Shown: piece after piece, positions 1-59,650 of the stretch
Position numbering within the stretch: the first letter of the stretch is position 1
Layout: each line of letters starts with the position of its first letter
Origin: Methanomicrobiales archaeon
GTDB taxonomy: Archaea; Halobacteriota; Methanomicrobia; Methanomicrobiales; Methanospirillaceae
Assembly (NCBI GenBank): GCA_025350045.1
Contig: JANXYM010000007.1
Span: forward strand, 1 to 59,650
DNA: 59,650 nt
Direction of reading: 5' to 3'
The notes under the pieces: model-generated
What the model was told of the DNA's origin: nothing
Database searches by the model: none
Seen by the model: the letters and a program-made list of their open reading frames with translations, nothing else
Translations under genes and position numbers: made by a program

Positions 1-40
1 TCGGATAAACCTGATATTCCGGCTCGCTGATTTCTTAATT

Positions 41-79
41 GTCTCCTTGCTTTTTGAGCACACACTCTGGTAAGGAGAC
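41..79. other. Inverted repeat, 8-bp arms
   Basis: GTCTCCTT at 41-48 is matched by its exact reverse complement AAGGAGAC at 72-79, with a 23-nt spacer. It lies about 130 nt upstream of the repeat-protein gene. It could be an operator or a weak hairpin in a leader; nothing else in bases 1-198 supports a gene. Confidence 0.35.
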
Positions 80-207
80 AATGTACCTTAGATCTTTCGG
101 TCATTGGTACCGTCTGTTTTGGATAGGATTTCTACAGAGCAGAAGAAACTATTTCTGCCCCCGAAAAAGAATCAGATTAACGAATAATTACGGAGTGAAT
201 GTGCTTA

Positions 208-1455
208 ATGACCGATGCAGTCATCACTGAGTATGCAGGAACCCGCAGAAATGATACAATCTCCCGCTTCTACCAGTACGGCAGTGGCGGCGTACGGGTA
301 CTTGATGCGGGAAAGAATGTAAAAAGGCTCTACCGCTTTGATCCTGCATCGGATACAATGACCGAACAGGATCCTGCCCGCCCGGAGCGGATCCTGCGGC
401 GTTTTGTCTTTGACCGTATGGGGATGCTCGAGGAGACCTTCTCATTCGGGAGCCGGCCGCGGACATTCCGCTACGAGCAAGGCTGTCAATTGATTACTGT
501 CCGCGAAGGTGGGGAATACGGGCAGGTGGGAAAGACCTTCACGTTTGAGGAGAACGGGATCGCCGAAACCGGGTGGGGGCGTAATGGCGAGATCGAGCGG
601 GTCTTTATCTTCGAACCCGGCAACGACACGATAACGGAACGGACGGGCGGGTGGTTTGGCGATGTTGAGCGGACAATCATCCTCAAAGGGATCAATGCCT
701 CACTCTTCCGTGAGCCGGAGGCATTCCTGCAGTTCCTGATGTTCACCGAATGGAGTGCCTCAGATCGAGAGGATGTCATACAGGAACAGGTAGCGAAAAT
801 CCGGGGTGGGGGAACCGCAGGAACCAGCCGGAACCCGTATGCATTTACCCGTGAGCGGCAAACCCCGGTAAATTCTGGGATGCCCGGCGGGCGGCAGACC
901 CCCCCGCGCACTCCGGCACTCCGGCCGGATACGCAATCGGCCGGATCTTCGCGGGGCAGCCTGTCGGATGCGGGTATTGATTTCATAGCTGAAGGTGACT
1001 CCCCCGGGCAGGATGTCCTGCGTGGACCTGTTCCCCCCTCCCGGAGGAGCAGCGAGATCTCCTTTGACGAACGCTGGCATCCCAAAGAGAGTGATGACCG
1101 GAGGTTATCGGCGGGGAGAAGTGTCGAGATACCCCTTGAAGAGCGTTTCGGGAAGGCACGTAATGAACGCGAGCCGCTCTCAAAGGGCAGGAGTGCTGAG
1201 ATTTCCGTTAGCGAGCGTTTTGAGAGCGCACGAAGTGAACGGGAGAAACTCACCCGGGGAAAAAGTGTCGAGATACCTCTTGACGAACGTTTCGGGAGTG
1301 CGGCCAATGACCGTGAAAAACTCTCAAAGGGTGGAAGTGCCGAGATACCCCTTGACGAGCGTTTTGAGAAAGCACGCAGTGAAAGGGAGAAACTCTCAAA
1401 AGGGCGGAGTGCGGAGATCCCCTACAATGAACGCAGGGGCGGCAGGGATCGCTAA
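208..1455 (+). CDS. Hypothetical protein with C-terminal 24-residue tandem repeats
   Basis: I do not recognise the family. The first ~200 residues alternate short beta-like strands with turns (pattern R-F/I-F-E/D...DTxTE, seen at least three times) and resemble an RHS/YD-like beta scaffold, but weakly. A proline/glycine-rich linker follows. The C-terminus is five and a half copies of a 24-residue, strictly 72-bp repeat starting at 1045, 1117, 1189, 1261, 1333 and 1405, with consensus RSAEIPLDERFxxARSEREKLSKG. It is highly charged and probably helical or disordered. No signal peptide or membrane segment is seen. GGAGTGA at 192-198 supports the ATG at 208; an ATG at 199 is possible but almost touches that site. 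It stands alone, with no operon partner. Confidence 0.75.
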   Translation: MTDAVITEYAGTRRNDTISRFYQYGSGGVRVLDAGKNVKRLYRFDPASDTMTEQDPARPERILRRFVFDRMGMLEETFSFGSRPRTFRYEQGCQLITVREGGEYGQVGKTFTFEENGIAETGWGRNGEIERVFIFEPGNDTITERTGGWFGDVERTIILKGINASLFREPEAFLQFLMFTEWSASDREDVIQEQVAKIRGGGTAGTSRNPYAFTRERQTPVNSGMPGGRQTPPRTPALRPDTQSAGSSRGSLSDAGIDFIAEGDSPGQDVLRGPVPPSRRSSEISFDERWHPKESDDRRLSAGRSVEIPLEERFGKARNEREPLSKGRSAEISVSERFESARSEREKLTRGKSVEIPLDERFGSAANDREKLSKGGSAEIPLDERFEKARSEREKLSKGRSAEIPYNERRGGRDR

Positions 1456-1579
1456 TCCTTAAAAAAGAACGGATGACCCGGCTGGCGTTGAACCTCTGCA
1501 GCGGTACCGGGTATCACTGCGGGTAAACCCGGGTATATTTCCTCTGAATAGTGCAATTACAAGGGAAAATTTAAAAAAA

Positions 1580-1765
1580 TTACGGATCGCAGCGGAGTTT
1601 TCCCGCCTTTCCGATATTCTCGAGATCATGTTCATCGATCATGATCGTGACGAGATTCTTGTCCAGTCCCAGCGTTGTGCAGAGCGTATCGGTAAATTCG
1701 TGAACGATCCTGCGTTTCTGATCGGTAGATGCACCTTTCTTCATCTTGAGAACTACTACGGGCAT
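1580..1765 (-). CDS. 4-oxalocrotonate tautomerase family protein
   Basis: The 61-residue product begins Met-Pro-Val-Val-Val. After methionine removal Pro would be the N-terminal catalytic base, the hallmark of the 4-OT superfamily, whose members are about 62 residues and form beta-alpha-beta hexamers. The body (KMKKGASTDQKRRIVHEFTD) fits the first strand and long helix. AAGGAG lies 6 nt upstream of the ATG, so the start is firm. The substrate cannot be told; small 4-OT proteins are common as orphan genes in archaea. A run of T on the coding strand of the upstream pyrophosphatase, near 1845-1855, may be that gene's terminator. Confidence 0.8.
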   Translation of the reverse strand: MPVVVLKMKKGASTDQKRRIVHEFTDTLCTTLGLDKNLVTIMIDEHDLENIGKAGKLRCDP

Positions 1766-2019
1766 GGGTACTCCTTTGTTCCGGTAGTTTTGGATTCCGG
1801 AGTATTTAGGCTCAAGGGAAAAAGGGGAATTTTCACTTAAGATTAAAAAAAAAACGTCAGTTGATCACTTCCCTGTCTGGTCAAGTTGCCCGGCTGTTGA
1901 TCTCTCATGCCACACGGGAGAGCATCCTCTGTAATACCATGAAGCATAGAAAAAACTCCGGATTCCCCCCTGCCTGCAACATCGTGCATCTGCCTGATAG
2001 TGATTTTATGAGGTTTTCT

Positions 2020-3636
2020 TCAGATTGCACGCAACTTCTCTCCAAACCAGGGAATGAGATCCTTTTTCCGGGACATCATATCCGGCAGGGAAAGGGGTTG
2101 CTCCTTAAGTCCAAGTCTTGTCATGACGCTGCTTTCAGCCGATGCAAAGAGCTCGCTTCCGTTCTCCATAACACTGGTAAACAGACCGAGATAGATGTCA
2201 GCGCCCTGCTGCTTACGCAGTCGTGCGAGCTCCTGCAGGATCTCATCCGTATGCGCCTTTGGGTACACGAACGAAGGTACCATTACTTGGGAAATAATCA
2301 CCTTCTTTCCGAAGAGCTCGTACCGTTTCGTGTCCCTTACCAGGAGATCTTCCATGGTCGCTCCTTCAATATTCATCCCTCTCTCCAGTAATTTTGTACC
2401 GAAGGATACCGGATCAAAACGGGTGAGCGCTGCAAGGTATGCCACCATCTCGTGATCTTCAGCAGTTGTTGTGGACATTTTCAGGATAAGGGTGTCAGAG
2501 AGGATTCCGGCAAGGAGAAGTCCGGCGATTGCCGGTGTGGGTGTACTACCACTTTCGGTGTATTTTTTTGTGATGATGGTTGAAGTGGAACCGACCGGGT
2601 CATTGAGAAACCTGACCGGTTTTAACGTGGAGATGGCCCCGAGCCGGTGGTGGTCTATGATCTCGATGATCTCTGCGGTATCGATTCCCTCCACTGCCTG
2701 TGAAAATTCGTTGTGGTCAAGAAGAATCACCGGCCTGTGGACATCGTCAATGAGTGTTGTTCTTGTTACGATACCCCGGAGTGTCCCGTCTTTTTCCACC
2801 ACGCATGCAGAACGGAACTTAGAGGAGTATACGATCTGTTTTGCATGGGCGAGCGTATCCTCGAGCGAAAGCCGGGGGATATCAGTCTCCATCACCATGC
2901 CTGCCGGGAGGGAGAGGTTGATCATCGTACCTACACCGAAAGCATCGAGATCGGTTGCCAGTATCGAGACTCCCTTCAACCCTGCTTCATGGATAACCCG
3001 TTCGCTCACCGGGGCCTTATCGGCAATGATGAGGGCAGCGATACCCGCAGCTATCAGCGAACGCTGTACCGGTTCGTTATCGCCTGCTATCGCGATGTCC
3101 CTGCTGGTCAGTTTCTTTGAGATGACCGTGGGGGCATCGATCGTAATGGAGACCCGGCCCTCAAGTGTCTCTGCGGCTCTCACCAGAACGCGGGCGCTCA
3201 GTATCCTTGCGAGGGTATCGAGCGGGAGAGGCATGATTGCGAGTTCGCCGATTTTACGTCGTTTGACATATGCCTGGGCGAGCCCATGCTCTCCAACAAT
3301 GCCGACAAGCCGGCCCTCTTCATCAGTGATTGGCACGTTGCGGATATCATGGGTATCCATAAGCGCTGCGACATCAATGGTTGGGACATTGTGGGTTACA
3401 CTGATCCGGTGGATTGCAAGATCGGAGACCCGGGGTTCAATGCTGTCGATAAGGACCGGTGGTTTAAGACCAACTGTCTCAAGAGCAAAACAGGTCTCTG
3501 CATTCAGCTCCCCGCACCGGGCAGGGATGTATCTCCCTGATTCAGCAAGGTTTAACAATGCTGCATATCCCATGACACTCGCGATGGAGTCTGTATCCGG
3601 TTGCCGGTGACCGATGATAACCACTTTTTTCCCCAC
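2020..3636 (-). CDS. ppaC: Family II Mn-dependent inorganic pyrophosphatase with CBS and DRTGG inserts
   Basis: Predicted to hydrolyse PPi to 2 Pi in the cytoplasm. The N-terminus carries the DHH-superfamily metal motif HRQPDTDS (H9, D13, D15), and D328-H329-H330 form the second metal motif. Between them lies an insert of about 200 residues read as CBS-DRTGG-CBS (CBS-like text around residues 70-130 and 245-300). The DHHA2 domain follows. Length (538) fits CBS-PPases rather than the ~310-residue plain enzymes. In characterised bacterial relatives AMP/ADP inhibit and ATP activates through the CBS pair. The start is GTG, preceded by AAGGAGAGG at 5-nt spacing. The upstream AT-rich stretch TTATTTAT is a plausible TATA box. 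Confidence 0.9.
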   Translation of the reverse strand: MGKKVVIIGHRQPDTDSIASVMGYAALLNLAESGRYIPARCGELNAETCFALETVGLKPPVLIDSIEPRVSDLAIHRISVTHNVPTIDVAALMDTHDIRNVPITDEEGRLVGIVGEHGLAQAYVKRRKIGELAIMPLPLDTLARILSARVLVRAAETLEGRVSITIDAPTVISKKLTSRDIAIAGDNEPVQRSLIAAGIAALIIADKAPVSERVIHEAGLKGVSILATDLDAFGVGTMINLSLPAGMVMETDIPRLSLEDTLAHAKQIVYSSKFRSACVVEKDGTLRGIVTRTTLIDDVHRPVILLDHNEFSQAVEGIDTAEIIEIIDHHRLGAISTLKPVRFLNDPVGSTSTIITKKYTESGSTPTPAIAGLLLAGILSDTLILKMSTTTAEDHEMVAYLAALTRFDPVSFGTKLLERGMNIEGATMEDLLVRDTKRYELFGKKVIISQVMVPSFVYPKAHTDEILQELARLRKQQGADIYLGLFTSVMENGSELFASAESSVMTRLGLKEQPLSLPDMMSRKKDLIPWFGEKLRAI

Positions 3637-3938
3637 GTGCGGCCTCTCCTTTCTCTAGTAGTTCGGCACGATAAATAATTAATGTCGCTAAAAAAAGCGG
3701 GTGACTGATAAAAACCGGCTACCGGTATCTCTATTGCTGCCCCCTCTCCCATTCCATGAATGCGACCGTGTACACGAAATGTAAAAAAACTCTCAAATAA
3801 AAAAATAAAAAATAAAAACTGTGCTTTTCCCCCTCCCGCGATTATTTCGGTAACATTATAATTCAGGAAACTAATATGAAAAAATTCTCCGGATAACTGT
3901 CCTTTTCAGGCTTATGAACGGAAAATATCAATCCATGG
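3637..3938. promoter_or_regulatory. Divergent AT-rich promoter region
   Basis: This 300-nt gap separates the pyrophosphatase (minus) from the histidine kinase (plus). It contains A/T runs at 3677-3705 and 3783-3820 suitable for TATA elements in both directions. I see no gene or strong hairpin in it. Confidence 0.4.
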
Positions 3939-6218
3939 ATGACTGATATGTCAATTCTCCCCCAAAATAATCCTCGGAGCAGATCGTTCTTCTTCTCTCT
4001 TCTCATAGCGATGATGCTGCTCACGGTAATTGTAGTGGGGCTTTTGACCCTGAATACCTATTTTACCACCCGTACTATGATCGAGGATAATTCAGCAAAC
4101 ACCAAGAGCCAGACTGAACAGAATATCATTGCAACGATCCGCCTGGTAGATGCGAGTTTCACTCTTTTTGATAATTCACTGAACAAGGAGATGCACCGGG
4201 GACTTGACCGGGTTATGCTGGAATATTCTCGCGCCGGCAATGACCCGGCAAAGATGGATCTCGGGGCAGTCAGGTATGAACTCGGAGATCAGTATGATAT
4301 CTATATCATCAACGAATCCGGGGTTATCGAGTTTACTACATACCAACCGGAACTCGGGGTTGATTTTAAGAAAATCCCGTATTTCTACGAGTACCTTACC
4401 ACAATCAGGAATTCTGAAGGCTTTTTCCCGGATCGGATTGTCAAGGAAAAAGCGGGTGCAGGGTCTCTCCGAAAATATGCCTATATGCCAACTCCCGATC
4501 ACCGGTATATTCTTGAACTGGGATTGAGCGGGAGTGCATTCAACCAGGAACGGGATGCATTAAATTACCAGAATATCATCAACACCCTTGCATCAAACAA
4601 CCCCTCTATTGAACAGATCCGAATTTTCGATATGACGGGACACCTCGCTGATGATGCCTCATATGTGCCGGACGATATGACGAAGGCAACACTCACTGCC
4701 GTAATCAGCAAACGTTCAGGAACGGTCATTGAACAGTCGATGAACGGGAAGTCGGTCACCTATCTCTTCATTGATTTGAAAAATAAGGAATACGGATCTG
4801 ATCTGAGCCGGATCGTTGAAATTACCTATAACACAACCCCGATGGACACGGTTTTATCTCTGCAGTTCGTCCAGATTACCCTGATCGCGCTGTTGGGACT
4901 GATTGTCGGCTGTGGTTCTGCATTTATCCTCTCCCGCTCTCTTTCTCAACCTATCGCGGGCATTGTTTCTGATGTGGACCGGATAGCGAAAGGAGATCTC
5001 GATCATAAGATTGCTTCAACGGATGTGGCCGATTTCCAGGTGCTCGAACAGAGTATCAACCACATGGTGACATCGCTTCGGGAAGCGCTCGATAAGATCG
5101 GTGAGAGTGAAGCGGCCCTGCGGGAGAGTGAACGGAAATACCACGATCTCTATATCTCTGCCCGGATCGCTCTTTTTGAGATAAATTTAACGAGCAATCT
5201 GCTTGTTGCCGGCAACCAGCGTTTATGCGACCTGTTCGGTGTAACGTCGTTGTACCAGGTTATCGGGAAAAACATCTTTCAGGATTTCGTGAGTCCTTCG
5301 GACCTGGAGGAAACTTTGGCGATCCTATCCCGGGATGGTTTTTTCAATGGGCGTGAAATGCCGTTTAAGGACCCCTCAACCGGCATAGTATTCTGGGGTG
5401 AAGTATCAGTCCGGGTTAAAAATAACAGGGATGTTGCCGAAGGATCGATCGTTGATATCACCGCCAGAAAGAAAGCAGAAGAAGAACTCCGGACATTATA
5501 CCATGAACTCGAAACGCGGATTGCAGTCCGGACATCAGAGCTCAAAACAGCACAGGAAGCATTTCTTCGGGCAAATACCAAGCTCAATCTCTTAAACACC
5601 GTAACCCGCCACGATGTCTTAAACCAGCTCACCGTACTGAACGGGTACCTGTCACTCCTTGAAATACAGGTACCAAAGGTTGATTCTCAGATGCAGGACT
5701 ACATCACCCGGGCGGAACAGGCAGCGAGAAATATTGAAAGTCAGATCCAGTTCACAAAAATATACCAGGATATCGGTGTGCATGCACCGACATGGCAGAA
5801 TGTCGGGGGGCTGATAAAGAAGGCAAAAACGGGTCTTCTGCCCAAATCCATCTATCTTACCATGAACCTTGACGATCTCGAGATCTATGCAGATCCCCTC
5901 TTTGAAAAGACTTTTTACACCCTGCTGGAAAATGCCCTGCGGCATGGGATCCATGTCACTCAGATCCGATTTTTCTATCATATCACTCCTGAGGATACCC
6001 TTCTGCTGATCTATGAGGATGATGGTGTTGGTATCAGCTTCGACAATAAAGAGCATATCTTTGAACGGGGTTTCGGGACACATACCGGCTGGGGATTATT
6101 CCTCGCAAAGGAGATCCTTTCAATCACCGGGCTGGTGATTGCAGAGACCGGCGAACCGGGCAAAGGAGCACGATTCGAGATTGCCGTACCGAAAGAGGGG
6201 CACCGGTTCGGACCATGA
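3939..6218 (+). CDS. Membrane sensor histidine kinase (Cache-like, HAMP, PAS)
   Basis: The 759-residue product has a transmembrane helix at ~16-38, an extracytoplasmic region of about 260 residues (Cache-type sensor by size and position), a second helix at ~308-332 and a HAMP linker (SRSLSQPIAGIVSDVDRIAKGD). A PAS domain (~400-510), a coiled coil and a transmitter follow. The phosphoacceptor is H558 in the box TRHDVLNQLTV, a pattern recurring in other kinases of this window. The ATPase domain has the N box (ENALRHG), G1 (EDDGVGI) and G2 (GWGLFLAKEIL). There is no adjacent response regulator, so the partner is unknown. ATG 3939 has no clear ribosome site; ATG 3948 has GGATGA in front and is an alternative start. 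Confidence 0.88.
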   Translation: MTDMSILPQNNPRSRSFFFSLLIAMMLLTVIVVGLLTLNTYFTTRTMIEDNSANTKSQTEQNIIATIRLVDASFTLFDNSLNKEMHRGLDRVMLEYSRAGNDPAKMDLGAVRYELGDQYDIYIINESGVIEFTTYQPELGVDFKKIPYFYEYLTTIRNSEGFFPDRIVKEKAGAGSLRKYAYMPTPDHRYILELGLSGSAFNQERDALNYQNIINTLASNNPSIEQIRIFDMTGHLADDASYVPDDMTKATLTAVISKRSGTVIEQSMNGKSVTYLFIDLKNKEYGSDLSRIVEITYNTTPMDTVLSLQFVQITLIALLGLIVGCGSAFILSRSLSQPIAGIVSDVDRIAKGDLDHKIASTDVADFQVLEQSINHMVTSLREALDKIGESEAALRESERKYHDLYISARIALFEINLTSNLLVAGNQRLCDLFGVTSLYQVIGKNIFQDFVSPSDLEETLAILSRDGFFNGREMPFKDPSTGIVFWGEVSVRVKNNRDVAEGSIVDITARKKAEEELRTLYHELETRIAVRTSELKTAQEAFLRANTKLNLLNTVTRHDVLNQLTVLNGYLSLLEIQVPKVDSQMQDYITRAEQAARNIESQIQFTKIYQDIGVHAPTWQNVGGLIKKAKTGLLPKSIYLTMNLDDLEIYADPLFEKTFYTLLENALRHGIHVTQIRFFYHITPEDTLLLIYEDDGVGISFDNKEHIFERGFGTHTGWGLFLAKEILSITGLVIAETGEPGKGARFEIAVPKEGHRFGP

Positions 6219-6331
6219 TCGACCGGTAACGACGGTTCATCCCGTCCGGGTCTTTTTGGATTGCTCCTCCCACACTTTCATGCCCCAACCCTCATGCTGA
6301 TAAGCTCCTGAGCAGATTCGTACAGCACAGA

Positions 6332-9139
6332 ATGAAGAATATTATCATCAAAGGTGCCCGCCAGCACAATCTTAAAAATGTCAGCGTGGAGATCCCCCGC
6401 GACAAGCTCGTTGTCATCACGGGCGTTTCCGGTTCCGGGAAATCCACGCTCGCATTCGATACCCTCTACGCGGAAGGACAGCGGCGCTATGTGGAGTCGC
6501 TCTCCACCTACGCCCGCCAGTTTCTCGGCATGATGCACAAGCCGGATGTGGACAGCATCGAAGGGCTGTCACCCGCAATCTCGATCGAGCAGAAGACCAC
6601 GAGCAAGAACCCCCGCAGCACGGTCGGGACGACCACCGAGATCTACGATTACCTCCGCCTGCTCTTTGCCCGCATCGGGACACCGTTCTGCCCCGAGCAT
6701 AATATTCCGATCGCTTCCCAGACTCCTGACCGGATCTCTGACCAGATCGCAGCCGAACATCCGGGCCTGGTCACTATCCTGTCACCTGTAGTCCGGCAAA
6801 AGAAAGGCACCTACCAGCAGCTCTTGAAAGACCTCAACAAAGAGGGATATGCACGGGTACGGGTGAATGGCGCCATCATCCGCACCGATGAGGAGATCAG
6901 CCTCGACCGGTACAAGAAGCAGGATATCGAGATCGTGATCGACCGGCTCGCGTCAACCGATCGCTCCCGTCTCACTGAGGCGGTTGAGAATGCGCTCAGG
7001 AAATCCGAAGGACTGGTGCTGGTCACGGGAGAGGATGAGAAAGAGTCCACCTACTCCTCGCTCATGGCCTGCCCGGTCTGCGGGCTTGCCTTTGAGGAGC
7101 TCCAGCCCCGCATGTTCTCGTTCAACAGCCCGTTCGGTGCCTGCGAGGACTGCCACGGCCTCGGTGTGAAGATGGAGTTTGACCCGGATCTCATCATTCC
7201 GGACAAGACCCGCTGCATTGCTGACGGTGCCGTTGCCCCGTACCGCAACCCGATGGACGGGTTCCGCGGCCAGTATCTCGCCACCGTGGCGAAACATTTC
7301 GGGTTTGATGCCTTAACCCCGATTAAGGATCTTACCGAGAAACAGTACAATGCCCTGATGTTCGGTTCAACCGAACGGATGCATTTCGCCATGAGCATGA
7401 AGAACGGGGATGCCCAGTGGTCCCACAACGGGGAATGGGAAGGTCTCCTCCCCCAGACGGCCCGGCTCTATTCCCAGACCCAGTCCGAGTGGCGGAAACG
7501 CGAGCTGGAAGGCTACATGCGGATCTTCGACTGCCCGGCATGCAAAGGCCAGCGTCTCAAAGACAAAGTCCTCGCCGTCCGGATAAACGGGAAATCCATC
7601 ATCGATGTTACGGATCTCTCCATAAGCAACAGCATCGTGTTCTTCAACGAGCTCAAACTTACGGAAAAGCAGACAGAGATCGCCCGCCAGATCATCAAGG
7701 AGATCCGGTCCCGGATTGAATTTCTGGAGAAGGTCGGACTGGGGTATCTCACCCTCTCCCGCAATGCCGGCACCCTGTCCGGAGGGGAAGCCCAGCGTAT
7801 CCGGCTCGCTACCCAGATCGGCTCGAACCTGATGGGAGTGCTCTACGTGCTCGACGAACCTTCCATAGGCCTGCACCAGCGGGACAACCGTAAACTGATC
7901 GAGACGCTGCGGACGCTCCGCGATCTCGGCAATACAGTGATTGTCGTGGAGCACGATGAGGATATGATCCGTTCGGCAGATCACCTGATCGATATGGGGC
8001 CCGGGGCAGGTCTTCATGGAGGAGCAGTTGTTGCGGAAGGAACACCTCCCCAGATCCAGAAGAACAGGAAATCCCTGACCGGCCAGTATCTTGCCGGCAC
8101 GAAAAAGATCGATATTCCGGCAAAACGCCGCAAGTCTGACAAGTTCATCACGGTCAAAGGCTGCAGAGAGAACAACTTAAAGAAGATCGATGCGAAGTTT
8201 CCGATTGGTCTGCTCACCGTCATCACCGGCGTCTCGGGCAGCGGGAAGTCCACGCTCGTGTACGAGACGCTCTACAAAGGCATGATGCAGATCCTCAACG
8301 AATCCCGGGATCAGGCCGGCCTTCACGACAAGATCGTGTTTGATGCTGAGATCGACAAGGTGATCGTGATCGACCAGTCTCCTATCGGAAAAACCCCAAG
8401 ATCCAACCCGGCCACGTACACCAAAGTCTTTGACGAGATCCGGACGGTTTTTGCCGAGACAAAAGAGGCCAGGATGCGGGGATACAAACCCGGCAGGTTC
8501 TCGTTCAATATCCGGGGCGGGCGATGCGAGGCCTGCGAAGGTGACGGGCTGATCCGGATCGAGATGAACTTCCTGCCGGATGTTTATATCGAGTGCGAGG
8601 AATGCAAGGGCAAGCGGTACAACCGTGAAACGCTCGAGGTGATGTACAAGGGTAAATCGATCGCTGATGTACTGGATATGAGCGTGGAAGAAGCCCTTGC
8701 TCTCTTCACCAACATCCCTGCGATCCGGACGAAGCTCGAGACGCTCTCCCGCGTGGGGCTTGATTACATCAAGCTCGGGCAGAGCTCCACCACCCTCTCC
8801 GGTGGCGAGGCCCAGCGGATCAAGCTCACCCGCGAACTTGCCAAGCGGGCCACCGGAAAGACGCTGTACCTGCTTGACGAACCCACGACCGGGCTCCATT
8901 TCGATGACACGAAGAAACTGATCAAGGTGCTCGACGACCTGGTAGAGAAGGGAAATACCGTCGTGGTGATCGAGCACAATCTTGACGTGATCAAGTCTGC
9001 CGATCATATCATAGATATCGGCCCCGAAGGTGGCGACGGTGGCGGTAAGATCATAGCAACGGGAACCCCGGAACAGGTTGCCAAGGTGAAGGGCAGTTAC
9101 ACGGGAGAGTTTCTCAAACCCCTGCTTCTCTCAGTATGA
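6332..9139 (+). CDS. uvrA: Excinuclease ABC subunit A
   Basis: DNA damage recognition ATPase of nucleotide excision repair; it loads UvrB. At 935 residues it is full length (E. coli about 940). The first Walker A is GVSGSGKST at residues 31-39, with a second copy near 630. Two ABC signatures LSGGEAQRI are present. Zinc-binding cysteine pairs lie in the first half (CPVCG...CEDCHG) and second half (CEACEG...CEECKG). It overlaps uvrC by 4 nt (ATGA), so the two are one transcript with coupled translation. uvrB lies about 21 kb away. Confidence 0.97.
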
Positions 9140-10692
9140 TCGATCTCACCCGCCTGCCCCACGCCCCCGGCTGCTATCTCTTTTCCGATGAAGCCGGCAC
9201 TATCCTGTACGTGGGCAAGGCAAAGGATCTCAAAAAGCGGGTGACGAGTTACTTCCAGAAAAAAGATCACGATGCAAAGACGCAGAAACTGGTCGAACGG
9301 ATTGAATCGTTCGATTTTCTGGTAACCACAACCGAAACTGAAGCCCTTCTTCTGGAAAATAACCTGATAAAAAAGCACCAGCCGAAGTACAATATCGACT
9401 TGAAGGATGCCAAGAGGTTTGCCTACATCGAGATCAGCAACGAACCTTTCCCGCGAATTGGGATTGCCCGGAAGAGGACCAAAGGTGCTGTTTATTACGG
9501 GCCGTTTGTGTCATCCGGAGAACGCGATGCTGTGCTCCGCGTGATCAAACGTACGTTCACCCTCCGCTCGTGCAGGAAACTCCCGAAACGTGCCTGCCTG
9601 CGCTATCATATGCACTCCTGCAGTGCGCCCTGCATCGGCGCAGTCAGCCCGGAAGATTACCACGTACAGGTTGAAAGGGCAGTAACCCTGCTCAAGGGAA
9701 AAGGGAGCGAGGTTGTAAAGCAGCTCCGGGACGAGATGGCGATCAGATCCGCTGCACAGGACTACGAGAAAGCCCTCTCCCTGCGCAACCAGATAGGCGC
9801 AGTCGAGCGCCTGTCGGAATGCCAGTCAGTCGAGCGGCCAAAAGAGAGCGACCAGGATGTAGTCGCGTACACGGTAGCAGACGGGACGGTCTCTTTAATG
9901 CTCTTTGCCGTCCGGAAAGGCACACTTACCCAGAAACAGGAATACTCCTTCGAAGCCGGTGAGGAGTTCTTTGAAGAGTTCCTTGTCCAGTATTATGCGG
10001 ATCATCTTCCCCCCACAGAACTCATCCTGTCCCATGACGTCGATCCCGCACTTCATGACTATCTTTCCGAACGCAGGGGCAGTGGAGTGCAGATCACCGT
10101 TCCGAAGATTGGCGAGAAGAAGAAACTGCTCGACCTTGTGCAGATCAACATCGGGCTGAGCTTCCGGCGGGGTGCCTTAAAGACCGGCGATCTTCAGGCC
10201 GTTCTTGAGCTACCCGACACCCCGCATGTGATCGAATGCTTCGATATCTCGCATCTTTCGGGCACCTCCATGGTTGGTTCGATGGTGCAGTTCCGTGACG
10301 GGTCACCTGACAAGAAAAATTACCGCAGGTTCAGGATCCGGACCGTGAAAGGGATCGATGATTTTGCCTCCATTGCTGAAGTGGTAAAGAGGCGTTACCA
10401 GAGACTTTCCGGTGAAGATGCCGATATGCCTGATCTGATCGTCATCGATGGGGGCAAGGGACAGCTCTCTGCTGCCCTGGATGTGCTCGTGGATCTCGAG
10501 CTGGAGCTCCCCATCATTGCGCTTGCCAAACGGGAGGAGGAGGTGTACCTGCCCGGAGAGATGCTCCCCCGTCATCTCGATCCAAAGGGCATGGCGCTCT
10601 GCTACCTGCAGGAGATCCGTGACGAGGCGCACCGGTTTGCCGTGGCCTATCACCGGCTGCTGCGGGGAAAAAAGATGAGGGGAGAAAAATAA
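9136..10692 (+). CDS. uvrC: Excinuclease ABC subunit C, short form lacking the C-terminal HhH
   Basis: Makes the dual incisions around lesions with UvrB. The N-terminal GIY-YIG nuclease (PGCYLF...ILYVGKAKDLKKRV) is followed by a central cysteine-rich stretch (RSCRKLPKRACLRYHMHSC), a UVR motif (~195-228) that contacts UvrB, and the RNase H-like second nuclease (CFDISH near 370; VIDGGKGQ near 435). The protein ends about 15 residues after DEAHRFAVAYHR, where bacterial UvrC continues into tandem helix-hairpin-helix motifs. At 518 residues it is about 80-90 shorter than E. coli UvrC; shorter UvrC is known in methanogens. It shares a 4-nt overlap with uvrA. Confidence 0.95.
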   Translation: MIDLTRLPHAPGCYLFSDEAGTILYVGKAKDLKKRVTSYFQKKDHDAKTQKLVERIESFDFLVTTTETEALLLENNLIKKHQPKYNIDLKDAKRFAYIEISNEPFPRIGIARKRTKGAVYYGPFVSSGERDAVLRVIKRTFTLRSCRKLPKRACLRYHMHSCSAPCIGAVSPEDYHVQVERAVTLLKGKGSEVVKQLRDEMAIRSAAQDYEKALSLRNQIGAVERLSECQSVERPKESDQDVVAYTVADGTVSLMLFAVRKGTLTQKQEYSFEAGEEFFEEFLVQYYADHLPPTELILSHDVDPALHDYLSERRGSGVQITVPKIGEKKKLLDLVQINIGLSFRRGALKTGDLQAVLELPDTPHVIECFDISHLSGTSMVGSMVQFRDGSPDKKNYRRFRIRTVKGIDDFASIAEVVKRRYQRLSGEDADMPDLIVIDGGKGQLSAALDVLVDLELELPIIALAKREEEVYLPGEMLPRHLDPKGMALCYLQEIRDEAHRFAVAYHRLLRGKKMRGEK

Positions 10693-10808
10693 CGGGTCCC
10701 GGATGGCCCGCGTGACCCTGCTATTTTTTTTGCAGGAAAGGGTGATCTCTCTGCGTTCCCTGGCATGACCTGTGAGTCCCGTTGCCCCCTCGTTCTCTTA
10801 TAAAATCC

Positions 10809-11042
10809 GGCTCTGTTGAAATCCTCTTTTTCCCATTGTATGCTTATTCTCTTTCGGGCTATAATGAGGGTGACGCCCTCTCTCCCCCCGGGGGAGCATC
10901 CCCCTGAGTCCCGGTTTTTCATCGACATCCTAAAATCTGTCGCAATAGTGGGGGATGCCTGAAGCGGCGGGGGCGAAATGCATGGGATGCAAAGAGCCCC
11001 CAAGGGCGACTCTCGTATCTCTCTTAAGGGTTTCAACGAGCC
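10809..11042 (+). mobile_element. MITE-like element E1 with IS6-type ends
   Basis: A 234-bp non-coding element with left end GGCTCTGTTGAAATCC and right end GGGTTTCAACGAGCC, near inverted complements. It has the family core: a CTCCCC/GGGGAG hairpin, then CCCGGTTTTTCATCGAC, then a CTTAAGGGTTTCAAC right arm. It contains no credible ORF. The 8-bp flanks do not match. It lies 117 nt beyond the uvrC stop and 90 nt before the receiver-kinase gene. Confidence 0.7.
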
Positions 11043-11132
11043 TGAATTCATTTTTCTCTCATCCTGCCCTTTTTTTTATCTGACACATATTTATTATCAG
11101 AAACATACGATTAGCTCACAGGAGTATTAGTC

Positions 11133-12347
11133 GTGAGTTCTGGTGAAGTGCGCATAGACCCCGTAAAAGTCTTAGTTGTCGAGGATAGTCGTACCCAGGC
11201 CGAGATTCTAAAGAGAACCCTGGAAAAAAACGGTTACACCCCATTTCTCGCTGAAAACGGCAGGGAAGCTCTGGAGCTGATCGGCTCAGTAAATCCTGAT
11301 GTGATCATCAGCGATGTGATCATGCCGGTGATGGACGGTTATGAATTCTGCCGCACTATCAAAAACGATACTCGGTACCGGCATATCCCGGTCATCCTCT
11401 TAACCATGCTTACGGATAGCAAGGATGTCATGTATGCCATGGTGTCGGGTGCTGACAACTTTATTACCAAACCCTACCAGGGTGAATACCTTGTCTCACG
11501 GCTCAAAAAGATCCTGGCACAGAAAAGCGCTCCGATACCAACCGATCCCGGGGAAGCTCCGGTTGAGGTGCTCTTATCCGGCAAAAAATTCTCCCTCTCT
11601 CACAACCGTCACCAGATCATAGATCTCCTGATCTCAGCTTATGAAGCAGCAGTGATCCAGCACCATGAAGTGCTCAGAGCCCAGCACAGTCTTGCCGAGG
11701 CGAATAATGAAGCGAACCTGTATCTCGATATTATTACCCATGATATCAATAACGTAAATACCGGGGCTCTTGCGCTTACAGAACTGCTTCTTATGAAGAG
11801 CGAGGATCAGGACAAAGTGCTTGCCATGCGGCTTATCAACAGCATCAACCAGAGCATCGAGATCATTGGTAACGTATCTACAATCCGCAGGCTGCATGAA
11901 CGCAGGGAAGCACTGAAACCCACTCTTCTGGATGAAGTCATTAAAAATGAGATTCTCCGTTTCCCCAATGCAAAAATCAGGTATTCCGGAACAACTGCCC
12001 GTGTCTGCGCCGATTCCCTGGTATATCAGATCTTTATGAACCTGATCGGCAACAGCATAAAATTTGCCGGCACCAAAGCGGTTATTGAGATATCAGTGAA
12101 GGATTCAGGGGATATGGTCGAAGTTATCGTTGTCGACAATGGTCCTGGGATACCCGATGAGGTAAAACCCCTGATCTTTGATCGTTTCAAGAGAGGAAAA
12201 ACCACGAAAAGCGGGAAAGGACTCGGACTCTTCATTGCCCGTGCCCTTGTCGAGGGTTATGGAGGGAGAATATGGGTCACTGATAACGTGCAGGGAAAAC
12301 AGGATCCAGGGACCGCAATGCATTTCACCCTGAAAAAAGCTGATTGA
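11133..12347 (+). CDS. Response regulator receiver-histidine kinase hybrid
   Basis: A soluble 404-residue protein. The N-terminal receiver (residues 11-130) has acidic residues E17-D18, phosphoacceptor D61 (IISDVIMPVMDG) and the conserved lysine in TKPYQGE (K113). A dimerisation helix follows with the box LDIITHDINNVNTG (H203), then an ATPase domain with N box (NLIGNSIKF), G1 (VDNGPGIP) and G2 (GKGLGLFIA). REC ahead of the kinase means it is probably controlled by phosphorylation from another kinase, or by intramolecular transfer. The start is GTG with GGAG about 10 nt upstream. No membrane segment is present and neighbours give no partner. Confidence 0.9.
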   Translation: MSSGEVRIDPVKVLVVEDSRTQAEILKRTLEKNGYTPFLAENGREALELIGSVNPDVIISDVIMPVMDGYEFCRTIKNDTRYRHIPVILLTMLTDSKDVMYAMVSGADNFITKPYQGEYLVSRLKKILAQKSAPIPTDPGEAPVEVLLSGKKFSLSHNRHQIIDLLISAYEAAVIQHHEVLRAQHSLAEANNEANLYLDIITHDINNVNTGALALTELLLMKSEDQDKVLAMRLINSINQSIEIIGNVSTIRRLHERREALKPTLLDEVIKNEILRFPNAKIRYSGTTARVCADSLVYQIFMNLIGNSIKFAGTKAVIEISVKDSGDMVEVIVVDNGPGIPDEVKPLIFDRFKRGKTTKSGKGLGLFIARALVEGYGGRIWVTDNVQGKQDPGTAMHFTLKKAD

Positions 12348-12560
12348 AAAGCATTTTTCCGGTATCTCCCCATCCCTGAAAAGAGCAGATCTCTCTTAAA
12401 AACGGTTTATTCCCCCATTAGGAATTCTTTGCACGCAACTCCTGCTCATAACAATGAGCAATAACACCCCGATTATCCACAAACCGGTATTAACCCCGCA
12501 TGAGAGATTTGCAGGCATCTCTGCCCGATTAAAAAAAATCCATGGGATCCCGGAAAAAAT

Positions 12561-12650
12561 TTTCTATAAATAGTAAGAAGGTAAACACCATCAGTACTTA
12601 TGTACCAGTAATCCCCCCGATGGGGGGAAATCTGTCAATTAATCCCGGAG
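12561..12650 (+). promoter_or_regulatory. corA promoter and hairpin-bearing leader
   Basis: In the 313-nt gap before corA, TTTCTATAAATAG at 12561-12573 reads as a TATA box, placing transcription start near 12595. The resulting ~65-nt leader holds a perfect hairpin, CCCCCC-GAT-GGGGGG (12613-12627), 19 nt ahead of the ribosome site GGAG (12647-12650). The rest of the gap (12348-12560) shows no gene. Confidence 0.45.
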
Positions 12651-12663
12651 AGCCACTACCTTG

Positions 12664-13608
12664 ATGCAGATCTTTAAGACCCGGAAGGACTCTGAACCCG
12701 CTGTCACCGACAAAACGGAGGTAATCGAGGCCGGCTGCTGGATACAATTGTTCAACCCCACCGAAGAGGAACTCTTCGCCGTTACCCAGAAATGCACTAT
12801 CCCGCCGGATTTTTTAAAGGCAGCCCTTGATGATGAAGAACGTCCCCGTATTGACTACGATGAAGGAGTAGCACTTATCGTGATGGATATCCCGGTCACG
12901 AACGTCAACACCGAGATCAATAACTTAACAACCCATCCGCTGGGTGTCATCATGACCAATGATCACATCATCACGGTTTGCAGCCGGCAGACCCAGATCC
13001 TTGACGACTTTATTGCCGGCAAGGTGCGACATTTCAGCACGATCAAAAAAACCCGGTTCCTCTTCCAGATCTTTTACCGGAATGCCTCCAATTACCTCCA
13101 CCATCTCCGGCAGATCGAGAAATCGATCTCCCGGATCGAAGTCAATCTCCACCGTTCCATGAAGAACGAGGAACTCTTCCAGATGATGGAGCTCGAAAAG
13201 AGCCTTATCTACTTCTCGACTTCCTTAAAGAGCAACGAAGCGGTTCTCGAACGGATCCTCCGGACAAAACCGCTGAAGATGTATGAAGAGGATGCCGAAC
13301 TGTTAGAAGACGTCATCATTGAGAACAAGCAGGCAATGGAGATGTCCCAGATCTATTCCCACATCTTAAACAGCATGACGGAGACCTTTGCCACTATCGT
13401 TTCGAACAATCTCAACATCGTGATGAAATTCCTCGCATCGGTAACAATCATCCTTGCCGTCCCGACCATGATCGCCAGTTTTTTTGGTATGAACGTGAAG
13501 GGAATTCCCCTCATGGAGGTGCCATTTGCCTTTGAGATCATTTTTGGGCTCTCCTGTATGATCTCACTCTGTCTTGGCATATGGATGTGGCAGAAGAGGA
13601 TGTTCTGA
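12664..13608 (+). CDS. corA: CorA-family magnesium/divalent cation channel
   Basis: Inner-membrane pentameric Mg2+ channel. A large N-terminal cytoplasmic domain of about 245 residues, rich in long acidic/basic helices, precedes two C-terminal membrane helices (VTIILAVPTMIASFF and the terminal IIFGLSCMISLCLGIWMW). The signature G275-M276-N277 sits at the end of the first. The 314-residue length is typical. ATG 12664 is used here; TTG 12661 immediately before it is in frame and slightly closer to GGAG. The GMN-to-C-terminus spacing is normal. It is a single-gene transcript with a hairpin in its leader. Confidence 0.95.
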   Translation: MQIFKTRKDSEPAVTDKTEVIEAGCWIQLFNPTEEELFAVTQKCTIPPDFLKAALDDEERPRIDYDEGVALIVMDIPVTNVNTEINNLTTHPLGVIMTNDHIITVCSRQTQILDDFIAGKVRHFSTIKKTRFLFQIFYRNASNYLHHLRQIEKSISRIEVNLHRSMKNEELFQMMELEKSLIYFSTSLKSNEAVLERILRTKPLKMYEEDAELLEDVIIENKQAMEMSQIYSHILNSMTETFATIVSNNLNIVMKFLASVTIILAVPTMIASFFGMNVKGIPLMEVPFAFEIIFGLSCMISLCLGIWMWQKRMF

Positions 13609-13845
13609 TCTTTTTCTTTGAGACGGGCCCTGCTTTTTCCTTGTGCCGGCATGCTTGAGGGAACAGGAATCGTTTGTTTTCTCGGTAAGTTCCAAATAAT
13701 TCCGGGTCGGAGTGGTAGCGGGGAACGTGATGCGTCCAAATGCCCTTTGAAAAGTTAGCTAAGTTAAGGTTCTGTGAACCTCTTATCTTCAACAAATATT
13801 GTTATCCCTTTGCGGACAATATCTGAAGCTACAAAGGGAAATCCT

Positions 13846-14409
13846 ATGGAAAACCAAGCCACACCAAAACCTTCTGCACAAGGCGGAAAATCTCTTGACG
13901 AACAGGGTATTATTGAGAATATTTTTGAACGGGCGCTCTGGAACGTCCGGATCATTGTAATTCTTGGGGTAATCTTCAGCGCACTTGCCTCTATTGTCCT
14001 GTTCCTTGCCGGCTCGATGGAGATCATCCACGTTCTTTCAGTATTTGTGAAAAACACTGTCGAGTTCGAAAAAGTGGATATGTTGATTGGGATCATCGGA
14101 GCCGTCGACTTATACCTGATTGGTCTCGTACTCCTGATCTTCAGTTTCGGTATCTACGAGCTCTTCATCTCTGAAATTGATGTTGCGCGGGCTGAGGGCG
14201 GGTTCGGGACCATTCTTGATATTGATAACCTTGACGATCTCAAGAACAAGATCCTCAAAGTCATCATCATGGTTCTGATTGTGACATTCTTCCAGGTAAT
14301 TCTCCAGAATTATCACGATATTAAAACACCGCTCGAAATACTGTATATGGCCGTATCGATCTGCCTGATCTGCGTAGGGGTGTACTTCCTCGGCAGGCAC
14401 GGACACTGA
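13846..14409 (+). CDS. YqhA-family (UPF0114) membrane protein
   Basis: A 187-residue integral membrane protein of unknown biochemical role. After a polar N-terminus come ENIFERALWNVRIIVILGVIFSAL, another helix around residues 80-115 (IGAVDLYLIGLVLLIFSFGIYELF) and two at ~145-185. The arrangement of an amphipathic N-terminal helix, YLIGxxLLxFxxGIYELF and four membrane spans is characteristic of the family. ATG 13846 is preceded by AAAGGGA at 6-nt spacing, better than the longer in-frame start at 13774. The 232-nt region after the stop has no gene I can support. Confidence 0.85.
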   Translation: MENQATPKPSAQGGKSLDEQGIIENIFERALWNVRIIVILGVIFSALASIVLFLAGSMEIIHVLSVFVKNTVEFEKVDMLIGIIGAVDLYLIGLVLLIFSFGIYELFISEIDVARAEGGFGTILDIDNLDDLKNKILKVIIMVLIVTFFQVILQNYHDIKTPLEILYMAVSICLICVGVYFLGRHGH

Positions 14410-14641
14410 TCGTTTCTTTTTTTATTGGAACTTTTGAACCGTGAAAACCACGAGGAAGGGTATGGGAGCGGATGTTTTTTGCCCCGCCCATTTATGGTTT
14501 TGATGTTATGTCAATCGCATTTACGGTAAAGGAGCATTCCCGCCAGGTACTTAGGATTGCGATTCCCCAATCCCGCAATTATGTAATCCAATGAAAAAGA
14601 AGATTGGGCAGGGTGCATCACACTTTGGCAATTCCTTTTTT

Positions 14642-15148
14642 TTACACCCAGTACTTCTGGCTGGTGCAGTATCCCCGGCCACATTTCTCATAATACTGCT
14701 GGTGAGACTCTTCTGCTTTCCAGAACTGTGATGCCGGAACAATCTCTGTTGCGATCGTTTTTCCCTGGTATTTTTCGGAAGTTGCGAGCCGATCTCTTGA
14801 GGCTTCGGCAAGTCTCTTCTGTTCCGGGGAATGGTAAAAGATTGCTGACCGGTAACTTGTGCCTATATCCGGCCCCTGCCGGTTCACCTGCGTTGGATCG
14901 TGTATGTTCCAGAAGGTATCCAGCAGTTTTTCATAGCTCACCACTGCAGGATCAAAGACAATTCCCACTGCTTCGGCATGTCCGGTACGGCCTGAGCAGA
15001 CTTTTTTGTAGTCCGGTTCCGGAACCGTCCCCCCCGTATAGCCGACCGCCGTCTCCACAACTCCCTTGATCTGCCGGAAGGCCGCTTCAATGCCCCAGAA
15101 GCAGCCGGCAGCAAAGGTTGCCCGCTCCAGTTCTTTTGCATCATCCAT
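14642..15148 (-). CDS. msrA: Peptide methionine sulfoxide reductase MsrA
   Basis: Reduces methionine-S-sulfoxide in proteins in the cytoplasm. The catalytic motif GCFWG is at residues 15-19 (C16), followed by VGYTGG and the conserved HAEAV and [23 protein letters not shown] blocks. The resolving region ([13 protein letters not shown]) is near the C-terminus, with two cysteines that can recycle the enzyme through thioredoxin. ATG 15148 puts the catalytic cysteine at the usual place; ATG 15181 adds 11 unconserved residues. Neither start has a strong ribosome site. It stands alone. Confidence 0.93.
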
Positions 15149-15251
15149 GCAAAGGGATGATCTGTGATGGATGATGGACATTGCGGTGCGGGCAATCTTT
15201 GGTGCCGGTTTTTTTTTGGATTTGTGGTAATAAAAAAAAGAAATGCGCTAA

Positions 15252-15665
15252 TTATTCTGCCGGGTACCCGGCAGCAACCCATGATGCATAATTCCCTTTC
15301 AGCCGGTATACCGGAGAGAACCCGGCATTCACCAGTTTTGTGGCTCCGGCACTACTGGCATCATCGGTGTTGCCATAGACCAGGTATGGTCTTGATTTAT
15401 CGAGGGTAGGGATCTTTGCATCCAGTGTTTCGAGAGGAATATTTATGGCCATGGGGAGATGGCCATCGTTATACGAGGATGAGAGATCGATGATGATGAG
15501 TTTTCCCTCGCTCGCGTGTTTCAGGGACCGTGCTTCCTGTGCGGTGACATCACTGTAACCGCCGGCAACTTTCGAACCGGATGGTGCAGGTTGCAGGCAC
15601 CCTGCGCAGATCACCGCGATTGCAAGGATGAGGAACACACCGCTTACTCTGAATAAGAAGACCAT
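15252..15665 (-). CDS. Secreted/lipoprotein rhodanese-like protein lacking the catalytic Cys
   Basis: A 137-residue exported protein. Residues 1-22 form a hydrophobic signal with a lipobox-like end (CAGC, C23), so it is probably membrane-anchored. The mature part follows the rhodanese fold: VTAQEARSL, a DLSSSYNDGHLPMAINIPLETL block (usually D-x-R-...-G-H-I-x-G-A), then YLVYGNTDDASSAGATKLVNAGF. The active-site loop normally starts with Cys after the fourth strand; here it reads Tyr-Gly-Asn-Thr, so sulfur transfer is unlikely. Function is unknown; binding or scaffolding is possible. It lies directly downstream of, and co-oriented with, the DedA gene. Confidence 0.8.
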   Translation of the reverse strand: MVFLFRVSGVFLILAIAVICAGCLQPAPSGSKVAGGYSDVTAQEARSLKHASEGKLIIIDLSSSYNDGHLPMAINIPLETLDAKIPTLDKSRPYLVYGNTDDASSAGATKLVNAGFSPVYRLKGNYASWVAAGYPAE

Positions 15666-15726
15666 GATTACCGGATGAATGATCTGTGCAGGGTGATTGA
15701 TTAACCTATTTGAAAAAGAGTGCGGG

Positions 15727-16407
15727 TTATTCTTTCTTTTCTGTCTCTGCATTGTCGGTTATGGTGCAGGAGCGGGCAGCCCTGAATATCCCGACAAAGA
15801 TCGATGCCACGGCAAAGAGCGAGAGGGCGATGATCGCGTAGATGATATAATTGAAGTTCTGCTGGACTATGGGGATACCCCCGAAGAAATACCCGGCAAG
15901 GGTAAACCCGAGGATCCAGAGGGCTGCGCCGATTATATTGTAGGTAACAAACCAGCGGTAACTCATCTTTCCCACGCCGGCAAGGAACGGGGCAAACGTC
16001 CGTATGAAGGGAATGAACCGGGCGATCACAATCGTAATGCCCCCGTAGCGGGTGAAATATTCCTGGGTCTTTTCCAGGTGTTCCCGGCGGACAAGCGAGT
16101 AGTTCTTCTCCAGTACTTTCATGCCGGCAGTATTTCCTATCCAGTAATTGACAGTATCCCCTATCACCGCAGCGGCAAAGAGCGAGCAGAGCAGGATCTC
16201 AATATTGAGGTATCCGGCACCTGCCATGGCCCCGGCAACAAAGAGGAGCGAATCCCCGGGAAGATAAGGCATTACCACGAGACCGGTCTCACAGAAGATG
16301 ATCGCAAAGAGGATCAGGTACGTCCAGATGCCATAGGTATCGATGATGCCCGGGAGGTACTTGTCGAAGTGGATGACAAGGTCGATGAGGGAGAAAACGG
16401 GATCCAT
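15727..16407 (-). CDS. DedA-family membrane protein
   Basis: A 226-residue polytopic membrane protein of the SNARE-associated/DedA family. Members act in envelope homeostasis, and some bacterial ones as polyprenyl-phosphate flippases. Family landmarks are FCETGLVVMPYLPGDSLLF (the glutamate and PGD re-entrant region), IGDTVNYWIG, and FTRYGGITIVIARFIPFIRTFAPFLAG (the conserved R-F-x-P-x-x-R). The ATG at 16407 gives a standard length. The 62 nt to the rhodanese-like gene suggest co-transcription, though no functional link is obvious. Confidence 0.9.
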   Translation of the reverse strand: MDPVFSLIDLVIHFDKYLPGIIDTYGIWTYLILFAIIFCETGLVVMPYLPGDSLLFVAGAMAGAGYLNIEILLCSLFAAAVIGDTVNYWIGNTAGMKVLEKNYSLVRREHLEKTQEYFTRYGGITIVIARFIPFIRTFAPFLAGVGKMSYRWFVTYNIIGAALWILGFTLAGYFFGGIPIVQQNFNYIIYAIIALSLFAVASIFVGIFRAARSCTITDNAETEKKE

Positions 16408-16531
16408 TTCCCGTTATATTGGTGGTGTGGCATCATAAACACAACGGAGTGGTTCTGTTGCTCTTCATGGGGATGACAGAAGAAAAAAAATTCATGCCTC
16501 CCCACAAAAACAAGATTTCTGGTTGAAAAAA

Positions 16532-16887
16532 AGCTCTGGAGAAATCCTATTTTATCCTGCGATTCGGTTATACTCTACGGTAATTATGAGTGTGACCTCC
16601 TCTCTCCCTAAAGAGGGGGAGGCAATGCAAGGGGAGCGTCCCCTTGACCCCCTTTTTTAAGCGGAATTTTTACTAATCTTCTGCGACCCTCTCCCCGTGA
16701 GGGGGCTTCCTGTGCGGCGGTTCAGGGACGGGTTACTTCCCCATAACCGATTTGCCCAGCGAGGACCAAAACGAGGCGGCCGAGTGACCCCTGAACTGGG
16801 TGGGAAGACTTTAAAAAAACTATAAAAATCTATCCGATTTTCTTAGTTCGGGTGTGAACTCCCGTTCATGTGCGTTTCTACCGAGCC
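16532..16887 (+). mobile_element. MITE-like element E2 (long composite form)
   Basis: The left end AGCTCTGGAGAAATCC and left half (GTGACC...CTCTCTCCC...GAGGGGGAGGCA...CCCCTTGACCCCC) match E1 and E3. The right half, from about 16754, matches element E4: both share CCAAAACGAGGCGGCCGAG and GTTCATGTGCGTTTCTAC. The right end CGTTTCTACCGAGCC is a divergent complement of the left end. It fills the 493-nt gap between DedA and the ATPase and ends 13 nt from the ATPase stop codon. No ORF is supported inside. Confidence 0.6.
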
Positions 16888-16900
16888 AAAAAAAAGGAGA

Positions 16901-19468
16901 TTACTCCGACAGCACTTTTTTTGCCTGGAACATGGGGTAGAGTAACCGGAGCAGCAGCCCGATAACCAGCACCGATGCGGTCGCAGCCACGATGATGATC
17001 CACTGGCTGAGAGAGAGCGGGACCGTACCGAATATCAGGCCGCCGTACTGGATGATCAGGATCTGTGCGAGGACAACTGCTCCCATCACGACAAAAAATG
17101 TCGGGTTGCCTTTAAAAAATGCCGGCATCTTCCCGTCCAGTGCCCGGCAGTTGATGCCGTTCCAGACTGCGGCGATGATGAACGCAGCAAAGAAGACGGT
17201 ATTGATCTCGGCAGCGGTCGTACCCCCCAGGAACCCGGTGGCGATCTGGAGCATGCCCCCTGTGATGAAGAATGCACCGGTGACAATCACTGATATCCAC
17301 ATGAACGGGGTGATGATCTTGGCATCATGCGGTATAGGCCGGTGCTTCATAAGAGCCGCATGCGGGGCTTCGGAGCAGAGGGCAAAGGCGGCAAGCGTAT
17401 CCATGATGATGTTGATCCAGAGGATCTGGATGATGGTGAACGGTTCAGGGTAGCCCATCACCGATGCGAGGAATACGAGGATACAGGCAGAGAAGTTGAT
17501 CGTAAGCTGGAAGAGTAAGAACCGCTGGATGTTTTCGTAGAGTGAGCGGCCCCATAGGACTGCATTGGTGATCGATCCAAACGAATCATCGAGCAGGATG
17601 ATATCTCTTGCTTCCCGTGCAACTTCGGTTCCGGCAATCCCCATCGCAAGGCCCACATCTGCATGCTTGAGGGCAGGAGCATCATTGGTCCCGTCGCCGG
17701 TCACGGCCACAACTGCCCCGGTCTTCTGGAGGGCGGTGACGAGCAGGAGTTTGTCCATGGGTTCTGCCCGTGCCATCACGTCGAGTCCCTGTGCTGCAGT
17801 GACCTGCTGGTCTTCGGTGAGAGACCGGAACTCCGAACCGGTCACGACCGTACCCTGCTGTAAGATCCCCGCGTCGCGCGCAATCGCCCGTGCGGTCTCC
17901 GGGTTGTCCCCGGTTACCATGCGGACCTTTATACCCGCGCTCTGGCAGCTGGCAACGGAGGCGGCGATATCATCCCTGAGGGGATCGCGGATCCCGACGT
18001 ACCCGTCCCAGGTAAGGCATGTCTCCGTCTCGTCGCCATTGATGACCTCCTTGTGGGCAAAGGCAAGGGTCCGCATGGCCTGCGATGCGAGTTCGCTCAC
18101 CCCGGCAAGATCGGGTTTTGCCGTGCAGAGCCCGCTGATGATCTCGGGTGCACCCTTGACCAGGAGGTAGGATCTTCCCTTCAGGTGAACGACCGTGGAC
18201 ATCCGTTTGCGGTTCCCGTCAAAGAGATACTGTTTTGCAACGGTAGTCTCGTCTCGCAGCTGCTGGTAATCCAGGGCATGTTCCCGTAGCCACCGGTTCA
18301 GGGCCCCTTCGGTCGAATTGCCGATCACCATCACCCTGCCCTCGCGTTCCTCGAGATGTGCGGTGCCGTTGACGGCCGCGTTTAAGATGATCCATTCGAT
18401 TGGTGTGCCTGGGAGATCCCCGGGGTGAACGGGTTTTCCTGCGGACGATGCTACAACTTCCATCTGGTTTTTGGTCAGTGTGCCCGTCTTGTCAGTACAG
18501 ATAGTTGTTGCCGACCCGATCGTTTCGCAGGCAATCAGGCGCCGGACGAGACAGTTGGCCCGGGTCATCTTTCTCATGGCCAGCGAAAGGGAGAGGGCAA
18601 CACTCATCGGGAGGCCTTCGGGAACCGCGGCGACAACGATGACGACAGCGAGCATGATGTAGTGCAGGAGGTGGTTGGCGGTCGCGATGTTGATCCCGGT
18701 GATCTCCCCGAACATAAGGCCCCGGATGAAGAGGGTGCCAAAGATGAGTATGGCCATCGTGTACCCGAACCTGCTGATGATGCCGGCAAGGGCTTCGAGT
18801 TTCTGTTCAAGGGGTGTCTGGGTGGCGTGATCGATTCCCAGCGAGGCTGCTATCAGTCCCATCTGGGCTGAGTCGCCTACTGCTGCTGCGATCATGCGAC
18901 CTTTGCCCGCGGTCACAAACGCGCCTTTTAAGACCCGGGCCTGTACATCTTTCCTTACTGGCTCGCTCTCTCCGGTGAAGGCTGATTCATCGCTGTATAT
19001 GTCGTCCGATGCTGAGAGATACCCGTCGGCCGGGACGGCATCGCCGGCTTCGAGCAGAATGAGATCGCCCACCACGATGTCGCGGGCGGGAACCGATGTG
19101 GGGTGCCCGTCCCGAATTGCCTTGACCCCCATGTCATCCCGCTGGGCGTTTAATATGTCGAATTCCTTGCTGCTCCGGTATTCATTGAAAAACGCAATGC
19201 CGGTTGCGAGCAGGATTGCAAGGATGATCCCTATGGTATCCAGAAAACCGCTGCCCTGCACAAGTGAGACTACCAGGGAGATGGTGACAGCGAGGAGCAG
19301 GATCTTGATGATCGGATCATCAAAATGTTGTAAGTATTCTTTCCAGAGGGATTCCCGGACGGGAGGCGTCATCGCATTGGCGCCGTATTTCTTCCGGAAC
19401 TCTTCGACCCGGGAGGATAGCAGGCCGGAATCGCCGGCCAGCCTGATAATTTCTTCGAATGTCAGCAT
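16901..19468 (-). CDS. P-type Ca2+-transporting ATPase (PMCA/PMR1-like)
   Basis: An ATP-driven cation exporter of 855 residues. In order: cation-ATPase N-terminal domain, membrane helices 1-2, actuator domain with SDESAFTGESEPV, helix 4 with the Ca-ATPase motif VPEGLPMS, and phosphorylation motif ICTDKTGTLTKNQ (phospho-aspartate D326). The nucleotide-binding domain with KGAPE, the hinge TGDGTNDAPALK, and six C-terminal helices (TINFSACILVFLAS, NIIMDTLAAFAL) follow. The PEGLP motif and C-terminal helices point to Ca2+ rather than heavy metals. ATG 19468 has AAAGGA upstream; the 112-residue in-frame extension to 19804 is poorly conserved and rejected. It stands alone. Confidence 0.93.
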   Translation of the reverse strand: MLTFEEIIRLAGDSGLLSSRVEEFRKKYGANAMTPPVRESLWKEYLQHFDDPIIKILLLAVTISLVVSLVQGSGFLDTIGIILAILLATGIAFFNEYRSSKEFDILNAQRDDMGVKAIRDGHPTSVPARDIVVGDLILLEAGDAVPADGYLSASDDIYSDESAFTGESEPVRKDVQARVLKGAFVTAGKGRMIAAAVGDSAQMGLIAASLGIDHATQTPLEQKLEALAGIISRFGYTMAILIFGTLFIRGLMFGEITGINIATANHLLHYIMLAVVIVVAAVPEGLPMSVALSLSLAMRKMTRANCLVRRLIACETIGSATTICTDKTGTLTKNQMEVVASSAGKPVHPGDLPGTPIEWIILNAAVNGTAHLEEREGRVMVIGNSTEGALNRWLREHALDYQQLRDETTVAKQYLFDGNRKRMSTVVHLKGRSYLLVKGAPEIISGLCTAKPDLAGVSELASQAMRTLAFAHKEVINGDETETCLTWDGYVGIRDPLRDDIAASVASCQSAGIKVRMVTGDNPETARAIARDAGILQQGTVVTGSEFRSLTEDQQVTAAQGLDVMARAEPMDKLLLVTALQKTGAVVAVTGDGTNDAPALKHADVGLAMGIAGTEVAREARDIILLDDSFGSITNAVLWGRSLYENIQRFLLFQLTINFSACILVFLASVMGYPEPFTIIQILWINIIMDTLAAFALCSEAPHAALMKHRPIPHDAKIITPFMWISVIVTGAFFITGGMLQIATGFLGGTTAAEINTVFFAAFIIAAVWNGINCRALDGKMPAFFKGNPTFFVVMGAVVLAQILIIQYGGLIFGTVPLSLSQWIIIVAATASVLVIGLLLRLLYPMFQAKKVLSE

Positions 19469-19643
19469 TGTTATAGTGTCCTTTCTGGTTATGGAATGAA
19501 ATGCAAATGCAGTATGTAGTGGGCTCTTCCGGACTATAATCCCGATTATGGAAGTACCCTTCCGGCAACCCGTCCGTGAGCCAACTCTGGAAAGTGATCC
19601 CGCTTTTGTCTCTCTCGCGGGGGAATGGTAATAAAAAAAAGGA

Positions 19644-20078
19644 TTAGATCGTGGTATCGATGATCGGTCTGTGTGAACCATCCGAGAAGTAGCCGGTGAT
19701 ATATACACGGTCTTTGCCTTCAAACGACCCAGCGATAGTGCGTGAATTCCCGTACTGGATCGGCGTTGTCGCCAGCCGTGAACCCCAGGCCTCGGTTTTC
19801 GCATTCCCGTTACTGTCCGTGATGGTGATCTCCAGTTCCACGAGTTTATCCGTCTGCGGGCTTCCCGGGTAGGCGATGACGATGTGCGATGCGTCGGGCT
19901 GTGAAATAATTACAACCTGATTACCAGCCGCCGGTGATGCTGATGGTCCGGCAGCGGGTGTTGCCGGGGAACCCGCAGGCTGCTGCATACAACCACAGGA
20001 CAGGAGCAGAAGTGAAATCACGGCAAGAAAACAGAGGATCCGTATTCCTTTTCCGCGATGGAGTAATCCCTTTGTCAT
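19644..20078 (-). CDS. Small lipoprotein of unknown function
   Basis: 144 residues. A hydrophobic signal ends in the lipobox LSCGC, so C30 is the likely lipidated residue. A Pro/Ala/Ser/Gly-rich linker of about 20 residues follows, then a compact beta-rich domain (QVVIISQPDASHIVIAY, VELEITITDSNG, DRVYITGYFSDGS). Methanogens carry many such anchored beta-sandwich proteins. I cannot name a family. It is transcribed towards the Ca2+-ATPase with 175 nt between them; a stand-alone gene is likely. Confidence 0.7.
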   Translation of the reverse strand: MTKGLLHRGKGIRILCFLAVISLLLLSCGCMQQPAGSPATPAAGPSASPAAGNQVVIISQPDASHIVIAYPGSPQTDKLVELEITITDSNGNAKTEAWGSRLATTPIQYGNSRTIAGSFEGKDRVYITGYFSDGSHRPIIDTTI

Positions 20079-20244
20079 AGGAAAACATTCGGCTCTTGGT
20101 TTTTATTAACATTCCCTTATCGTGTTCCGGCGAAAAAAAGGATTTGGATCCTGCAAAAGAACCCCTGCCATGTCAGATGTTCGCAGGGATCCTGTCGCCC
20201 GGAAAGTAGCAGTTGTTTACTCAAATGAGAATAGATAGAATTTG

Positions 20245-20492
20245 GGCTCTATTGAAAACCTCTTTTTCCGGTGTCGGCCTATTTTCATTCAGCTACTAAG
20301 AGGGTGACCCCCTCTCTCCCCCTGAGGGGGAGGCAGCCCAAGGAGAGCACCCCCTTGACCCCCGGTTTTTCATCGACCTTCTGTGGGCTATCGTTATATT
20401 GGGGTATATCCGAACGGCGGGGGCTTAAAGCACGAAGTGCAAAGATTCCCAAAGAGCGACTGCATGTTTCTCTTAAGGGTTTCAACAGAGCC
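20245..20492 (+). mobile_element. MITE-like element E3 with target duplication
   Basis: The best preserved copy, 248 bp. Left end GGCTCTATTGAAAACC and right end GGGTTTCAACAGAGCC are inverted complements with a single mismatch in the outer 13. The 8 bp to the left (AGAATTTG, 20237-20244) and right (GGAATTTG, 20493-20500) match at 7 positions. This fits an 8-bp target duplication as made by IS6-family transposases. Inside is a perfect CTCCCCC-TGA-GGGGGAG hairpin. No transposase is encoded. Confidence 0.75.
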
Positions 20493-20571
20493 GGAATTTG
20501 TTAAAAAACCTGCCGGGTATGAATACCCCTCGTATTATCGTAAAACTGATATACAGAGATCTTTCATATAT

Positions 20572-20739
20572 ATGAGGAAAATGACTCATACCTGCCCCGT
20601 CTGTGGAAAAGCAGAACACCTTGTCTGTGATGATGACCTTGGCGAGGAAGGGATGTTTTATTCCTGTCACGAACCCCGTGGGGGCTGCGGTTCGACGTTC
20701 AGGATTACGTCAAACGGTGATTGTGTCGATATCTTCTGA
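20572..20739 (+). CDS. Small zinc-ribbon protein
   Basis: About 55 residues. HTCPVCGKAEHLVC forms a CxxC knuckle and YSCHEPRGGCGSTF supplies a second Cys pair (C-x6-C), so one structural zinc site is likely. The protein ends NGDCVDIF. Such minimal zinc ribbons in archaea may act as nucleic-acid or protein adaptors; no specific function can be assigned. ATG 20572 and ATG 20581 are both possible; GAGG at 20574-20577 lies very close to the second. It starts 80 nt after element E3, which may have displaced its original promoter. Confidence 0.6.
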   Translation: MRKMTHTCPVCGKAEHLVCDDDLGEEGMFYSCHEPRGGCGSTFRITSNGDCVDIF

Positions 20740-20798
20740 TGGAACGTTTCTAATTTTTTTACCGGATAGCACGAGTTGTCTAAAAAAGAATGGTTTTT

Positions 20799-21047
20799 TC
20801 AGCTTGCCATGACGGTCATCGAAAAGCTGGTCTCATTACCGGTCGCGGGTTCCCATGACCGCATGGGGACAGCATTGCTCTTCTGCTCTCCTGGTGTGGT
20901 TGCTTTGATCTTCCAGATGCGGGTTCCCCTGGCACCCATGAGTTTCCCGGTCGTATCGGATGATGTATACGTGTCGTCCGTCACCCTCAGCCCGGGCGTG
21001 AAGAATTTAAAAAAAATTCCCTTGGGCATTTTTCGCAAAAAGCTCAT
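20799..21047 (-). pseudogene. Truncated chagasin-like (I42) protease inhibitor
   Basis: The C-terminal ~65 residues read as an I42 inhibitor: FTPGLRVTDDTYTSSD, then GARGTRIWKIKATTPGEQ, then RSWEPATGNETSFSMTV, with the conserved WEP of the FG loop. The N-terminal half, which should hold the NPTTG inhibitory loop, is missing and replaced by a short unrelated lead (MSFLRKMPKG). The break lies next to the promoter of the ArsR-flavodoxin gene. An intact I42 domain is about 110 residues, so this is a remnant. Poly-T on its coding strand (RC of 21008-21016) is part of the truncated lead. Confidence 0.6.
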
Positions 21048-21071
21048 ATAAGTGTATAAGCAAACACTTAT
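21045..21071 (+). promoter_or_regulatory. TATA box with overlapping 8-8-8 operator palindrome
   Basis: CATATAA (21045-21051) is a good TATA box 30 nt before the ATG at 21081, implying a very short leader. ATAAGTGT (21048-21055) and ACACTTAT (21064-21071) are perfect inverted complements separated by 8 nt. They overlap the TATA box and initiation region. ArsR/SmtB dimers bind such AT-rich dyads, so autorepression by the downstream gene product is the natural reading. Confidence 0.6.
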
Positions 21072-21080
21072 TCAGACTCC

Positions 21081-21983
21081 ATGGACTCCTGCAACAAGTG
21101 TAAAGAATGCAACAAGCTCTGCGAGATTGTCCCGGTTATGGCCGGGACGTTCAAGGCGCTTGGCGATCTCACCCGCCTCCAGATCATCTACCTGCTTGCC
21201 ACCGATACGAGCAGCACGCTGGGCGTGGGAGAACTTGCCGTCCGGCTCGGCATCTCGCAGCCCGCTGTCTCCCAGCACTTAAAGACGCTCAGGAACGAAG
21301 GGCTTGTCGATTCACGGCGGGAAGGATTCTATGTCTACTATACGATCAACTGCGAGCGGATCGTGCAGTTCCGGGAACATTTCGAGCTGATGTACTCCTG
21401 TGTCATGGAGAACTGCAGCCGGGAACTGGTCCGGAAATCAACCCGCGAGCGGATCTTGAAAGCGTGCGTGATCTTCTACTCCTACACCGGGGTGACACGG
21501 GGAATTGCAGAAGGGATCCGGAATTCCAGCGGGTGCGATCTCATTGAAGTAAAGACGCAGCACGAGTACTCGGCTTTTACTGCGTACACCACGGGGGTCC
21601 TGCGGTCCCGCAAGGGGTCCTGCGATGCGATTGTTCCAAAAGAGATCGATGTCTCGCAGTACGACCTGCTCATCTTCGGCACTCCCGTCTGGGCCTGGAA
21701 GCCGGCACCTGCCATGAATGCCGCGGTGCAGGCGCTCCGGGGCTGCGAAGGCAAGATGGCCGTAACCTTTGTGACCTGTTGCGACAAGCCCGGTGAAGCA
21801 CTCCCGCTCCTGAACAAGGCCCTCTCGGAGCGGGGAGTCGATGTGATGGCAGAGATCTGCCTGACTCCGGAAGATACGAAAAACCCTGCGGTGGGAAATG
21901 AACTTCTCAGCCGGATTGCCGCAGCGTTCCCCCCGGAATTACCCGTGAAGCATGAACTGCTGATGGAAAAAAAGATGAAGTGA
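21081..21983 (+). CDS. ArsR-type regulator fused to a flavodoxin domain, with N-terminal Cys4 motif
   Basis: 300 residues, three parts. Residues 4-14 hold C4-x2-C7-x2-C10-x3-C14, the spacing of a [4Fe-4S] ferredoxin motif. Residues ~20-100 are a winged helix of the ArsR/SmtB type (FKALGDLTRLQIIYLL; recognition helix QPAVSQHLKTL; wing VDSRREGFYVYYTI). Residues ~128-285 are a flavodoxin-like domain (VIFYSYTGVTRG phosphate loop; FGTPVWAWKPAP; VTFVTCCDKPGEA). It is most like the stand-alone flavodoxin next door, so the fusion probably arose by duplication in place. It heads a nine-gene row. A redox- or flavin-responsive repressor is inferred, not shown. Confidence 0.88.
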   Translation: MDSCNKCKECNKLCEIVPVMAGTFKALGDLTRLQIIYLLATDTSSTLGVGELAVRLGISQPAVSQHLKTLRNEGLVDSRREGFYVYYTINCERIVQFREHFELMYSCVMENCSRELVRKSTRERILKACVIFYSYTGVTRGIAEGIRNSSGCDLIEVKTQHEYSAFTAYTTGVLRSRKGSCDAIVPKEIDVSQYDLLIFGTPVWAWKPAPAMNAAVQALRGCEGKMAVTFVTCCDKPGEALPLLNKALSERGVDVMAEICLTPEDTKNPAVGNELLSRIAAAFPPELPVKHELLMEKKMK

Positions 21984-21987
21984 GATC

Positions 21988-22470
21988 ATGAAAACAAGCA
22001 TTATTTATCATTCGTATTCCGGGGTCACCCGGGGAGTTGCAGAACAGATCCAGAAAGCCTGTGACGGCGATCTCGTTGAAGTGAGATCCAAAGAGTATTC
22101 CTCCCGGCTCACCGCCTACACGATCGGCTGTTATCGTGCGATGAAGGGCATGTGCGATCGCATTGAACCCGAGACCCTCGATGTCTCATCGTATGATTGC
22201 ATTGTGATCGGCACACCGGTCTGGGCCGGGAGGGCAACACCCGCGATCAATGCTGCGGTTGCAGCCCTGGCAGGGTGCGAAGGGAAAAAAGCGATCATCT
22301 ATGCAACCTGCGGGGGAAATGCACAAGAGACCACGCCGATCCTGAAAAAAGCCCTTGAGGCACGGGGAGTGACGGTTGCCGGTGAATTTGTATTCGATAA
22401 AGCCGGTGTAAAGGATCCCGGGCGGATGAGCGCGATGATTGCCAGGATTAAAGCAACGGGAACTGAGTGA
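21988..22470 (+). CDS. Flavodoxin family protein
   Basis: A 160-residue FMN-binding electron carrier by homology. The phosphate-binding loop is YHSYSGVTRGVAEQI (residues ~7-21), the isoalloxazine loop VIGTPVWAGRATPAI, and the third loop IYATCGGNAQETTP. Its sequence parallels the flavodoxin half of the upstream regulator almost block by block. It starts 4 nt after that gene, and the next gene overlaps its stop, so it is in the same transcript. The partner donor and acceptor are unknown; the neighbouring ferredoxin-flavodoxin proteins are candidates. Confidence 0.9.
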   Translation: MKTSIIYHSYSGVTRGVAEQIQKACDGDLVEVRSKEYSSRLTAYTIGCYRAMKGMCDRIEPETLDVSSYDCIVIGTPVWAGRATPAINAAVAALAGCEGKKAIIYATCGGNAQETTPILKKALEARGVTVAGEFVFDKAGVKDPGRMSAMIARIKATGTE

Positions 22471-23261
22471 TGAAGACCATCATCTACTACTTCACCGGTA
22501 CCGGTAACTCGCTGGCCGCTGCAAAGAAGATGGCAGCAGCTCTTGGGGATTGCGAGCTCGTACCGATCGCATATCTTAAGGATACCCAGGGCACGATCAC
22601 TCCGGCCGCTGAACGAGTCGGTATCATCTGCCCGGTCTATTTTTCCGGCCTGCCGGTGATGGTGGACAATTTCGCACAAAGGCTCGATCTCTCCGGTTCG
22701 CAGTACCTATTCTCCGTAGTCACACTGGGTGGTTCGGGAGGATCGTCGACCCTGCACCAGCTTGACGATATTCTCCGGAAGCGCAAGGGCCGCGGGCTGG
22801 ATGCCGGGTTCATGGTGATGATGCCCGGCAACTATATCCTGATGTACGGTTCCCCGGCCGGGGAAAAACGGGAAAAACTTCTCGCCATTGCCGATGAACA
22901 GCTCACGGCAATCACCGGGACCGTCTCACGGTGCGGGAAACAGGAACTGCCTTCTTCGTTCTTTGCAAACCTGGTTCATACCCTGATGTATTCCCGGTTT
23001 GCATCCCATGTTCATGACGATGACCGGAAATTCTCGGTCCGTGAAATCTGCACCTCATGCGGGACCTGTGCGGCGGTCTGCCCGGCGGAAAATATCGAAC
23101 TGGTTGAGGGAAAACCGGTCTGGAAACATCACTGCGAGCTCTGCTGCGGGTGCATCCACCTCTGCCCGGTACAGGCGATCCAGGCAGGACGAGGTACTGA
23201 GAAGAGAGAGCGGTACCGGAACCCGTCGGTTACCCTCGCGGACCTGAAACGGAGATTATGA
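22470..23261 (+). CDS. EFR1-type flavodoxin/2[4Fe-4S] ferredoxin fusion, first copy
   Basis: 263 residues. The N-terminal ~155 are flavodoxin-like (YYFTGTGNSLAAAKKMA; ICPVYFSGLPVMV; VTLGGSGGSS). The C-terminus holds two clusters: CTSCGTCAAVCP and CELCCGCIHLCP. Combining FMN and two iron-sulfur clusters suits splitting or joining one- and two-electron steps. The same architecture recurs twice downstream. ATG 22470 overlaps the previous stop by one base (TGATG) and matches the start of its paralogues (MKTIIYYFTGTGN); a GTG at 22467 is in frame. Confidence 0.9.
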   Translation: MKTIIYYFTGTGNSLAAAKKMAAALGDCELVPIAYLKDTQGTITPAAERVGIICPVYFSGLPVMVDNFAQRLDLSGSQYLFSVVTLGGSGGSSTLHQLDDILRKRKGRGLDAGFMVMMPGNYILMYGSPAGEKREKLLAIADEQLTAITGTVSRCGKQELPSSFFANLVHTLMYSRFASHVHDDDRKFSVREICTSCGTCAAVCPAENIELVEGKPVWKHHCELCCGCIHLCPVQAIQAGRGTEKRERYRNPSVTLADLKRRL

Positions 23262-23268
23262 GAAGACC

Positions 23269-24073
23269 ATGAAGACCATCATCTATTATTTTACCGGCAC
23301 CGGCAATTCACTGGCTGCTGCAAAGAAGATCGCCGCACTCCTGGGAGACTGCGAGCTGGTACCGATCGCATCGCTGCAGGATATCCCCGGAGCGATCACG
23401 ACGGAGGCAGACCGGATCGGGATTGTCTGCCCGGTCTATGATGCGGGGATCCCGGTCATTGTCGCCGAATTCGCCGGAAGGCTCAATCTCCCGTGCAGGG
23501 TACGTGTTCGGTATTGTCACCATGGCAAGGATCGGCGTATCAGCCCTCCACCAGCTCAACGGCTTATTCCGCAGACGGCAGGGCAGGGGGCTTGACGCTG
23601 CCTTTGCGGTAGTAATGCCCGGCAATTTTCCACCGGTCGGTAAGTCGTGCCGGGTAGCACCCGATGATCCTGTCCTTACCGCAGCAGATACACGCCTCAC
23701 GGAGATTGCCGGCATTATCGACAGGGGCCTGGTCGTCCCTCCTGGATTCTCGCCCTTATCGTCACTGATCCACATGCTTTCGTATGGATCCTTCTCCCGG
23801 ACAGTGCGCAGCTCCGACAAGGCATTTTCCGTATCTGATGCCTGCACGTCCTGCGGGACCTGCGTGAAGGTCTGCCCGGTGGAAAACCTCACGATGGTGA
23901 AAGACCGGCCATCCTGGCTGCACCACTGTGAGTGCTGCTGTGCCTGCCTGCACTTCTGCCCGGTCGAAGCGATAGATCTCAACGTGATGCAGGGCACGAA
24001 AGGGAGGGGCCGGTACCGGCACCCGGACCTGAAGCTCGAGGACATGAAGGCCCAGCGGGGAAATGAACCATAG
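23269..24073 (+). pseudogene. EFR1-type flavodoxin/ferredoxin fusion, second copy, frameshifted
   Basis: The first ~75 codons (MKTIIYYFTGTGNSLAAAKK...AGRLNLP) are in one frame. The rest (GYVFGIVTMARIG...VVMPGNF...CTSCGTCVKVCP...CECCCACLHFCP...) is in the next frame. The switch lies at about 23490-23500; dropping one base there restores a continuous protein of about 267 residues colinear with the neighbouring copies. No slippery heptamer is evident, so this is a real +1 mutation or a sequencing error rather than programmed frameshifting. The rest is free of stops and well conserved, so the lesion is recent. Confidence 0.75.
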
Positions 24074-24109
24074 CGGTGGAACAGGAAAATTAGCAGAAAC
24101 GGTAATAAA

Positions 24110-24661
24110 ATGGAAACGAATGGAAAAGTGCCCGGGGATCCGTTGCCAAAGAATGCTCTCGTTGTTGTGTTTTCCTATCATCACAACAATACGGAGAAGA
24201 TCGCTCACATCATCGCAAACGTGCTTGCTGCACCGGTAAAAACGCCGCAGGAGGTCAGGCCTGAAGAGATCGTGGAGTACGATCTGGTAGGTTTTGGTTC
24301 AGGGATCTACAGTGCGACATTCGATGCCTCCCTCCTCAACCTTGCCGACCGGCTGCCGCAGGTGAACAACAAAAAAGTATTCCTCTTCTCGACCTATGGA
24401 GCTCCCGCCTTTGTGGCCAACCGGGAATTCATTGAAAAGAACCACGCGCAGATCCGGGAAAAACTCAGGGCGAAAGGGTACACGGTCATTGGTGAATTCG
24501 GGTGTGCTGGGTGGAACACGAACAGTTTCTTAAAATATTTCGGGGGTCTTAATAAGGGTAAACCCGATACCCATGACCTCCGGAATGCAGAAGCGTTTGC
24601 CCGGAACCTGCTGTTGCTTACCGGTATCGGGAATAAGAACACAACTTGGAAATTACCATGA
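24110..24661 (+). CDS. Flavodoxin domain protein, divergent
   Basis: 183 residues. VVVFSYHHNNTEKIAHII replaces the usual T/S-x-T-G-x-T phosphate loop, VGFGSGIYSATFDASLL gives the second loop, and FLFSTYGAPAFVANREFI the third. The C-terminal part (VIGEFGCAGWNTNSFLKYFGGLNKGKPD) resembles flavodoxins annotated near reductive enzymes in methanogens. It differs from the other flavodoxins here and is not a recent duplicate. It begins 36 nt after the frameshifted gene and its TGA overlaps the next ATG (ATGA), so it is in the same operon. Confidence 0.85.
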   Translation: METNGKVPGDPLPKNALVVVFSYHHNNTEKIAHIIANVLAAPVKTPQEVRPEEIVEYDLVGFGSGIYSATFDASLLNLADRLPQVNNKKVFLFSTYGAPAFVANREFIEKNHAQIREKLRAKGYTVIGEFGCAGWNTNSFLKYFGGLNKGKPDTHDLRNAEAFARNLLLLTGIGNKNTTWKLP

Positions 24662-25416
24662 CAGAAAACGTGACAACCCCGTCCGCGTCATCACGCCAGA
24701 AATTCCGGAAATGGCTCCTTGTCCTTTCCTTTGTTCTCCTGCCCATCACGCTCGTGTACATCTCGCCCATCATCATCCTGATGGGAGCAGCGGAAGGGAT
24801 CGCCACTGGCAGCATGATCCTCTTCATTGCGAATTTCTTTCTCTCGCTCGTTGTAGCCCGGCTCTGGTGCGGCTGGCTCTGCCCGATGGGGGCCTGGCAG
24901 GAGATCTGTTCGCCGGTCATGAAACACACCGTTCAGGAGGGCTGGCGCAACTCGGTCAAGTACCTTGTCACGGCGCTCTGGCTTGCCCTGCTCGCATTCC
25001 TCTTTTTTCGTGCCGGGGGAATCCGTGCGGTTAATCCCTTCTACAGCACCGATCATGGGCTGTCGATCACGTCTCTTGCACCCGTGGTTGTGGTGATCGT
25101 TATCTTTGCCCTGATCTTCACAGTCGCGTACTTCATGGGTCGGCGCGGGTTCTGCCATGTCTTCTGCCCGGTTGCGGCCCTGATGATCGCCGGCCGGAAG
25201 ATCCGGAACCTCATCGGGTGGCCGGCCCTGCAGCTGGATGCCGATGCCTCCCGCTGCATTGACTGCAACAGGTGTTCCCGTGAATGCCCGATGGGACTCG
25301 ATGTCCACGACATGGTCCGGGAAGAGAAGATGGAGAATGCGGAGTGCATCGTCTGTGCAGGCTGTGCCGATACCTGCCCGGAAGGTGCCATCCGGTATGG
25401 ATGGGCGCGAAAATGA
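24658..25416 (+). CDS. NapH-like membrane polyferredoxin
   Basis: 252 residues. Membrane helices lie at about 20-50, 60-80, 105-125 and 140-165. Two membrane-proximal motifs CGWLCP and CHVFCP are diagnostic of the NapH/NosR/CcoG group. Two C-terminal [4Fe-4S] sites follow: CIDCNRCSRECP and CIVCAGCADTCP. Family members pass electrons across or along the membrane from quinol-like carriers; methanogens have methanophenazine or membrane ferredoxin routes instead, so the donor is open. It would tether the otherwise soluble island to the membrane. ATG 24658 overlaps the previous stop by 4 nt. Confidence 0.88.
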   Translation: MTENVTTPSASSRQKFRKWLLVLSFVLLPITLVYISPIIILMGAAEGIATGSMILFIANFFLSLVVARLWCGWLCPMGAWQEICSPVMKHTVQEGWRNSVKYLVTALWLALLAFLFFRAGGIRAVNPFYSTDHGLSITSLAPVVVVIVIFALIFTVAYFMGRRGFCHVFCPVAALMIAGRKIRNLIGWPALQLDADASRCIDCNRCSRECPMGLDVHDMVREEKMENAECIVCAGCADTCPEGAIRYGWARK

Positions 25417-25430
25417 GGGGCCGGTGAATC

Positions 25431-26297
25431 ATGAAAACCGTGATCTATTACTTCACCGGCACCGGCAACACGCTTGTCGTTGCCCGGGAGCTTGCCGCGG
25501 AACTTGGCGATGTGAAACTCGTTCCCCTCCGGCGTGCGATCCAGCCCGGCGGGATCTCTGTCGATGCAGATGTCGTGGGCATCGCCTTCCCGGTTTACTT
25601 CCTCAACCTGCCCGGCATTGTCCGGAAGTTCGCTGAGAATATCCGGTTCAGCGGTAAGCCATATATCTTTGGCATCGCTACCTGCGGGGAACGGCCGGGG
25701 GGAGCGCTCTTTACCTTAAAAACGCTTCTCGAAGAAAAAGGGACAATGCTCTCTTACGGGTTTGTTGTTGTCATGCCGGAGAATTATATAGGCCCTGTTG
25801 ACCTTATGGGGGATGCACCCCTACGGCAGGAAAAATATATGCATGCACTAAGCCGGATCCCGGCAATTGCAGCAGCAATACGGGAACGGAAGGTATCCGT
25901 ACCGGAAGGTTCGGATTCCGCGCTCCTGAAGATCGGGGGCCCCATCACCAGCACCCTTGCAACGTCACTGTACAATACACCCGGACGCCTTCACGCAACC
26001 GCTGCCTGCAACCGGTGCGGGACCTGCGGCCGGATCTGTCCCACGAGAAATATTGCGGTGACCGAATCCGGTGTCAGCTGGGGGAAGGACTGCACCCAGT
26101 GTTATGCCTGCATCCACTGGTGCCCCCTATCATCCATATCCTCTTCTCTCCATAATCCTCACTGCACCCAGTGTTATGCCTGCATCCACTGGTGCCCGCA
26201 AACGGCAATCGAGATCGGCGGCAGGACTGCCGGAAAGCCGCGGTACCACCACCCGGATGTATCCCTGCGGGACATGCTGGAACAGCGGGGAGAATGA
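25431..26297 (+). CDS. EFR1-type flavodoxin/ferredoxin fusion, third copy, with an extra cluster motif
   Basis: 288 residues. The flavodoxin part has YYFTGTGNTLVVARELA, IAFPVYFLNLPGIV and IATCGERPGGA. The ferredoxin part has CNRCGTCGRICP, then CTQCYACIHWCP twice, 24 residues apart, created by an in-frame direct repeat (see 26089-26197). Its paralogues have only two cysteine motifs, so this one either carries a third partial cluster site or uses one of the duplicates. The spacer between copies (LSSISSSLHNPH) is serine-rich and unlike the rest. It lies 14 nt after the membrane ferredoxin gene. Confidence 0.88.
   Translation: MKTVIYYFTGTGNTLVVARELAAELGDVKLVPLRRAIQPGGISVDADVVGIAFPVYFLNLPGIVRKFAENIRFSGKPYIFGIATCGERPGGALFTLKTLLEEKGTMLSYGFVVVMPENYIGPVDLMGDAPLRQEKYMHALSRIPAIAAAIRERKVSVPEGSDSALLKIGGPITSTLATSLYNTPGRLHATAACNRCGTCGRICPTRNIAVTESGVSWGKDCTQCYACIHWCPLSSISSSLHNPHCTQCYACIHWCPQTAIEIGGRTAGKPRYHHPDVSLRDMLEQRGE
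26089..26197 (+). repeat. Direct repeat, 37 bp identical, 72-bp period, inside the third EFR1 gene
   Basis: Bases 26089-26125 and 26161-26197 are identical (beginning ACTGCACCCAGTGTTATG, ending CCACTGGTGCCC), separated by 35 unrelated pyrimidine-rich bases. The 72-bp period keeps frame. Perfect identity suggests a recent event or strong constraint. Confidence 0.9.
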
Positions 26298-26361
26298 ATA
26301 TGGACCGGACCGGCTGGATCGCGAATGCGGGAGGGTATTATTCCGGCAGGTGTCCAGTACC

Positions 26362-27483
26362 ATGACTGTGGGAAGGACCTTCCTGAAGGAACACACCCGG
26401 GAAGTGAACAACCGCCAGTATCGCGAGACCTTCGATGCCACTATCGGAGAAACTCTCCGCCAGGCAATCCGTATCATAACCGCAGAGCCGGCGCTCGTTA
26501 TTCCCGGGTCGGTGATCCTGCACCACCAGCGGAATGCGGCCATGATTCGGCAGCAGCACGAGCGCGAGGGGCTGCTCGTCCCGCCGGTCATGATCACCAG
26601 CATCACCTCGCGCTGCAACCTTGCCTGTGCCGGATGCTACATGCATGGCCGGGGAGAGCAGATCCGGGCGGAGATGAGCCCGGAGATCCTTGCATCGGTG
26701 GTTGATCAGGCCGCGGAGCTCGGCGTTTCTGTCATCGTGATTGCGGGTGGCGAGCCGCTCGTCCGTAAGGAAGAGATCCTCCGGATGACACGAGTCCATC
26801 CTGCGATCCTCTTTCCGCTCTTCACCAACGGTCTCCTGATCGATGACACGATGGCCGACGCGATTGCTGCATGCCGGAACATCGTGCCGGTAATCAGCTT
26901 TGAAGGTTTCCGGCATGACACCGATACACGGCGGGGGGGCGGGGTTTATGACCAGCTGCTCGAAACCTGTGCACGGCTTAAACGCCGGAATATCTTCTTT
27001 GGGTGCTCGGTCACGATCACGCGGGAGAACTTTGACCGGGTCACTCATGAGGCATTCATCCGGGAGATGCTCAGGATCGGCGCCCGGGCGTTCACCTTTG
27101 TCGAGTATGTGCCCATGGAGCCCGGCACCGGAAACCTTGTCCTGATCCCGGAGCAGAAGATGACACTGCATGCAGTCCTTTCGGTCTTCAACCAGAAGTT
27201 TGCGGCCCTCTTCATCGGTTTTCCGGGTGATGAGGATGCGTACGGCGGATGCCTTGCCGCAGGCCGGGGTTTTGTGCACGTTAGCCCATCCGGCGATCTG
27301 GAACCCTGCCCTGCTGCTCCGTTCTCGGATGCGAACCTGGCAAAGGTGCCGCTCAAAGAGGCGCTTAAATCCCGGCTCCTTGCCCGGATTCGAAAAGATC
27401 ACGGGCTGCTCACAGAAAAAGAAGGCGGCTGTGCACTCCGGGCGAGCCGGGCATGGGTGCAGGAGCTCGTGGGCCGGGAATAA
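26362..27483 (+). CDS. Radical SAM protein at the end of the redox operon
   Basis: 373 residues. The SAM cluster motif is C85-x3-C89-x2-C92 (SRCNLACAGCYMHG), followed by the GGEPL motif (VIVIAGGEPLVRKEEIL) and a TIM-barrel-like run (PLFTNGLLID; PVISFEGF; CSVTITREN). The C-terminal region has further cysteines (GGCLAAGRGFVHVSPSGDLEPCPAAPF, EGGCAL), as in SPASM/Twitch enzymes with an auxiliary cluster. The product is unknown; relatives mature peptides or build cofactors. Neighbouring flavodoxins and ferredoxins could supply the reducing electron. ATG 26362 is chosen; longer in-frame starts run back through the previous gene. Confidence 0.85.
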   Translation: MTVGRTFLKEHTREVNNRQYRETFDATIGETLRQAIRIITAEPALVIPGSVILHHQRNAAMIRQQHEREGLLVPPVMITSITSRCNLACAGCYMHGRGEQIRAEMSPEILASVVDQAAELGVSVIVIAGGEPLVRKEEILRMTRVHPAILFPLFTNGLLIDDTMADAIAACRNIVPVISFEGFRHDTDTRRGGGVYDQLLETCARLKRRNIFFGCSVTITRENFDRVTHEAFIREMLRIGARAFTFVEYVPMEPGTGNLVLIPEQKMTLHAVLSVFNQKFAALFIGFPGDEDAYGGCLAAGRGFVHVSPSGDLEPCPAAPFSDANLAKVPLKEALKSRLLARIRKDHGLLTEKEGGCALRASRAWVQELVGRE

Positions 27484-27556
27484 TTCACCGGCCGGATTTT
27501 TTTTAATTATTTCCGGAATTTTTTTTTTGGATCCGGAGAAAATATTTTTGTTTTTT

Positions 27557-27752
27557 GGCTCTGTTGAAACCTTCAGAGAAACATGCAGTCGCTCTTTAGG
27601 ACACTTTGCACTTGGTGCCCGGCGAAGACCAAAACGAGGCGGCCGAGCGACCCCCGAAGGGGGTGGGCAGACTCCTAAAATTTTATAAGAAAAGGTGTCC
27701 GATTTTCACAATCCGGGTGCGAACTCCTGTTCATGTGCGTTTCTACAGGACC
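27557..27752 (-). mobile_element. MITE-like element E4 (right-arm type plus conserved block)
   Basis: The plus-strand left end GGCTCTGTTGAAACC and the next ~45 bp match the reverse complement of the right arm of E3 (AGAAACATGCAGTCGCTCTTT). From 27617 it switches to the block shared with E2, ending GTTTCTACAGGACC. The CTCCCC core is absent. A CCCCC-GAA-GGGGG hairpin lies at about 27651-27663. Together with AT-rich spacer it fills the 290-nt gap between the radical SAM gene and the TPR gene, ending 21 nt from the latter's stop. Confidence 0.6.
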
Positions 27753-27773
27753 AAAAAAAATCAAAAAAATAGT

Positions 27774-28346
27774 TCAGGAGGAACTTTGCCGTCTTTTCCA
27801 GGCTGCAATCCCTGCCATCAGAACGATCGCACCAATCGGAGCATACAGGAGCGGGGTAGTTTTGGTTTTTTGCTGAGCCTGTTGCGCTTGTTCTGCCTGT
27901 CTTTGCATTCCGCGTGCGATTTCCCGGTTCTGTTTCACAACATCATCATAGGGGTTGATAGCGGTAGCCTTGTCATACGAGGCGATTGCTTCGGTATACC
28001 GGCCGAGCCGGGAGAGGGCGGCAGCACGCTGGCTCCACAATTCCTCGTCAGTACTGTTCGGGTTGATGGCGATTGCCTTTTCATAGGAGGCTAATGCTTC
28101 CGGATACTGGCCGAGTTTGGATTGGGAGAATCCCCGGTGAGTCCAGGCATCAGCATAATTGGGTTCGAATGCGAGTGCCTTGTCATACAAGGCAATGGCT
28201 TCGGTATCATGACCCTGCCGGGAGAGACTGACCCCGTCATCAAAAAACTGTACTGCCCGACCATCAAACGCTGTTACCGCTGGACATACGAGCAGTACGA
28301 GGAGGATAAATCCACAGAAAAAAGTAATCTTGCGTATCGCTGCCAT
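27774..28346 (-). CDS. TPR protein with signal and C-terminal membrane anchor
   Basis: 190 residues. A signal peptide (ITFFCGFILLVLLVCPAVTAF) is followed by three TPR units (AVQFFDDGVSLSRQGHDTEAIALYDKAL; DAWTHRGFSQSKLGQYPEALASYEKAI; WSQRAAALSRLGRYTEAIASYDKAT). A Gln-rich linker and a C-terminal hydrophobic segment (PLLYAPIGAIVLMAGIAAW) with a KRRQ tail follow. The repeats should face outside, anchored at the C-terminus. The last ~25 residues are nearly the same as in the TPR protein at 28813, so the two are paralogues. ATG 28346 is preferred over an upstream in-frame start because it begins the signal. The role is unknown; TPRs imply protein binding. Confidence 0.8.
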   Translation of the reverse strand: MAAIRKITFFCGFILLVLLVCPAVTAFDGRAVQFFDDGVSLSRQGHDTEAIALYDKALAFEPNYADAWTHRGFSQSKLGQYPEALASYEKAIAINPNSTDEELWSQRAAALSRLGRYTEAIASYDKATAINPYDDVVKQNREIARGMQRQAEQAQQAQQKTKTTPLLYAPIGAIVLMAGIAAWKRRQSSS

Positions 28347-28386
28347 GCGTTGAAATCTGTATGTGAGATATTTAATATTGTGATCC

Positions 28387-28509
28387 CTACTCAAATCCGA
28401 TCTCCATCAGATCTTGTTTCAGGAATCTTTTCAAATCTCCTCCCCGCAACTCACCCGTACAAATGATTTCATTATTGACCTTCGGGACGGAAGTGCTCCA
28501 TAAATCCAC
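28387..28509 (-). pseudogene. 3' remnant of a thioredoxin-fold gene
   Basis: The last ~40 codons before the stop read VDLWSTSVPKVNNEIICTG...DLKRFLKQDLMEIGFE. A Val-Pro (cis-Pro position) followed by xNxEIICTG and a terminal helix is the C-terminal half of a thioredoxin/glutaredoxin-like domain. No N-terminal half with a CxxC site is found upstream, where element E5 begins. It is probably a gene cut off by the insertion or later deletion. Other readings are possible because the match is short. Confidence 0.35.
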
Positions 28510-28544
28510 ACGGTGCAGCGCTTGACGACCTGACCTTAAAAATG

Positions 28545-28784
28545 GGATCTGATGTAATTCTTTTTCATCGTTTGTTTCATCTCTCACAGATGCGAGCGTG
28601 ACTCCCTCTCTCACCCTGAGGGGGAGGCAGCCCCGGGGAAGTATCCTCCTGACCCCCTGTTTTCTCATCGTCCTTTAGAAGATTTTCTCACTATCGGGAG
28701 ATGCGCAACGTGAGGGGTGGAAGCATGACGGGTAAAGAGTCCCAGTGACCGACAACCCGTTTCATCTGAGGATTTCAACAGGGC
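28545..28784 (+). mobile_element. MITE-like element E5, degenerate
   Basis: About 240 bp, colinear with E1/E3: CTCTCTCACCCTGAGGGGGAG hairpin region, CCTGACCCCCTGTTTTCTCATCGTCC, and right arm ending GGATTTCAACAGGGC. The left end GGATCTGATGTAATTC is eroded. Overall it is more divergent than E3 and therefore older. It ends 28 nt from the stop codon of the downstream-lying TPR gene. Confidence 0.55.
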
Positions 28785-28812
28785 AAAAAAAAGAAATTAT
28801 TCAGAATGCGTC

Positions 28813-29712
28813 TCAACGCCGGCGCCCTATGGCAATTCCTGCCATAAGGGCAATTGCACCTGCGGGTGCATACATGAGCGGGGTAGTCTTTGTTGGTTGC
28901 CGGGTTTGTTGCGGGAGCGGTGTTTGTGGAGTCGGTTGCTGCACGGGAGTTGTTGAGGTTTGTTGTGCCAGCCGTTGTTTTTCAAGCGCAATTTCCCGAT
29001 CCTGTCGGGCAGCAGTTGCATTCGGGCTGAGGGCAATTGCCTTATCGAACAATGCGATCGCTTCCGGATACTGGCCGAGCCTGACAAAACCCACCCCCTC
29101 GTTATAAAACTGTACTGCGCGACTCTCATTCGCAGCTGACAGGGCAGATGCAGATGCAGCAGCTCTTTGGGCAGAGGAAAGGCCGGTAGTTGCATCCTGA
29201 TTCCCGGGATCTGTTTCCAGTGCCCGGGTATACGCAGCCACAGCACCCGAATAATCTCCCGTCTTTGAGAGTGTATCTCCCTTGTTGATCAGGGCAATGG
29301 TATAGTCCGGTTCGTACAGGATGGCGTTGTTATACGCAGCAAGTGCTTCTTTGTATTTTCCCAGATTGTAGTAGGCATAGCCCTTGTTATTCCAGAGCAT
29401 GTTATCCTTGGGATATAGAGAGAGCCCCTGTCCTGTCGTCACAAGGGCATCGTCATATTTTTGAAGTTGAATCTGTGCATAACTCTTGTCCTGGTACGTA
29501 TACAACAGGGTTTCAGACATTTTGATCATGGTGGTGTCTGAAGCAAGAGCCTGGTCAAAATATGCAATCGCTCTCTCGTAGTCACCCTTTGCGAGATAGG
29601 ATTCACCAATATTGTAATAGCTTGTAGCCTCATCCGCTGCAAGCACCGGCTGGATACACAAGACAATCAGTATGACCAGGGTAAGGAAGTGCGTAAACTG
29701 ACGGAATCTCAT
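28813..29712 (-). CDS. TPR repeat protein, secreted and membrane-anchored
   Basis: 299 residues. The signal peptide is FLTLVILIVLCIQPVLAA. Five or so TPR units cover residues ~30-235, e.g. SYYNIGESYLAKGDYERAIA, MLWNNKGYAYYNLGKYKEAL and LINKGDTLSKTGDYSGAV. A Thr/Pro/Gln-rich linker precedes a C-terminal helix (PLMYAPAGAIALMAGIAIG) and RRR tail. This is the same plan and tail as the shorter protein at 27774, so the pair is a tandem duplication now separated by E5 and a gene remnant. A TATA-like AT stretch lies near 29735. Likely a surface scaffold; the partner is unknown. Confidence 0.82.
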   Translation of the reverse strand: MRFRQFTHFLTLVILIVLCIQPVLAADEATSYYNIGESYLAKGDYERAIAYFDQALASDTTMIKMSETLLYTYQDKSYAQIQLQKYDDALVTTGQGLSLYPKDNMLWNNKGYAYYNLGKYKEALAAYNNAILYEPDYTIALINKGDTLSKTGDYSGAVAAYTRALETDPGNQDATTGLSSAQRAAASASALSAANESRAVQFYNEGVGFVRLGQYPEAIALFDKAIALSPNATAARQDREIALEKQRLAQQTSTTPVQQPTPQTPLPQQTRQPTKTTPLMYAPAGAIALMAGIAIGRRR

Positions 29713-29900
29713 ACGTATGCAGTGATGATTTTTTACCCGTTAATACCTTCGCATTCATCCCTGATTCAGCGGCTGGAACACGATCCGTGGTATCCTGCCT
29801 GATACGACAAATCACGGTTCTCCGGTTGCATCCCCCATGTGGCCACTTTCCTGCCGCATCCCGCTCCCTTTTAATATCATACTCCGAGATCCTAAGCACC

Positions 29901-31892
29901 GTGACTGAGTTCGAGCTCGTCTCCCCATTCGCACCTGCCGGCTCCCAGCCCGAAGCCATCAGAGAGTTAACCGAAGGTCTGGACAAGGGCGAACGGCTCC
30001 AGACGCTGCTGGGTGTGACCGGCTCCGGCAAGACCTACACGATGGCAAACGTGATCGCACATGCCGGCCGGCCCACGCTCGTGCTCGCCCACAACAAGAC
30101 GCTTGCTGCCCAGCTCTATGCCGAGTTCTGCGACTTCTTCCCGAAAAACCGGGTCGAGTACTTCGTCTCCTATTATGACTACTACCAGCCCGAGTCCTAC
30201 ATTCCCTCAAAGGACCAGTATATCGAGAAGGACTCGGCCATCAACCCCAAGATCGAGCAGATGCGTCTCTCGGCCACCGCTTCGCTCTCGTTCCGGCGCG
30301 ACGTGATCGTGGTTGCCTCCGTTTCCTGCATCTTTGGTCTTGGCAACCCCGAGAACTTCCGGAACATGGGATTCGAGCTCTCGGTGGGCCAGAAAATCTC
30401 CCGCACGGAGATCATGAGCAGGCTGCTCGATATCCTTTTCGAGCGGAATGATCTCGAACTGATGCCCGGCCGCTTCCGGGTCAAGGGCGATACGATCGAT
30501 GTCATCCCCGGGTACTTCAACGATATCATCCGGATCGAGATGTTCGGCGATGAGATCGAGCGGATCAGCGAAGTGGACAAGAACACCGGCAACCGGAAAG
30601 AGCAGCTCAAATATTTCTATGTCTATCCCGCACGCCACTTCGTCACTCCCGAAGGTGCCCGGAAGAAGGCAGCCGAGACCATAAGGAAAGAACTTGATGA
30701 AGTCCTGCCCACGCTGGGCATGCTCGAGGCGCACCGGCTCGAACAGCGGACCAATTATGATCTCGAGATGATCGAAGAGACGGGTTCAACCAAGGGCATC
30801 GAGAACTATTCCCGGCACTTTGATGGCCGCTCGGCCGGTGAGAAACCCTACTGCCTGCTCGACTATTTCCCCGACGACTTCTTACTCATCATCGATGAGA
30901 GCCACCAGACCATCCCGCAGCTCCACGGCATGTACAACGGCGACCGGTCGCGCAAGAAATCCTTAATCGATTACGGGTTCCGGCTGCCGAGCGCGTACGA
31001 TAACCGTCCCTTAAAATTTCACGAGTTCGAGCAGTACATGACGAGCACGATCTTTGTCTCTGCCACACCGGGCGATTACGAACTGAAGAACTCGGACCGG
31101 CTCGTAGAACAGATCATACGGCCAACGGGACTTGTCGATCCGGAAGTCGAGGTCCGGCCGATCACCGGGCAGACCGATGATGTGATCCGCGAGGTGGGGG
31201 CAACCATTGCCCGGGGTGACCGGGCCCTCATCACCACGCTCACCAAAAAACTCGCCGAAGAACTCTCTGAGTTCCTTGCCGACCGGGGCATAAAAACCCG
31301 CTATCTCCATTCCGATATCAAGACGCTCGAACGCACCGAGATCATCCGCCAGCTCCGGCTGGGCAAGTTCGATGTGCTGGTGGGAATCAATCTCCTCCGG
31401 GAAGGGCTCGATATTCCCGAAGTTGGGTTCATCGGTATCCTCGACGCGGATAAGGAAGGCTTCCTCCGTGATGCCCGGAGCCTTATCCAGATCATCGGGC
31501 GGGCAGCCCGTAATGTGAACAGCAAGGTCGTGCTGTATGGCGACAACATGACTGACTCGATGAAGCGGGCGATGGCCGAGACCCGGCGGCGGCGCGAGAT
31601 GCAGGTCCGCTACAACACCGAGCATGACATCGTACCGCTCACCATCATCAAGCCGGTCAAAGAAAAGGAAGTCGAGCTGACCGATACCAAGCATGTGCCG
31701 AAGAACGAGATCCCCAACGTGATCATCGATATCGAGAAACAGATGCGGGATGCCGCCGAGAGCCTCGACTTCGAGCGGGCGATTGCGCTCCGGGACCAGA
31801 TCAAGAAGCTCAACGAGCGGCTCAAGGTAGCGGGAAAGAACCCGCATACTGCCACATCACCGGTCAAACCGGGACGGGCAAAAAAGAATTAA
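29901..31892 (+). CDS. uvrB: Excinuclease ABC subunit B
   Basis: Helicase-like damage-verification subunit of nucleotide excision repair, 663 residues. Walker A is GVTGSGKT (38-45). The damage-probing beta-hairpin is YYDYYQPESYIPSKDQYIEKD, and the DEAD-type motif IIDESHQT. Helicase motifs V/VI are GINLLREGLDIPE and IQIIGRAARN. The C-terminal UVR motif (DAAESLDFERAIALRDQIKKL) pairs with UvrC. GTG 29901 gives the standard N-terminus (TEFELVSPFAPAG); an ATG at 29787 would add 38 unconserved residues. It is not linked to uvrAC. Its TAA overlaps the stop of the convergent PAS gene. Confidence 0.97.
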   Translation: MTEFELVSPFAPAGSQPEAIRELTEGLDKGERLQTLLGVTGSGKTYTMANVIAHAGRPTLVLAHNKTLAAQLYAEFCDFFPKNRVEYFVSYYDYYQPESYIPSKDQYIEKDSAINPKIEQMRLSATASLSFRRDVIVVASVSCIFGLGNPENFRNMGFELSVGQKISRTEIMSRLLDILFERNDLELMPGRFRVKGDTIDVIPGYFNDIIRIEMFGDEIERISEVDKNTGNRKEQLKYFYVYPARHFVTPEGARKKAAETIRKELDEVLPTLGMLEAHRLEQRTNYDLEMIEETGSTKGIENYSRHFDGRSAGEKPYCLLDYFPDDFLLIIDESHQTIPQLHGMYNGDRSRKKSLIDYGFRLPSAYDNRPLKFHEFEQYMTSTIFVSATPGDYELKNSDRLVEQIIRPTGLVDPEVEVRPITGQTDDVIREVGATIARGDRALITTLTKKLAEELSEFLADRGIKTRYLHSDIKTLERTEIIRQLRLGKFDVLVGINLLREGLDIPEVGFIGILDADKEGFLRDARSLIQIIGRAARNVNSKVVLYGDNMTDSMKRAMAETRRRREMQVRYNTEHDIVPLTIIKPVKEKEVELTDTKHVPKNEIPNVIIDIEKQMRDAAESLDFERAIALRDQIKKLNERLKVAGKNPHTATSPVKPGRAKKN

Positions 31893-33241
31893 GGACTGCG
31901 GTAATCCTGCTTCCGCTCTTCACCGTGAGGTTCCATATCCCCGGTGCCCACCATATAATAACGCTTGATGAAATCCCGCACTTTCTCGGATTCGATCCAG
32001 CCCATATCCAGCTGGGTGATGATCCGGTCGATCTCGCGTGCCTGCAGGATGATCTTATCGGAGATATCCCCGGGGGCAAGGCTCGAAAGGCCCATGATAA
32101 CGGCCAGCGGGTTCCGGATATGGTCGCCCAGGATCGCAAACTGTTCGATGTTATGCTCGATCTGCTCGAGCGCTTCGCGCTTGACTATCTCCATCTGTTT
32201 GCGATCGGTGATATCGATGAACGATGCCATGATGCATATCGGTTTCCCGGTCTCATCTTTCACCATGTTCATCCAGATCAGGACAAAGAAGGGCGACTTG
32301 TTGTATTTGATCAGTTTGATCTCGCCAAACCAGCTGCCTCTTTTCGGCAGCATCTCGCGGATCTCGTCAAAAACCTGCTCTGAGCTGAAGAACTGGCGGG
32401 TGTTCTTGCCCAAAAACTCCTGCTCAAGGCGATACTCCATCATTTTCAGGAGCGACTGGTTTACGTAGGTGATGTTGAAATCCAGGTCGAGGATCGCAAT
32501 GGCGTTGATCGATGAACTGATGGCATGATCCTTGATGAGCAATGCCACTTCAGCCTTTTTCCGGTCCGTGATATCTACCAGGGTACAGACAAACTGGTTG
32601 TCGGGAAGTTTTCCGGCAGAGATGAGCACCCACCGCTCCCTGTCAATCTGCGATTTGAACCGGGTCTCAAGATTCTCCACATTTCCATGAAGGTGGAGTC
32701 GTTTGAAAAACAGGTCTTTGGATTCAGTGTCCAGCCAGAGGTCAGCAAAGGAGATCTTCGGGAGTTCTTCACTGGTATACCCGAGCATATCGGCAAAACG
32801 CTTGTTCACTTCAATAATTGAGAGATCCTGACTGTTGACAAGACCAATTCCCGCTTCCGAATGGTTGAAGATCCCGCGATACTTCACCTCGTTCCTGCGC
32901 ATGTGGGTGGCAAGGCTTGAGACGACAACGGATACCCCAATGAGCACGTAACAGATAACCGATGACGAAACGAGTATGGCAAGATCGCTGCCGAGGAAAT
33001 AGTACACAAGCGACATGTACGCCAGGGAGATGACGACGGCAAAGATCGGGCCCCGGTGCGGGTACCAGTAGGCTGCGATCACCACCGGAATGTAGAAGAG
33101 GTTGGGGGCAACGTCATTATTCCCGTAATAGAGAGAGAGGATATTGATCAGGAGGGCAAGCACTGTCGTATTGATGACAATGAACAGCCAGAGATTGACG
33201 AGACTTTCCTCACGTTCAGCAAAAATATTCGTTTCCGTCAT
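31889..33241 (-). CDS. Membrane PAS sensor with HisKA-like helix but no ATPase domain
   Basis: 450 residues. Four or five membrane helices lie in the first ~130 residues (LWLFIVINTTVLALLINIL; NLFYIPVVIAAYWYPHRGPIFAVVISLAYMSLVYYFLG), then two PAS domains (~140-255, 258-370). A helix with FAILGDHIRNPLAVIMGLSS (H374) is equivalent to a kinase phosphoacceptor helix. Only 76 residues follow and they hold no N, G1 or G2 box. It might be phosphorylated in trans, or act as a receptor without kinase activity. ATG 33241 has AAGGGG 6 nt upstream. It is convergent with uvrB, the stops overlapping in TTAA. Confidence 0.85.
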   Translation of the reverse strand: MTETNIFAEREESLVNLWLFIVINTTVLALLINILSLYYGNNDVAPNLFYIPVVIAAYWYPHRGPIFAVVISLAYMSLVYYFLGSDLAILVSSSVICYVLIGVSVVVSSLATHMRRNEVKYRGIFNHSEAGIGLVNSQDLSIIEVNKRFADMLGYTSEELPKISFADLWLDTESKDLFFKRLHLHGNVENLETRFKSQIDRERWVLISAGKLPDNQFVCTLVDITDRKKAEVALLIKDHAISSSINAIAILDLDFNITYVNQSLLKMMEYRLEQEFLGKNTRQFFSSEQVFDEIREMLPKRGSWFGEIKLIKYNKSPFFVLIWMNMVKDETGKPICIMASFIDITDRKQMEIVKREALEQIEHNIEQFAILGDHIRNPLAVIMGLSSLAPGDISDKIILQAREIDRIITQLDMGWIESEKVRDFIKRYYMVGTGDMEPHGEERKQDYRSP

Positions 33242-33511
33242 CAGTTTCCCCTTATCTGCACTTGGTCTTATGTGCTGCCGGTATGTGGCTGTTTCGCTCA
33301 CGAGAGATATGAAACTTAATTGCACCAACCGTTATTAATAAATTTTGTTTTTGTCTGATTTTTCTTTTTTGTCATTTTTCGTGGAAAGTGTTTCTGAAAA
33401 ATCCCAAATCTCTTCTTCCTGAATACACGTGTATAATGCCGGGATGATGGTGCATCCAGAGTGGGTATTTACCTGATTGTAACCCCATGGATCCGGCATG
33501 AGTGGTGAGGT

Positions 33512-34357
33512 ATGAAGACAAGAACCGGTTTCATAGGGTACGGGAGCATGGGGAGTATGATAGTCCAGGGACTCCTGGAGAACAAGTACCTGGAGCCTCA
33601 GGACGTTTCTGTCTGTACCCGGCATCCGGCAGCACTTAGCGCACTTCTCGATGCATATCCCTCTGTACAGGTTGTGAAGAATAACGAAGATCTCGTCCGG
33701 CAATGCCATCGTGTCCTGCTCTGCACCAAACCTCTTGATGCCGTTCATGTCCTGTCAGAAATTTATGGGGAGCTGCAACTGGATACCCATCTCGTATCCA
33801 TTGCAGCCTGCCTGCCGATAGAAGAGATCGCCCGTTTTTTTCCCGGCCCAATCACCCGGGTGGTCCCGAGCCTTACTGCCGAGATGAGGGCGGGAGTAAC
33901 CCTGCTCTGTCATAATGCTGCAGTTACCCCCGGGGCTGCACAGGAGATCGAGGACCTCTTTCGTACGCTCGGAGACATCGTCGTGATCGATGAGGAGAAT
34001 CTTGATGTTGCCACGGATCTCACCAGCTGCGGCCCCGCCCTTATCGCCGTCCTGATCGAGGAGTTTGCCCGTGCCGCAGTCCGGCACAGCACCCTTTCCC
34101 CGGAACAGGCACGCTCACTGGCCATCTCCACGCTCTCCGGTACGGCCCGGCTTCTCGATGAACAGGGGTATCCCCCGGAGACGATCCTGCGCCGGGTGGC
34201 AACCCCTGGTGGGATAACCGAAGAGGGAGTACAACAGCTCCAGTCCGATATGCCCCGGGTCTACGATGTGCTCATACAGCGGACGCTCGCAAAATACGGG
34301 ATGAGAAAAACGGACGTGCGGAACGAAGCAGACCGGCTGCTGGATCAGAAACGCTGA
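33512..34357 (+). CDS. proC: Pyrroline-5-carboxylate reductase-like protein
   Basis: 281 residues of the ProC family; P5C reductase makes L-proline with NAD(P)H. The Rossmann motif is GFIGYGSMGSM (6-16), with HRVLLCTKPLD at the end of the nucleotide-binding half. The dimerisation domain has the substrate-loop region TSCGPALIAVLIEEFARAAV and the family signature region VATPGGITEEGVQQL. Several canonical ProC positions differ (SCGPAL for the usual SGSGPAY). A related reductase such as the ComER group is possible. ATG 33512 directly follows GTGAGGT; an in-frame stop just upstream rules out a longer form. Confidence 0.8.
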   Translation: MKTRTGFIGYGSMGSMIVQGLLENKYLEPQDVSVCTRHPAALSALLDAYPSVQVVKNNEDLVRQCHRVLLCTKPLDAVHVLSEIYGELQLDTHLVSIAACLPIEEIARFFPGPITRVVPSLTAEMRAGVTLLCHNAAVTPGAAQEIEDLFRTLGDIVVIDEENLDVATDLTSCGPALIAVLIEEFARAAVRHSTLSPEQARSLAISTLSGTARLLDEQGYPPETILRRVATPGGITEEGVQQLQSDMPRVYDVLIQRTLAKYGMRKTDVRNEADRLLDQKR

Positions 34358-34412
34358 CCAGAGCTCTTTTGCGCAGATTTTTCAAAGTAAATAAGGTTAA
34401 AATTTACCGGCT

Positions 34413-36944
34413 TTACGAAAATAATGTACCTTGTTTTGTAACGGTTTTGTTTGGATTGGTCAGTTCATCCCAATTCCAGCCAAGTGCATCGGTTATTCGT
34501 GATATTGGTTGTTTGATGGTTTTTTCCAGCATTGTTTCCCAGTCGATTATAAAATCTGCTGGTACCTGATCCCCATATTCAAAACAGAGAACATCTGTTC
34601 GTGGATAAGCGGCTCCGTTTATTCCTTTGATATAGACTCTTTTTGGCTTGCTGCCCTTGCCAAATTCCGTGTGCAGGTATTTGTTGGAATACGTGGCCCC
34701 CCGGACTTGTGCATCTTCGTTATCGTAATCCTCAAGAGCTTTTCCAATACCTCCTGGGATGCCGACTTCATCGAGAGAATTGCTTCCCGTCCGGTATTTT
34801 TTTACAATTCCTATCAAATATTCCTTGATATCTGCCTGACCCTGTCCTGCAAGGATCATCTCCATTACACGCTGCTGAACAATCTTCGTGATCTGGGGTG
34901 TGTCGCTGCGTCGGATCTCAAAGCCAACAATGTCAACCTCATTGACGTCCTTTCCTTCTTTCCATACAAGAGACCCTGCGTACCGCTTCTTCTTTCCCGC
35001 TTGAAAGAACCTGGCATAGATTTTCTCGAATTTAATAGAGAAAAAGTGTTGATCCGCATTCAGTATGGTCTTTGCAAACCCGGCATAACTCTCGTTAAGA
35101 TGTTTTTCGATTGCTTTTGCAGTTGTTATCGTCTGCTCCCGATTAAAATCTTTAGAGAGCTGGACCATGCAGGAGTCCGTATCGCCATAGATTACTGTGT
35201 AGCCCTGCGCCTCGATTACGCTTCTCGTGTGCTCGATGATCGCGCGTCCGACTGAAGTTGCCGCAGAACCAATCTCCCGGTCGAAAAGTCGGAACCGTGG
35301 GTACCCGCTCACTCCGTAGTACGTGTTCATGATGACCTTGAGCACGTTCTGCTGCATATCGTAAAGGATGTACTGAGGTGAGCCGAATGAAAACGTATTC
35401 CGGAGAGCCTTTTTCTCATCCCGCTCTTTGAGCAGGTCTGAGATAATACTCCGGGTCAATCCATCCGGGTGCTTCCGAAACCGTATGCCGTTCGGCGCCC
35501 GGAGCTCACCGTTTGGGTCTTTGGTTTCCATTGACGCGTTGATCGTCATCATTGCCATCGGGTACAGGGATTTCAAATCAAGCACCACTACGTTCTCGCG
35601 GACGCCCCTGCTCGGCTCGAATACGGTCGCCCCTTCAAACTCTTCAGAATTTACAAACCCTTTCGAGGGCAGAACGTATCTGCCGAAAGCCTTCCGCAGA
35701 ACAAATACATCAACGACGCTTGATGAGTTCAGGGTCTTGTCCAGTGGGCAACCAACGTAACGGGCGATCTCCCGGTAGAACTCGATGATGTTGTCTTTTT
35801 TATTGATCTTGACGCAGAGTTCAACGTCCTTGAAATTATATTCAACGAGAAGGGCTGGAGAATTCCTCCAGAGGTTTGAGATTGTCCCGGTGTACCGGAC
35901 CTTCTGCTCCCCGACCTCTTCAAGAGCGACCGCGTCAAGCCGGTACGACTCTTTCTGGCTTAAGTGCATCTTTTTGTATGCTGTAAGGAGATCAAATAGC
36001 GCCCGTCCTCTTAAGGCATTGCGTTCAGTATAGCCTGTCAGGCGGGCGAGCTGGGTGGGTGAGAGCCCGAGCCGTTCCATCCTGCCGTTAATATACTGCA
36101 TATCGAACTCTATAAAGTTCCAGCCGGAGAGCACATCCGGATCCCTTCTGATGATATACTCAGAGAATGCCCTGAGCATTGCCACTTCATCCGAATAAGT
36201 ACAGATTGTGTGCGTGTCTTTCCGGAAACATCCGTTAGCAAGTCCACCCTCCGCTTCTTTATCAGAAATTTCCCCGGGCCTGCTTTTGCCCGTGAAAAGG
36301 AACGTAGTATAATCGTTGTCGAACGAATCGTAGCAGGTGATACAGATGATCGCATCCCGCTGGGGATCCGGAAAGCCCCGCTCATCCTCGCATTCGATAT
36401 CGATAATACAGGATCTGGCGGGGGCATCTACTTCAGCGGGTTTGAGATCCGTATAAGCCACCGTTATTATCGGGGTTGGCCCTCCATCGGCAATGCCGGG
36501 ACGGGTAGGAGAATCCGCTTCAGTTATCACTGATACTCCGCCAGTCAGCCCGCAGTCGATCATAAACCGGGTGGCAAACGGGATATCTGCCTCAAAGTGA
36601 CGATACCGCTCCCGCACATCGCGGACATCGGTCGGCTGATTGGTATAAAGTCGGCGGAGCGCTTCGCCCCTGATAGAGCGGTATTCAGTATCTGGCTCAA
36701 GCATTGCCTGTTGGGGTACTGGTTTTGCCGTTGCCTCATCGATTGGTATGTAGAAATACGGCTTAAATCCGGTCACATCGATCCGGATGGCTTTCCCTCC
36801 CGCATCGCGACCAAATATATGGATGACCGGACCCCCAAAGGATTTGCTGTATTCGACTTGGTTGATGGCGACCTTCAACTCTGATATTGGGTCAGGGGGC
36901 TGAGTGTCTGTACTTGCAAAGGACAGCGTAGACTGCGCAGTCAC
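34413..36944 (-). CDS. polB: Family B DNA polymerase
   Basis: Replicative or repair DNA polymerase with proofreading, 843 residues. The exonuclease domain has Exo I (IIDIECEDERG), Exo II (GWNFIEFDMQYI) and Exo III (YNFKDVELC). The polymerase domain has motif A (LDLKSLYPMAMMT), motif B (KVIMNTYYGVSG) and motif C (YGDTDS). The C-terminus ends KQGTLFS, a short PIP-like (PCNA-binding) tail. The start is GTG, one base after the upstream dehydrogenase stop, so the two are co-transcribed. Methanogens also use PolD; this is their single PolB. It is full length. Confidence 0.95.
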   Translation of the reverse strand: MTAQSTLSFASTDTQPPDPISELKVAINQVEYSKSFGGPVIHIFGRDAGGKAIRIDVTGFKPYFYIPIDEATAKPVPQQAMLEPDTEYRSIRGEALRRLYTNQPTDVRDVRERYRHFEADIPFATRFMIDCGLTGGVSVITEADSPTRPGIADGGPTPIITVAYTDLKPAEVDAPARSCIIDIECEDERGFPDPQRDAIICITCYDSFDNDYTTFLFTGKSRPGEISDKEAEGGLANGCFRKDTHTICTYSDEVAMLRAFSEYIIRRDPDVLSGWNFIEFDMQYINGRMERLGLSPTQLARLTGYTERNALRGRALFDLLTAYKKMHLSQKESYRLDAVALEEVGEQKVRYTGTISNLWRNSPALLVEYNFKDVELCVKINKKDNIIEFYREIARYVGCPLDKTLNSSSVVDVFVLRKAFGRYVLPSKGFVNSEEFEGATVFEPSRGVRENVVVLDLKSLYPMAMMTINASMETKDPNGELRAPNGIRFRKHPDGLTRSIISDLLKERDEKKALRNTFSFGSPQYILYDMQQNVLKVIMNTYYGVSGYPRFRLFDREIGSAATSVGRAIIEHTRSVIEAQGYTVIYGDTDSCMVQLSKDFNREQTITTAKAIEKHLNESYAGFAKTILNADQHFFSIKFEKIYARFFQAGKKKRYAGSLVWKEGKDVNEVDIVGFEIRRSDTPQITKIVQQRVMEMILAGQGQADIKEYLIGIVKKYRTGSNSLDEVGIPGGIGKALEDYDNEDAQVRGATYSNKYLHTEFGKGSKPKRVYIKGINGAAYPRTDVLCFEYGDQVPADFIIDWETMLEKTIKQPISRITDALGWNWDELTNPNKTVTKQGTLFS

Positions 36945-36945
36945 C

Positions 36946-37812
36946 TTAACTCACCGCCCGTTTGCAGAGTTCCGTGACGAATGCTCCCGCTTCGTTCATC
37001 TTCTCCTGCTCCCAGCTGTCCAGCTGCCATTCCTCGATTGCCCTTATCCCGTTCCTGCCAATCCTGACCGGAACTCCCAGCGAACAGCCGGAGATGCCAT
37101 ATTCCCCTTCCAGCACTGATGAGCACGTCACCAGTTCACGGGCATCGGTGAGTACCATGCGGGTGAGGTGTGCGATATGCAGGGCCGGGCCAAAGACGGT
37201 CCCGCCCTTGCCTTTGATCACATCCATGCTTGCGCCCCGCAGTTCGGTAAGGATCTCTTCCCGCACGGGCAGGGGGATATCGCGGGACTGGGTAGAGAAG
37301 ATTGGTACCTGGTGCTCACCATGCTCTCCTAACACAAAGGAGAACCCGGTGATGCCCCGGGTGCGAAGGGCCAGCGCGAACCGGGCACTGTCGAGCTGCC
37401 CGCCAAATCCTATACACTGCTCACGGGGGATGCCGGTCCGTTTGCAGAGCAGGTAGTTGTTGGCATCCATGGGGTTGGTCACCGTGATCACAATCCCATT
37501 GAACCCTTTGAGCAGCGCAGCGCATTCGCTGACTGCAGCAGAGTTGGCTTGCAGCAGGTCGGCACGGGTTTTTACGGAGGGATTGCGGGGCAGTCCCGCA
37601 GAAAAGATGCAGACATCCGCGTCACGAATTGCCCGTTTATCGGTCGTGATACCGGTTGCAAGTCCCGTGTGCTGCAGGTCAAGCACCTGCGCTTTGAGCA
37701 GCTCGGGTGCGCAGTCATAGAGTACAAGTTCGTCGGCGATTCCCATGGAGGCTGCGAGATAGGCGACCTCGCCACCAATCCTGCCGACTCCCAGTACCGC
37801 AAGGCTTGCCAT
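36946..37812 (-). CDS. mdh: Malate/lactate dehydrogenase family protein
   Basis: 288 residues. The NAD(P) fold begins at residue 2 (SLAVLGVGRIGGEVAYLA). LYDCAPE marks the end of strand two, where the acidic residue favours NAD. Substrate residues are GLPRNPSVKTRADL (arginine loop), VTNPMDANNYL, GGQLDSARF (Asp/Arg) and the catalytic His in LGEHGEHQVP. It is slightly short for the family (~310). The specificity arginine suggests malate; lactate cannot be excluded. An AT-rich TATA-like run 24-30 nt before ATG 37812 and the lack of a ribosome site suggest a leaderless mRNA. polB follows immediately. Confidence 0.9.
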   Translation of the reverse strand: MASLAVLGVGRIGGEVAYLAASMGIADELVLYDCAPELLKAQVLDLQHTGLATGITTDKRAIRDADVCIFSAGLPRNPSVKTRADLLQANSAAVSECAALLKGFNGIVITVTNPMDANNYLLCKRTGIPREQCIGFGGQLDSARFALALRTRGITGFSFVLGEHGEHQVPIFSTQSRDIPLPVREEILTELRGASMDVIKGKGGTVFGPALHIAHLTRMVLTDARELVTCSSVLEGEYGISGCSLGVPVRIGRNGIRAIEEWQLDSWEQEKMNEAGAFVTELCKRAVS

Positions 37813-37833
37813 CCGGTTACAATATGGGTATGC

Positions 37834-37848
37834 TAATATTAAATTAAC
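37834..37848. promoter_or_regulatory. Shared TATA region for divergent leaderless mdh and pyrD
   Basis: The only AT-rich stretch in the 52-nt gap is TAATATTAAATTAAC (37834-37848). Its centre is about 29 nt from the mdh ATG (37812, minus) and 24 nt from the pyrD ATG (37865, plus), the distance expected for archaeal TATA boxes on leaderless transcripts. Neither gene has a Shine-Dalgarno site. Confidence 0.5.
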
Positions 37849-37864
37849 AACCATTTTCTGATGG

Positions 37865-38752
37865 ATGGTATCAATCAAACCCGGACCAGTAACTGTGGGA
37901 GGCGTCTCACTCAACAATCACCTCTTACTCGCTGCCGGAGTACTGGGAACGACCGGCACTTCCCTCGCGCGGATGCTTTCTTTGGGCGCTGGCGGTGTGG
38001 TGACCAAATCCATAGGCCCTGTCCCCAAGGAGGGGCATGCGGGACCCTGCCTCGTGGTACTGGAAGACGGGCTCCTGAATGCAATGGGCCTGCCCAACCC
38101 TTCGGAGGATTTCGTAGAAGAACTCGGACCCCTTGCAAAACAACCCGTGGTGGTGAGCATTTTTGGGGGAAATCCCGAGGAATTTGCAACCGTTGCCGGC
38201 TGGTTTAAGGGAAAAGTTTCCGGTTTTGAGCTGAATCTCTCCTGCCCGCATGCCGAGGGATATGGCGCTGCGATCGGCAGTGACCCGGCACTGGTGGAGG
38301 CCTGCACCCGGGCCGTGAGCCGGACCGGTATCCCGACGTGGGTGAAACTGACCCCCAATGTAACTGATATCACGGCAATCGGCAGGGCTGCTGAACGGGG
38401 CGGGGCAAATGCGATTGTTGCTATCAACACCCTAAAGGCGATGCGTATCTCGACGAGTATCCGGCGCCCTGTGCTTGGCAACCGGTTTGGCGGGCTCTCC
38501 GGCAGCGCAATCTTTCCCGTTGCAGTCCGGTGCGTGTACGAACTCTATGCCAGCTGCAAAATCCCGATCATCGGATGCGGGGGCATTGTGACTGCTGATA
38601 ATGTGATCGAGATGATGATGGCTGGAGCCTCTGCCGTGGAGATAGGCAGTGCAGTTCATGGCGATGTGAACGTCTTTGAGACGATCGCAAAAGAGCTCTA
38701 TTCGAAGAACGGGATTGCTGCAGAAGAGATTGTGGGGTGTGCCCATGGGTGA
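37865..38752 (+). CDS. pyrD: Dihydroorotate dehydrogenase, catalytic subunit (class 1B)
   Basis: Oxidises dihydroorotate to orotate in pyrimidine synthesis. The 295-residue TIM barrel binds FMN; the class 1 catalytic cysteine is C127 (FELNLSCPHAEGYG). Other landmarks are NAMGLPNPS near the N-terminus, KLTPNVTDI, and the FMN-phosphate loop GCGGIVTADN with GASAVEIGSAV. The pairing with pyrK makes it the NAD-linked 1B type, in which electrons leave through an FAD/[2Fe-2S] partner. It overlaps pyrK by 8 nt and appears leaderless. Confidence 0.96.
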   Translation: MVSIKPGPVTVGGVSLNNHLLLAAGVLGTTGTSLARMLSLGAGGVVTKSIGPVPKEGHAGPCLVVLEDGLLNAMGLPNPSEDFVEELGPLAKQPVVVSIFGGNPEEFATVAGWFKGKVSGFELNLSCPHAEGYGAAIGSDPALVEACTRAVSRTGIPTWVKLTPNVTDITAIGRAAERGGANAIVAINTLKAMRISTSIRRPVLGNRFGGLSGSAIFPVAVRCVYELYASCKIPIIGCGGIVTADNVIEMMMAGASAVEIGSAVHGDVNVFETIAKELYSKNGIAAEEIVGCAHG

Positions 38753-39518
38753 AAACGATCAGATGGGACTTGTACCGGTCACCATCGCCCGGGTAAAACC
38801 GGAAACCCCTGCGATACGGACCTTCATATTCGAGGAATCCTTTGTTCATGCCCCGGGCCAGTTTGTGATGGTCTGGGTACCGGGCGTAGACGAGATCCCC
38901 ATGGCCCTCTCCTCTGAATGCAGCATCACCGTCCAGAACATTGGCGATGCAACGAGTGCCCTGTTCAATCTCGCCCCGGGCGCAAAACTGGGAATACGCG
39001 GCCCATTCGGAAACGGGTTTACCCGGGGAGAGAAGATGCTCGCGATTGCCGGGGGAGTCGGGGCTGCCCCCCTCCTGCCGCTTGCCCGGGCTGATTGTGT
39101 CATGACCCTGCTGCTGGGCGCACGGAACGAATCTGAACTGCTCTTTGTCGATCAGCTGGATGAATGCACAGATGTGCTGATCGCAACCGATGACGGATCG
39201 CTCGGGCAGAAAGGGTTTGTGACCACGCTTATGGACGATCTCAATCTTGGTCTGTACGACCGGATAGCCGTCTGTGGCCCGGAAGTGATGATGCGTTCTG
39301 TTCTTTCGAAAGTTGATGAGAAGGGAATTGCCCATAAAACCGAGTTCTCCCTGCACAGGTACATGAAATGCGGCGTTGGCGTCTGCGGCTCGTGCTGCGT
39401 GGATCCATCAGGACTCAGGGTCTGCAGGGATGGGCCGGTCTTTTCCGGGGACAAACTCTTAAAAAGTGAATTTGGGAATTATTTGCGGGATGCAAGCGGC
39501 AGGAAGAAGAAGATCTGA
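38745..39518 (+). CDS. pyrK: Dihydroorotate dehydrogenase electron transfer subunit
   Basis: 257 residues of the ferredoxin-reductase-like family. The FAD domain is residues ~1-100 (FVMVWVPGVDEIPMAL; KLGIRGPFGNGF). The NAD domain has AIAGGVGAAPLLPLA and CGPEVMMRSVL. A [2Fe-2S] site is formed by C209, C214, C217 and C227 (KCGVGVCGSCCVDPSGLRVC). It passes electrons from PyrD FMN to NAD+. The ATG at 38745 lies inside the last codons of pyrD, so translation is coupled; a longer in-frame start inside pyrD is rejected. Confidence 0.95.
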   Translation: MGENDQMGLVPVTIARVKPETPAIRTFIFEESFVHAPGQFVMVWVPGVDEIPMALSSECSITVQNIGDATSALFNLAPGAKLGIRGPFGNGFTRGEKMLAIAGGVGAAPLLPLARADCVMTLLLGARNESELLFVDQLDECTDVLIATDDGSLGQKGFVTTLMDDLNLGLYDRIAVCGPEVMMRSVLSKVDEKGIAHKTEFSLHRYMKCGVGVCGSCCVDPSGLRVCRDGPVFSGDKLLKSEFGNYLRDASGRKKKI

Positions 39519-39664
39519 GATTTTGCTGTGGTTGTTACTCTCGATATGTACCTCTTTTTTTTAGATAACTGATTGTTCAATGGTTTGCTCAGATGAGAAC
39601 CCTTTGGTTAGCGTATGACTATCATATCCCGAATGGGTAAATCTCTGTTAACTTAACGATAACT

Positions 39665-39702
39665 CCCGTCAGACTGCCGCCACAGGCAGGTAGTCTGACG
39701 GG
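39665..39702. terminator. Strong hairpin downstream of pyrK
   Basis: CCCGTCAGACT (39665-39675) pairs perfectly with AGTCTGACGGG (39692-39702); an inner CTGCC/GGCAG can extend the stem with a 2-nt bulge. It lies about 150 nt after the pyrK stop and 32 nt before element E6. A terminator or small structured RNA are both possible; no T run follows. Confidence 0.45.
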
Positions 39703-39733
39703 GGACGGTTTCACCTTTGGCAGCGGGATTGGG

Positions 39734-40004
39734 GGCTCTTTCAAGAAATTCTTAACAATTTATGACGTTCCTGTGGGCACGGTGCATTAGAGATAATTTT
39801 CCTCTCTGCGCAGGTATCCCCCATTTTGAGACAGGATTATAAAAAGGATATAAACTTCAGAAAAAATGTTAGGCATGAAAAATAGGGGGTCAAGGGGATG
39901 CTCCCCCTGGGCTGCCTCCCCCTCTGGGGGAGAGAGAGGGTCACCCTCATGGCAGTCATAAGAGAATACGTGAATAACGGGAAAACACAGGATTTTAAAG
40001 GCTG
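39734..40004 (-). mobile_element. MITE-like element E6, abutting a stop codon
   Basis: In reverse orientation to E1/E3. The core CTCCCCCTCTGGGGGAG hairpin, GGGGGTCAAGGGGATGCTCC and CATGAAAAATA match the reverse complement of the family. The outer ends (GGCTCTTTCAAGAAATTC on the left, GGATTTTAAAGGCTG on the right) are eroded. Boundaries are approximate. The right end falls at the stop codon of the kinase gene at 40005. Nothing else of note lies in 39519-39664. Confidence 0.55.
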
Positions 40005-41474
40005 TCAGGATCGCATCTCATCTTCCGGTGTCGAAATCCGGAACGAACCCGGGGGTACCTGGATCTCGAACCGGGCCCCTTTCCCTGGCTCGCCGGTCTC
40101 TTTGATGACAAGACCGGTGATACTTAAAATCTCGCTGGCAAGGAAGAGGCCATAGCCGGTATTACGGTAATACTCCCGCTTGAAGATCCGCTCTTTTGCG
40201 TTTAAGGGGATCCCTACGCCATCGTCTTCGATAAATAGGGTGAGGCCCTCAGGTGTTTTTCGGTAATAAAACCGGACCCTGGTTACCTTCTCCCCGTGGC
40301 GCAGTGAGTTGTCGACAAGATTGAAAAACACCTTTTCGAGCAGGAAATCAGTATAAATCTCAAGACCCCCGAGTACTGCCTCCACGGTGACACCCCCGAG
40401 ATCGAGATCGGTGATTGCTTCTTTTTCCGTTACGGCAACGCTTAGCCATTGCGGGGCACTCGAACCGATATTCTGGTAATCCCGGGTGAACCGGATCTGT
40501 CTCTGGATCAGCTGGGTGACCTGTTCGATCTTCTGGAGATGCTCGCGTGTAACAGGATCGGTTACTACCTCTTCGGCAAGGGAAAGGTACATCACAATTG
40601 CTGTGATCTGGTTGAGGATATCATGACGGGTGATGGATGAAAGCGTGTTGAGTTTCCGGTTTGCCAGCTGGATGGCTGATTCAAACCGCTTGCGTTCCCG
40701 GATCTCGGCTTTGAGTTCATCGTTTGCCCGGGTGAGTTCCTCTGTCCGTTCCCGCACCCGCTGTTCCAGATCGTCTTTGGCTTTCTGGATCACCTGTTCT
40801 GCCAGTTTGCGCTCGGTGATATCGATAGCAGAACAGATGGCGGCATCGTTCTGGGCACGTGAAGCAGAGACAAGGAACTGTCGCACAGCTCCGTCACGGG
40901 TATGGAAGAACAGCTCAATCTCCCCGGTACTGGAGTGGTTCTTTATCTCACTGATGAACGAATCCCGGCTCACCCCCTCAACAAGAATTATCGAAAGGTT
41001 GTGATCGATAAGATCGGTGCGGTCGTAGCTGAGCATAGTTGCGCATTTCCGGTTCATCTCTCTGATACGCAGGGTAATGAGATCGAAGGTGAATATCCCT
41101 GCCTGGGAATTTTCAAAAATTCCACGGTATTTCCGTTCTTCAATCCTGAGTCCTTCAGCAAAGGAGGATGTGACCACACCAATAGTAACGAAGATAACAA
41201 ACCAGGCTGTTGACACTGCTATGAGATCCAGGTTGTAATTGCCGAAGTAATAGACCAGCAGCAGGAATATCGTGCTGATAAGCAAGGAGAAGATGACGCC
41301 CCGGTGCGGGTAGAAATAGACAAAGAGGATGATGGGCAGGAGGTAGAGGAAAGGGAATACTTCATAGATTCCATGGGTAAGGGAATAGATGGTTGAATAG
41401 ACGGAAATGAGGATGGTGATGGCTATGGTTACCCCCCAGTAGATCTGGCTTTTTTTTGCGGGGGTCACCGTCAT
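40005..41474 (-). CDS. Membrane PAS histidine kinase
   Basis: 489 residues. Four membrane helices with the motif FPFLYLLPIILFVYFYPHRG in the first ~110 residues, a PAS domain (~125-235), a coiled coil ending RFESAIQLANRKLNTLSS, and the phosphoacceptor box ITRHDILNQITA (H284) follow. The ATPase domain has N box (DNSLRHG), G1 (EDDGVGIP) and G2 (GYGLFLASEILS). It closely resembles the kinase at 3939 in its catalytic half and the upstream gene at 41471 in its sensor half. Its ATG overlaps the upstream stop by 4 nt. The 3' end touches element E6, so its last residues (ISTPEDEMRS) may be altered. Confidence 0.9.
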   Translation of the reverse strand: MTVTPAKKSQIYWGVTIAITILISVYSTIYSLTHGIYEVFPFLYLLPIILFVYFYPHRGVIFSLLISTIFLLLVYYFGNYNLDLIAVSTAWFVIFVTIGVVTSSFAEGLRIEERKYRGIFENSQAGIFTFDLITLRIREMNRKCATMLSYDRTDLIDHNLSIILVEGVSRDSFISEIKNHSSTGEIELFFHTRDGAVRQFLVSASRAQNDAAICSAIDITERKLAEQVIQKAKDDLEQRVRERTEELTRANDELKAEIRERKRFESAIQLANRKLNTLSSITRHDILNQITAIVMYLSLAEEVVTDPVTREHLQKIEQVTQLIQRQIRFTRDYQNIGSSAPQWLSVAVTEKEAITDLDLGGVTVEAVLGGLEIYTDFLLEKVFFNLVDNSLRHGEKVTRVRFYYRKTPEGLTLFIEDDGVGIPLNAKERIFKREYYRNTGYGLFLASEILSITGLVIKETGEPGKGARFEIQVPPGSFRISTPEDEMRS

Positions 41475-42328
41475 TTGTCCTCCTCGTCATCTTGTATCCG
41501 ATCCCCCGACAGGATCGTGCTCTCAAACCGCCTGCGTTCCAGGATCTCTGCCCGCAGCTCTTCATTCATCTTCTCGAGATGCGCTGTGCGCTGACGGACC
41601 TGGTCTTCGAGATCCTCTAATGTCTTTCGTATCTCCTCGTCTACAATCTTGCTTCCGGTGATATCGATGACCGAGCAGAGCAGTCTCTCATGGGCAACAA
41701 GTACCGCAGAGATGACAAATTGCAGGAGGGTTCCGTCATGGGCAACAAAGATCGCTTCCGTCTCCGTGTTGCCCAGTCCCTTTTTTGCATCGGAAAAAAA
41801 CTGCGTCTGGCTTTTTTCATCAGTCCATATCAGGGAGATCTCTTTTCCTATGAGATCCTTGCGGTCAAACCTGAGCCAGTGCGCACATTTCACATTTATT
41901 TCAAGGATCTTTTTTGTTCGCATATCGAGGCAGAAAATGCCATCCTGCGAATTATCAAGAATGTTTTTTATCCGGTCGCGTTCTTCCAGCAGTTTGTTGG
42001 CGTACGATGATGCCACGACCCCGATTGCAATAAATATTGCAAACCACGCCGTAGAGACTATGATCACGGCCGGGTTCGAATAGCCCAGCAGGTAGATAAG
42101 AGTGATATAGAGGACACTGATGCCAAGGGAGAAGAGCACTGCCCGTTTAGGATAAAAATATACCACGAGAATAATGGGGAGGATATACAGGAAGTGATAC
42201 ACTTCAAAGATTCCATGAGTGAGAGAAAAGATGGTGGTGAGGATCGCACCGATACATGCCGCTGCGATGATAAACAGGCGGAGGACCTCTTCATTCTCGC
42301 TGGAAAGATGATCAAATCTGTGGTCCAC
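41471..42328 (-). CDS. Membrane PAS protein lacking a transmitter, paralogue of the next kinase
   Basis: 285 residues with the same membrane module (VYHFLYILPIILVVYFYPKRAVLFSLGISVLYITLIYLLG) and PAS domain as the co-transcribed kinase. It includes the coiled-coil end RRRFESTILSGDRIQ, after which it stops where the kinase box should begin. It may dimerise with the kinase and tune its signal, or be the relic of a duplication whose transmitter was deleted. The exact coincidence of the end with a domain boundary, and the preserved ATGA coupling, favour function. A TATA-like TTTACTATAG lies about 45 nt upstream of the start. Confidence 0.85.
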   Translation of the reverse strand: MDHRFDHLSSENEEVLRLFIIAAACIGAILTTIFSLTHGIFEVYHFLYILPIILVVYFYPKRAVLFSLGISVLYITLIYLLGYSNPAVIIVSTAWFAIFIAIGVVASSYANKLLEERDRIKNILDNSQDGIFCLDMRTKKILEINVKCAHWLRFDRKDLIGKEISLIWTDEKSQTQFFSDAKKGLGNTETEAIFVAHDGTLLQFVISAVLVAHERLLCSVIDITGSKIVDEEIRKTLEDLEDQVRQRTAHLEKMNEELRAEILERRRFESTILSGDRIQDDEEDK

Positions 42329-42458
42329 GGAAAGATACCCCGGTGCTCTTTTTACTACTATAGTAAATCGATGATCTCATTGCATATAATCTTACAGGGC
42401 AAAAAGAGGCCTTTTGGTGGAATCAAAGCTGAAACCGGGTAAGGTAACTGCACCGATT

Positions 42459-43052
42459 TCATTTCCGGATCTGGTTGATCCGTTCCAAATCTTCAATCTT
42501 GTTGATGTTGGTAAACGTGGTCAGTTCATGATCAATGGCCCGGATTTCATCGATCGGGACATAGAGGGTGTTCAACTCCCTGACCATAGAACGCAGAGAG
42601 AGGGAGGCATGGTTTTCCAGATACCCTACCAGTGCGGTTCTCCGGTAAACCGCATGCAGCGGCTCGAGCATCTCTCTGTTCCAGCGGGGAATGGCGGCAT
42701 CAAAATTATCAATCCGTCTGAAAAGATGGGCAATGACCCGGGGATCGACACAGGGCATATCACAGGCGGAAACGAAGAGTACCTCCCCGCGCGCTGCGAG
42801 GGTTCCGGCATGGAGTCCGCCTATGGGTCCTGTTCCCGTGCGGATGTCTGTTATGCACCGGATTCCCCTGATGGCATTGAAACGCCGGCATTGCTCGGGA
42901 TCCCGTGCGACAAGGATAATCTCGTCAACAACCTGCGAAAGGGATTCGATCAGCCGCTCGATGAAGGTCTTTCCCTCGTACGTGAAGAAATATTTCTCCT
43001 GTCCGTTTGCACGCCGTGCCTCTCCTCCGACAAGGATGATTGCTGATCTCAA
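42459..43052 (-). CDS. mobA: Molybdenum cofactor guanylyltransferase
   Basis: 197 residues of the MobA nucleotidyltransferase family, which joins GMP to molybdopterin for formate dehydrogenase and formylmethanofuran dehydrogenase. The N-terminal nucleotide loop is ILVGGEARRANGQEKYFF (usual LAGGxSxRMGxxK, here modified). IRTGTGPIGGLHAGTLAA and the metal Asp in FVSACDMPCVDP follow. The C-terminal part has DLERINQ, as expected. It is the last gene of a three-gene minus-strand row (helicase, ogt, mobA), 38 nt after ogt. Confidence 0.9.
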   Translation of the reverse strand: MRSAIILVGGEARRANGQEKYFFTYEGKTFIERLIESLSQVVDEIILVARDPEQCRRFNAIRGIRCITDIRTGTGPIGGLHAGTLAARGEVLFVSACDMPCVDPRVIAHLFRRIDNFDAAIPRWNREMLEPLHAVYRRTALVGYLENHASLSLRSMVRELNTLYVPIDEIRAIDHELTTFTNINKIEDLERINQIRK

Positions 43053-43090
43053 AACCGGTTCTCCCTATGAGGTAAAAAGACTCTTATTGA

Positions 43091-43555
43091 TTACATTGGC
43101 TTTTTACCCAATAGTATTTTACGCTGGCCTTTTGCTTCCATGGCAAGCAGGGCTTTCTTGATCTCAACATCGGGCGAGAATCCCCCTATGCCCTGCGCTG
43201 CTACAATCCGGTGGCAGGGAATGACCAGCGGTGTCGGGTTACGAGCCATTGCCTGTCCTACCACTCGTGGCGAAGTGCCCGCTTTTTCTGCGATCTCCCC
43301 GTACGTACTGGTAGTTCCATAGGGAACCGTCCGCACGATCCGGTAAATCCGGCTGTACATGGTGTCTTCATGGAATGCGAAGCTGTCAAGGAAAGAACAA
43401 TCAACCGGCTGTCCCCCGCAGTATTTCCTGATGAGCGGGGGGATATCCCCTTCACGTGCGGTTGCTGAAAAACGAACGCGATGCACCGCCGTATCATTCC
43501 ACCAGACATGGACATACCACAACCTGAACCGGCACGAACCGCTTATGACTTCCAT
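43091..43555 (-). CDS. ogt: Methylated-DNA-protein cysteine methyltransferase
   Basis: 154 residues. The suicide repair motif is VIPCHRIVAAQGIGGFS, whose cysteine accepts the alkyl group of O6-alkylguanine. The helix-turn-helix region VPYGTTSTYGEIAEKAGTSPRVVGQAMARNP precedes it. The N-terminal domain is short, as is usual for archaeal Ogt. Its start overlaps the end of the helicase gene by 13 nt, so the two repair genes are translationally coupled. Confidence 0.95.
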   Translation of the reverse strand: MEVISGSCRFRLWYVHVWWNDTAVHRVRFSATAREGDIPPLIRKYCGGQPVDCSFLDSFAFHEDTMYSRIYRIVRTVPYGTTSTYGEIAEKAGTSPRVVGQAMARNPTPLVIPCHRIVAAQGIGGFSPDVEIKKALLAMEAKGQRKILLGKKPM

Positions 43556-45552
43556 TTTCCGATCAGCTCACGGAATCGTGTAACATCACACTCGATCATC
43601 TCTTCTTTGATCCAGCCGGGAAGAGCCTGGCGCACTCTTCGTTCAAGGAACCGTTTCTCCCCCAGCACCAGCACGCCGTGATCTTCCGGTGTGCGGAGCA
43701 CCCTTCCCAAAGCCTGAAGGGAGCGGTTCACTGCGGGCAGGGTGTAGCAGATGAACTCCCCCTCTTCGCCAAACTTGTGCCGGAAATACTCAATCGTCAT
43801 CTTCCTGACCCGGTTGAACGGGGCGAGCGGGAGACCGATCACCATCGCACCGTTCAGCATCTCCCCCCGGTAATCAAGCCCTTCGCTCCATTTCCCGCCG
43901 CAGACCGCAAACATGACGCCGGATTCCCCCCGTGAGGGCAGCGAGAGGAATTCGGTAAGTGCAGCAGCCGCATTGGCTGCATCCCGGGGTTCGATGTAGG
44001 TCTTCCTTCCCCTCATGTGGGGTACCGTGAGGCTGGCAAAGGATTCGAGGATCTGGTAACTGGGAAAATAACAGGCCCGGTTGCCTTTGAGCGCACTGAA
44101 CGCTTTGATATAATCGCAGACCCGGCTGGTATTGTCCTTGTTCTGCCGCATGGAATAGGCAGTCGTGATATCGTTTGCACAGGCAACCAGCCGGTTCTCT
44201 TTGGGAAATGCATTGGGCAGCGAGAGGGTGGTCACCTTTGCGTCACTGAAATAGTACTTACGGAAACTGTCAACGGGTGAGAGCGTGCCGGATATAAGGA
44301 TACAGGCCGAGTGGGAACCGCAGACTTCCGAGAGCGAGGCGGCAGGATCGATGTTGCGCACCTCAAGAGTGATGCCGGCTTCGGTTTTCCGGTATACAGT
44401 CAGGTACGCAGGGTCAGTGGAGGAGTGTGAGAGCCGGACCATGAATTCTGTCAGCCGTTCGATGGCGGTCTCCCGGAATTCCCCGGCCTGCTGGTTCTTC
44501 TCCCGCATGGTTTCTGAGAGGCCCATCAGGTCATCGACGATCTCGTCCATGGATTTGTACAGGGATTCCCGGACAATCATCCGGTCAAAGATCGAAGGAT
44601 CAAACCAGTCTTCTGCCTCAACAGAGTTGGTAAGACCCCGGATGAATTCGGTGAGCCGGGGCAGCACATGCTGAACCGCTTCGGCCCCCTTGTGCCTTTT
44701 TCGCATGCCGGAGAGTTCGCGGGATGCCTGTTCGAGGTCATGCTCCTCTAAGGTCACGCTCTCGATGCCGGTGATCACATCGCCGCAGTTATGCGCCTCG
44801 TCGATGAGGAGCAGCACGTCCTGGGGTTCTACCCCGAGATTGGCATAGAGCTGCTCGCGGATGTCCCGGTCAAAGAGATGATGGTAGTTGAGGATCACGA
44901 CATCCGTGTTCCGGGCAGCCTGCATCATCAGCTCGTACGGGCAGCAGGCGCCGGAGAACTCCGAGAGTTCCCGGGGAGGCACCGGGTGCGAGATCACCCG
45001 TTCGGCCTTGGCCCGGAGTTCGGTCGAGGCGACCATCTTGACCCCCATGCTCTCAGCGGGTACGAACATCTTGCTTGCTATGTAATACGGGCAGAGGAGC
45101 GGGTGTTCCTTGTCCTGCTTACGGATCTGCTGGATGATGAACGGGTCTTTGGCCGGGACCAGCGCCCCCTTGTCCGCACGGTCCCGCATGAGGGACGAGG
45201 AGAAGGCCTTGACCCCTTCGCACTTGCGGTAGATATCCCCGTCCCCCCCGAGGGGACACATGCTCTTCTTGCCGACAAGGTACACGGTTTTTAAATGAGG
45301 CGCCTTTTTGCGCACCAGTTCGAGTTCACGGATGAAGGTGGTGAGCTGGCTGACCGTCCTTACCGCGATCACGATCTTCTTCTTGTTCCTTTCGGCCAGG
45401 AGTGATGCAACGACACTCGACTTCCCGCTGCCGGTCGGGGCATCGATCATGGCGATCCCGCCCTCCCGGGCAACCAGCGCTGCCACTTCGAGCATGTGGC
45501 GCTGGCCCGGGCGGTATTCGCTGTACGGGAAGTAGGTGTCGATGCTGTCCAT
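43543..45552 (-). CDS. XPD/Rad3-like iron-sulfur DNA helicase
   Basis: 669 residues of superfamily 2. Walker A is APTGSGKSS (39-46; motif I) and the DEAH box LLIDEAHNCGD. Four cysteines between them (SMCPLGG, RKCEG, LLCPYY, GACCPYEL) match the [4Fe-4S] domain of XPD, which splits the duplex. Motif VI region is QALGRVLRTPEDHGVLVL. XPD/DinG-type helicases unwind 5' to 3' in repair. The operon with ogt supports a DNA-repair role. The 12 residues before YRPGQ fit the Q-motif. It is full length, with no obvious defect. Confidence 0.92.
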   Translation of the reverse strand: MDSIDTYFPYSEYRPGQRHMLEVAALVAREGGIAMIDAPTGSGKSSVVASLLAERNKKKIVIAVRTVSQLTTFIRELELVRKKAPHLKTVYLVGKKSMCPLGGDGDIYRKCEGVKAFSSSLMRDRADKGALVPAKDPFIIQQIRKQDKEHPLLCPYYIASKMFVPAESMGVKMVASTELRAKAERVISHPVPPRELSEFSGACCPYELMMQAARNTDVVILNYHHLFDRDIREQLYANLGVEPQDVLLLIDEAHNCGDVITGIESVTLEEHDLEQASRELSGMRKRHKGAEAVQHVLPRLTEFIRGLTNSVEAEDWFDPSIFDRMIVRESLYKSMDEIVDDLMGLSETMREKNQQAGEFRETAIERLTEFMVRLSHSSTDPAYLTVYRKTEAGITLEVRNIDPAASLSEVCGSHSACILISGTLSPVDSFRKYYFSDAKVTTLSLPNAFPKENRLVACANDITTAYSMRQNKDNTSRVCDYIKAFSALKGNRACYFPSYQILESFASLTVPHMRGRKTYIEPRDAANAAAALTEFLSLPSRGESGVMFAVCGGKWSEGLDYRGEMLNGAMVIGLPLAPFNRVRKMTIEYFRHKFGEEGEFICYTLPAVNRSLQALGRVLRTPEDHGVLVLGEKRFLERRVRQALPGWIKEEMIECDVTRFRELIGKWKS

Positions 45553-45565
45553 TGGTACACCTATT

Positions 45566-45610
45566 GGCGCTGGTGGGTTTTATGGGTGTGGGGATGCGGG
45601 GTGAAGGTGA
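45566..45610 (+). repeat. Direct repeat R1, left of the membrane-protein gene
   Basis: GGCGCTGGTG followed by TTATGGGTGTGGGGATGCGG and GTGAAGGTGA. It matches R2 (46629-46668) apart from short length differences and few substitutions. The pair brackets the AT-rich gene at 45666-46547. Confidence 0.5.
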
Positions 45611-45665
45611 TGGGGGAGCAAATCATGTGCTTTAAATAAAAATCGGATGAATTCATTAATATTGT

Positions 45666-46547
45666 ATGTTTGAATTCATCATCGTGCTGTCCATTATTAT
45701 TGCAGCAGCCATCGTTTTTTTGTCATACATAATCGATATTTTCCAAAATCTGAAATTCCGGAACCATTTGATCCTGGTGTGTGGAATTCTCTATGTTTTG
45801 ATAATGTTGGTTATAAATCCTGATCAGGTAACCCAGCACGACCTTTATGGTCTGAAAGCATTCAGCCAACTGATCCTATTTCCCCTTTTTGTCATTGTAC
45901 CGCTCTTATACATTGAACAATGGACGGGCACCGTTTTTAGTAAATTTTCCGTTTTTTTCGGTGCTGCTATGATTGTGAATTATTATTATGCGTTTCTAAT
46001 CTATGGCAATTATTATTTCGACCAGTTCTGGCAGGTTGATGGACTAGTCTGGACAGCGGGAACATTAGTACCGGCTTTTCTTGTTTTCTTTGGAATTTAC
46101 CTTTGTCAGAAATTTCTTTCCAGCACATATGAAGCGAAAACATCCCAATCCGTGCCCGGAAAGGAAACAAACTCACCCTTTTTAGGAATTGTCCTTATTG
46201 CAGGTCTTCTGGCTTTCTGTTTTCCCTCGTTTTTAATTGCGTCTCTTGGGGATTTCCAATCCTGCGGCGGTTTCGAAGTCTATCCGATCGATCAGTCCCA
46301 GATATCAAATAGTACTGTTATTCACCTGACTGAAAATGATTTCCGGAATTTTTCCCGGATGGCCTCCCTCATCAGGGACGGTAAAATCATTTCAGGAGGT
46401 TGCATGAGTTCCAAGTATGATCCAAATACCTGTATTGGGAAAAATTCATTCAGATGTAATGAAGGACAGCAATTTGCTCAGTACAAAGAGAAGTACCTCG
46501 AATTCAATGGAAGGTACTACATCATTGTGCAATCATATGTTGTGTAG
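45666..46547 (+). CDS. Polytopic membrane protein of unknown function
   Basis: 293 residues, not recognised. Five or six hydrophobic helices fill the first ~200 residues (e.g. FIIVLSIIIAAAIVFLSYII, HLILVCGILYVLIMLVI, VWTAGTLVPAFLVFFGIYL, FLGIVLIAGLLAFCFPSFL). A polar C-terminal domain of about 85 residues with four cysteines (SCGGF, GGCMS, NTCIG, FRCNEG) follows; two disulfides are possible if it faces outside. Base composition is clearly more AT-rich than the genes around it. Flanking direct repeats R1/R2 and the following toxin-antitoxin remnants suggest acquired DNA. It is a single gene with a hairpin terminator. Confidence 0.75.
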   Translation: MFEFIIVLSIIIAAAIVFLSYIIDIFQNLKFRNHLILVCGILYVLIMLVINPDQVTQHDLYGLKAFSQLILFPLFVIVPLLYIEQWTGTVFSKFSVFFGAAMIVNYYYAFLIYGNYYFDQFWQVDGLVWTAGTLVPAFLVFFGIYLCQKFLSSTYEAKTSQSVPGKETNSPFLGIVLIAGLLAFCFPSFLIASLGDFQSCGGFEVYPIDQSQISNSTVIHLTENDFRNFSRMASLIRDGKIISGGCMSSKYDPNTCIGKNSFRCNEGQQFAQYKEKYLEFNGRYYIIVQSYVV

Positions 46548-46580
46548 GGCATCCTTTATTGTGAGCAATTTTCATGAACA

Positions 46581-46603
46581 GGGGGGACAGTGCCTGTCCC
46601 CCC
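46581..46603 (+). terminator. Perfect GC hairpin after the membrane-protein gene
   Basis: GGGGGGACAG (46581-46590) and CTGTCCCCCC (46594-46603) form a 10-bp perfect stem with a 3-nt loop, 33 nt after the stop codon. It lacks a T tract, so it may act as an mRNA end stabiliser rather than a terminator. Confidence 0.5.
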
Positions 46604-46628
46604 ATAGCCCCCCTCCGCTTTGGGGCTG

Positions 46629-46668
46629 GGCGCTGGTGTTATGGTGTGGGGGTGCGGGGCGAAGGTGA
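46629..46668 (+). repeat. Direct repeat R2, right of the membrane-protein gene
   Basis: GGCGCTGGTG, TTATGGTGTGGGGGTGCGG and GGCGAAGGTGA match R1. A weaker third relative (GTATGTGGGGGTATGGGGG) lies at about 47050-47068. Confidence 0.5.
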
Positions 46669-46713
46669 GTAGTGCCGAAAAAAGTATTACTGTGTATACA
46701 CAAGGATGCTTTC

Positions 46714-46893
46714 ATGGTAACCAAGACCATCAACATCAGGGAATCCGCGTATCACGCGCTCAAGGCACAGAAACGTACCGGGGAGAGTTTTTCCGATGTT
46801 ATTCTCCGTGTTGCCGGTAGTCAGGAAAAAAGCGTCTGCGATTTTTTGCAGACAATCGATCCCGCGATTCGCAGTGAGATTACAAATCGGTAA
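46714..46893 (+). CDS. vapB: VapB-type antitoxin
   Basis: 59 residues: MVTKTINIRESAYHALKAQK then GESFSDVILRV, the pattern of archaeal DUF217/VapB antitoxins (an N-terminal DNA-binding strand and helix, then a toxin-binding tail). ATG 46714 matches the conserved N-terminus; a longer in-frame start at 46672 adds unconserved residues. It would normally neutralise a VapC PIN-domain RNase encoded just downstream, but only a fragment of that gene remains. Confidence 0.7.
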   Translation: MVTKTINIRESAYHALKAQKRTGESFSDVILRVAGSQEKSVCDFLQTIDPAIRSEITNR

Positions 46894-46942
46894 AAATGGC
46901 AAAATCCGAGCTCGATCGCGTCAAGCCCCGGAAGGTATCCCT

Positions 46943-47026
46943 TTGGCCATAGTGGATACCTGTTTCCTCATTGATCTCAGGCACGGCGGGACAGGGAGTT
47001 TTCAGCATTTTCTAGTCACTGAACCG
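46943..47026 (+). pseudogene. VapC PIN-domain toxin, 5' fragment
   Basis: From TTG 46943 the frame reads LAIVDTCFLIDLRHGG, the first strand and catalytic Asp of a PIN domain. About 15 codons on, the match is lost at a GC-rich hairpin. A full VapC is about 130 residues, so at least 85 percent is missing and the remaining acidic active-site residues are absent. It is a non-functional remnant 49 nt after vapB. Confidence 0.55.
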
Positions 47027-47081
47027 CCGCGGGGGCGGCGGGGTTTATCGTATGTGGGGGTATGGGGGTTTCAACCCCCAT
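47024..47081. other. Two adjacent perfect hairpins
   Basis: CCGCCGC-GGGG-GCGGCGG (47024-47041) and ATGGGGGTT-TC-AACCCCCAT (47062-47081). They lie at the break point of the VapC fragment and 20 nt before element E7. They may be termini of a decayed insertion or a structured RNA end. Confidence 0.4.
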
Positions 47082-47100
47082 CATCTTCTATGAACGACAC

Positions 47101-47330
47101 GATTTTCATGGGAAACCTTTAAGTGAAATACGCAGTCACTCCCGGGTGCTCTTTGTACTTCATCCATTACACCCACGCCGCTCGTGCCTTCCCCAATATT
47201 GCGATAGGTTATAGGTTGCTGATGAAAAACCGTAGGTCAAGTGGATGCTCCCTTGGGCTGCCTCCCCCTCTGGGGGAGAGAGGGGGTCACCCTCATAGTA
47301 TATATGCGGTAAAAAGAGGTATCATCTGTC
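47101..47330 (-). mobile_element. MITE-like element E7, reverse orientation
   Basis: Colinear with the reverse complement of E1: GAAACCTTTAAGTGAAATACG, GGGTGCTCTTTG, CCCCAATATTGCGATAGG, GATGAAAAACCG, CTCCCCCTCTGGGGGAG and GGTAAAAAGAGG. Both outer ends are eroded, so limits are approximate. The end lies 3 nt from the stop codon of the gene at 47333, the same placement as E6. Confidence 0.55.
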
Positions 47331-47332
47331 CC

Positions 47333-48250
47333 CTATTCCCCTTCCGGGTCCTCGTACGATACCGAGAGCCGCACGGGTGTGTCAGAAAAGACGATGCTCC
47401 GGTCCCCGTCAAAGGTGCCGAATACAAAAACCTCCCGGTTGAGCGGGATGAATGTCTCGATAACGAGGATCTCCTCCTTTTCCGGAAGTTCAATCCCCCG
47501 TTTTGCAATCAGGTCGAGCACCCCCTGGGGGAGGTTGAACCCGGATACGAAGTGATGGACCCGGGAATCGATCCGGCTCGTGGCCGTGACAACCGAGAAG
47601 CTCGTGCGCTGCGTTGTTGTCTTCTTGTTCCAGGAACCCGAGAACCGCTTCGATCGCTCGGTCACGAGGGGTGCGTCGAACCCGCACAGCATCTTTAACG
47701 CCTGCTGGGCAACCGTGAAGCTCATGGCGTCCTGGAAGAAGCCTTCGGGGAGGCCGGTTTTTTTGAACTGGCCCCCGACAAAACCGGAGGCGAGGTCTGC
47801 TCCTGTTTTAAAATATGCAAGCACACCCGATGGCCGCACGAAGTAAAAGGTTCCCCCGGATGCGATCGTAAAATCGCCGCTGGTCTCGAAGAACGAGAAT
47901 CCCTCCACGGAATCGATCCGGGTCCCGCCCGTTCCCAGCGGGATCCCGTTGATCCGGATCCCGGTACTGGTATGGGTATCGGTTATGGCCGACTCTTTGC
48001 TTAAGACAAACATGCTGTAGAATGCAACGTGCTCTCCCGTGGTGGGGAGGAGGAGATCCGGTGCAGCGGCCGGCCCCTGCACAAGGACCGGGGCATCTTT
48101 TGCGATCTTCGGGGACGCTTTGAACGCCTTTATCATCTGCTTCCGTTTGTCCGTGATTCGGCGGTTATTCAGGTACGCATAAGCAGCTACACCCGCGAAG
48201 AGAAGGAGGATGAAGCCGAAGATATACAGGCCGGAGATATCGGATGCCAT
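47333..48250 (-). CDS. Membrane-anchored protein of unknown function, possibly GIDE-like
   Basis: 305 residues. An N-terminal membrane helix (IFGFILLLFAGVAAYAYL) and basic stop-transfer stretch (NNRRITDKRKQ) come first. A cytoplasmic beta-rich region follows: PVLVQGPAAAPDLLLPTTGEHVAFYSMFVL early, and EEILVIETFIPLNREVFVFGTF near the end. The pattern of an early V-x-G-x-A strand, an all-beta middle and a late E-x-x-x-V-x-G-x-F strand recalls the GIDE/BAM module of archaeal and mitochondrial membrane proteins. I hold that only as a possibility. It stands alone, and its 3' end abuts element E7. Confidence 0.7.
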   Translation of the reverse strand: MASDISGLYIFGFILLLFAGVAAYAYLNNRRITDKRKQMIKAFKASPKIAKDAPVLVQGPAAAPDLLLPTTGEHVAFYSMFVLSKESAITDTHTSTGIRINGIPLGTGGTRIDSVEGFSFFETSGDFTIASGGTFYFVRPSGVLAYFKTGADLASGFVGGQFKKTGLPEGFFQDAMSFTVAQQALKMLCGFDAPLVTERSKRFSGSWNKKTTTQRTSFSVVTATSRIDSRVHHFVSGFNLPQGVLDLIAKRGIELPEKEEILVIETFIPLNREVFVFGTFDGDRSIVFSDTPVRLSVSYEDPEGE

Positions 48251-48287
48251 GGAGAAAATGTTATTGTAATGCTATATATCTGTATGA

Positions 48288-48485
48288 GAATGGTTCCTGG
48301 CAGAAGATCCCTATCCCGGTAAAGGAGGCGATAAAGAATGTCTTATCTTACGGGATGACGTTAAGATTTATCATCTTCACATTGGCAAAAATTTTACGGT
48401 GTTTTACAAGATCCAAAAAAATACAGTCTTCATTACTGAGATTTTAACCATCGAACAGGCGCATAAAAAATATAACCGGTTATAA
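48288..48485 (+). pseudogene. RelE/ParE-like toxin, 5'-truncated
   Basis: A 65-codon open stretch with no start codon reads EWFLAEDPYPGKGGDKECL, then DDVKIYHLHIGKNFTVFYKI, then VFITEILTIEQAHKKYNRL before TAA. This is the C-terminal two thirds of an archaeal RelE-type RNase (NPYPG...DxxYRLHIG...VFYxI...ILxxxxAHKxY). The N-terminal helices and start are absent; a stop codon sits at 48285-48287. No antitoxin gene is seen next to it. With the rest of 48251-48641 it shows this gap to be decayed accessory DNA. Confidence 0.6.
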
Positions 48486-48612
48486 TTTCGTTCCCGTTTT
48501 TGCATCATGTCCCCTGAGAAATTCGCGGAGAATCTATCCAGGAGAAAAGAAATTGAAATAAATCATTGAAATCTCTCACATTTTCCGGAAATGTTCCATC
48601 GCCCCCCAACCA

Positions 48613-48620
48613 CTATATCC
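48613..48620 (+). promoter_or_regulatory. TATA box of purB
   Basis: CTATATCC at 48613-48620 lies 22-29 nt before the purB ATG (48642). With no ribosome binding site between, this fits a leaderless mRNA. Confidence 0.45.
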
Positions 48621-48641
48621 CGGCAAAACCCATTTCTACCC

Positions 48642-49982
48642 ATGGCAGTCCACCCCATCGAGGAGCGCTACGGCACAAAGGAGATGCGTGCCGTCTGGAG
48701 TGAGAAGAACCGCTTTTCCTGCGTAGTAACGGCCGAAGTTGCTTTGGCACGAGCCGAGGCGCACCACGGCATGATCCCTGCAGCAGCGGCAGTCGAGATC
48801 AGCGAGAAGGCCCACACTGCCTCGCTCGAACGGGCAAAAGCAATCGAGATCGAGATCAGCCACGACATGATGGCGATCGTAAAAGCGCTCTCGGAAGTTA
48901 CCGGTGAGTCCGGGCGCTGGGTGCACTACGGGGCAACGAGCAATGACATCCTTGACACCGCAACCGGGCTCCAGCTCGGCCAGACACTTGACCTGCTCGA
49001 CCAGAAACTGCGCCTGCTGTTAGGCGTGCTCCTCAGGCGATCGGCCGAGACTAAGTCTCTGGTCTGCATCGGGCGGACCCACGGGCAGCATGGCGTACCG
49101 ACAACCTACGGTCTCCGGTTTGCCATCTGGGCCAGCGAAGTCGGGCGGCACATCGAGCGTCTTGAGCAGATGCGCCCCCGGGTCGTGGTCGGGCAGATGA
49201 CCGGTGCGGTTGGCACGCAGGCAGCGCTCGGGCCAAAGGGGATGGAAGTCCAGGCAACGATGATGGAGTACCTTGGTATGAGTTCGGTGGATGTCTCAAA
49301 CCAGGTGATCTCCCGTGACCGGTATGCGGAATTCTTCATGTTCTGCGCAGGTGTTGCCACCACGCTCGACAAGATCGGCATCGAAATCCGCTCGCTCCAG
49401 CGGACCGAGATTGGCGAGGTTGAGGAAGCCTTTGGTGCAAACCAGGTGGGCTCTTCCACAATGCCGCATAAGCGCAATCCCATCAAATCCGAGCAGGTCT
49501 GCGGTCTCGCCCGGATCATCCGGTCTGCAGTGGAACCTGCGCTCCAGAACAACACCCTCTGGGACGAGCGGGATCTCACCAACTCGTCCTGCGAGCGGGT
49601 ATTGTTCCCCGAGACCTCGATTCTCACCGATCACTGCCTGAGAGTCATGACGATTGTTCTTGAGGGTCTCGTGATCAACCGGGCGGGAATCCGGCGAAAC
49701 CTCGCGTTCCTCCACGGGATCAACATGGCCGAGTCAGTCATGATCGAGCTGACGAAAAAGGGCATGAACCGGCAGGATTCCCACGAAAGAGTCCGGATGG
49801 CGAGCATGCAGGCACTGGCTGAAAACCGGTCGCTTGCCGACGTGCTGGGAGCCGATCCTGAAATTGTCCGGTACTGTTCGAAAAGCGATATCGCTGCCCT
49901 CCTCAACCCGGACACGTACATTGGCACCTCGGTCCTGCAGGTGGAGCGTGTGGGTAACAAACTCTCCCCCCTCTGTTTGTGA
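48642..49982 (+). CDS. purB: Adenylosuccinate lyase
   Basis: Cleaves SAICAR and adenylosuccinate to fumarate plus AICAR or AMP in purine synthesis. 446 residues of the fumarase/aspartase superfamily: HPIEERYGTKEMRAVWSEKNR at the start, HYGATSNDILDTA, the catalytic-base region RTHGQHGVPTTYG, and the signature loop GSSTMPHKRNPIKSE. All fumarase-family blocks are present. The start at 48642 gives the conserved N-terminus; an in-frame ATG at 48591 lies upstream of the TATA box. It stands alone. Confidence 0.96.
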   Translation: MAVHPIEERYGTKEMRAVWSEKNRFSCVVTAEVALARAEAHHGMIPAAAAVEISEKAHTASLERAKAIEIEISHDMMAIVKALSEVTGESGRWVHYGATSNDILDTATGLQLGQTLDLLDQKLRLLLGVLLRRSAETKSLVCIGRTHGQHGVPTTYGLRFAIWASEVGRHIERLEQMRPRVVVGQMTGAVGTQAALGPKGMEVQATMMEYLGMSSVDVSNQVISRDRYAEFFMFCAGVATTLDKIGIEIRSLQRTEIGEVEEAFGANQVGSSTMPHKRNPIKSEQVCGLARIIRSAVEPALQNNTLWDERDLTNSSCERVLFPETSILTDHCLRVMTIVLEGLVINRAGIRRNLAFLHGINMAESVMIELTKKGMNRQDSHERVRMASMQALAENRSLADVLGADPEIVRYCSKSDIAALLNPDTYIGTSVLQVERVGNKLSPLCL

Positions 49983-50166
49983 ATGCACGACCGTGCAGGC
50001 ATCCCCTCTCCCTGTTTTTAACGTGGGCGAAAGCATTGCCCGATAACCCGGTAACGGGATATTGCATCCCGGCCGGCACCGGCATGGTATCGTACAATTC
50101 TGAAAAGAAAAGTATCCCTAAACATAGTACCTTTATCACCTTATACAATCAACATCGAAAACATCC

Positions 50167-51960
50167 ATGGATCGTTATGGCCCCTTCTCCCGTCTCAATA
50201 TCTCGCATACTGAACTTGTACGCCTTATTGTCATCGTTTCTTTAACCATCAGCTGTGTTGTCATCACCGCCGTATCCCTCAGCGCAAACATCGGGACCAT
50301 ATACGCCCAGCTCTTCTACTTCCCCATCCTCTATGCTACGTATTTCTATCCCAGACGGGGTTTATTCCTTGCAGGAATTTGCGCTGTTGTGTACGAGATA
50401 CTTGCCTATGTCTACCTGTTTCCCGATACCGGTATCCTGATCTACACCACCGGTCAGGCAGTCCTTTTCATCTGTATTGCTGCTGTGGTTGCGCATTTCA
50501 CGGAGAAAGTGAACGCGAGCGAAGCACGCTATCGCAGCATATTCGAGACGTCACTTCTGGGAATTGTCCTGTTTGACCAGAACAGCTTTGCCATCCGCAT
50601 GACCAATCATCACCTGTCGCAAATGCTGGGTTACACACCTGAAGAATTTTCCGTCATGACGCTGCCCCAGCTCTTTGTTTCCAAGGAAGAGCAGCGTAAA
50701 TTCTTTGAATACTTAGGCTCGAGCGAGGATGTGAATAATTTTGAAACCCAGTTTTTCACCCGGAACCAGGAACCGTTATGGGTGAACCTGTCCTGGAGGC
50801 GGGTGGGTGAGAACCAGGTGAGCGGCTCGGTGATCGATATCAACCAGCGCAAATGCGCTGAACAGACGGCCGATGAAAACTATACCCGCTACCAGCAGGT
50901 AACCGAGGGCTCTCCGACCTGCATCATCATTACCCGGGATCAGAAGATTGTCTACACCAATCCTGCGTTCCACCATTTCTCAGGGTATGATGCAGCAGAA
51001 CTTGCCGGTAAAGACCTGCTTCCCCTCATTCATAATGATGACAAGGCGGATTTCCGCAATATATCGGCACATCCCGATCAGCAGAATGGGAAGACTGACA
51101 AGGTGGAGTACAGGTTTCTCTCCAAAAACGGTGAGATCCGGCTGGCAGCAGCGTTCTTCACCCCCATCTCCCAGAAAGGGGAGACTTCCCTGCTGATCAA
51201 CCTCGTTGATATCACGGAAAAAGAGCAGCTCAAGGAACGTATTATGCAGGACAATGAGCGGAGGCGCGATATCATGAGTACGGTCGCCCATGAGTTGCGC
51301 ACCCCCCTCCAGCCGATCATGGGGTACTTAAATCTCCTCACCGAGGACCCGACAGCATACGGTGTCACTGATGAGACCCGGGTCATCCTTGACCGCTGTG
51401 CAAAAAGTGTTGATCGCGAACGCCAGATCATCAACCAGATGCTCGAGCTCTCCGTTCTTGATGCGGGCAAGATCCCGTTGAGCTACTCGACATTCTCTGC
51501 GGAAGGAATGATCCAGTCGATCATCGATGCGGGTGGGTATGAGACAAAAGCCGACCTGACGGTTGACGTCCCCAAAAATCTCTTGTTCGATGCAGATGCC
51601 GGCAAGATTTCAACCGTTATCGAATCCATGCTCTCGAATGCAGTCAACTATTCAAAGCCTCCAAGAAAGATCCGGATTTCCTACCAGTCAAATGCTTCAG
51701 ACAAGATGCACAGGCTTGCGATCCAGGACAATGGTATTGGTATCACCAATACCCAGCTTGACGAGATCTTTGAACCATTCCAGATGCCGGATTCAGGTAC
51801 CATAAGTAAGAAATACGATCGCATCGGGTTGTCATTGTCCATTGCGAAAAAATACGTCCAGATGCATGGCGGGTACATCAGTGTGGACAGTATCGTGAAC
51901 CTGGGGAGCACGTTTACCATCCACCTTCCCAAAACCCGTTCCATGGGGGAGAGTGTATGA
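50167..51960 (+). CDS. Membrane histidine kinase with two PAS domains
   Basis: 597 residues. Four membrane helices lie in the first ~110 residues, with the FYPRRG loop also seen in the sensors at 31889, 40005 and 41471. Two PAS domains (~120-230 and 240-350) follow. The kinase is the classical HisKA type: MSTVAHELRTPLQPIMGYL, H375. The ATPase domain has SMLSNAVNY, DNGIGI and a G2 region RIGLSLSIAKKY. Unlike the other kinases here it belongs to the bacterial-like HisKA group. Its stop overlaps the next gene's ATG by 4 nt; that gene is a receiver protein, the likely partner. Confidence 0.92.
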   Translation: MDRYGPFSRLNISHTELVRLIVIVSLTISCVVITAVSLSANIGTIYAQLFYFPILYATYFYPRRGLFLAGICAVVYEILAYVYLFPDTGILIYTTGQAVLFICIAAVVAHFTEKVNASEARYRSIFETSLLGIVLFDQNSFAIRMTNHHLSQMLGYTPEEFSVMTLPQLFVSKEEQRKFFEYLGSSEDVNNFETQFFTRNQEPLWVNLSWRRVGENQVSGSVIDINQRKCAEQTADENYTRYQQVTEGSPTCIIITRDQKIVYTNPAFHHFSGYDAAELAGKDLLPLIHNDDKADFRNISAHPDQQNGKTDKVEYRFLSKNGEIRLAAAFFTPISQKGETSLLINLVDITEKEQLKERIMQDNERRRDIMSTVAHELRTPLQPIMGYLNLLTEDPTAYGVTDETRVILDRCAKSVDRERQIINQMLELSVLDAGKIPLSYSTFSAEGMIQSIIDAGGYETKADLTVDVPKNLLFDADAGKISTVIESMLSNAVNYSKPPRKIRISYQSNASDKMHRLAIQDNGIGITNTQLDEIFEPFQMPDSGTISKKYDRIGLSLSIAKKYVQMHGGYISVDSIVNLGSTFTIHLPKTRSMGESV

Positions 51961-52322
51961 AGGGAAAAATTTTTGTTATTGAGGATGATCAGCCAATCCT
52001 TGACATGATGGAGCTGATGATACGAAAGCTTGGTTATGAACCCGTGCTGGTTGCCCATGCACCGGAATCACTCGAAATGATCCGGCAGGCTCCTCCTGTA
52101 CTCATCGTGCTCGATGTTATGATGGCTCCGATGAATGGCTGGGAGATACTTGAATGGCTGCGAAAGGACAAAATGTCGCGGGAGATCCCGGTGATCCTTT
52201 TCACCGCAGCGCCATCGGTCAATGAGAGGATGGCCCAGATGCATGATCCTTACCTTGGCATGCTCCAGAAACCGGTCTCTTTTACGCAACTCAGGACCGA
52301 GATCGAGCGTTTTCTCCATTGA
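51957..52322 (+). CDS. Stand-alone response regulator receiver
   Basis: 121 residues, a single receiver domain: acidic pocket E9-D10-D11, phosphoacceptor D53 (IVLDVMMAPMNG), switch Thr/Ser in ILFTAAPS, and conserved Lys in MLQKPVSF. There is no output domain, so it signals by protein contact, as CheY- or Spo0F-type regulators do. It is translationally coupled to the upstream kinase and precedes another receiver-kinase gene by about 200 nt, so it may relay between them. Confidence 0.93.
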   Translation: MKGKIFVIEDDQPILDMMELMIRKLGYEPVLVAHAPESLEMIRQAPPVLIVLDVMMAPMNGWEILEWLRKDKMSREIPVILFTAAPSVNERMAQMHDPYLGMLQKPVSFTQLRTEIERFLH

Positions 52323-52525
52323 AGTGTATCGCATTCCTGCGATGTCCCCCGTTTCTCTTCTGGTGCTCCTGATTCGCAGATTACCGGTAAATTTTCGCTC
52401 CAAAGGCAAAAATTTTAAATTAAACGAGTCAGAATCATTCTTTGCAAACAAAGAAATGTTTAAATATTGATGTGTAAAATTATTACGGGTGCGCCCCGGT
52501 AACTCGCAGCGTAGAGTGATACCCC

Positions 52526-54319
52526 ATGATATCTGTACTTCTTGTTGACGATGAACCAGGGCTTCTTGATATTGTCCCGCTCTTACTGGCAAAGACGGGT
52601 TCGTTCGCAGTTGATACCTGCACCTCCGGTTCACAGGCACTTGCCCAACTCTTAAAAAAACAGTACGATGTCATTGTGTCTGATTATGACATGCCCGGCA
52701 TGGATGGGATTTCCCTCCTCAGGGCACTGAAACTGCAGGGAAACCAGACCCCTTTTGTCATGTTCACGGGCAAAGGGTCCGAGCAGGTTGTTATCGATGC
52801 ACTGAATAATGGTGCATCGTACTATCTCCAGAAAGGGGAAGATCTCCCGTCGATTTTTGCCGAGCTCGCCCACAAGTGTCAGCTTGCCGTGCAGCAGCGA
52901 CGCTCAGAACTTGTACTCAGAGAGAGTGAGGAAAAATACCGGGGCCTGATAGAGAATGCACCTGAAGGGATCCTGATCCTGGATCCGCAGGGGACCATTT
53001 TGCTTGCCAATACTGCTGCAGCAAAGACGGTCGAGTCCGGTAGTTCTGCACTCTTAACCCGCAGGAACCTGCTGGAATTTATCGCCCCCGGATCCCGCGA
53101 TGCAGTGCTCAGGGATTTTACCGATGTGGCACAGAAAGGAAGTGATGCTTTTGTGGCAGAATACACAGCAATCACCGTTGCCGGTAACAGTATCCGGGTC
53201 CAGGGAATCGGGAAGGCGATCCGTTACGAGGGAAGACCTGCGATTCTCATTTCCATCCGGGAAATAAACCCGCCCATGGAAAATGACCTTCCTGATAGTA
53301 ATGAGAAGGCATTCCGAAAGATTGTAGAAACTGCCGATTATGGAGTATTCATCCTCTCCGGCGACCACTTCCGCTATGCAAATCCCTGCTTTTTTACCAT
53401 GACCGGGTATTCTCCAGAAGAGTTACCGCATATCGAGGTGTGGGATCTTGTTCGCAAGGATTTTTTGGATCTCCTCAGGGAAAAAATTCATGGTATGCAC
53501 AAAGCGGGAAAATACACTCACGATGTAGCCGATGTCACGCTCGTAGTCAAAGGGGGTGCTGAGTGTCAGGTCCGGCTGGGTATGATCCCCGGGAAGTTTG
53601 ACGGGAAGCCCGCAATTCTGGGGACTGCACTGGATGTTACGGTGCAGGTGAACGCAGAGAGCCGGCTGGTACAGGTAAACAAAAAACTGCACCTCTTAAA
53701 CGAAGTCACCCACCACGATCTCCTCAATAACTTTACTGCACTGTATGGGTATTTTGAGATCATCAAGGAAAATACGGCAGATGTACACAATCTTGCCTTC
53801 ATGAAAAAGCAGGAACCCATCTTCGCTGCAATGCGGGAGCAGATTCTCTTTACCGGTTATTACCATAATATTGGCAGTTTAAAGCCCCAGTGGCAGTATC
53901 TTGAAAATGCAATTCGCGATGCTGCAGCAACCCTGCCGCTCGAAGGGAGGTTAATGAAGCTGGATCTTGGCAAAACAGAGATCCTGGCAGATCCGCTCCT
54001 GGTCCGGGTATTTTATAATCTGATGGACAATTCTTTACGGCACGGGGGGCATGTCACTGAAATTCATTACTCCTGCAAGAAACGTCCCGATGGACTTGTG
54101 ATTATATACGAGGATAATGGCATGGGTGTCCCGGTAATGAACAAGGAGCGTATATTTGTAAAAGGGATGGGGAAAAATTCCGGTCTGGGTCTTTTCCTTA
54201 TCAAGGAGATTCTTGCCATCACCAGAATCACGATCCGGGAGAATGGCGAGCCGGGCAAGGGAGCCCGATTCGAGATTCTTGTACCGGAAGGCAGGTTCCG
54301 GGTGGCAACAAGGACGTAA
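52526..54319 (+). CDS. Receiver-PAS-PAS-histidine kinase
   Basis: A soluble 597-residue hybrid. The receiver spans residues 1-120, with phosphoacceptor D53 (VIVSDYDMPGMDG) and FVMFTGKGSEQ. PAS domains follow at ~145-255 and ~275-385, then the box LLNEVTHHDLLNNFTALYGY (H397). The ATPase domain has DNSLRHGG, EDNGMGVPV and GLGLFLIKEILA. The catalytic part matches the kinases at 3939 and 40005. The N-terminal receiver suggests phosphate input from the upstream kinase/receiver pair. A TATA-like TTTAAATATTG lies at about 52459-52469. Confidence 0.92.
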   Translation: MISVLLVDDEPGLLDIVPLLLAKTGSFAVDTCTSGSQALAQLLKKQYDVIVSDYDMPGMDGISLLRALKLQGNQTPFVMFTGKGSEQVVIDALNNGASYYLQKGEDLPSIFAELAHKCQLAVQQRRSELVLRESEEKYRGLIENAPEGILILDPQGTILLANTAAAKTVESGSSALLTRRNLLEFIAPGSRDAVLRDFTDVAQKGSDAFVAEYTAITVAGNSIRVQGIGKAIRYEGRPAILISIREINPPMENDLPDSNEKAFRKIVETADYGVFILSGDHFRYANPCFFTMTGYSPEELPHIEVWDLVRKDFLDLLREKIHGMHKAGKYTHDVADVTLVVKGGAECQVRLGMIPGKFDGKPAILGTALDVTVQVNAESRLVQVNKKLHLLNEVTHHDLLNNFTALYGYFEIIKENTADVHNLAFMKKQEPIFAAMREQILFTGYYHNIGSLKPQWQYLENAIRDAAATLPLEGRLMKLDLGKTEILADPLLVRVFYNLMDNSLRHGGHVTEIHYSCKKRPDGLVIIYEDNGMGVPVMNKERIFVKGMGKNSGLGLFLIKEILAITRITIRENGEPGKGARFEILVPEGRFRVATRT

Positions 54320-54368
54320 CCCCGGACGTTTCCAACATAAACGTAAACGAAAAGAAAAAGAAAAAATT

Positions 54369-56201
54369 TCAGATATACCGGGCTTTCAGGGAAAGCTTAC
54401 GGGGGGTATATAATGGGCGGAACGGTTTTCCTTCCGTATCCTTTTTCACCGCTGCAACCAGGGCATCAATGCTGAGCTGCTCCTTGAACGGTTTGTTGGG
54501 CTGCGACTTCTTCCGTACCGTGACCGTCAGCATCTTTGATGTGACTTCCTCGTCACCGACTACGATCACGTACGGGACCCAGTCCATGCCGGCCTCGCGC
54601 ACCTTCTTGCCCATGGTCTCGTTCCGGTCATCAATGTCGCACCGGACCTGTGCGGCATTGATCGTTTTTACCAGTTCTTCGGCAAACGCGATGTGCTTTT
54701 CTGTGACCGGCACGACCCGGACCTGCGTTGGCGAGAGCCACGTGGGGAGAGCGGGGACTTCCTGTGTTGAGATGTTCTCCAGGATTGCGCAGATAACCCG
54801 CTCAACACTGCCCGTGGGGGAGCAATGGAGAATGGGGGGATAGACGGGGGTCCCGTCTTCCTTGTGGTACTTGATGTTGAACCGGGTTGAGGACTCGACA
54901 TCGATCTGGACGGTCGGATTCTCGATCGGGCGGTTCTGGCCGTCGATTGCTGCAAGGTCGATCTTTGCCACCCAGTAGTGGACCCGGTCAGAGAGAATCT
55001 CGATGAGCATCGGACAGTTGGATTCCTTCACGATCTTCTTAACCCATGCCTCATGCTCTGCGTAGAAGTCCTTCGTGCACCGGAACGCGGCAACGAGCTC
55101 GGTCTCGAAGTCCCTGCCGGTCTGCCAGCCCATGGCGAGCTGCTCTTCGAAGCATTTCAGGGCCTGCGGCATGTCGAGGCAGAGCGAGTGCATGTCGGGC
55201 ATCGTGAAGCACCGGAGGCGCTTGAGCCCGATGACTTCCCCCTTCTGCTCGTGGCGGAACGAGTAGGTGGAGAGCTCGTACATTTTCATCGGGAGGTGGT
55301 TGGGCGAGATGTGCATGTCGCGCATGATCGAGAACATGCCAAAGCAGGCGGCAAACCGGAGCATCATGTCCCGGTTGTTGGACTTGAAGCGGTACTGGCG
55401 CTCGCCAAACTTTGCAGCGTGTTCCCAGATTGCCTTGTCGCCAAGGTCATACATAACCGGGGTCTCGACCGGTGAGCCGCCATAGTCCAGCACGAGGCGG
55501 AGCACGTAATCGGCAAGCAGGTCACGGACTATCTTGCCCTTGGGCAGCCAGCGGAGGCAGCCGACATCACTCGCAGGCTCATAGTCCACGAGTTCTTTTC
55601 CGCGCATCAGGTCCACGTGGGCCGGATCGCCGCCGACCGGGACTGCAACCCCGAGTTCCTTTTTGACCATGCAACCAAAGGGCGTGTCGTTGAGGTACTC
55701 CTTGTAGTCGTGCTGCTTCCCGTCCGGGGTCATGACGAACCAGTCATGGGTGACTTCTGCCTTCTCCTTCTTGACGGTTATCTCACCAGGTACAATCGTC
55801 TTGGAGAGTTCGGAGAGCGGGTGGCCCTTGCAGGAGAGCTTGAAGGATTTGTACCAGCCGAAGGGTGCACGCTTGACGGCAAACCCTTCGCCCTCAAGTC
55901 CGGTTTTGAGTGCCTTGAGCACGGTAACTGCAGTCTCCGGTGAGGAGAGATCGCTGGAGAGGTGGGCGTACGGGTAGACAACGATCTTATTGACGTTGAC
56001 CTGTCCGGCCGTCTTTTTTACTTCAGCAATCGCCTGGAGGACTACGCCTTCAAGGTCTTCCTCATCGATCGATTCCACGGCGCAGAAAACAGTGAGTGCC
56101 TCTTCTTCCCTGTCGGAAAGAACCGTACACTCTTCCGCAATCTTTGTCTTCTTTTTTGCTTCGTATTCGATATAGTCAGAATGAATGAGAAGAAGTCGCA
56201 T
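54369..56201 (-). CDS. thrS: Threonyl-tRNA synthetase, archaeal type
   Basis: Charges tRNA-Thr; 610 residues. Residues ~1-140 are the archaea-specific editing domain ([54 protein letters not shown]), a D-aminoacyl-deacylase fold that removes misattached serine. The class II core has motif 2 ([20 protein letters not shown]), zinc-ligand Cys in [13 protein letters not shown], and motif 3 ([17 protein letters not shown]). The C-terminal anticodon-binding domain ends TVRKKSQ...FRPLYT. ATG 56201 has GGAG 8 nt upstream, and TATATATC upstream is a good TATA box. Confidence 0.97.
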
Positions 56202-56326
56202 TAATTCATCTCCGATCCGATATGATCATCCGTATAAAATGGGTTTTTATGATATATAAGGTGCTTAATCCGGCATCCTCATAATGAGGGCAGGGTTTTA
56301 AGGGAAATACCCCGGGTAAGCTGCCA

Positions 56327-56884
56327 TCACGGCATTTTCTTATTCGCATGGTACCGCGAGAGGGTTGCCTGCCGCTGGTCGAGATATTTTGCATCGCCTT
56401 TCTTAAAGTAGGGGTTCTCTGCCCGTTCGGTGGTGTAAAAGACGAGCTGGCCGATCGGCATACCGGCATAAATCTTTACCGGGCGGGTGTTGACGTTTGC
56501 CATCTCGAGCGTTATGGTGCCCCGGAACCCGGCATCGATCCAGCCGCCGGTCTGGTGGAGGGTGACGCCCAGCCGGGCGATACTGGATTTTCCTTCAATC
56601 GTTGCAACGATATTGTCCGGTAATTCTATGCACTCCATCGTTTCGGCAAGAATGAACTGGCCGGGATTGAGGATGAACGAGTCTGCATGGACTTCGTCCA
56701 CATCGTACGTTACACTGTCCTGGTTATACGGATCGATCACTGCGGTGCCCGGTTTGTACCAGACAAAATGGTTGCCGAGCCGGATATCGACCGAATTGGG
56801 CTGCACGAGTGCGGGATCGTACGGATCGATTTTGATAAAGCCCCGTTCTATGCGGTCAAGGAGCTGCCAGTCCACGAGAATCAT
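56327..56884 (-). CDS. dcd: dCTP deaminase
   Basis: 185 residues. Converts dCTP to dUTP (or directly to dUMP in bifunctional archaeal forms). The trimeric dUTPase-like fold shows [23 protein letters not shown] and [11 protein letters not shown]. The active-site block is [32 protein letters not shown], with Ser-Ser, Arg and the catalytic Glu after [15 protein letters not shown] follows. Whether it also has dUTPase activity cannot be judged here. It is a single gene; upstream of it begins a 630-nt non-coding stretch. Confidence 0.95.
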
Positions 56885-57227
56885 TGTGCTGATAGGATGG
56901 GTGTTGATCGGTCATAAGAGATTCTGCGGGAAAATTTGCGGCCGGATCCGGGTGAAAATATTTTCGAATGCGATTGATCCCATTACCCGGAATTTTTCCC
57001 TGTGAACAATTTTGCTGAACGGAATTTTCCCGGCCCGGTTTCTTTCGTACAGGAAAAAACCAGGATCCGGAAATTATTTTAAATTTTTTTTCCTGAAATT
57101 GTTATCATAAGAATTTCTCGGAAAAATCCCCGGGCTGCGGCCCGTACCGGCCCGGTTCCGGGTATCCCTCCCGGCACCCCGTAACCCCCGCTACCCACTG
57201 TTATTCACCATTTATCTCTGTGAAAAA

Positions 57228-57492
57228 CGCCCCAATCGCCAAAATACCCGAAAATTGAGGCGCATATAATGCCCTCCGGAGCCCTTATTGCGCTTTGGCG
57301 GCACTTTTTTCCCGCCCCGCCCCGTTTCATCCTTCCTTTTTTCCGCAGGGGAAATCCACCCATCTCTTAAAAATGCCAGAATGAACTCCTTTTTTAATTT
57401 CCTTCACTACAGATACCCGGATGGAATCCGGCCATTTTGCGGGGTTTTTCAGAAATGGCCCGTTTGGCAAACCGGCCATTTTGCGGGGTTTT
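57228..57492. repeat. Repeat-rich non-coding stretch
   Basis: The gap 56885-57514 has no credible gene. It holds an imperfect hairpin, CGCCCCAAT (57228-57236) with ATTGAGGCG (57254-57262). It also holds a 21-bp direct repeat beginning CCGGCCATTTTGCGGGG at 57428 and 57472 (44-bp period). Between the two copies is a palindrome with arms AAATGGCC / GGCCATTT and GTTTG / CAAAC. GC-rich runs at 57130-57190 and polypyrimidine runs fill the rest. No element family is recognised. Confidence 0.5.
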
Positions 57493-57514
57493 CGTGGGTA
57501 CGGGGGCTCCTTTT

Positions 57515-57937
57515 TCATGACCCCCTTGGCACCCGGCTGATAGCAGCTTTGATGATTATCCGGGGGTTACCCGAAAGGAACCGGTACGGGATCTGCCGGG
57601 AGAAATGTCTCCAACGGTACAAGTTTATCCGAATCCTGTGAACTCCTGAGTTGAACCCCGTCCCTGCAACGATCCCGAACCCCAGCTGCTGCGCCGTCAC
57701 CGGGTCCACCACCCGGGCCAGCACCAGACCGTCCATCGCAACGAACAAGGTCCAGAATACTCTCTTCACCGGCTCATTCTTCCCGAGCGCCTCGATCGCT
57801 GCATCTGCATCCGCCTTCATTGCCTGCTGGATGAGTTTAGGCAAGAATACGAAGAGTGGCAGGAACAAAAAATACAACCAGCACAGATGTAAAAAGAGAA
57901 AAACAGCATGATCTGATGATAATCGGTAAAATACCAT
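57515..57937 (-). pseudogene. Fragment of a two-helix membrane protein, paralogue of the 58612 gene
   Basis: Residues ~26-62 (LFLPLFVFLPKLIQQAMKAD, then AAIEALGKNEPVKRVFWT) repeat, with few changes, the start of the protein at 58612. A second hydrophobic stretch LFVAMDGLVLARVVDPVTAQQLGFGIVAGTGF follows, after which the sequence loses character (NSGVHRIRINLYRW...). The first 25 residues are also unlike the other copy. It is likely the middle of a small membrane protein whose ends have been replaced. The DNA up to 58090 also looks degenerate. Confidence 0.4.
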
Positions 57938-58090
57938 TTTGTTTCTGTATCATTTTTCCTTCATCATCATTCAAACCACTTGAACTCTTGATTAACCGGT
58001 AGAAATGAATCCAGTAATCTCCGTAGCCGGTTGCGACCGATTTTGTAATGGTGCTGTAGCCTTTGAGAACGGGAAGGCAGGGCCAAGGCC

Positions 58091-58585
58091 TCATGTTTTC
58101 GACAGGTACAGGCCTGCATGCACTGACGTATTGGGACTATTCTTCGCAAGTACCCATATATCGTATCCGCCTTCAGTGAACCCCGAGGTGTTCAGGGTAA
58201 GCGACCATACGTTTCCCTCACGGCCGGATGAAACTATTGCCGAATAGGTGCCTGAACCACAGAACTTCCCTGACTCGCATTTCATTGAATGGTAAGGTTC
58301 CTTTATCAGGGCAATGTCCAGCACCTCCCCGGCCGGCAGGGTCGTTGTCCCGCTGATGGCGAACGTTTCGCCTGTCGGATACTCCGGGATTGGATTCACG
58401 GTGATGAACGCGTTGTCTGCCGCTATTGCAACAGATGGTTGTGCCAGTCCGGTTTGCGCAGGAGAAACGTTCATACCATAAGTACCGGAAAGAAGACTGG
58501 CAAAGTAAAAACCGATACCAATAATGCTACAGAGGATCAGCCCGGCAAGGGCAACGAGTTCTTTTTTGTCAGTCTGCATTGTCAT
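58091..58585 (-). CDS. Membrane-anchored surface protein of unknown function
   Basis: 164 residues. An N-terminal signal-anchor helix (KKELVALAGLILCSIIGIGFYFASLL) is followed by a single beta-sandwich-like domain: VNPIPEYPTGETFAISGTTTLPAGEVLDIALI, two cysteines seven residues apart (MKCESGKFCGSG), and NVWSLTLNTSGFTEGGYDIWVLA. The G-xx-F-x-I-x-G-x-T-x-L-x-x-G motif recurs in methanogen surface proteins that bear repeated beta domains. The role cannot be named. It lies 26 nt from the 58612 gene in the same direction, so co-transcription is likely. Confidence 0.7.
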   Translation of the reverse strand: MTMQTDKKELVALAGLILCSIIGIGFYFASLLSGTYGMNVSPAQTGLAQPSVAIAADNAFITVNPIPEYPTGETFAISGTTTLPAGEVLDIALIKEPYHSMKCESGKFCGSGTYSAIVSSGREGNVWSLTLNTSGFTEGGYDIWVLAKNSPNTSVHAGLYLSKT

Positions 58586-58611
58586 CCCTCATAAAAAAAT
58601 TGAAAATTTTT

Positions 58612-59217
58612 TTAGTTTGCCGTATTCAGGATAAGGCTGCTTGGCCAGTTATTCGTTACGGAGAGTCCTGACAGTTTCCCCGTCCACCATCCGGTCGGGT
58701 TAACCCCGGTAGTAACAGATGATGGGCGGATACTCGCGCCATTGGTATTTTTTACCGTGAAGCTGCTGAATGTAGTATCTCCGCAGACATGGTTGTTGTT
58801 GGTCAGACCTACTCCTTCCAGCATAATCAGGATTTCGACATTAGTATTAGGCATTGAGTTCGAGACTGAAAGGTACGAGTTGATGTTCCTTGTCAGATCG
58901 TTGGTCCTGATATCCCATGTAGCATATGATGGAGAATAGATCATCTGCCCCCGGATAGAGTCTCCGGTAGTGACCCCATATTGCCGGGTTGAGTGGACAA
59001 ATCCGGCGGGATATGCAAACCACGATGCAATACTCCATGCAGCCTGCGGATTGGGGTCAGACTGGTAATCCTTTTTATGCCATTCAAGGACAGGCTGGAT
59101 CAGCTTATAGGGGTTCGTCCAGAACACTCTCCTCACCTGCTCGTTCTTCCCAAACGCCTCGATCGCTGCATCCGTGTCCGCCTTCATTGCCTGTTGCATT
59201 AGCTTCGGCAGAAACAC
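58612..59217 (-). CDS. Hypothetical protein with N-terminal membrane segment
   Basis: 201 residues from GTG 59217. The open frame continues 21 codons further back to the stop of the TrmJ-like gene and includes more of the hydrophobic segment (GITLFLPLFVFLPKLMQQ), so the true start is uncertain and may be non-standard. The N-terminal ~40 residues match the fragment at 57515. After RVFWT the two proteins diverge completely: here an aromatic- and Asn-rich domain follows (AAWSIASWFAYPAGF; LTRNINSYLSVSNSMPNTNVEILIML), resembling a secreted beta-rich domain. No family is recognised. This could be a chimera. Confidence 0.55.
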   Translation of the reverse strand: MFLPKLMQQAMKADTDAAIEAFGKNEQVRRVFWTNPYKLIQPVLEWHKKDYQSDPNPQAAWSIASWFAYPAGFVHSTRQYGVTTGDSIRGQMIYSPSYATWDIRTNDLTRNINSYLSVSNSMPNTNVEILIMLEGVGLTNNNHVCGDTTFSSFTVKNTNGASIRPSSVTTGVNPTGWWTGKLSGLSVTNNWPSSLILNTAN

Positions 59218-59280
59218 AAACAGCGGCAGGAACAGGGTTATCCCGTCAGATTCGGATTCAATTGGGCCTTTGTCCCCTCC

Positions 59281-59650
59281 CTACTCCTCATCCTCAAGAT
59301 TCTGCCTGCCCGTCTTGTCCCGGTCCAGCAGGGCCGGGTCGATATGCCATTCGCTCCTGCGCAGCAGCCCGTGCAGGGTGCTCGCCTCGCGGATGGTCAG
59401 GTTCGTCCGCCCGAGAACCCGCCGGATGAGGATCATCGTATTCTCCCGCTTGAACTCGGGGTGATGGATCTCGTCCAGGTACCGGTCGATATGCTGGTAC
59501 AGGTGCTGCATATCCTGGGGCGGGCAGAGGGCAAAGCTGGGCAGCGGCATGTTTGCGAGTTCATAGCAGACAACACCCACCGCATGCGAGAGATTGAGGA
59601 TAGGGTACTCCTCGGCAGTCGGGATCGTGCAGATCAAGTCGCTGCGCTTC
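59281..59650 (-). CDS. TrmJ-like SPOUT RNA methyltransferase, C-terminal part (runs off the window)
   Basis: The frame is open to the window end, so the 5' part is outside. The visible ~122 residues start DLICTIPTAEEYPILNLSHAVGVVCYEL, the SAM-binding trefoil-knot end of the TrmH/TrmJ family (N-L-S-x-A-V). A C-terminal helical domain follows (MILIRRVLGRTNLTIREASTLHGLLRR), typical of archaeal and bacterial TrmJ (tRNA ribose 2'-O-methylation at position 32). It ends TAG at 59281. Confidence 0.85.
   Translation of the reverse strand, partial: KRSDLICTIPTAEEYPILNLSHAVGVVCYELANMPLPSFALCPPQDMQHLYQHIDRYLDEIHHPEFKRENTMILIRRVLGRTNLTIREASTLHGLLRRSEWHIDPALLDRDKTGRQNLEDEE

Follow-up and report, generated by a model that had tools for sequence, protein, structure and literature searches.

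How strict anaerobes sense their pool of low-potential electrons is, to our knowledge, poorly known. A gene within a 59,650-nucleotide stretch of DNA from a Methanomicrobiales archaeon (hereafter the window) bears on this question, as it joins a DNA-binding domain to a flavodoxin: what could such a protein sense, and what would it control? An earlier note, drawn from the sequence alone, had described a Cys4 motif, an ArsR-type winged helix and a complete flavodoxin in one 300-residue frame, and had suggested that the protein reads the cellular reducing state through a cluster and/or flavin and controls its own operon. The reading towards which we lean is that of a dedicated autorepressor of an electron-transfer operon, with the signal entering via the FMN of the fused flavodoxin.

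An ArsR winged helix joined to a flavodoxin

The gene and its parts are located as follows:
21081..21983, forward strand: ArsR-flavodoxin fusion protein, 300 aa (translation, profile matches, orthologs)
21090..21122, forward strand: codons of the N-terminal C4-x2-C7-x2-C10-x3-C14 tail (translation)
21117..21440, forward strand: ArsR/SmtB winged-helix domain, residues 13-120, alpha1-alpha5 (HMMs, structure model, Foldseek)
21414..21416, forward strand: codon of C112 at the end of alpha5, part of a VMxxC motif in most orthologs (alignment)
21456..21932, forward strand: Flavodoxin_4-type domain, residues 126-284 (Pfam, Foldseek)
21480-21500, forward strand: FMN phosphate loop SYTGVTR within the Flavodoxin_4-type domain (S-x-[ST]-G-x-T motif)

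Translation of 21081-21983 yields MDSCNKCKECNKLCEI..., a single 300-residue frame without internal stop whose cysteines C4, C7, C10 and C14 show the spacing given above. Residues 21-96 pass the ArsR/SmtB model NF033788 of NCBIfam (83.2 bits, cut-off 55), and Pfam places HTH_5 on residues 31-78 (2.7e-14, 53.2 bits, cut-off 22) and Flavodoxin_4 on residues 128-234 (3.5e-8, above the gathering score). In an AlphaFold2 model built with 27 orthologs (mean pLDDT 77.6), the ArsR half (residues 13-120) comprises alpha1-alpha4, a beta hairpin and a long alpha5 (helices 13-27, 30-41, 49-56 and 60-72, strands 76-81 and 84-89, helix 91-120), i.e. the alpha1-alpha2-alpha3-alphaR-beta-beta-alpha5 topology of the ArsR family, and a Rossmann-like domain begins at residue 128. 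Foldseek searches against the PDB returned NolR, HlyU and SmtB for the N-terminal half, and the FMN-bound Flavodoxin_4 structures 3edo and 3klb were among the leading matches of the C-terminal half. Translation, HMMs, model and Foldseek agree on the three parts proposed earlier, and the architecture can be regarded as established. The description of the flavodoxin as complete holds for its fold and Pfam match, but less so for residues 167-179 and those after 285, where the model is poor. Confidence is low at residues 1-3, 167-179 and 285-300 and weak in the linker (121-124), so that a coupling between the domains is not visible in the model.

The classical alpha3 metal site of the family can be discarded, as the ELCVCDL-type motif is absent and alpha3 reads ELAVRLG in its place. 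Because many ArsR members lack this motif, its absence excludes only that particular metal site and not family membership.

A single fusion event within the Methanomicrobiales

The earlier note had envisaged both a search for the same architecture in other archaea and a single-genome artefact such as a lost stop codon. An order-wide search found the fusion in 47 of 232 Methanomicrobiales genomes, spanning four of the six families seen among the relatives of the source genome; of 100 such relatives, which include Methanoregula MAGs, about a quarter carry full-length orthologs. Outside the order, none turned up among 393 sampled genomes of the phylum; plasmids gave no match covering 80% of the query, and viral contigs gave none. 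An assembly or annotation artefact, or a recent fusion in a single strain, could draw on the frameshift in the neighbouring EFR1 gene (23269-24073) and on unfused pairs that lie one stop codon away from a fusion. Its probability is nonetheless close to nil, as the 47 orthologous fusions from four families, with purifying selection across both halves, rule out a single-genome artefact and establish the conservation of the fused form.

Within the order, both domain trees give the fusion a single origin. In the flavodoxin tree (86 domains), all 47 fused domains lie on one side of a single branch (100/99), and in the ArsR-core tree the fusions group together to the exclusion of the unfused forms (87/85, good though not decisive).

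How the fusion came about is illustrated by a comparison with unfused INTERMEDIATES from five genomes (L152, L153, L134, L104 and L099). In L152 and L153, two genomes of one family, a 115-aa ArsR is followed by TGA ATT ATG and an in-frame flavodoxin, so that the pair is a single stop codon away from the fusion. L134, which belongs to a different family, encodes an unfused ArsR with a full Cys4 tail (CIKCDDCTGLC) whose gene overlaps that of the flavodoxin, and in L104 a flavodoxin gene is overlapped by an ArsR remnant. L099, from another order of the same phylum, carries at 7787-8681 an unfused 112-aa ArsR (VMQKC) directly before an EFR1-type gene, and its ArsR gene is preceded by the palindrome TAACAATAT-N12-ATATTGTTA; the EFR1-type gene at this locus looks interrupted. 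The flavodoxins of L134, L152 and L153 best match FLD2, the free flavodoxin encoded next to the fusion. Since unfused ArsR genes with flavodoxin neighbours branch outside the fusion clade, it was an adjacent pair that fused. The order of evolution established in this way would run from an adjacent ArsR and flavodoxin pair via a tandem duplication of the flavodoxin to the joining of one copy to ArsR, probably through the loss, once, of the stop between two adjacent genes. The Cys4 tail is probably older than the fusion.

As a side observation, stand-alone ArsR relatives from another family of the phylum (L100 7812-8162, L101, L102 and L103) have a conserved Cys-rich C-terminal tail, KCTCNFFCDKCPYN, which includes the C112 equivalent and represents a different possible metal site.

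A probable operator, conserved and unique to the fusion gene

The region upstream of the gene contains the following elements:
21036..21052, forward strand: A-rich BRE-like stretch, then the TATA box ATATAAG (21046-21052); a putative BRE/TATA assignment based on conservation
21054..21073, no strand: probable GTATAAG-N6-CTTATAC-like operator, window copy GTATAAGCAAACACTTATTC (conservation, pairing, uniqueness)
21048-21071: 8-8-8 palindrome ATAAGTGT-ATAAGCAA-ACACTTAT, perfect in the window, overlapping the operator

When the fusion genes are aligned, similarity in the upstream regions is confined to roughly the last 50 bases before the start, which are almost identical. In 46 fusions, the A-run and the TATA box (1.85-2.0 bits per column) keep a constant distance and the operator arms ATAA and TTAT are nearly invariant (about 2 bits per column), against 0.0-0.3 bits per column farther upstream. 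From 5′ to 3′, the A-run and TATA box are followed by the palindrome TATAAG-N6-CTTATA, which ends 6-11 bases 5′ of the ATG. On the inner axis of symmetry, a mean of 6.3 of 7 arm pairs is formed, compared to 4.7 on the overlapping 8-8-8 axis and at most 3.1 on any other. Because the outer palindrome is broken in several lineages and the inner one holds better, the latter was taken as the operator and the left arm of the former as the TATA box. This puts a putative binding site of the kind typical of ArsR/SmtB proteins, a palindromic AT-rich operator at the regulator's own promoter, at 21054-21073.

A search with the operator 24-mer, allowing up to 3 mismatches in the source genome and 100 relatives (101 genomes), recovered one site in the former, and all 25 sites in the latter lie directly before the fusion gene. 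The reversed 24-mer used as a control found 0 sites, and 0.10 are expected in the window by chance. A wider regulon is therefore dismissed at this threshold, there being no second site in any of these genomes, and a looser search for TATAAG-N6-CTTATA gave matches no more numerous than its reversed control. Being conserved and unique to the front of the fusion gene, the operator provides strong comparative evidence for a dedicated autoregulator whose binding is predicted. Autoregulation of the operon by the fusion protein is thus strongly indicated from comparative sequence analysis, in line with what the earlier note had supposed. No Rfam leader or riboswitch was found in 19500-28500.

Two further features of the window were observed. 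Just upstream of the fusion gene, 20383-20739 encodes a small Cys-rich, zinc-ribbon-like protein (CPVCGK...CHEPRGGCG) without a Pfam match, for which no counterpart was detected at the same place in orthologous loci. In addition, the window holds an uncharacterised family of dispersed intergenic repeats of 47-145 bases that are 63-96% alike (16589-16658, 20300-20369 and 28594-28663; 16753-16895 and 27616-27760; 10886-10972; 39904-39950 and 47250-47296), several of which contain an inverted motif like CCTCCCCCTCTGGGGGAG.

The operon resembles an electron-delivery chain

Downstream of the fusion gene, the following genes were identified:
21988..22470, forward strand: stand-alone flavodoxin FLD2, a paralog of the fused domain (about 46% identical), the next gene in 18/33 loci
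22467..23261, forward strand: EFR1 family flavodoxin-ferredoxin protein (NF038196, 247 bits, cut-off 75)
23269..24073, forward strand: second EFR1 gene, frameshifted, in frames 23269-23595 and 23423-24073 (ORFs, domain matches)
24110..24661, forward strand: second type of stand-alone flavodoxin (Pfam Flavodoxin_3, 6.6e-11)
24646..25416, forward strand: NapH-like membrane 4Fe-4S protein (best match NCBIfam NapH, 58.1 of 213 bits, below cut-off)
25431..26297, forward strand: third EFR1 family flavodoxin-ferredoxin protein (NF038196, 247.6 bits)
26395..27483, forward strand: radical SAM protein, start codon not settled (Pfam Radical_SAM, 7e-18), far below all NCBIfam equivalog cut-offs

These genes often overlap by 4 bases. 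Among 33 fusion loci with at least 7 kb of downstream sequence, EFR1 genes are present in 30, radical SAM genes in 25, NapH-like genes in 21, FLD2 in 18 and the second flavodoxin type in 14. Radical SAM enzymes need low-potential electrons, which they commonly receive via flavodoxin or ferredoxin, and the operon therefore reads as an electron-delivery chain for a radical SAM enzyme.

Over 222 bases, the second EFR1 gene is 76% identical to the one before it, indicating a tandem duplication. Its frameshift, located around 23430-23600, is either a sequencing error or a young pseudogene, and the gene is intact at the same place in L040, L041, L047 and L048. An EFR1 gene was also seen on a Pusillibacter plasmid (L154 3001-3759), where its position between rhodanese/thiol peroxidase (bcp) and the peroxide stress gene yaaA hints at an oxidative-stress link of EFR1 proteins.

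The fused flavodoxin as candidate sensor

If the protein represses this operon, its flavodoxin domain is a candidate for the input. All 47 fused domains preserve the phosphate loop S-x-[ST]-G-x-T, all three FMN-contact loops are kept and S134, G137, T139, G200, P202, V203, W204, T232, P237 and G238 are invariant in 27 aligned fusions, from which we infer that the domain binds FMN. Flavodoxin folds without flavin usually lose the phosphate loop. The rate of evolution adds to this: in the same 19 genomes, the fused domains have a mean pairwise identity of 74.9%, compared to 79.3% for the ArsR cores and 54.9% for the adjacent free flavodoxins, with the fused domain exceeding the free one in 166 of 171 genome pairs (the pairs are not independent, yet the difference is large). 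Conserved near the level of the ArsR core, the fused domain is constrained like a regulator rather than a passenger, and a sensory role of the FMN domain is well supported by these sequence comparisons. Of the sensing of the reducing state via cluster and/or flavin that had been suggested, it is the flavin part that the conserved loops and low rate bear out; the Cys4 motif is not essential (see below).

The main rival is a bifunctional protein whose C-terminal flavodoxin delivers electrons to the radical SAM enzyme and whose repressor half senses by other means, for example a C112 thiol switch or titration by partner proteins. In several fusion operons (15 of 33 loci), the free flavodoxin FLD2 is absent, and the fused domain might have been retained there to carry electrons in its place. 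C112 is invariant with or without fusion, and adjacent unfused pairs exist, which means that co-expression came first. The unfused forms in L134, L152 and L153 moreover demonstrate that a covalently attached flavodoxin is not required for the ArsR half to work, which counts against an FMN sensor. We nevertheless regard this alternative as unlikely: a domain attached for convenience should evolve like its paralog, whereas the fused one is far slower-evolving than the free carrier, and the EFR1 proteins, which are nearly always present, already contain flavodoxin domains.

One cysteine is invariant, four are dispensable

Across the 27 aligned fusions, a single cysteine is invariant: C112, which lies close to the end of alpha5, ahead of the linker, and which the earlier note had not mentioned. 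It is kept in 47/47 fusions as well as in the unfused ArsR relatives. C112 is the strongest candidate for a thiol switch or for interdomain coupling, but given its conservation in unfused ArsR, a part in flavin coupling does not have to follow. This invariance would also suit an ordinary thiol-based ArsR redox repressor with a merely structural, flavin-free flavodoxin fold; thiol sensors are known in the ArsR family, and BigR-type NCBIfam models match weakly. Against it stand the three preserved FMN-contact loops and their invariant residues, and we give this possibility very little weight.

The N-terminal motif follows a different pattern. Its four cysteines, present in the window with the spacing noted earlier, are variable among orthologs: of 46 fusions, 27 have all four, three have three, four have two, eight have one and four have none. 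Hence, 19 are incomplete, 12 of which retain one cysteine or none. On the ArsR tree, the states 'all four' and 'fewer' require about nine changes, and fusions bearing the motif come from several families, with the cysteines tending to disappear together. As the spacing is exact where the motif is present and the intervening residues vary, it is selected where it occurs and is dispensable all the same. By eye, its loss does not correlate with operon content across the fusion loci compared.

These patterns bear on the idea of a protein that, like metalloregulators, is switched primarily by a [4Fe-4S] cluster or Zn at Cys4, with the flavodoxin serving the cluster. The exact C-x2-C-x2-C-x3-C spacing in 27 fusions and in the unfused ArsR of L134, where the motif is likewise complete, and the joint loss of the cysteines are what this scenario would predict. 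However, Cys4 was lost repeatedly with operator and flavodoxin retained, so it cannot be an essential sensor and is ruled out in this role. The conservation of cluster ligands expected of a [4Fe-4S] regulator is likewise not found, with all four cysteines in only 27/46 fusions, and alongside the missing alpha3 motif, the operon has no metal efflux or ars genes. Cys4 as the primary switch is accordingly improbable. Fusions that keep all four cysteines may hold a cluster at this site, for which the sequence would fit either Fe-S or Zn.

A model for carrier-based redox control

Taking up the FMN-sensor reading again, the operon is probably switched by the redox state of a carrier domain within its own repressor, as far as can be judged from sequence. 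A dimer of the ArsR-type winged helix would sit on TATAAG-N6-CTTATA between the TATA box and the start codon, blocking assembly of TBP, TFB and RNA polymerase at its own promoter and keeping the fusion, flavodoxin, EFR1 and radical SAM genes off. The FMN of the C-terminal flavodoxin would be reduced and oxidised by the partners that serve the free flavodoxin of the operon; since sensor domain and downstream-encoded carrier are paralogs, both may be charged by one set of reductases. By analogy with MsvR, we slightly prefer DNA binding in the reduced state and release upon oxidation, in which case the electron-delivery genes would be made once low-potential electrons run short. C112, located in the helix that leads into the flavodoxin, may couple the domains or act as a thiol switch, and the N-terminal Cys4, as a metal or Fe-S site, could adjust the switch in certain lineages, others doing without it. 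DNA binding, repression, the redox response and its direction are all predictions of this model.

A more far-reaching version is tentative, and we would not yet put it first: the duplicated flavodoxin on the repressor would turn the carrier itself into a sensor of how well a radical SAM pathway is supplied with low-potential electrons, an N-terminal Fe-S site being an optional second input, and would define a new class of redox regulators. If true, such a repressor, joined to a paralog of a carrier under its own control, would gauge the electron pool directly. The idea is testable with a single purified protein and 26-bp DNA, and natural variants, i.e. unfused pairs one stop codon off and the repeated Cys4 losses, could help to tell apart what covalent linkage, flavin and cysteines each contribute. 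Furthermore, the regulator would provide an entry point to a methanogen EFR1/radical SAM operon that is as yet uncharacterised.

Comparison with known systems

The closest parallel in methanogens is MsvR, which, like the fusion, combines an N-terminal HTH with a C-terminal sensory domain. In its reduced form, MsvR binds to its own promoter, where it excludes the general transcription factors and so represses its own gene; its redox response is cysteine-dependent and autoregulation proceeds via a palindrome at its own promoter (PMC3729527). The two differ in their sites (TTCG-N8-CGAA as opposed to TATAAG-N6-CTTATA) and in the sensor, which is a V4R domain with cysteines in MsvR and a flavodoxin in the fusion. 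With 20.3 bits against a cut-off of 220 in the NCBIfam MsvR model and a flavodoxin in place of V4R, the fusion is not a member of that family.

With the ArsR/SmtB proteins SmtB, CadC, CzrA, NolR and HlyU, the fusion has in common the winged helix with alpha5, a palindromic operator overlapping the promoter and (predicted) autoregulation. Compared to the metalloregulators among them, it adds a C-terminal flavodoxin and lacks both the alpha3 metal motif and metal efflux genes. ArnR, a winged-helix protein of the MarR/ArsR kind with cysteine ligands that responds to redox or NO, needs three C-terminal cysteines for its cluster (PMC12343034), whereas the N-terminal Cys4 of the fusion is dispensable.

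The flavodoxin half shares its fold, phosphate loop and second and third FMN loops with the Flavodoxin_4 proteins 3edo, 3klb and 4ici and with the neighbouring free flavodoxin. Unlike these, it is covalently joined to a DNA-binding domain, and it is much slower-evolving than the free paralog next door. No ArsR-flavodoxin regulator was found in the open-access literature searched. In terms of family, the protein belongs to ArsR/SmtB and carries a Flavodoxin_4 domain in addition; its mode of action would make it a redox repressor of a new variety.
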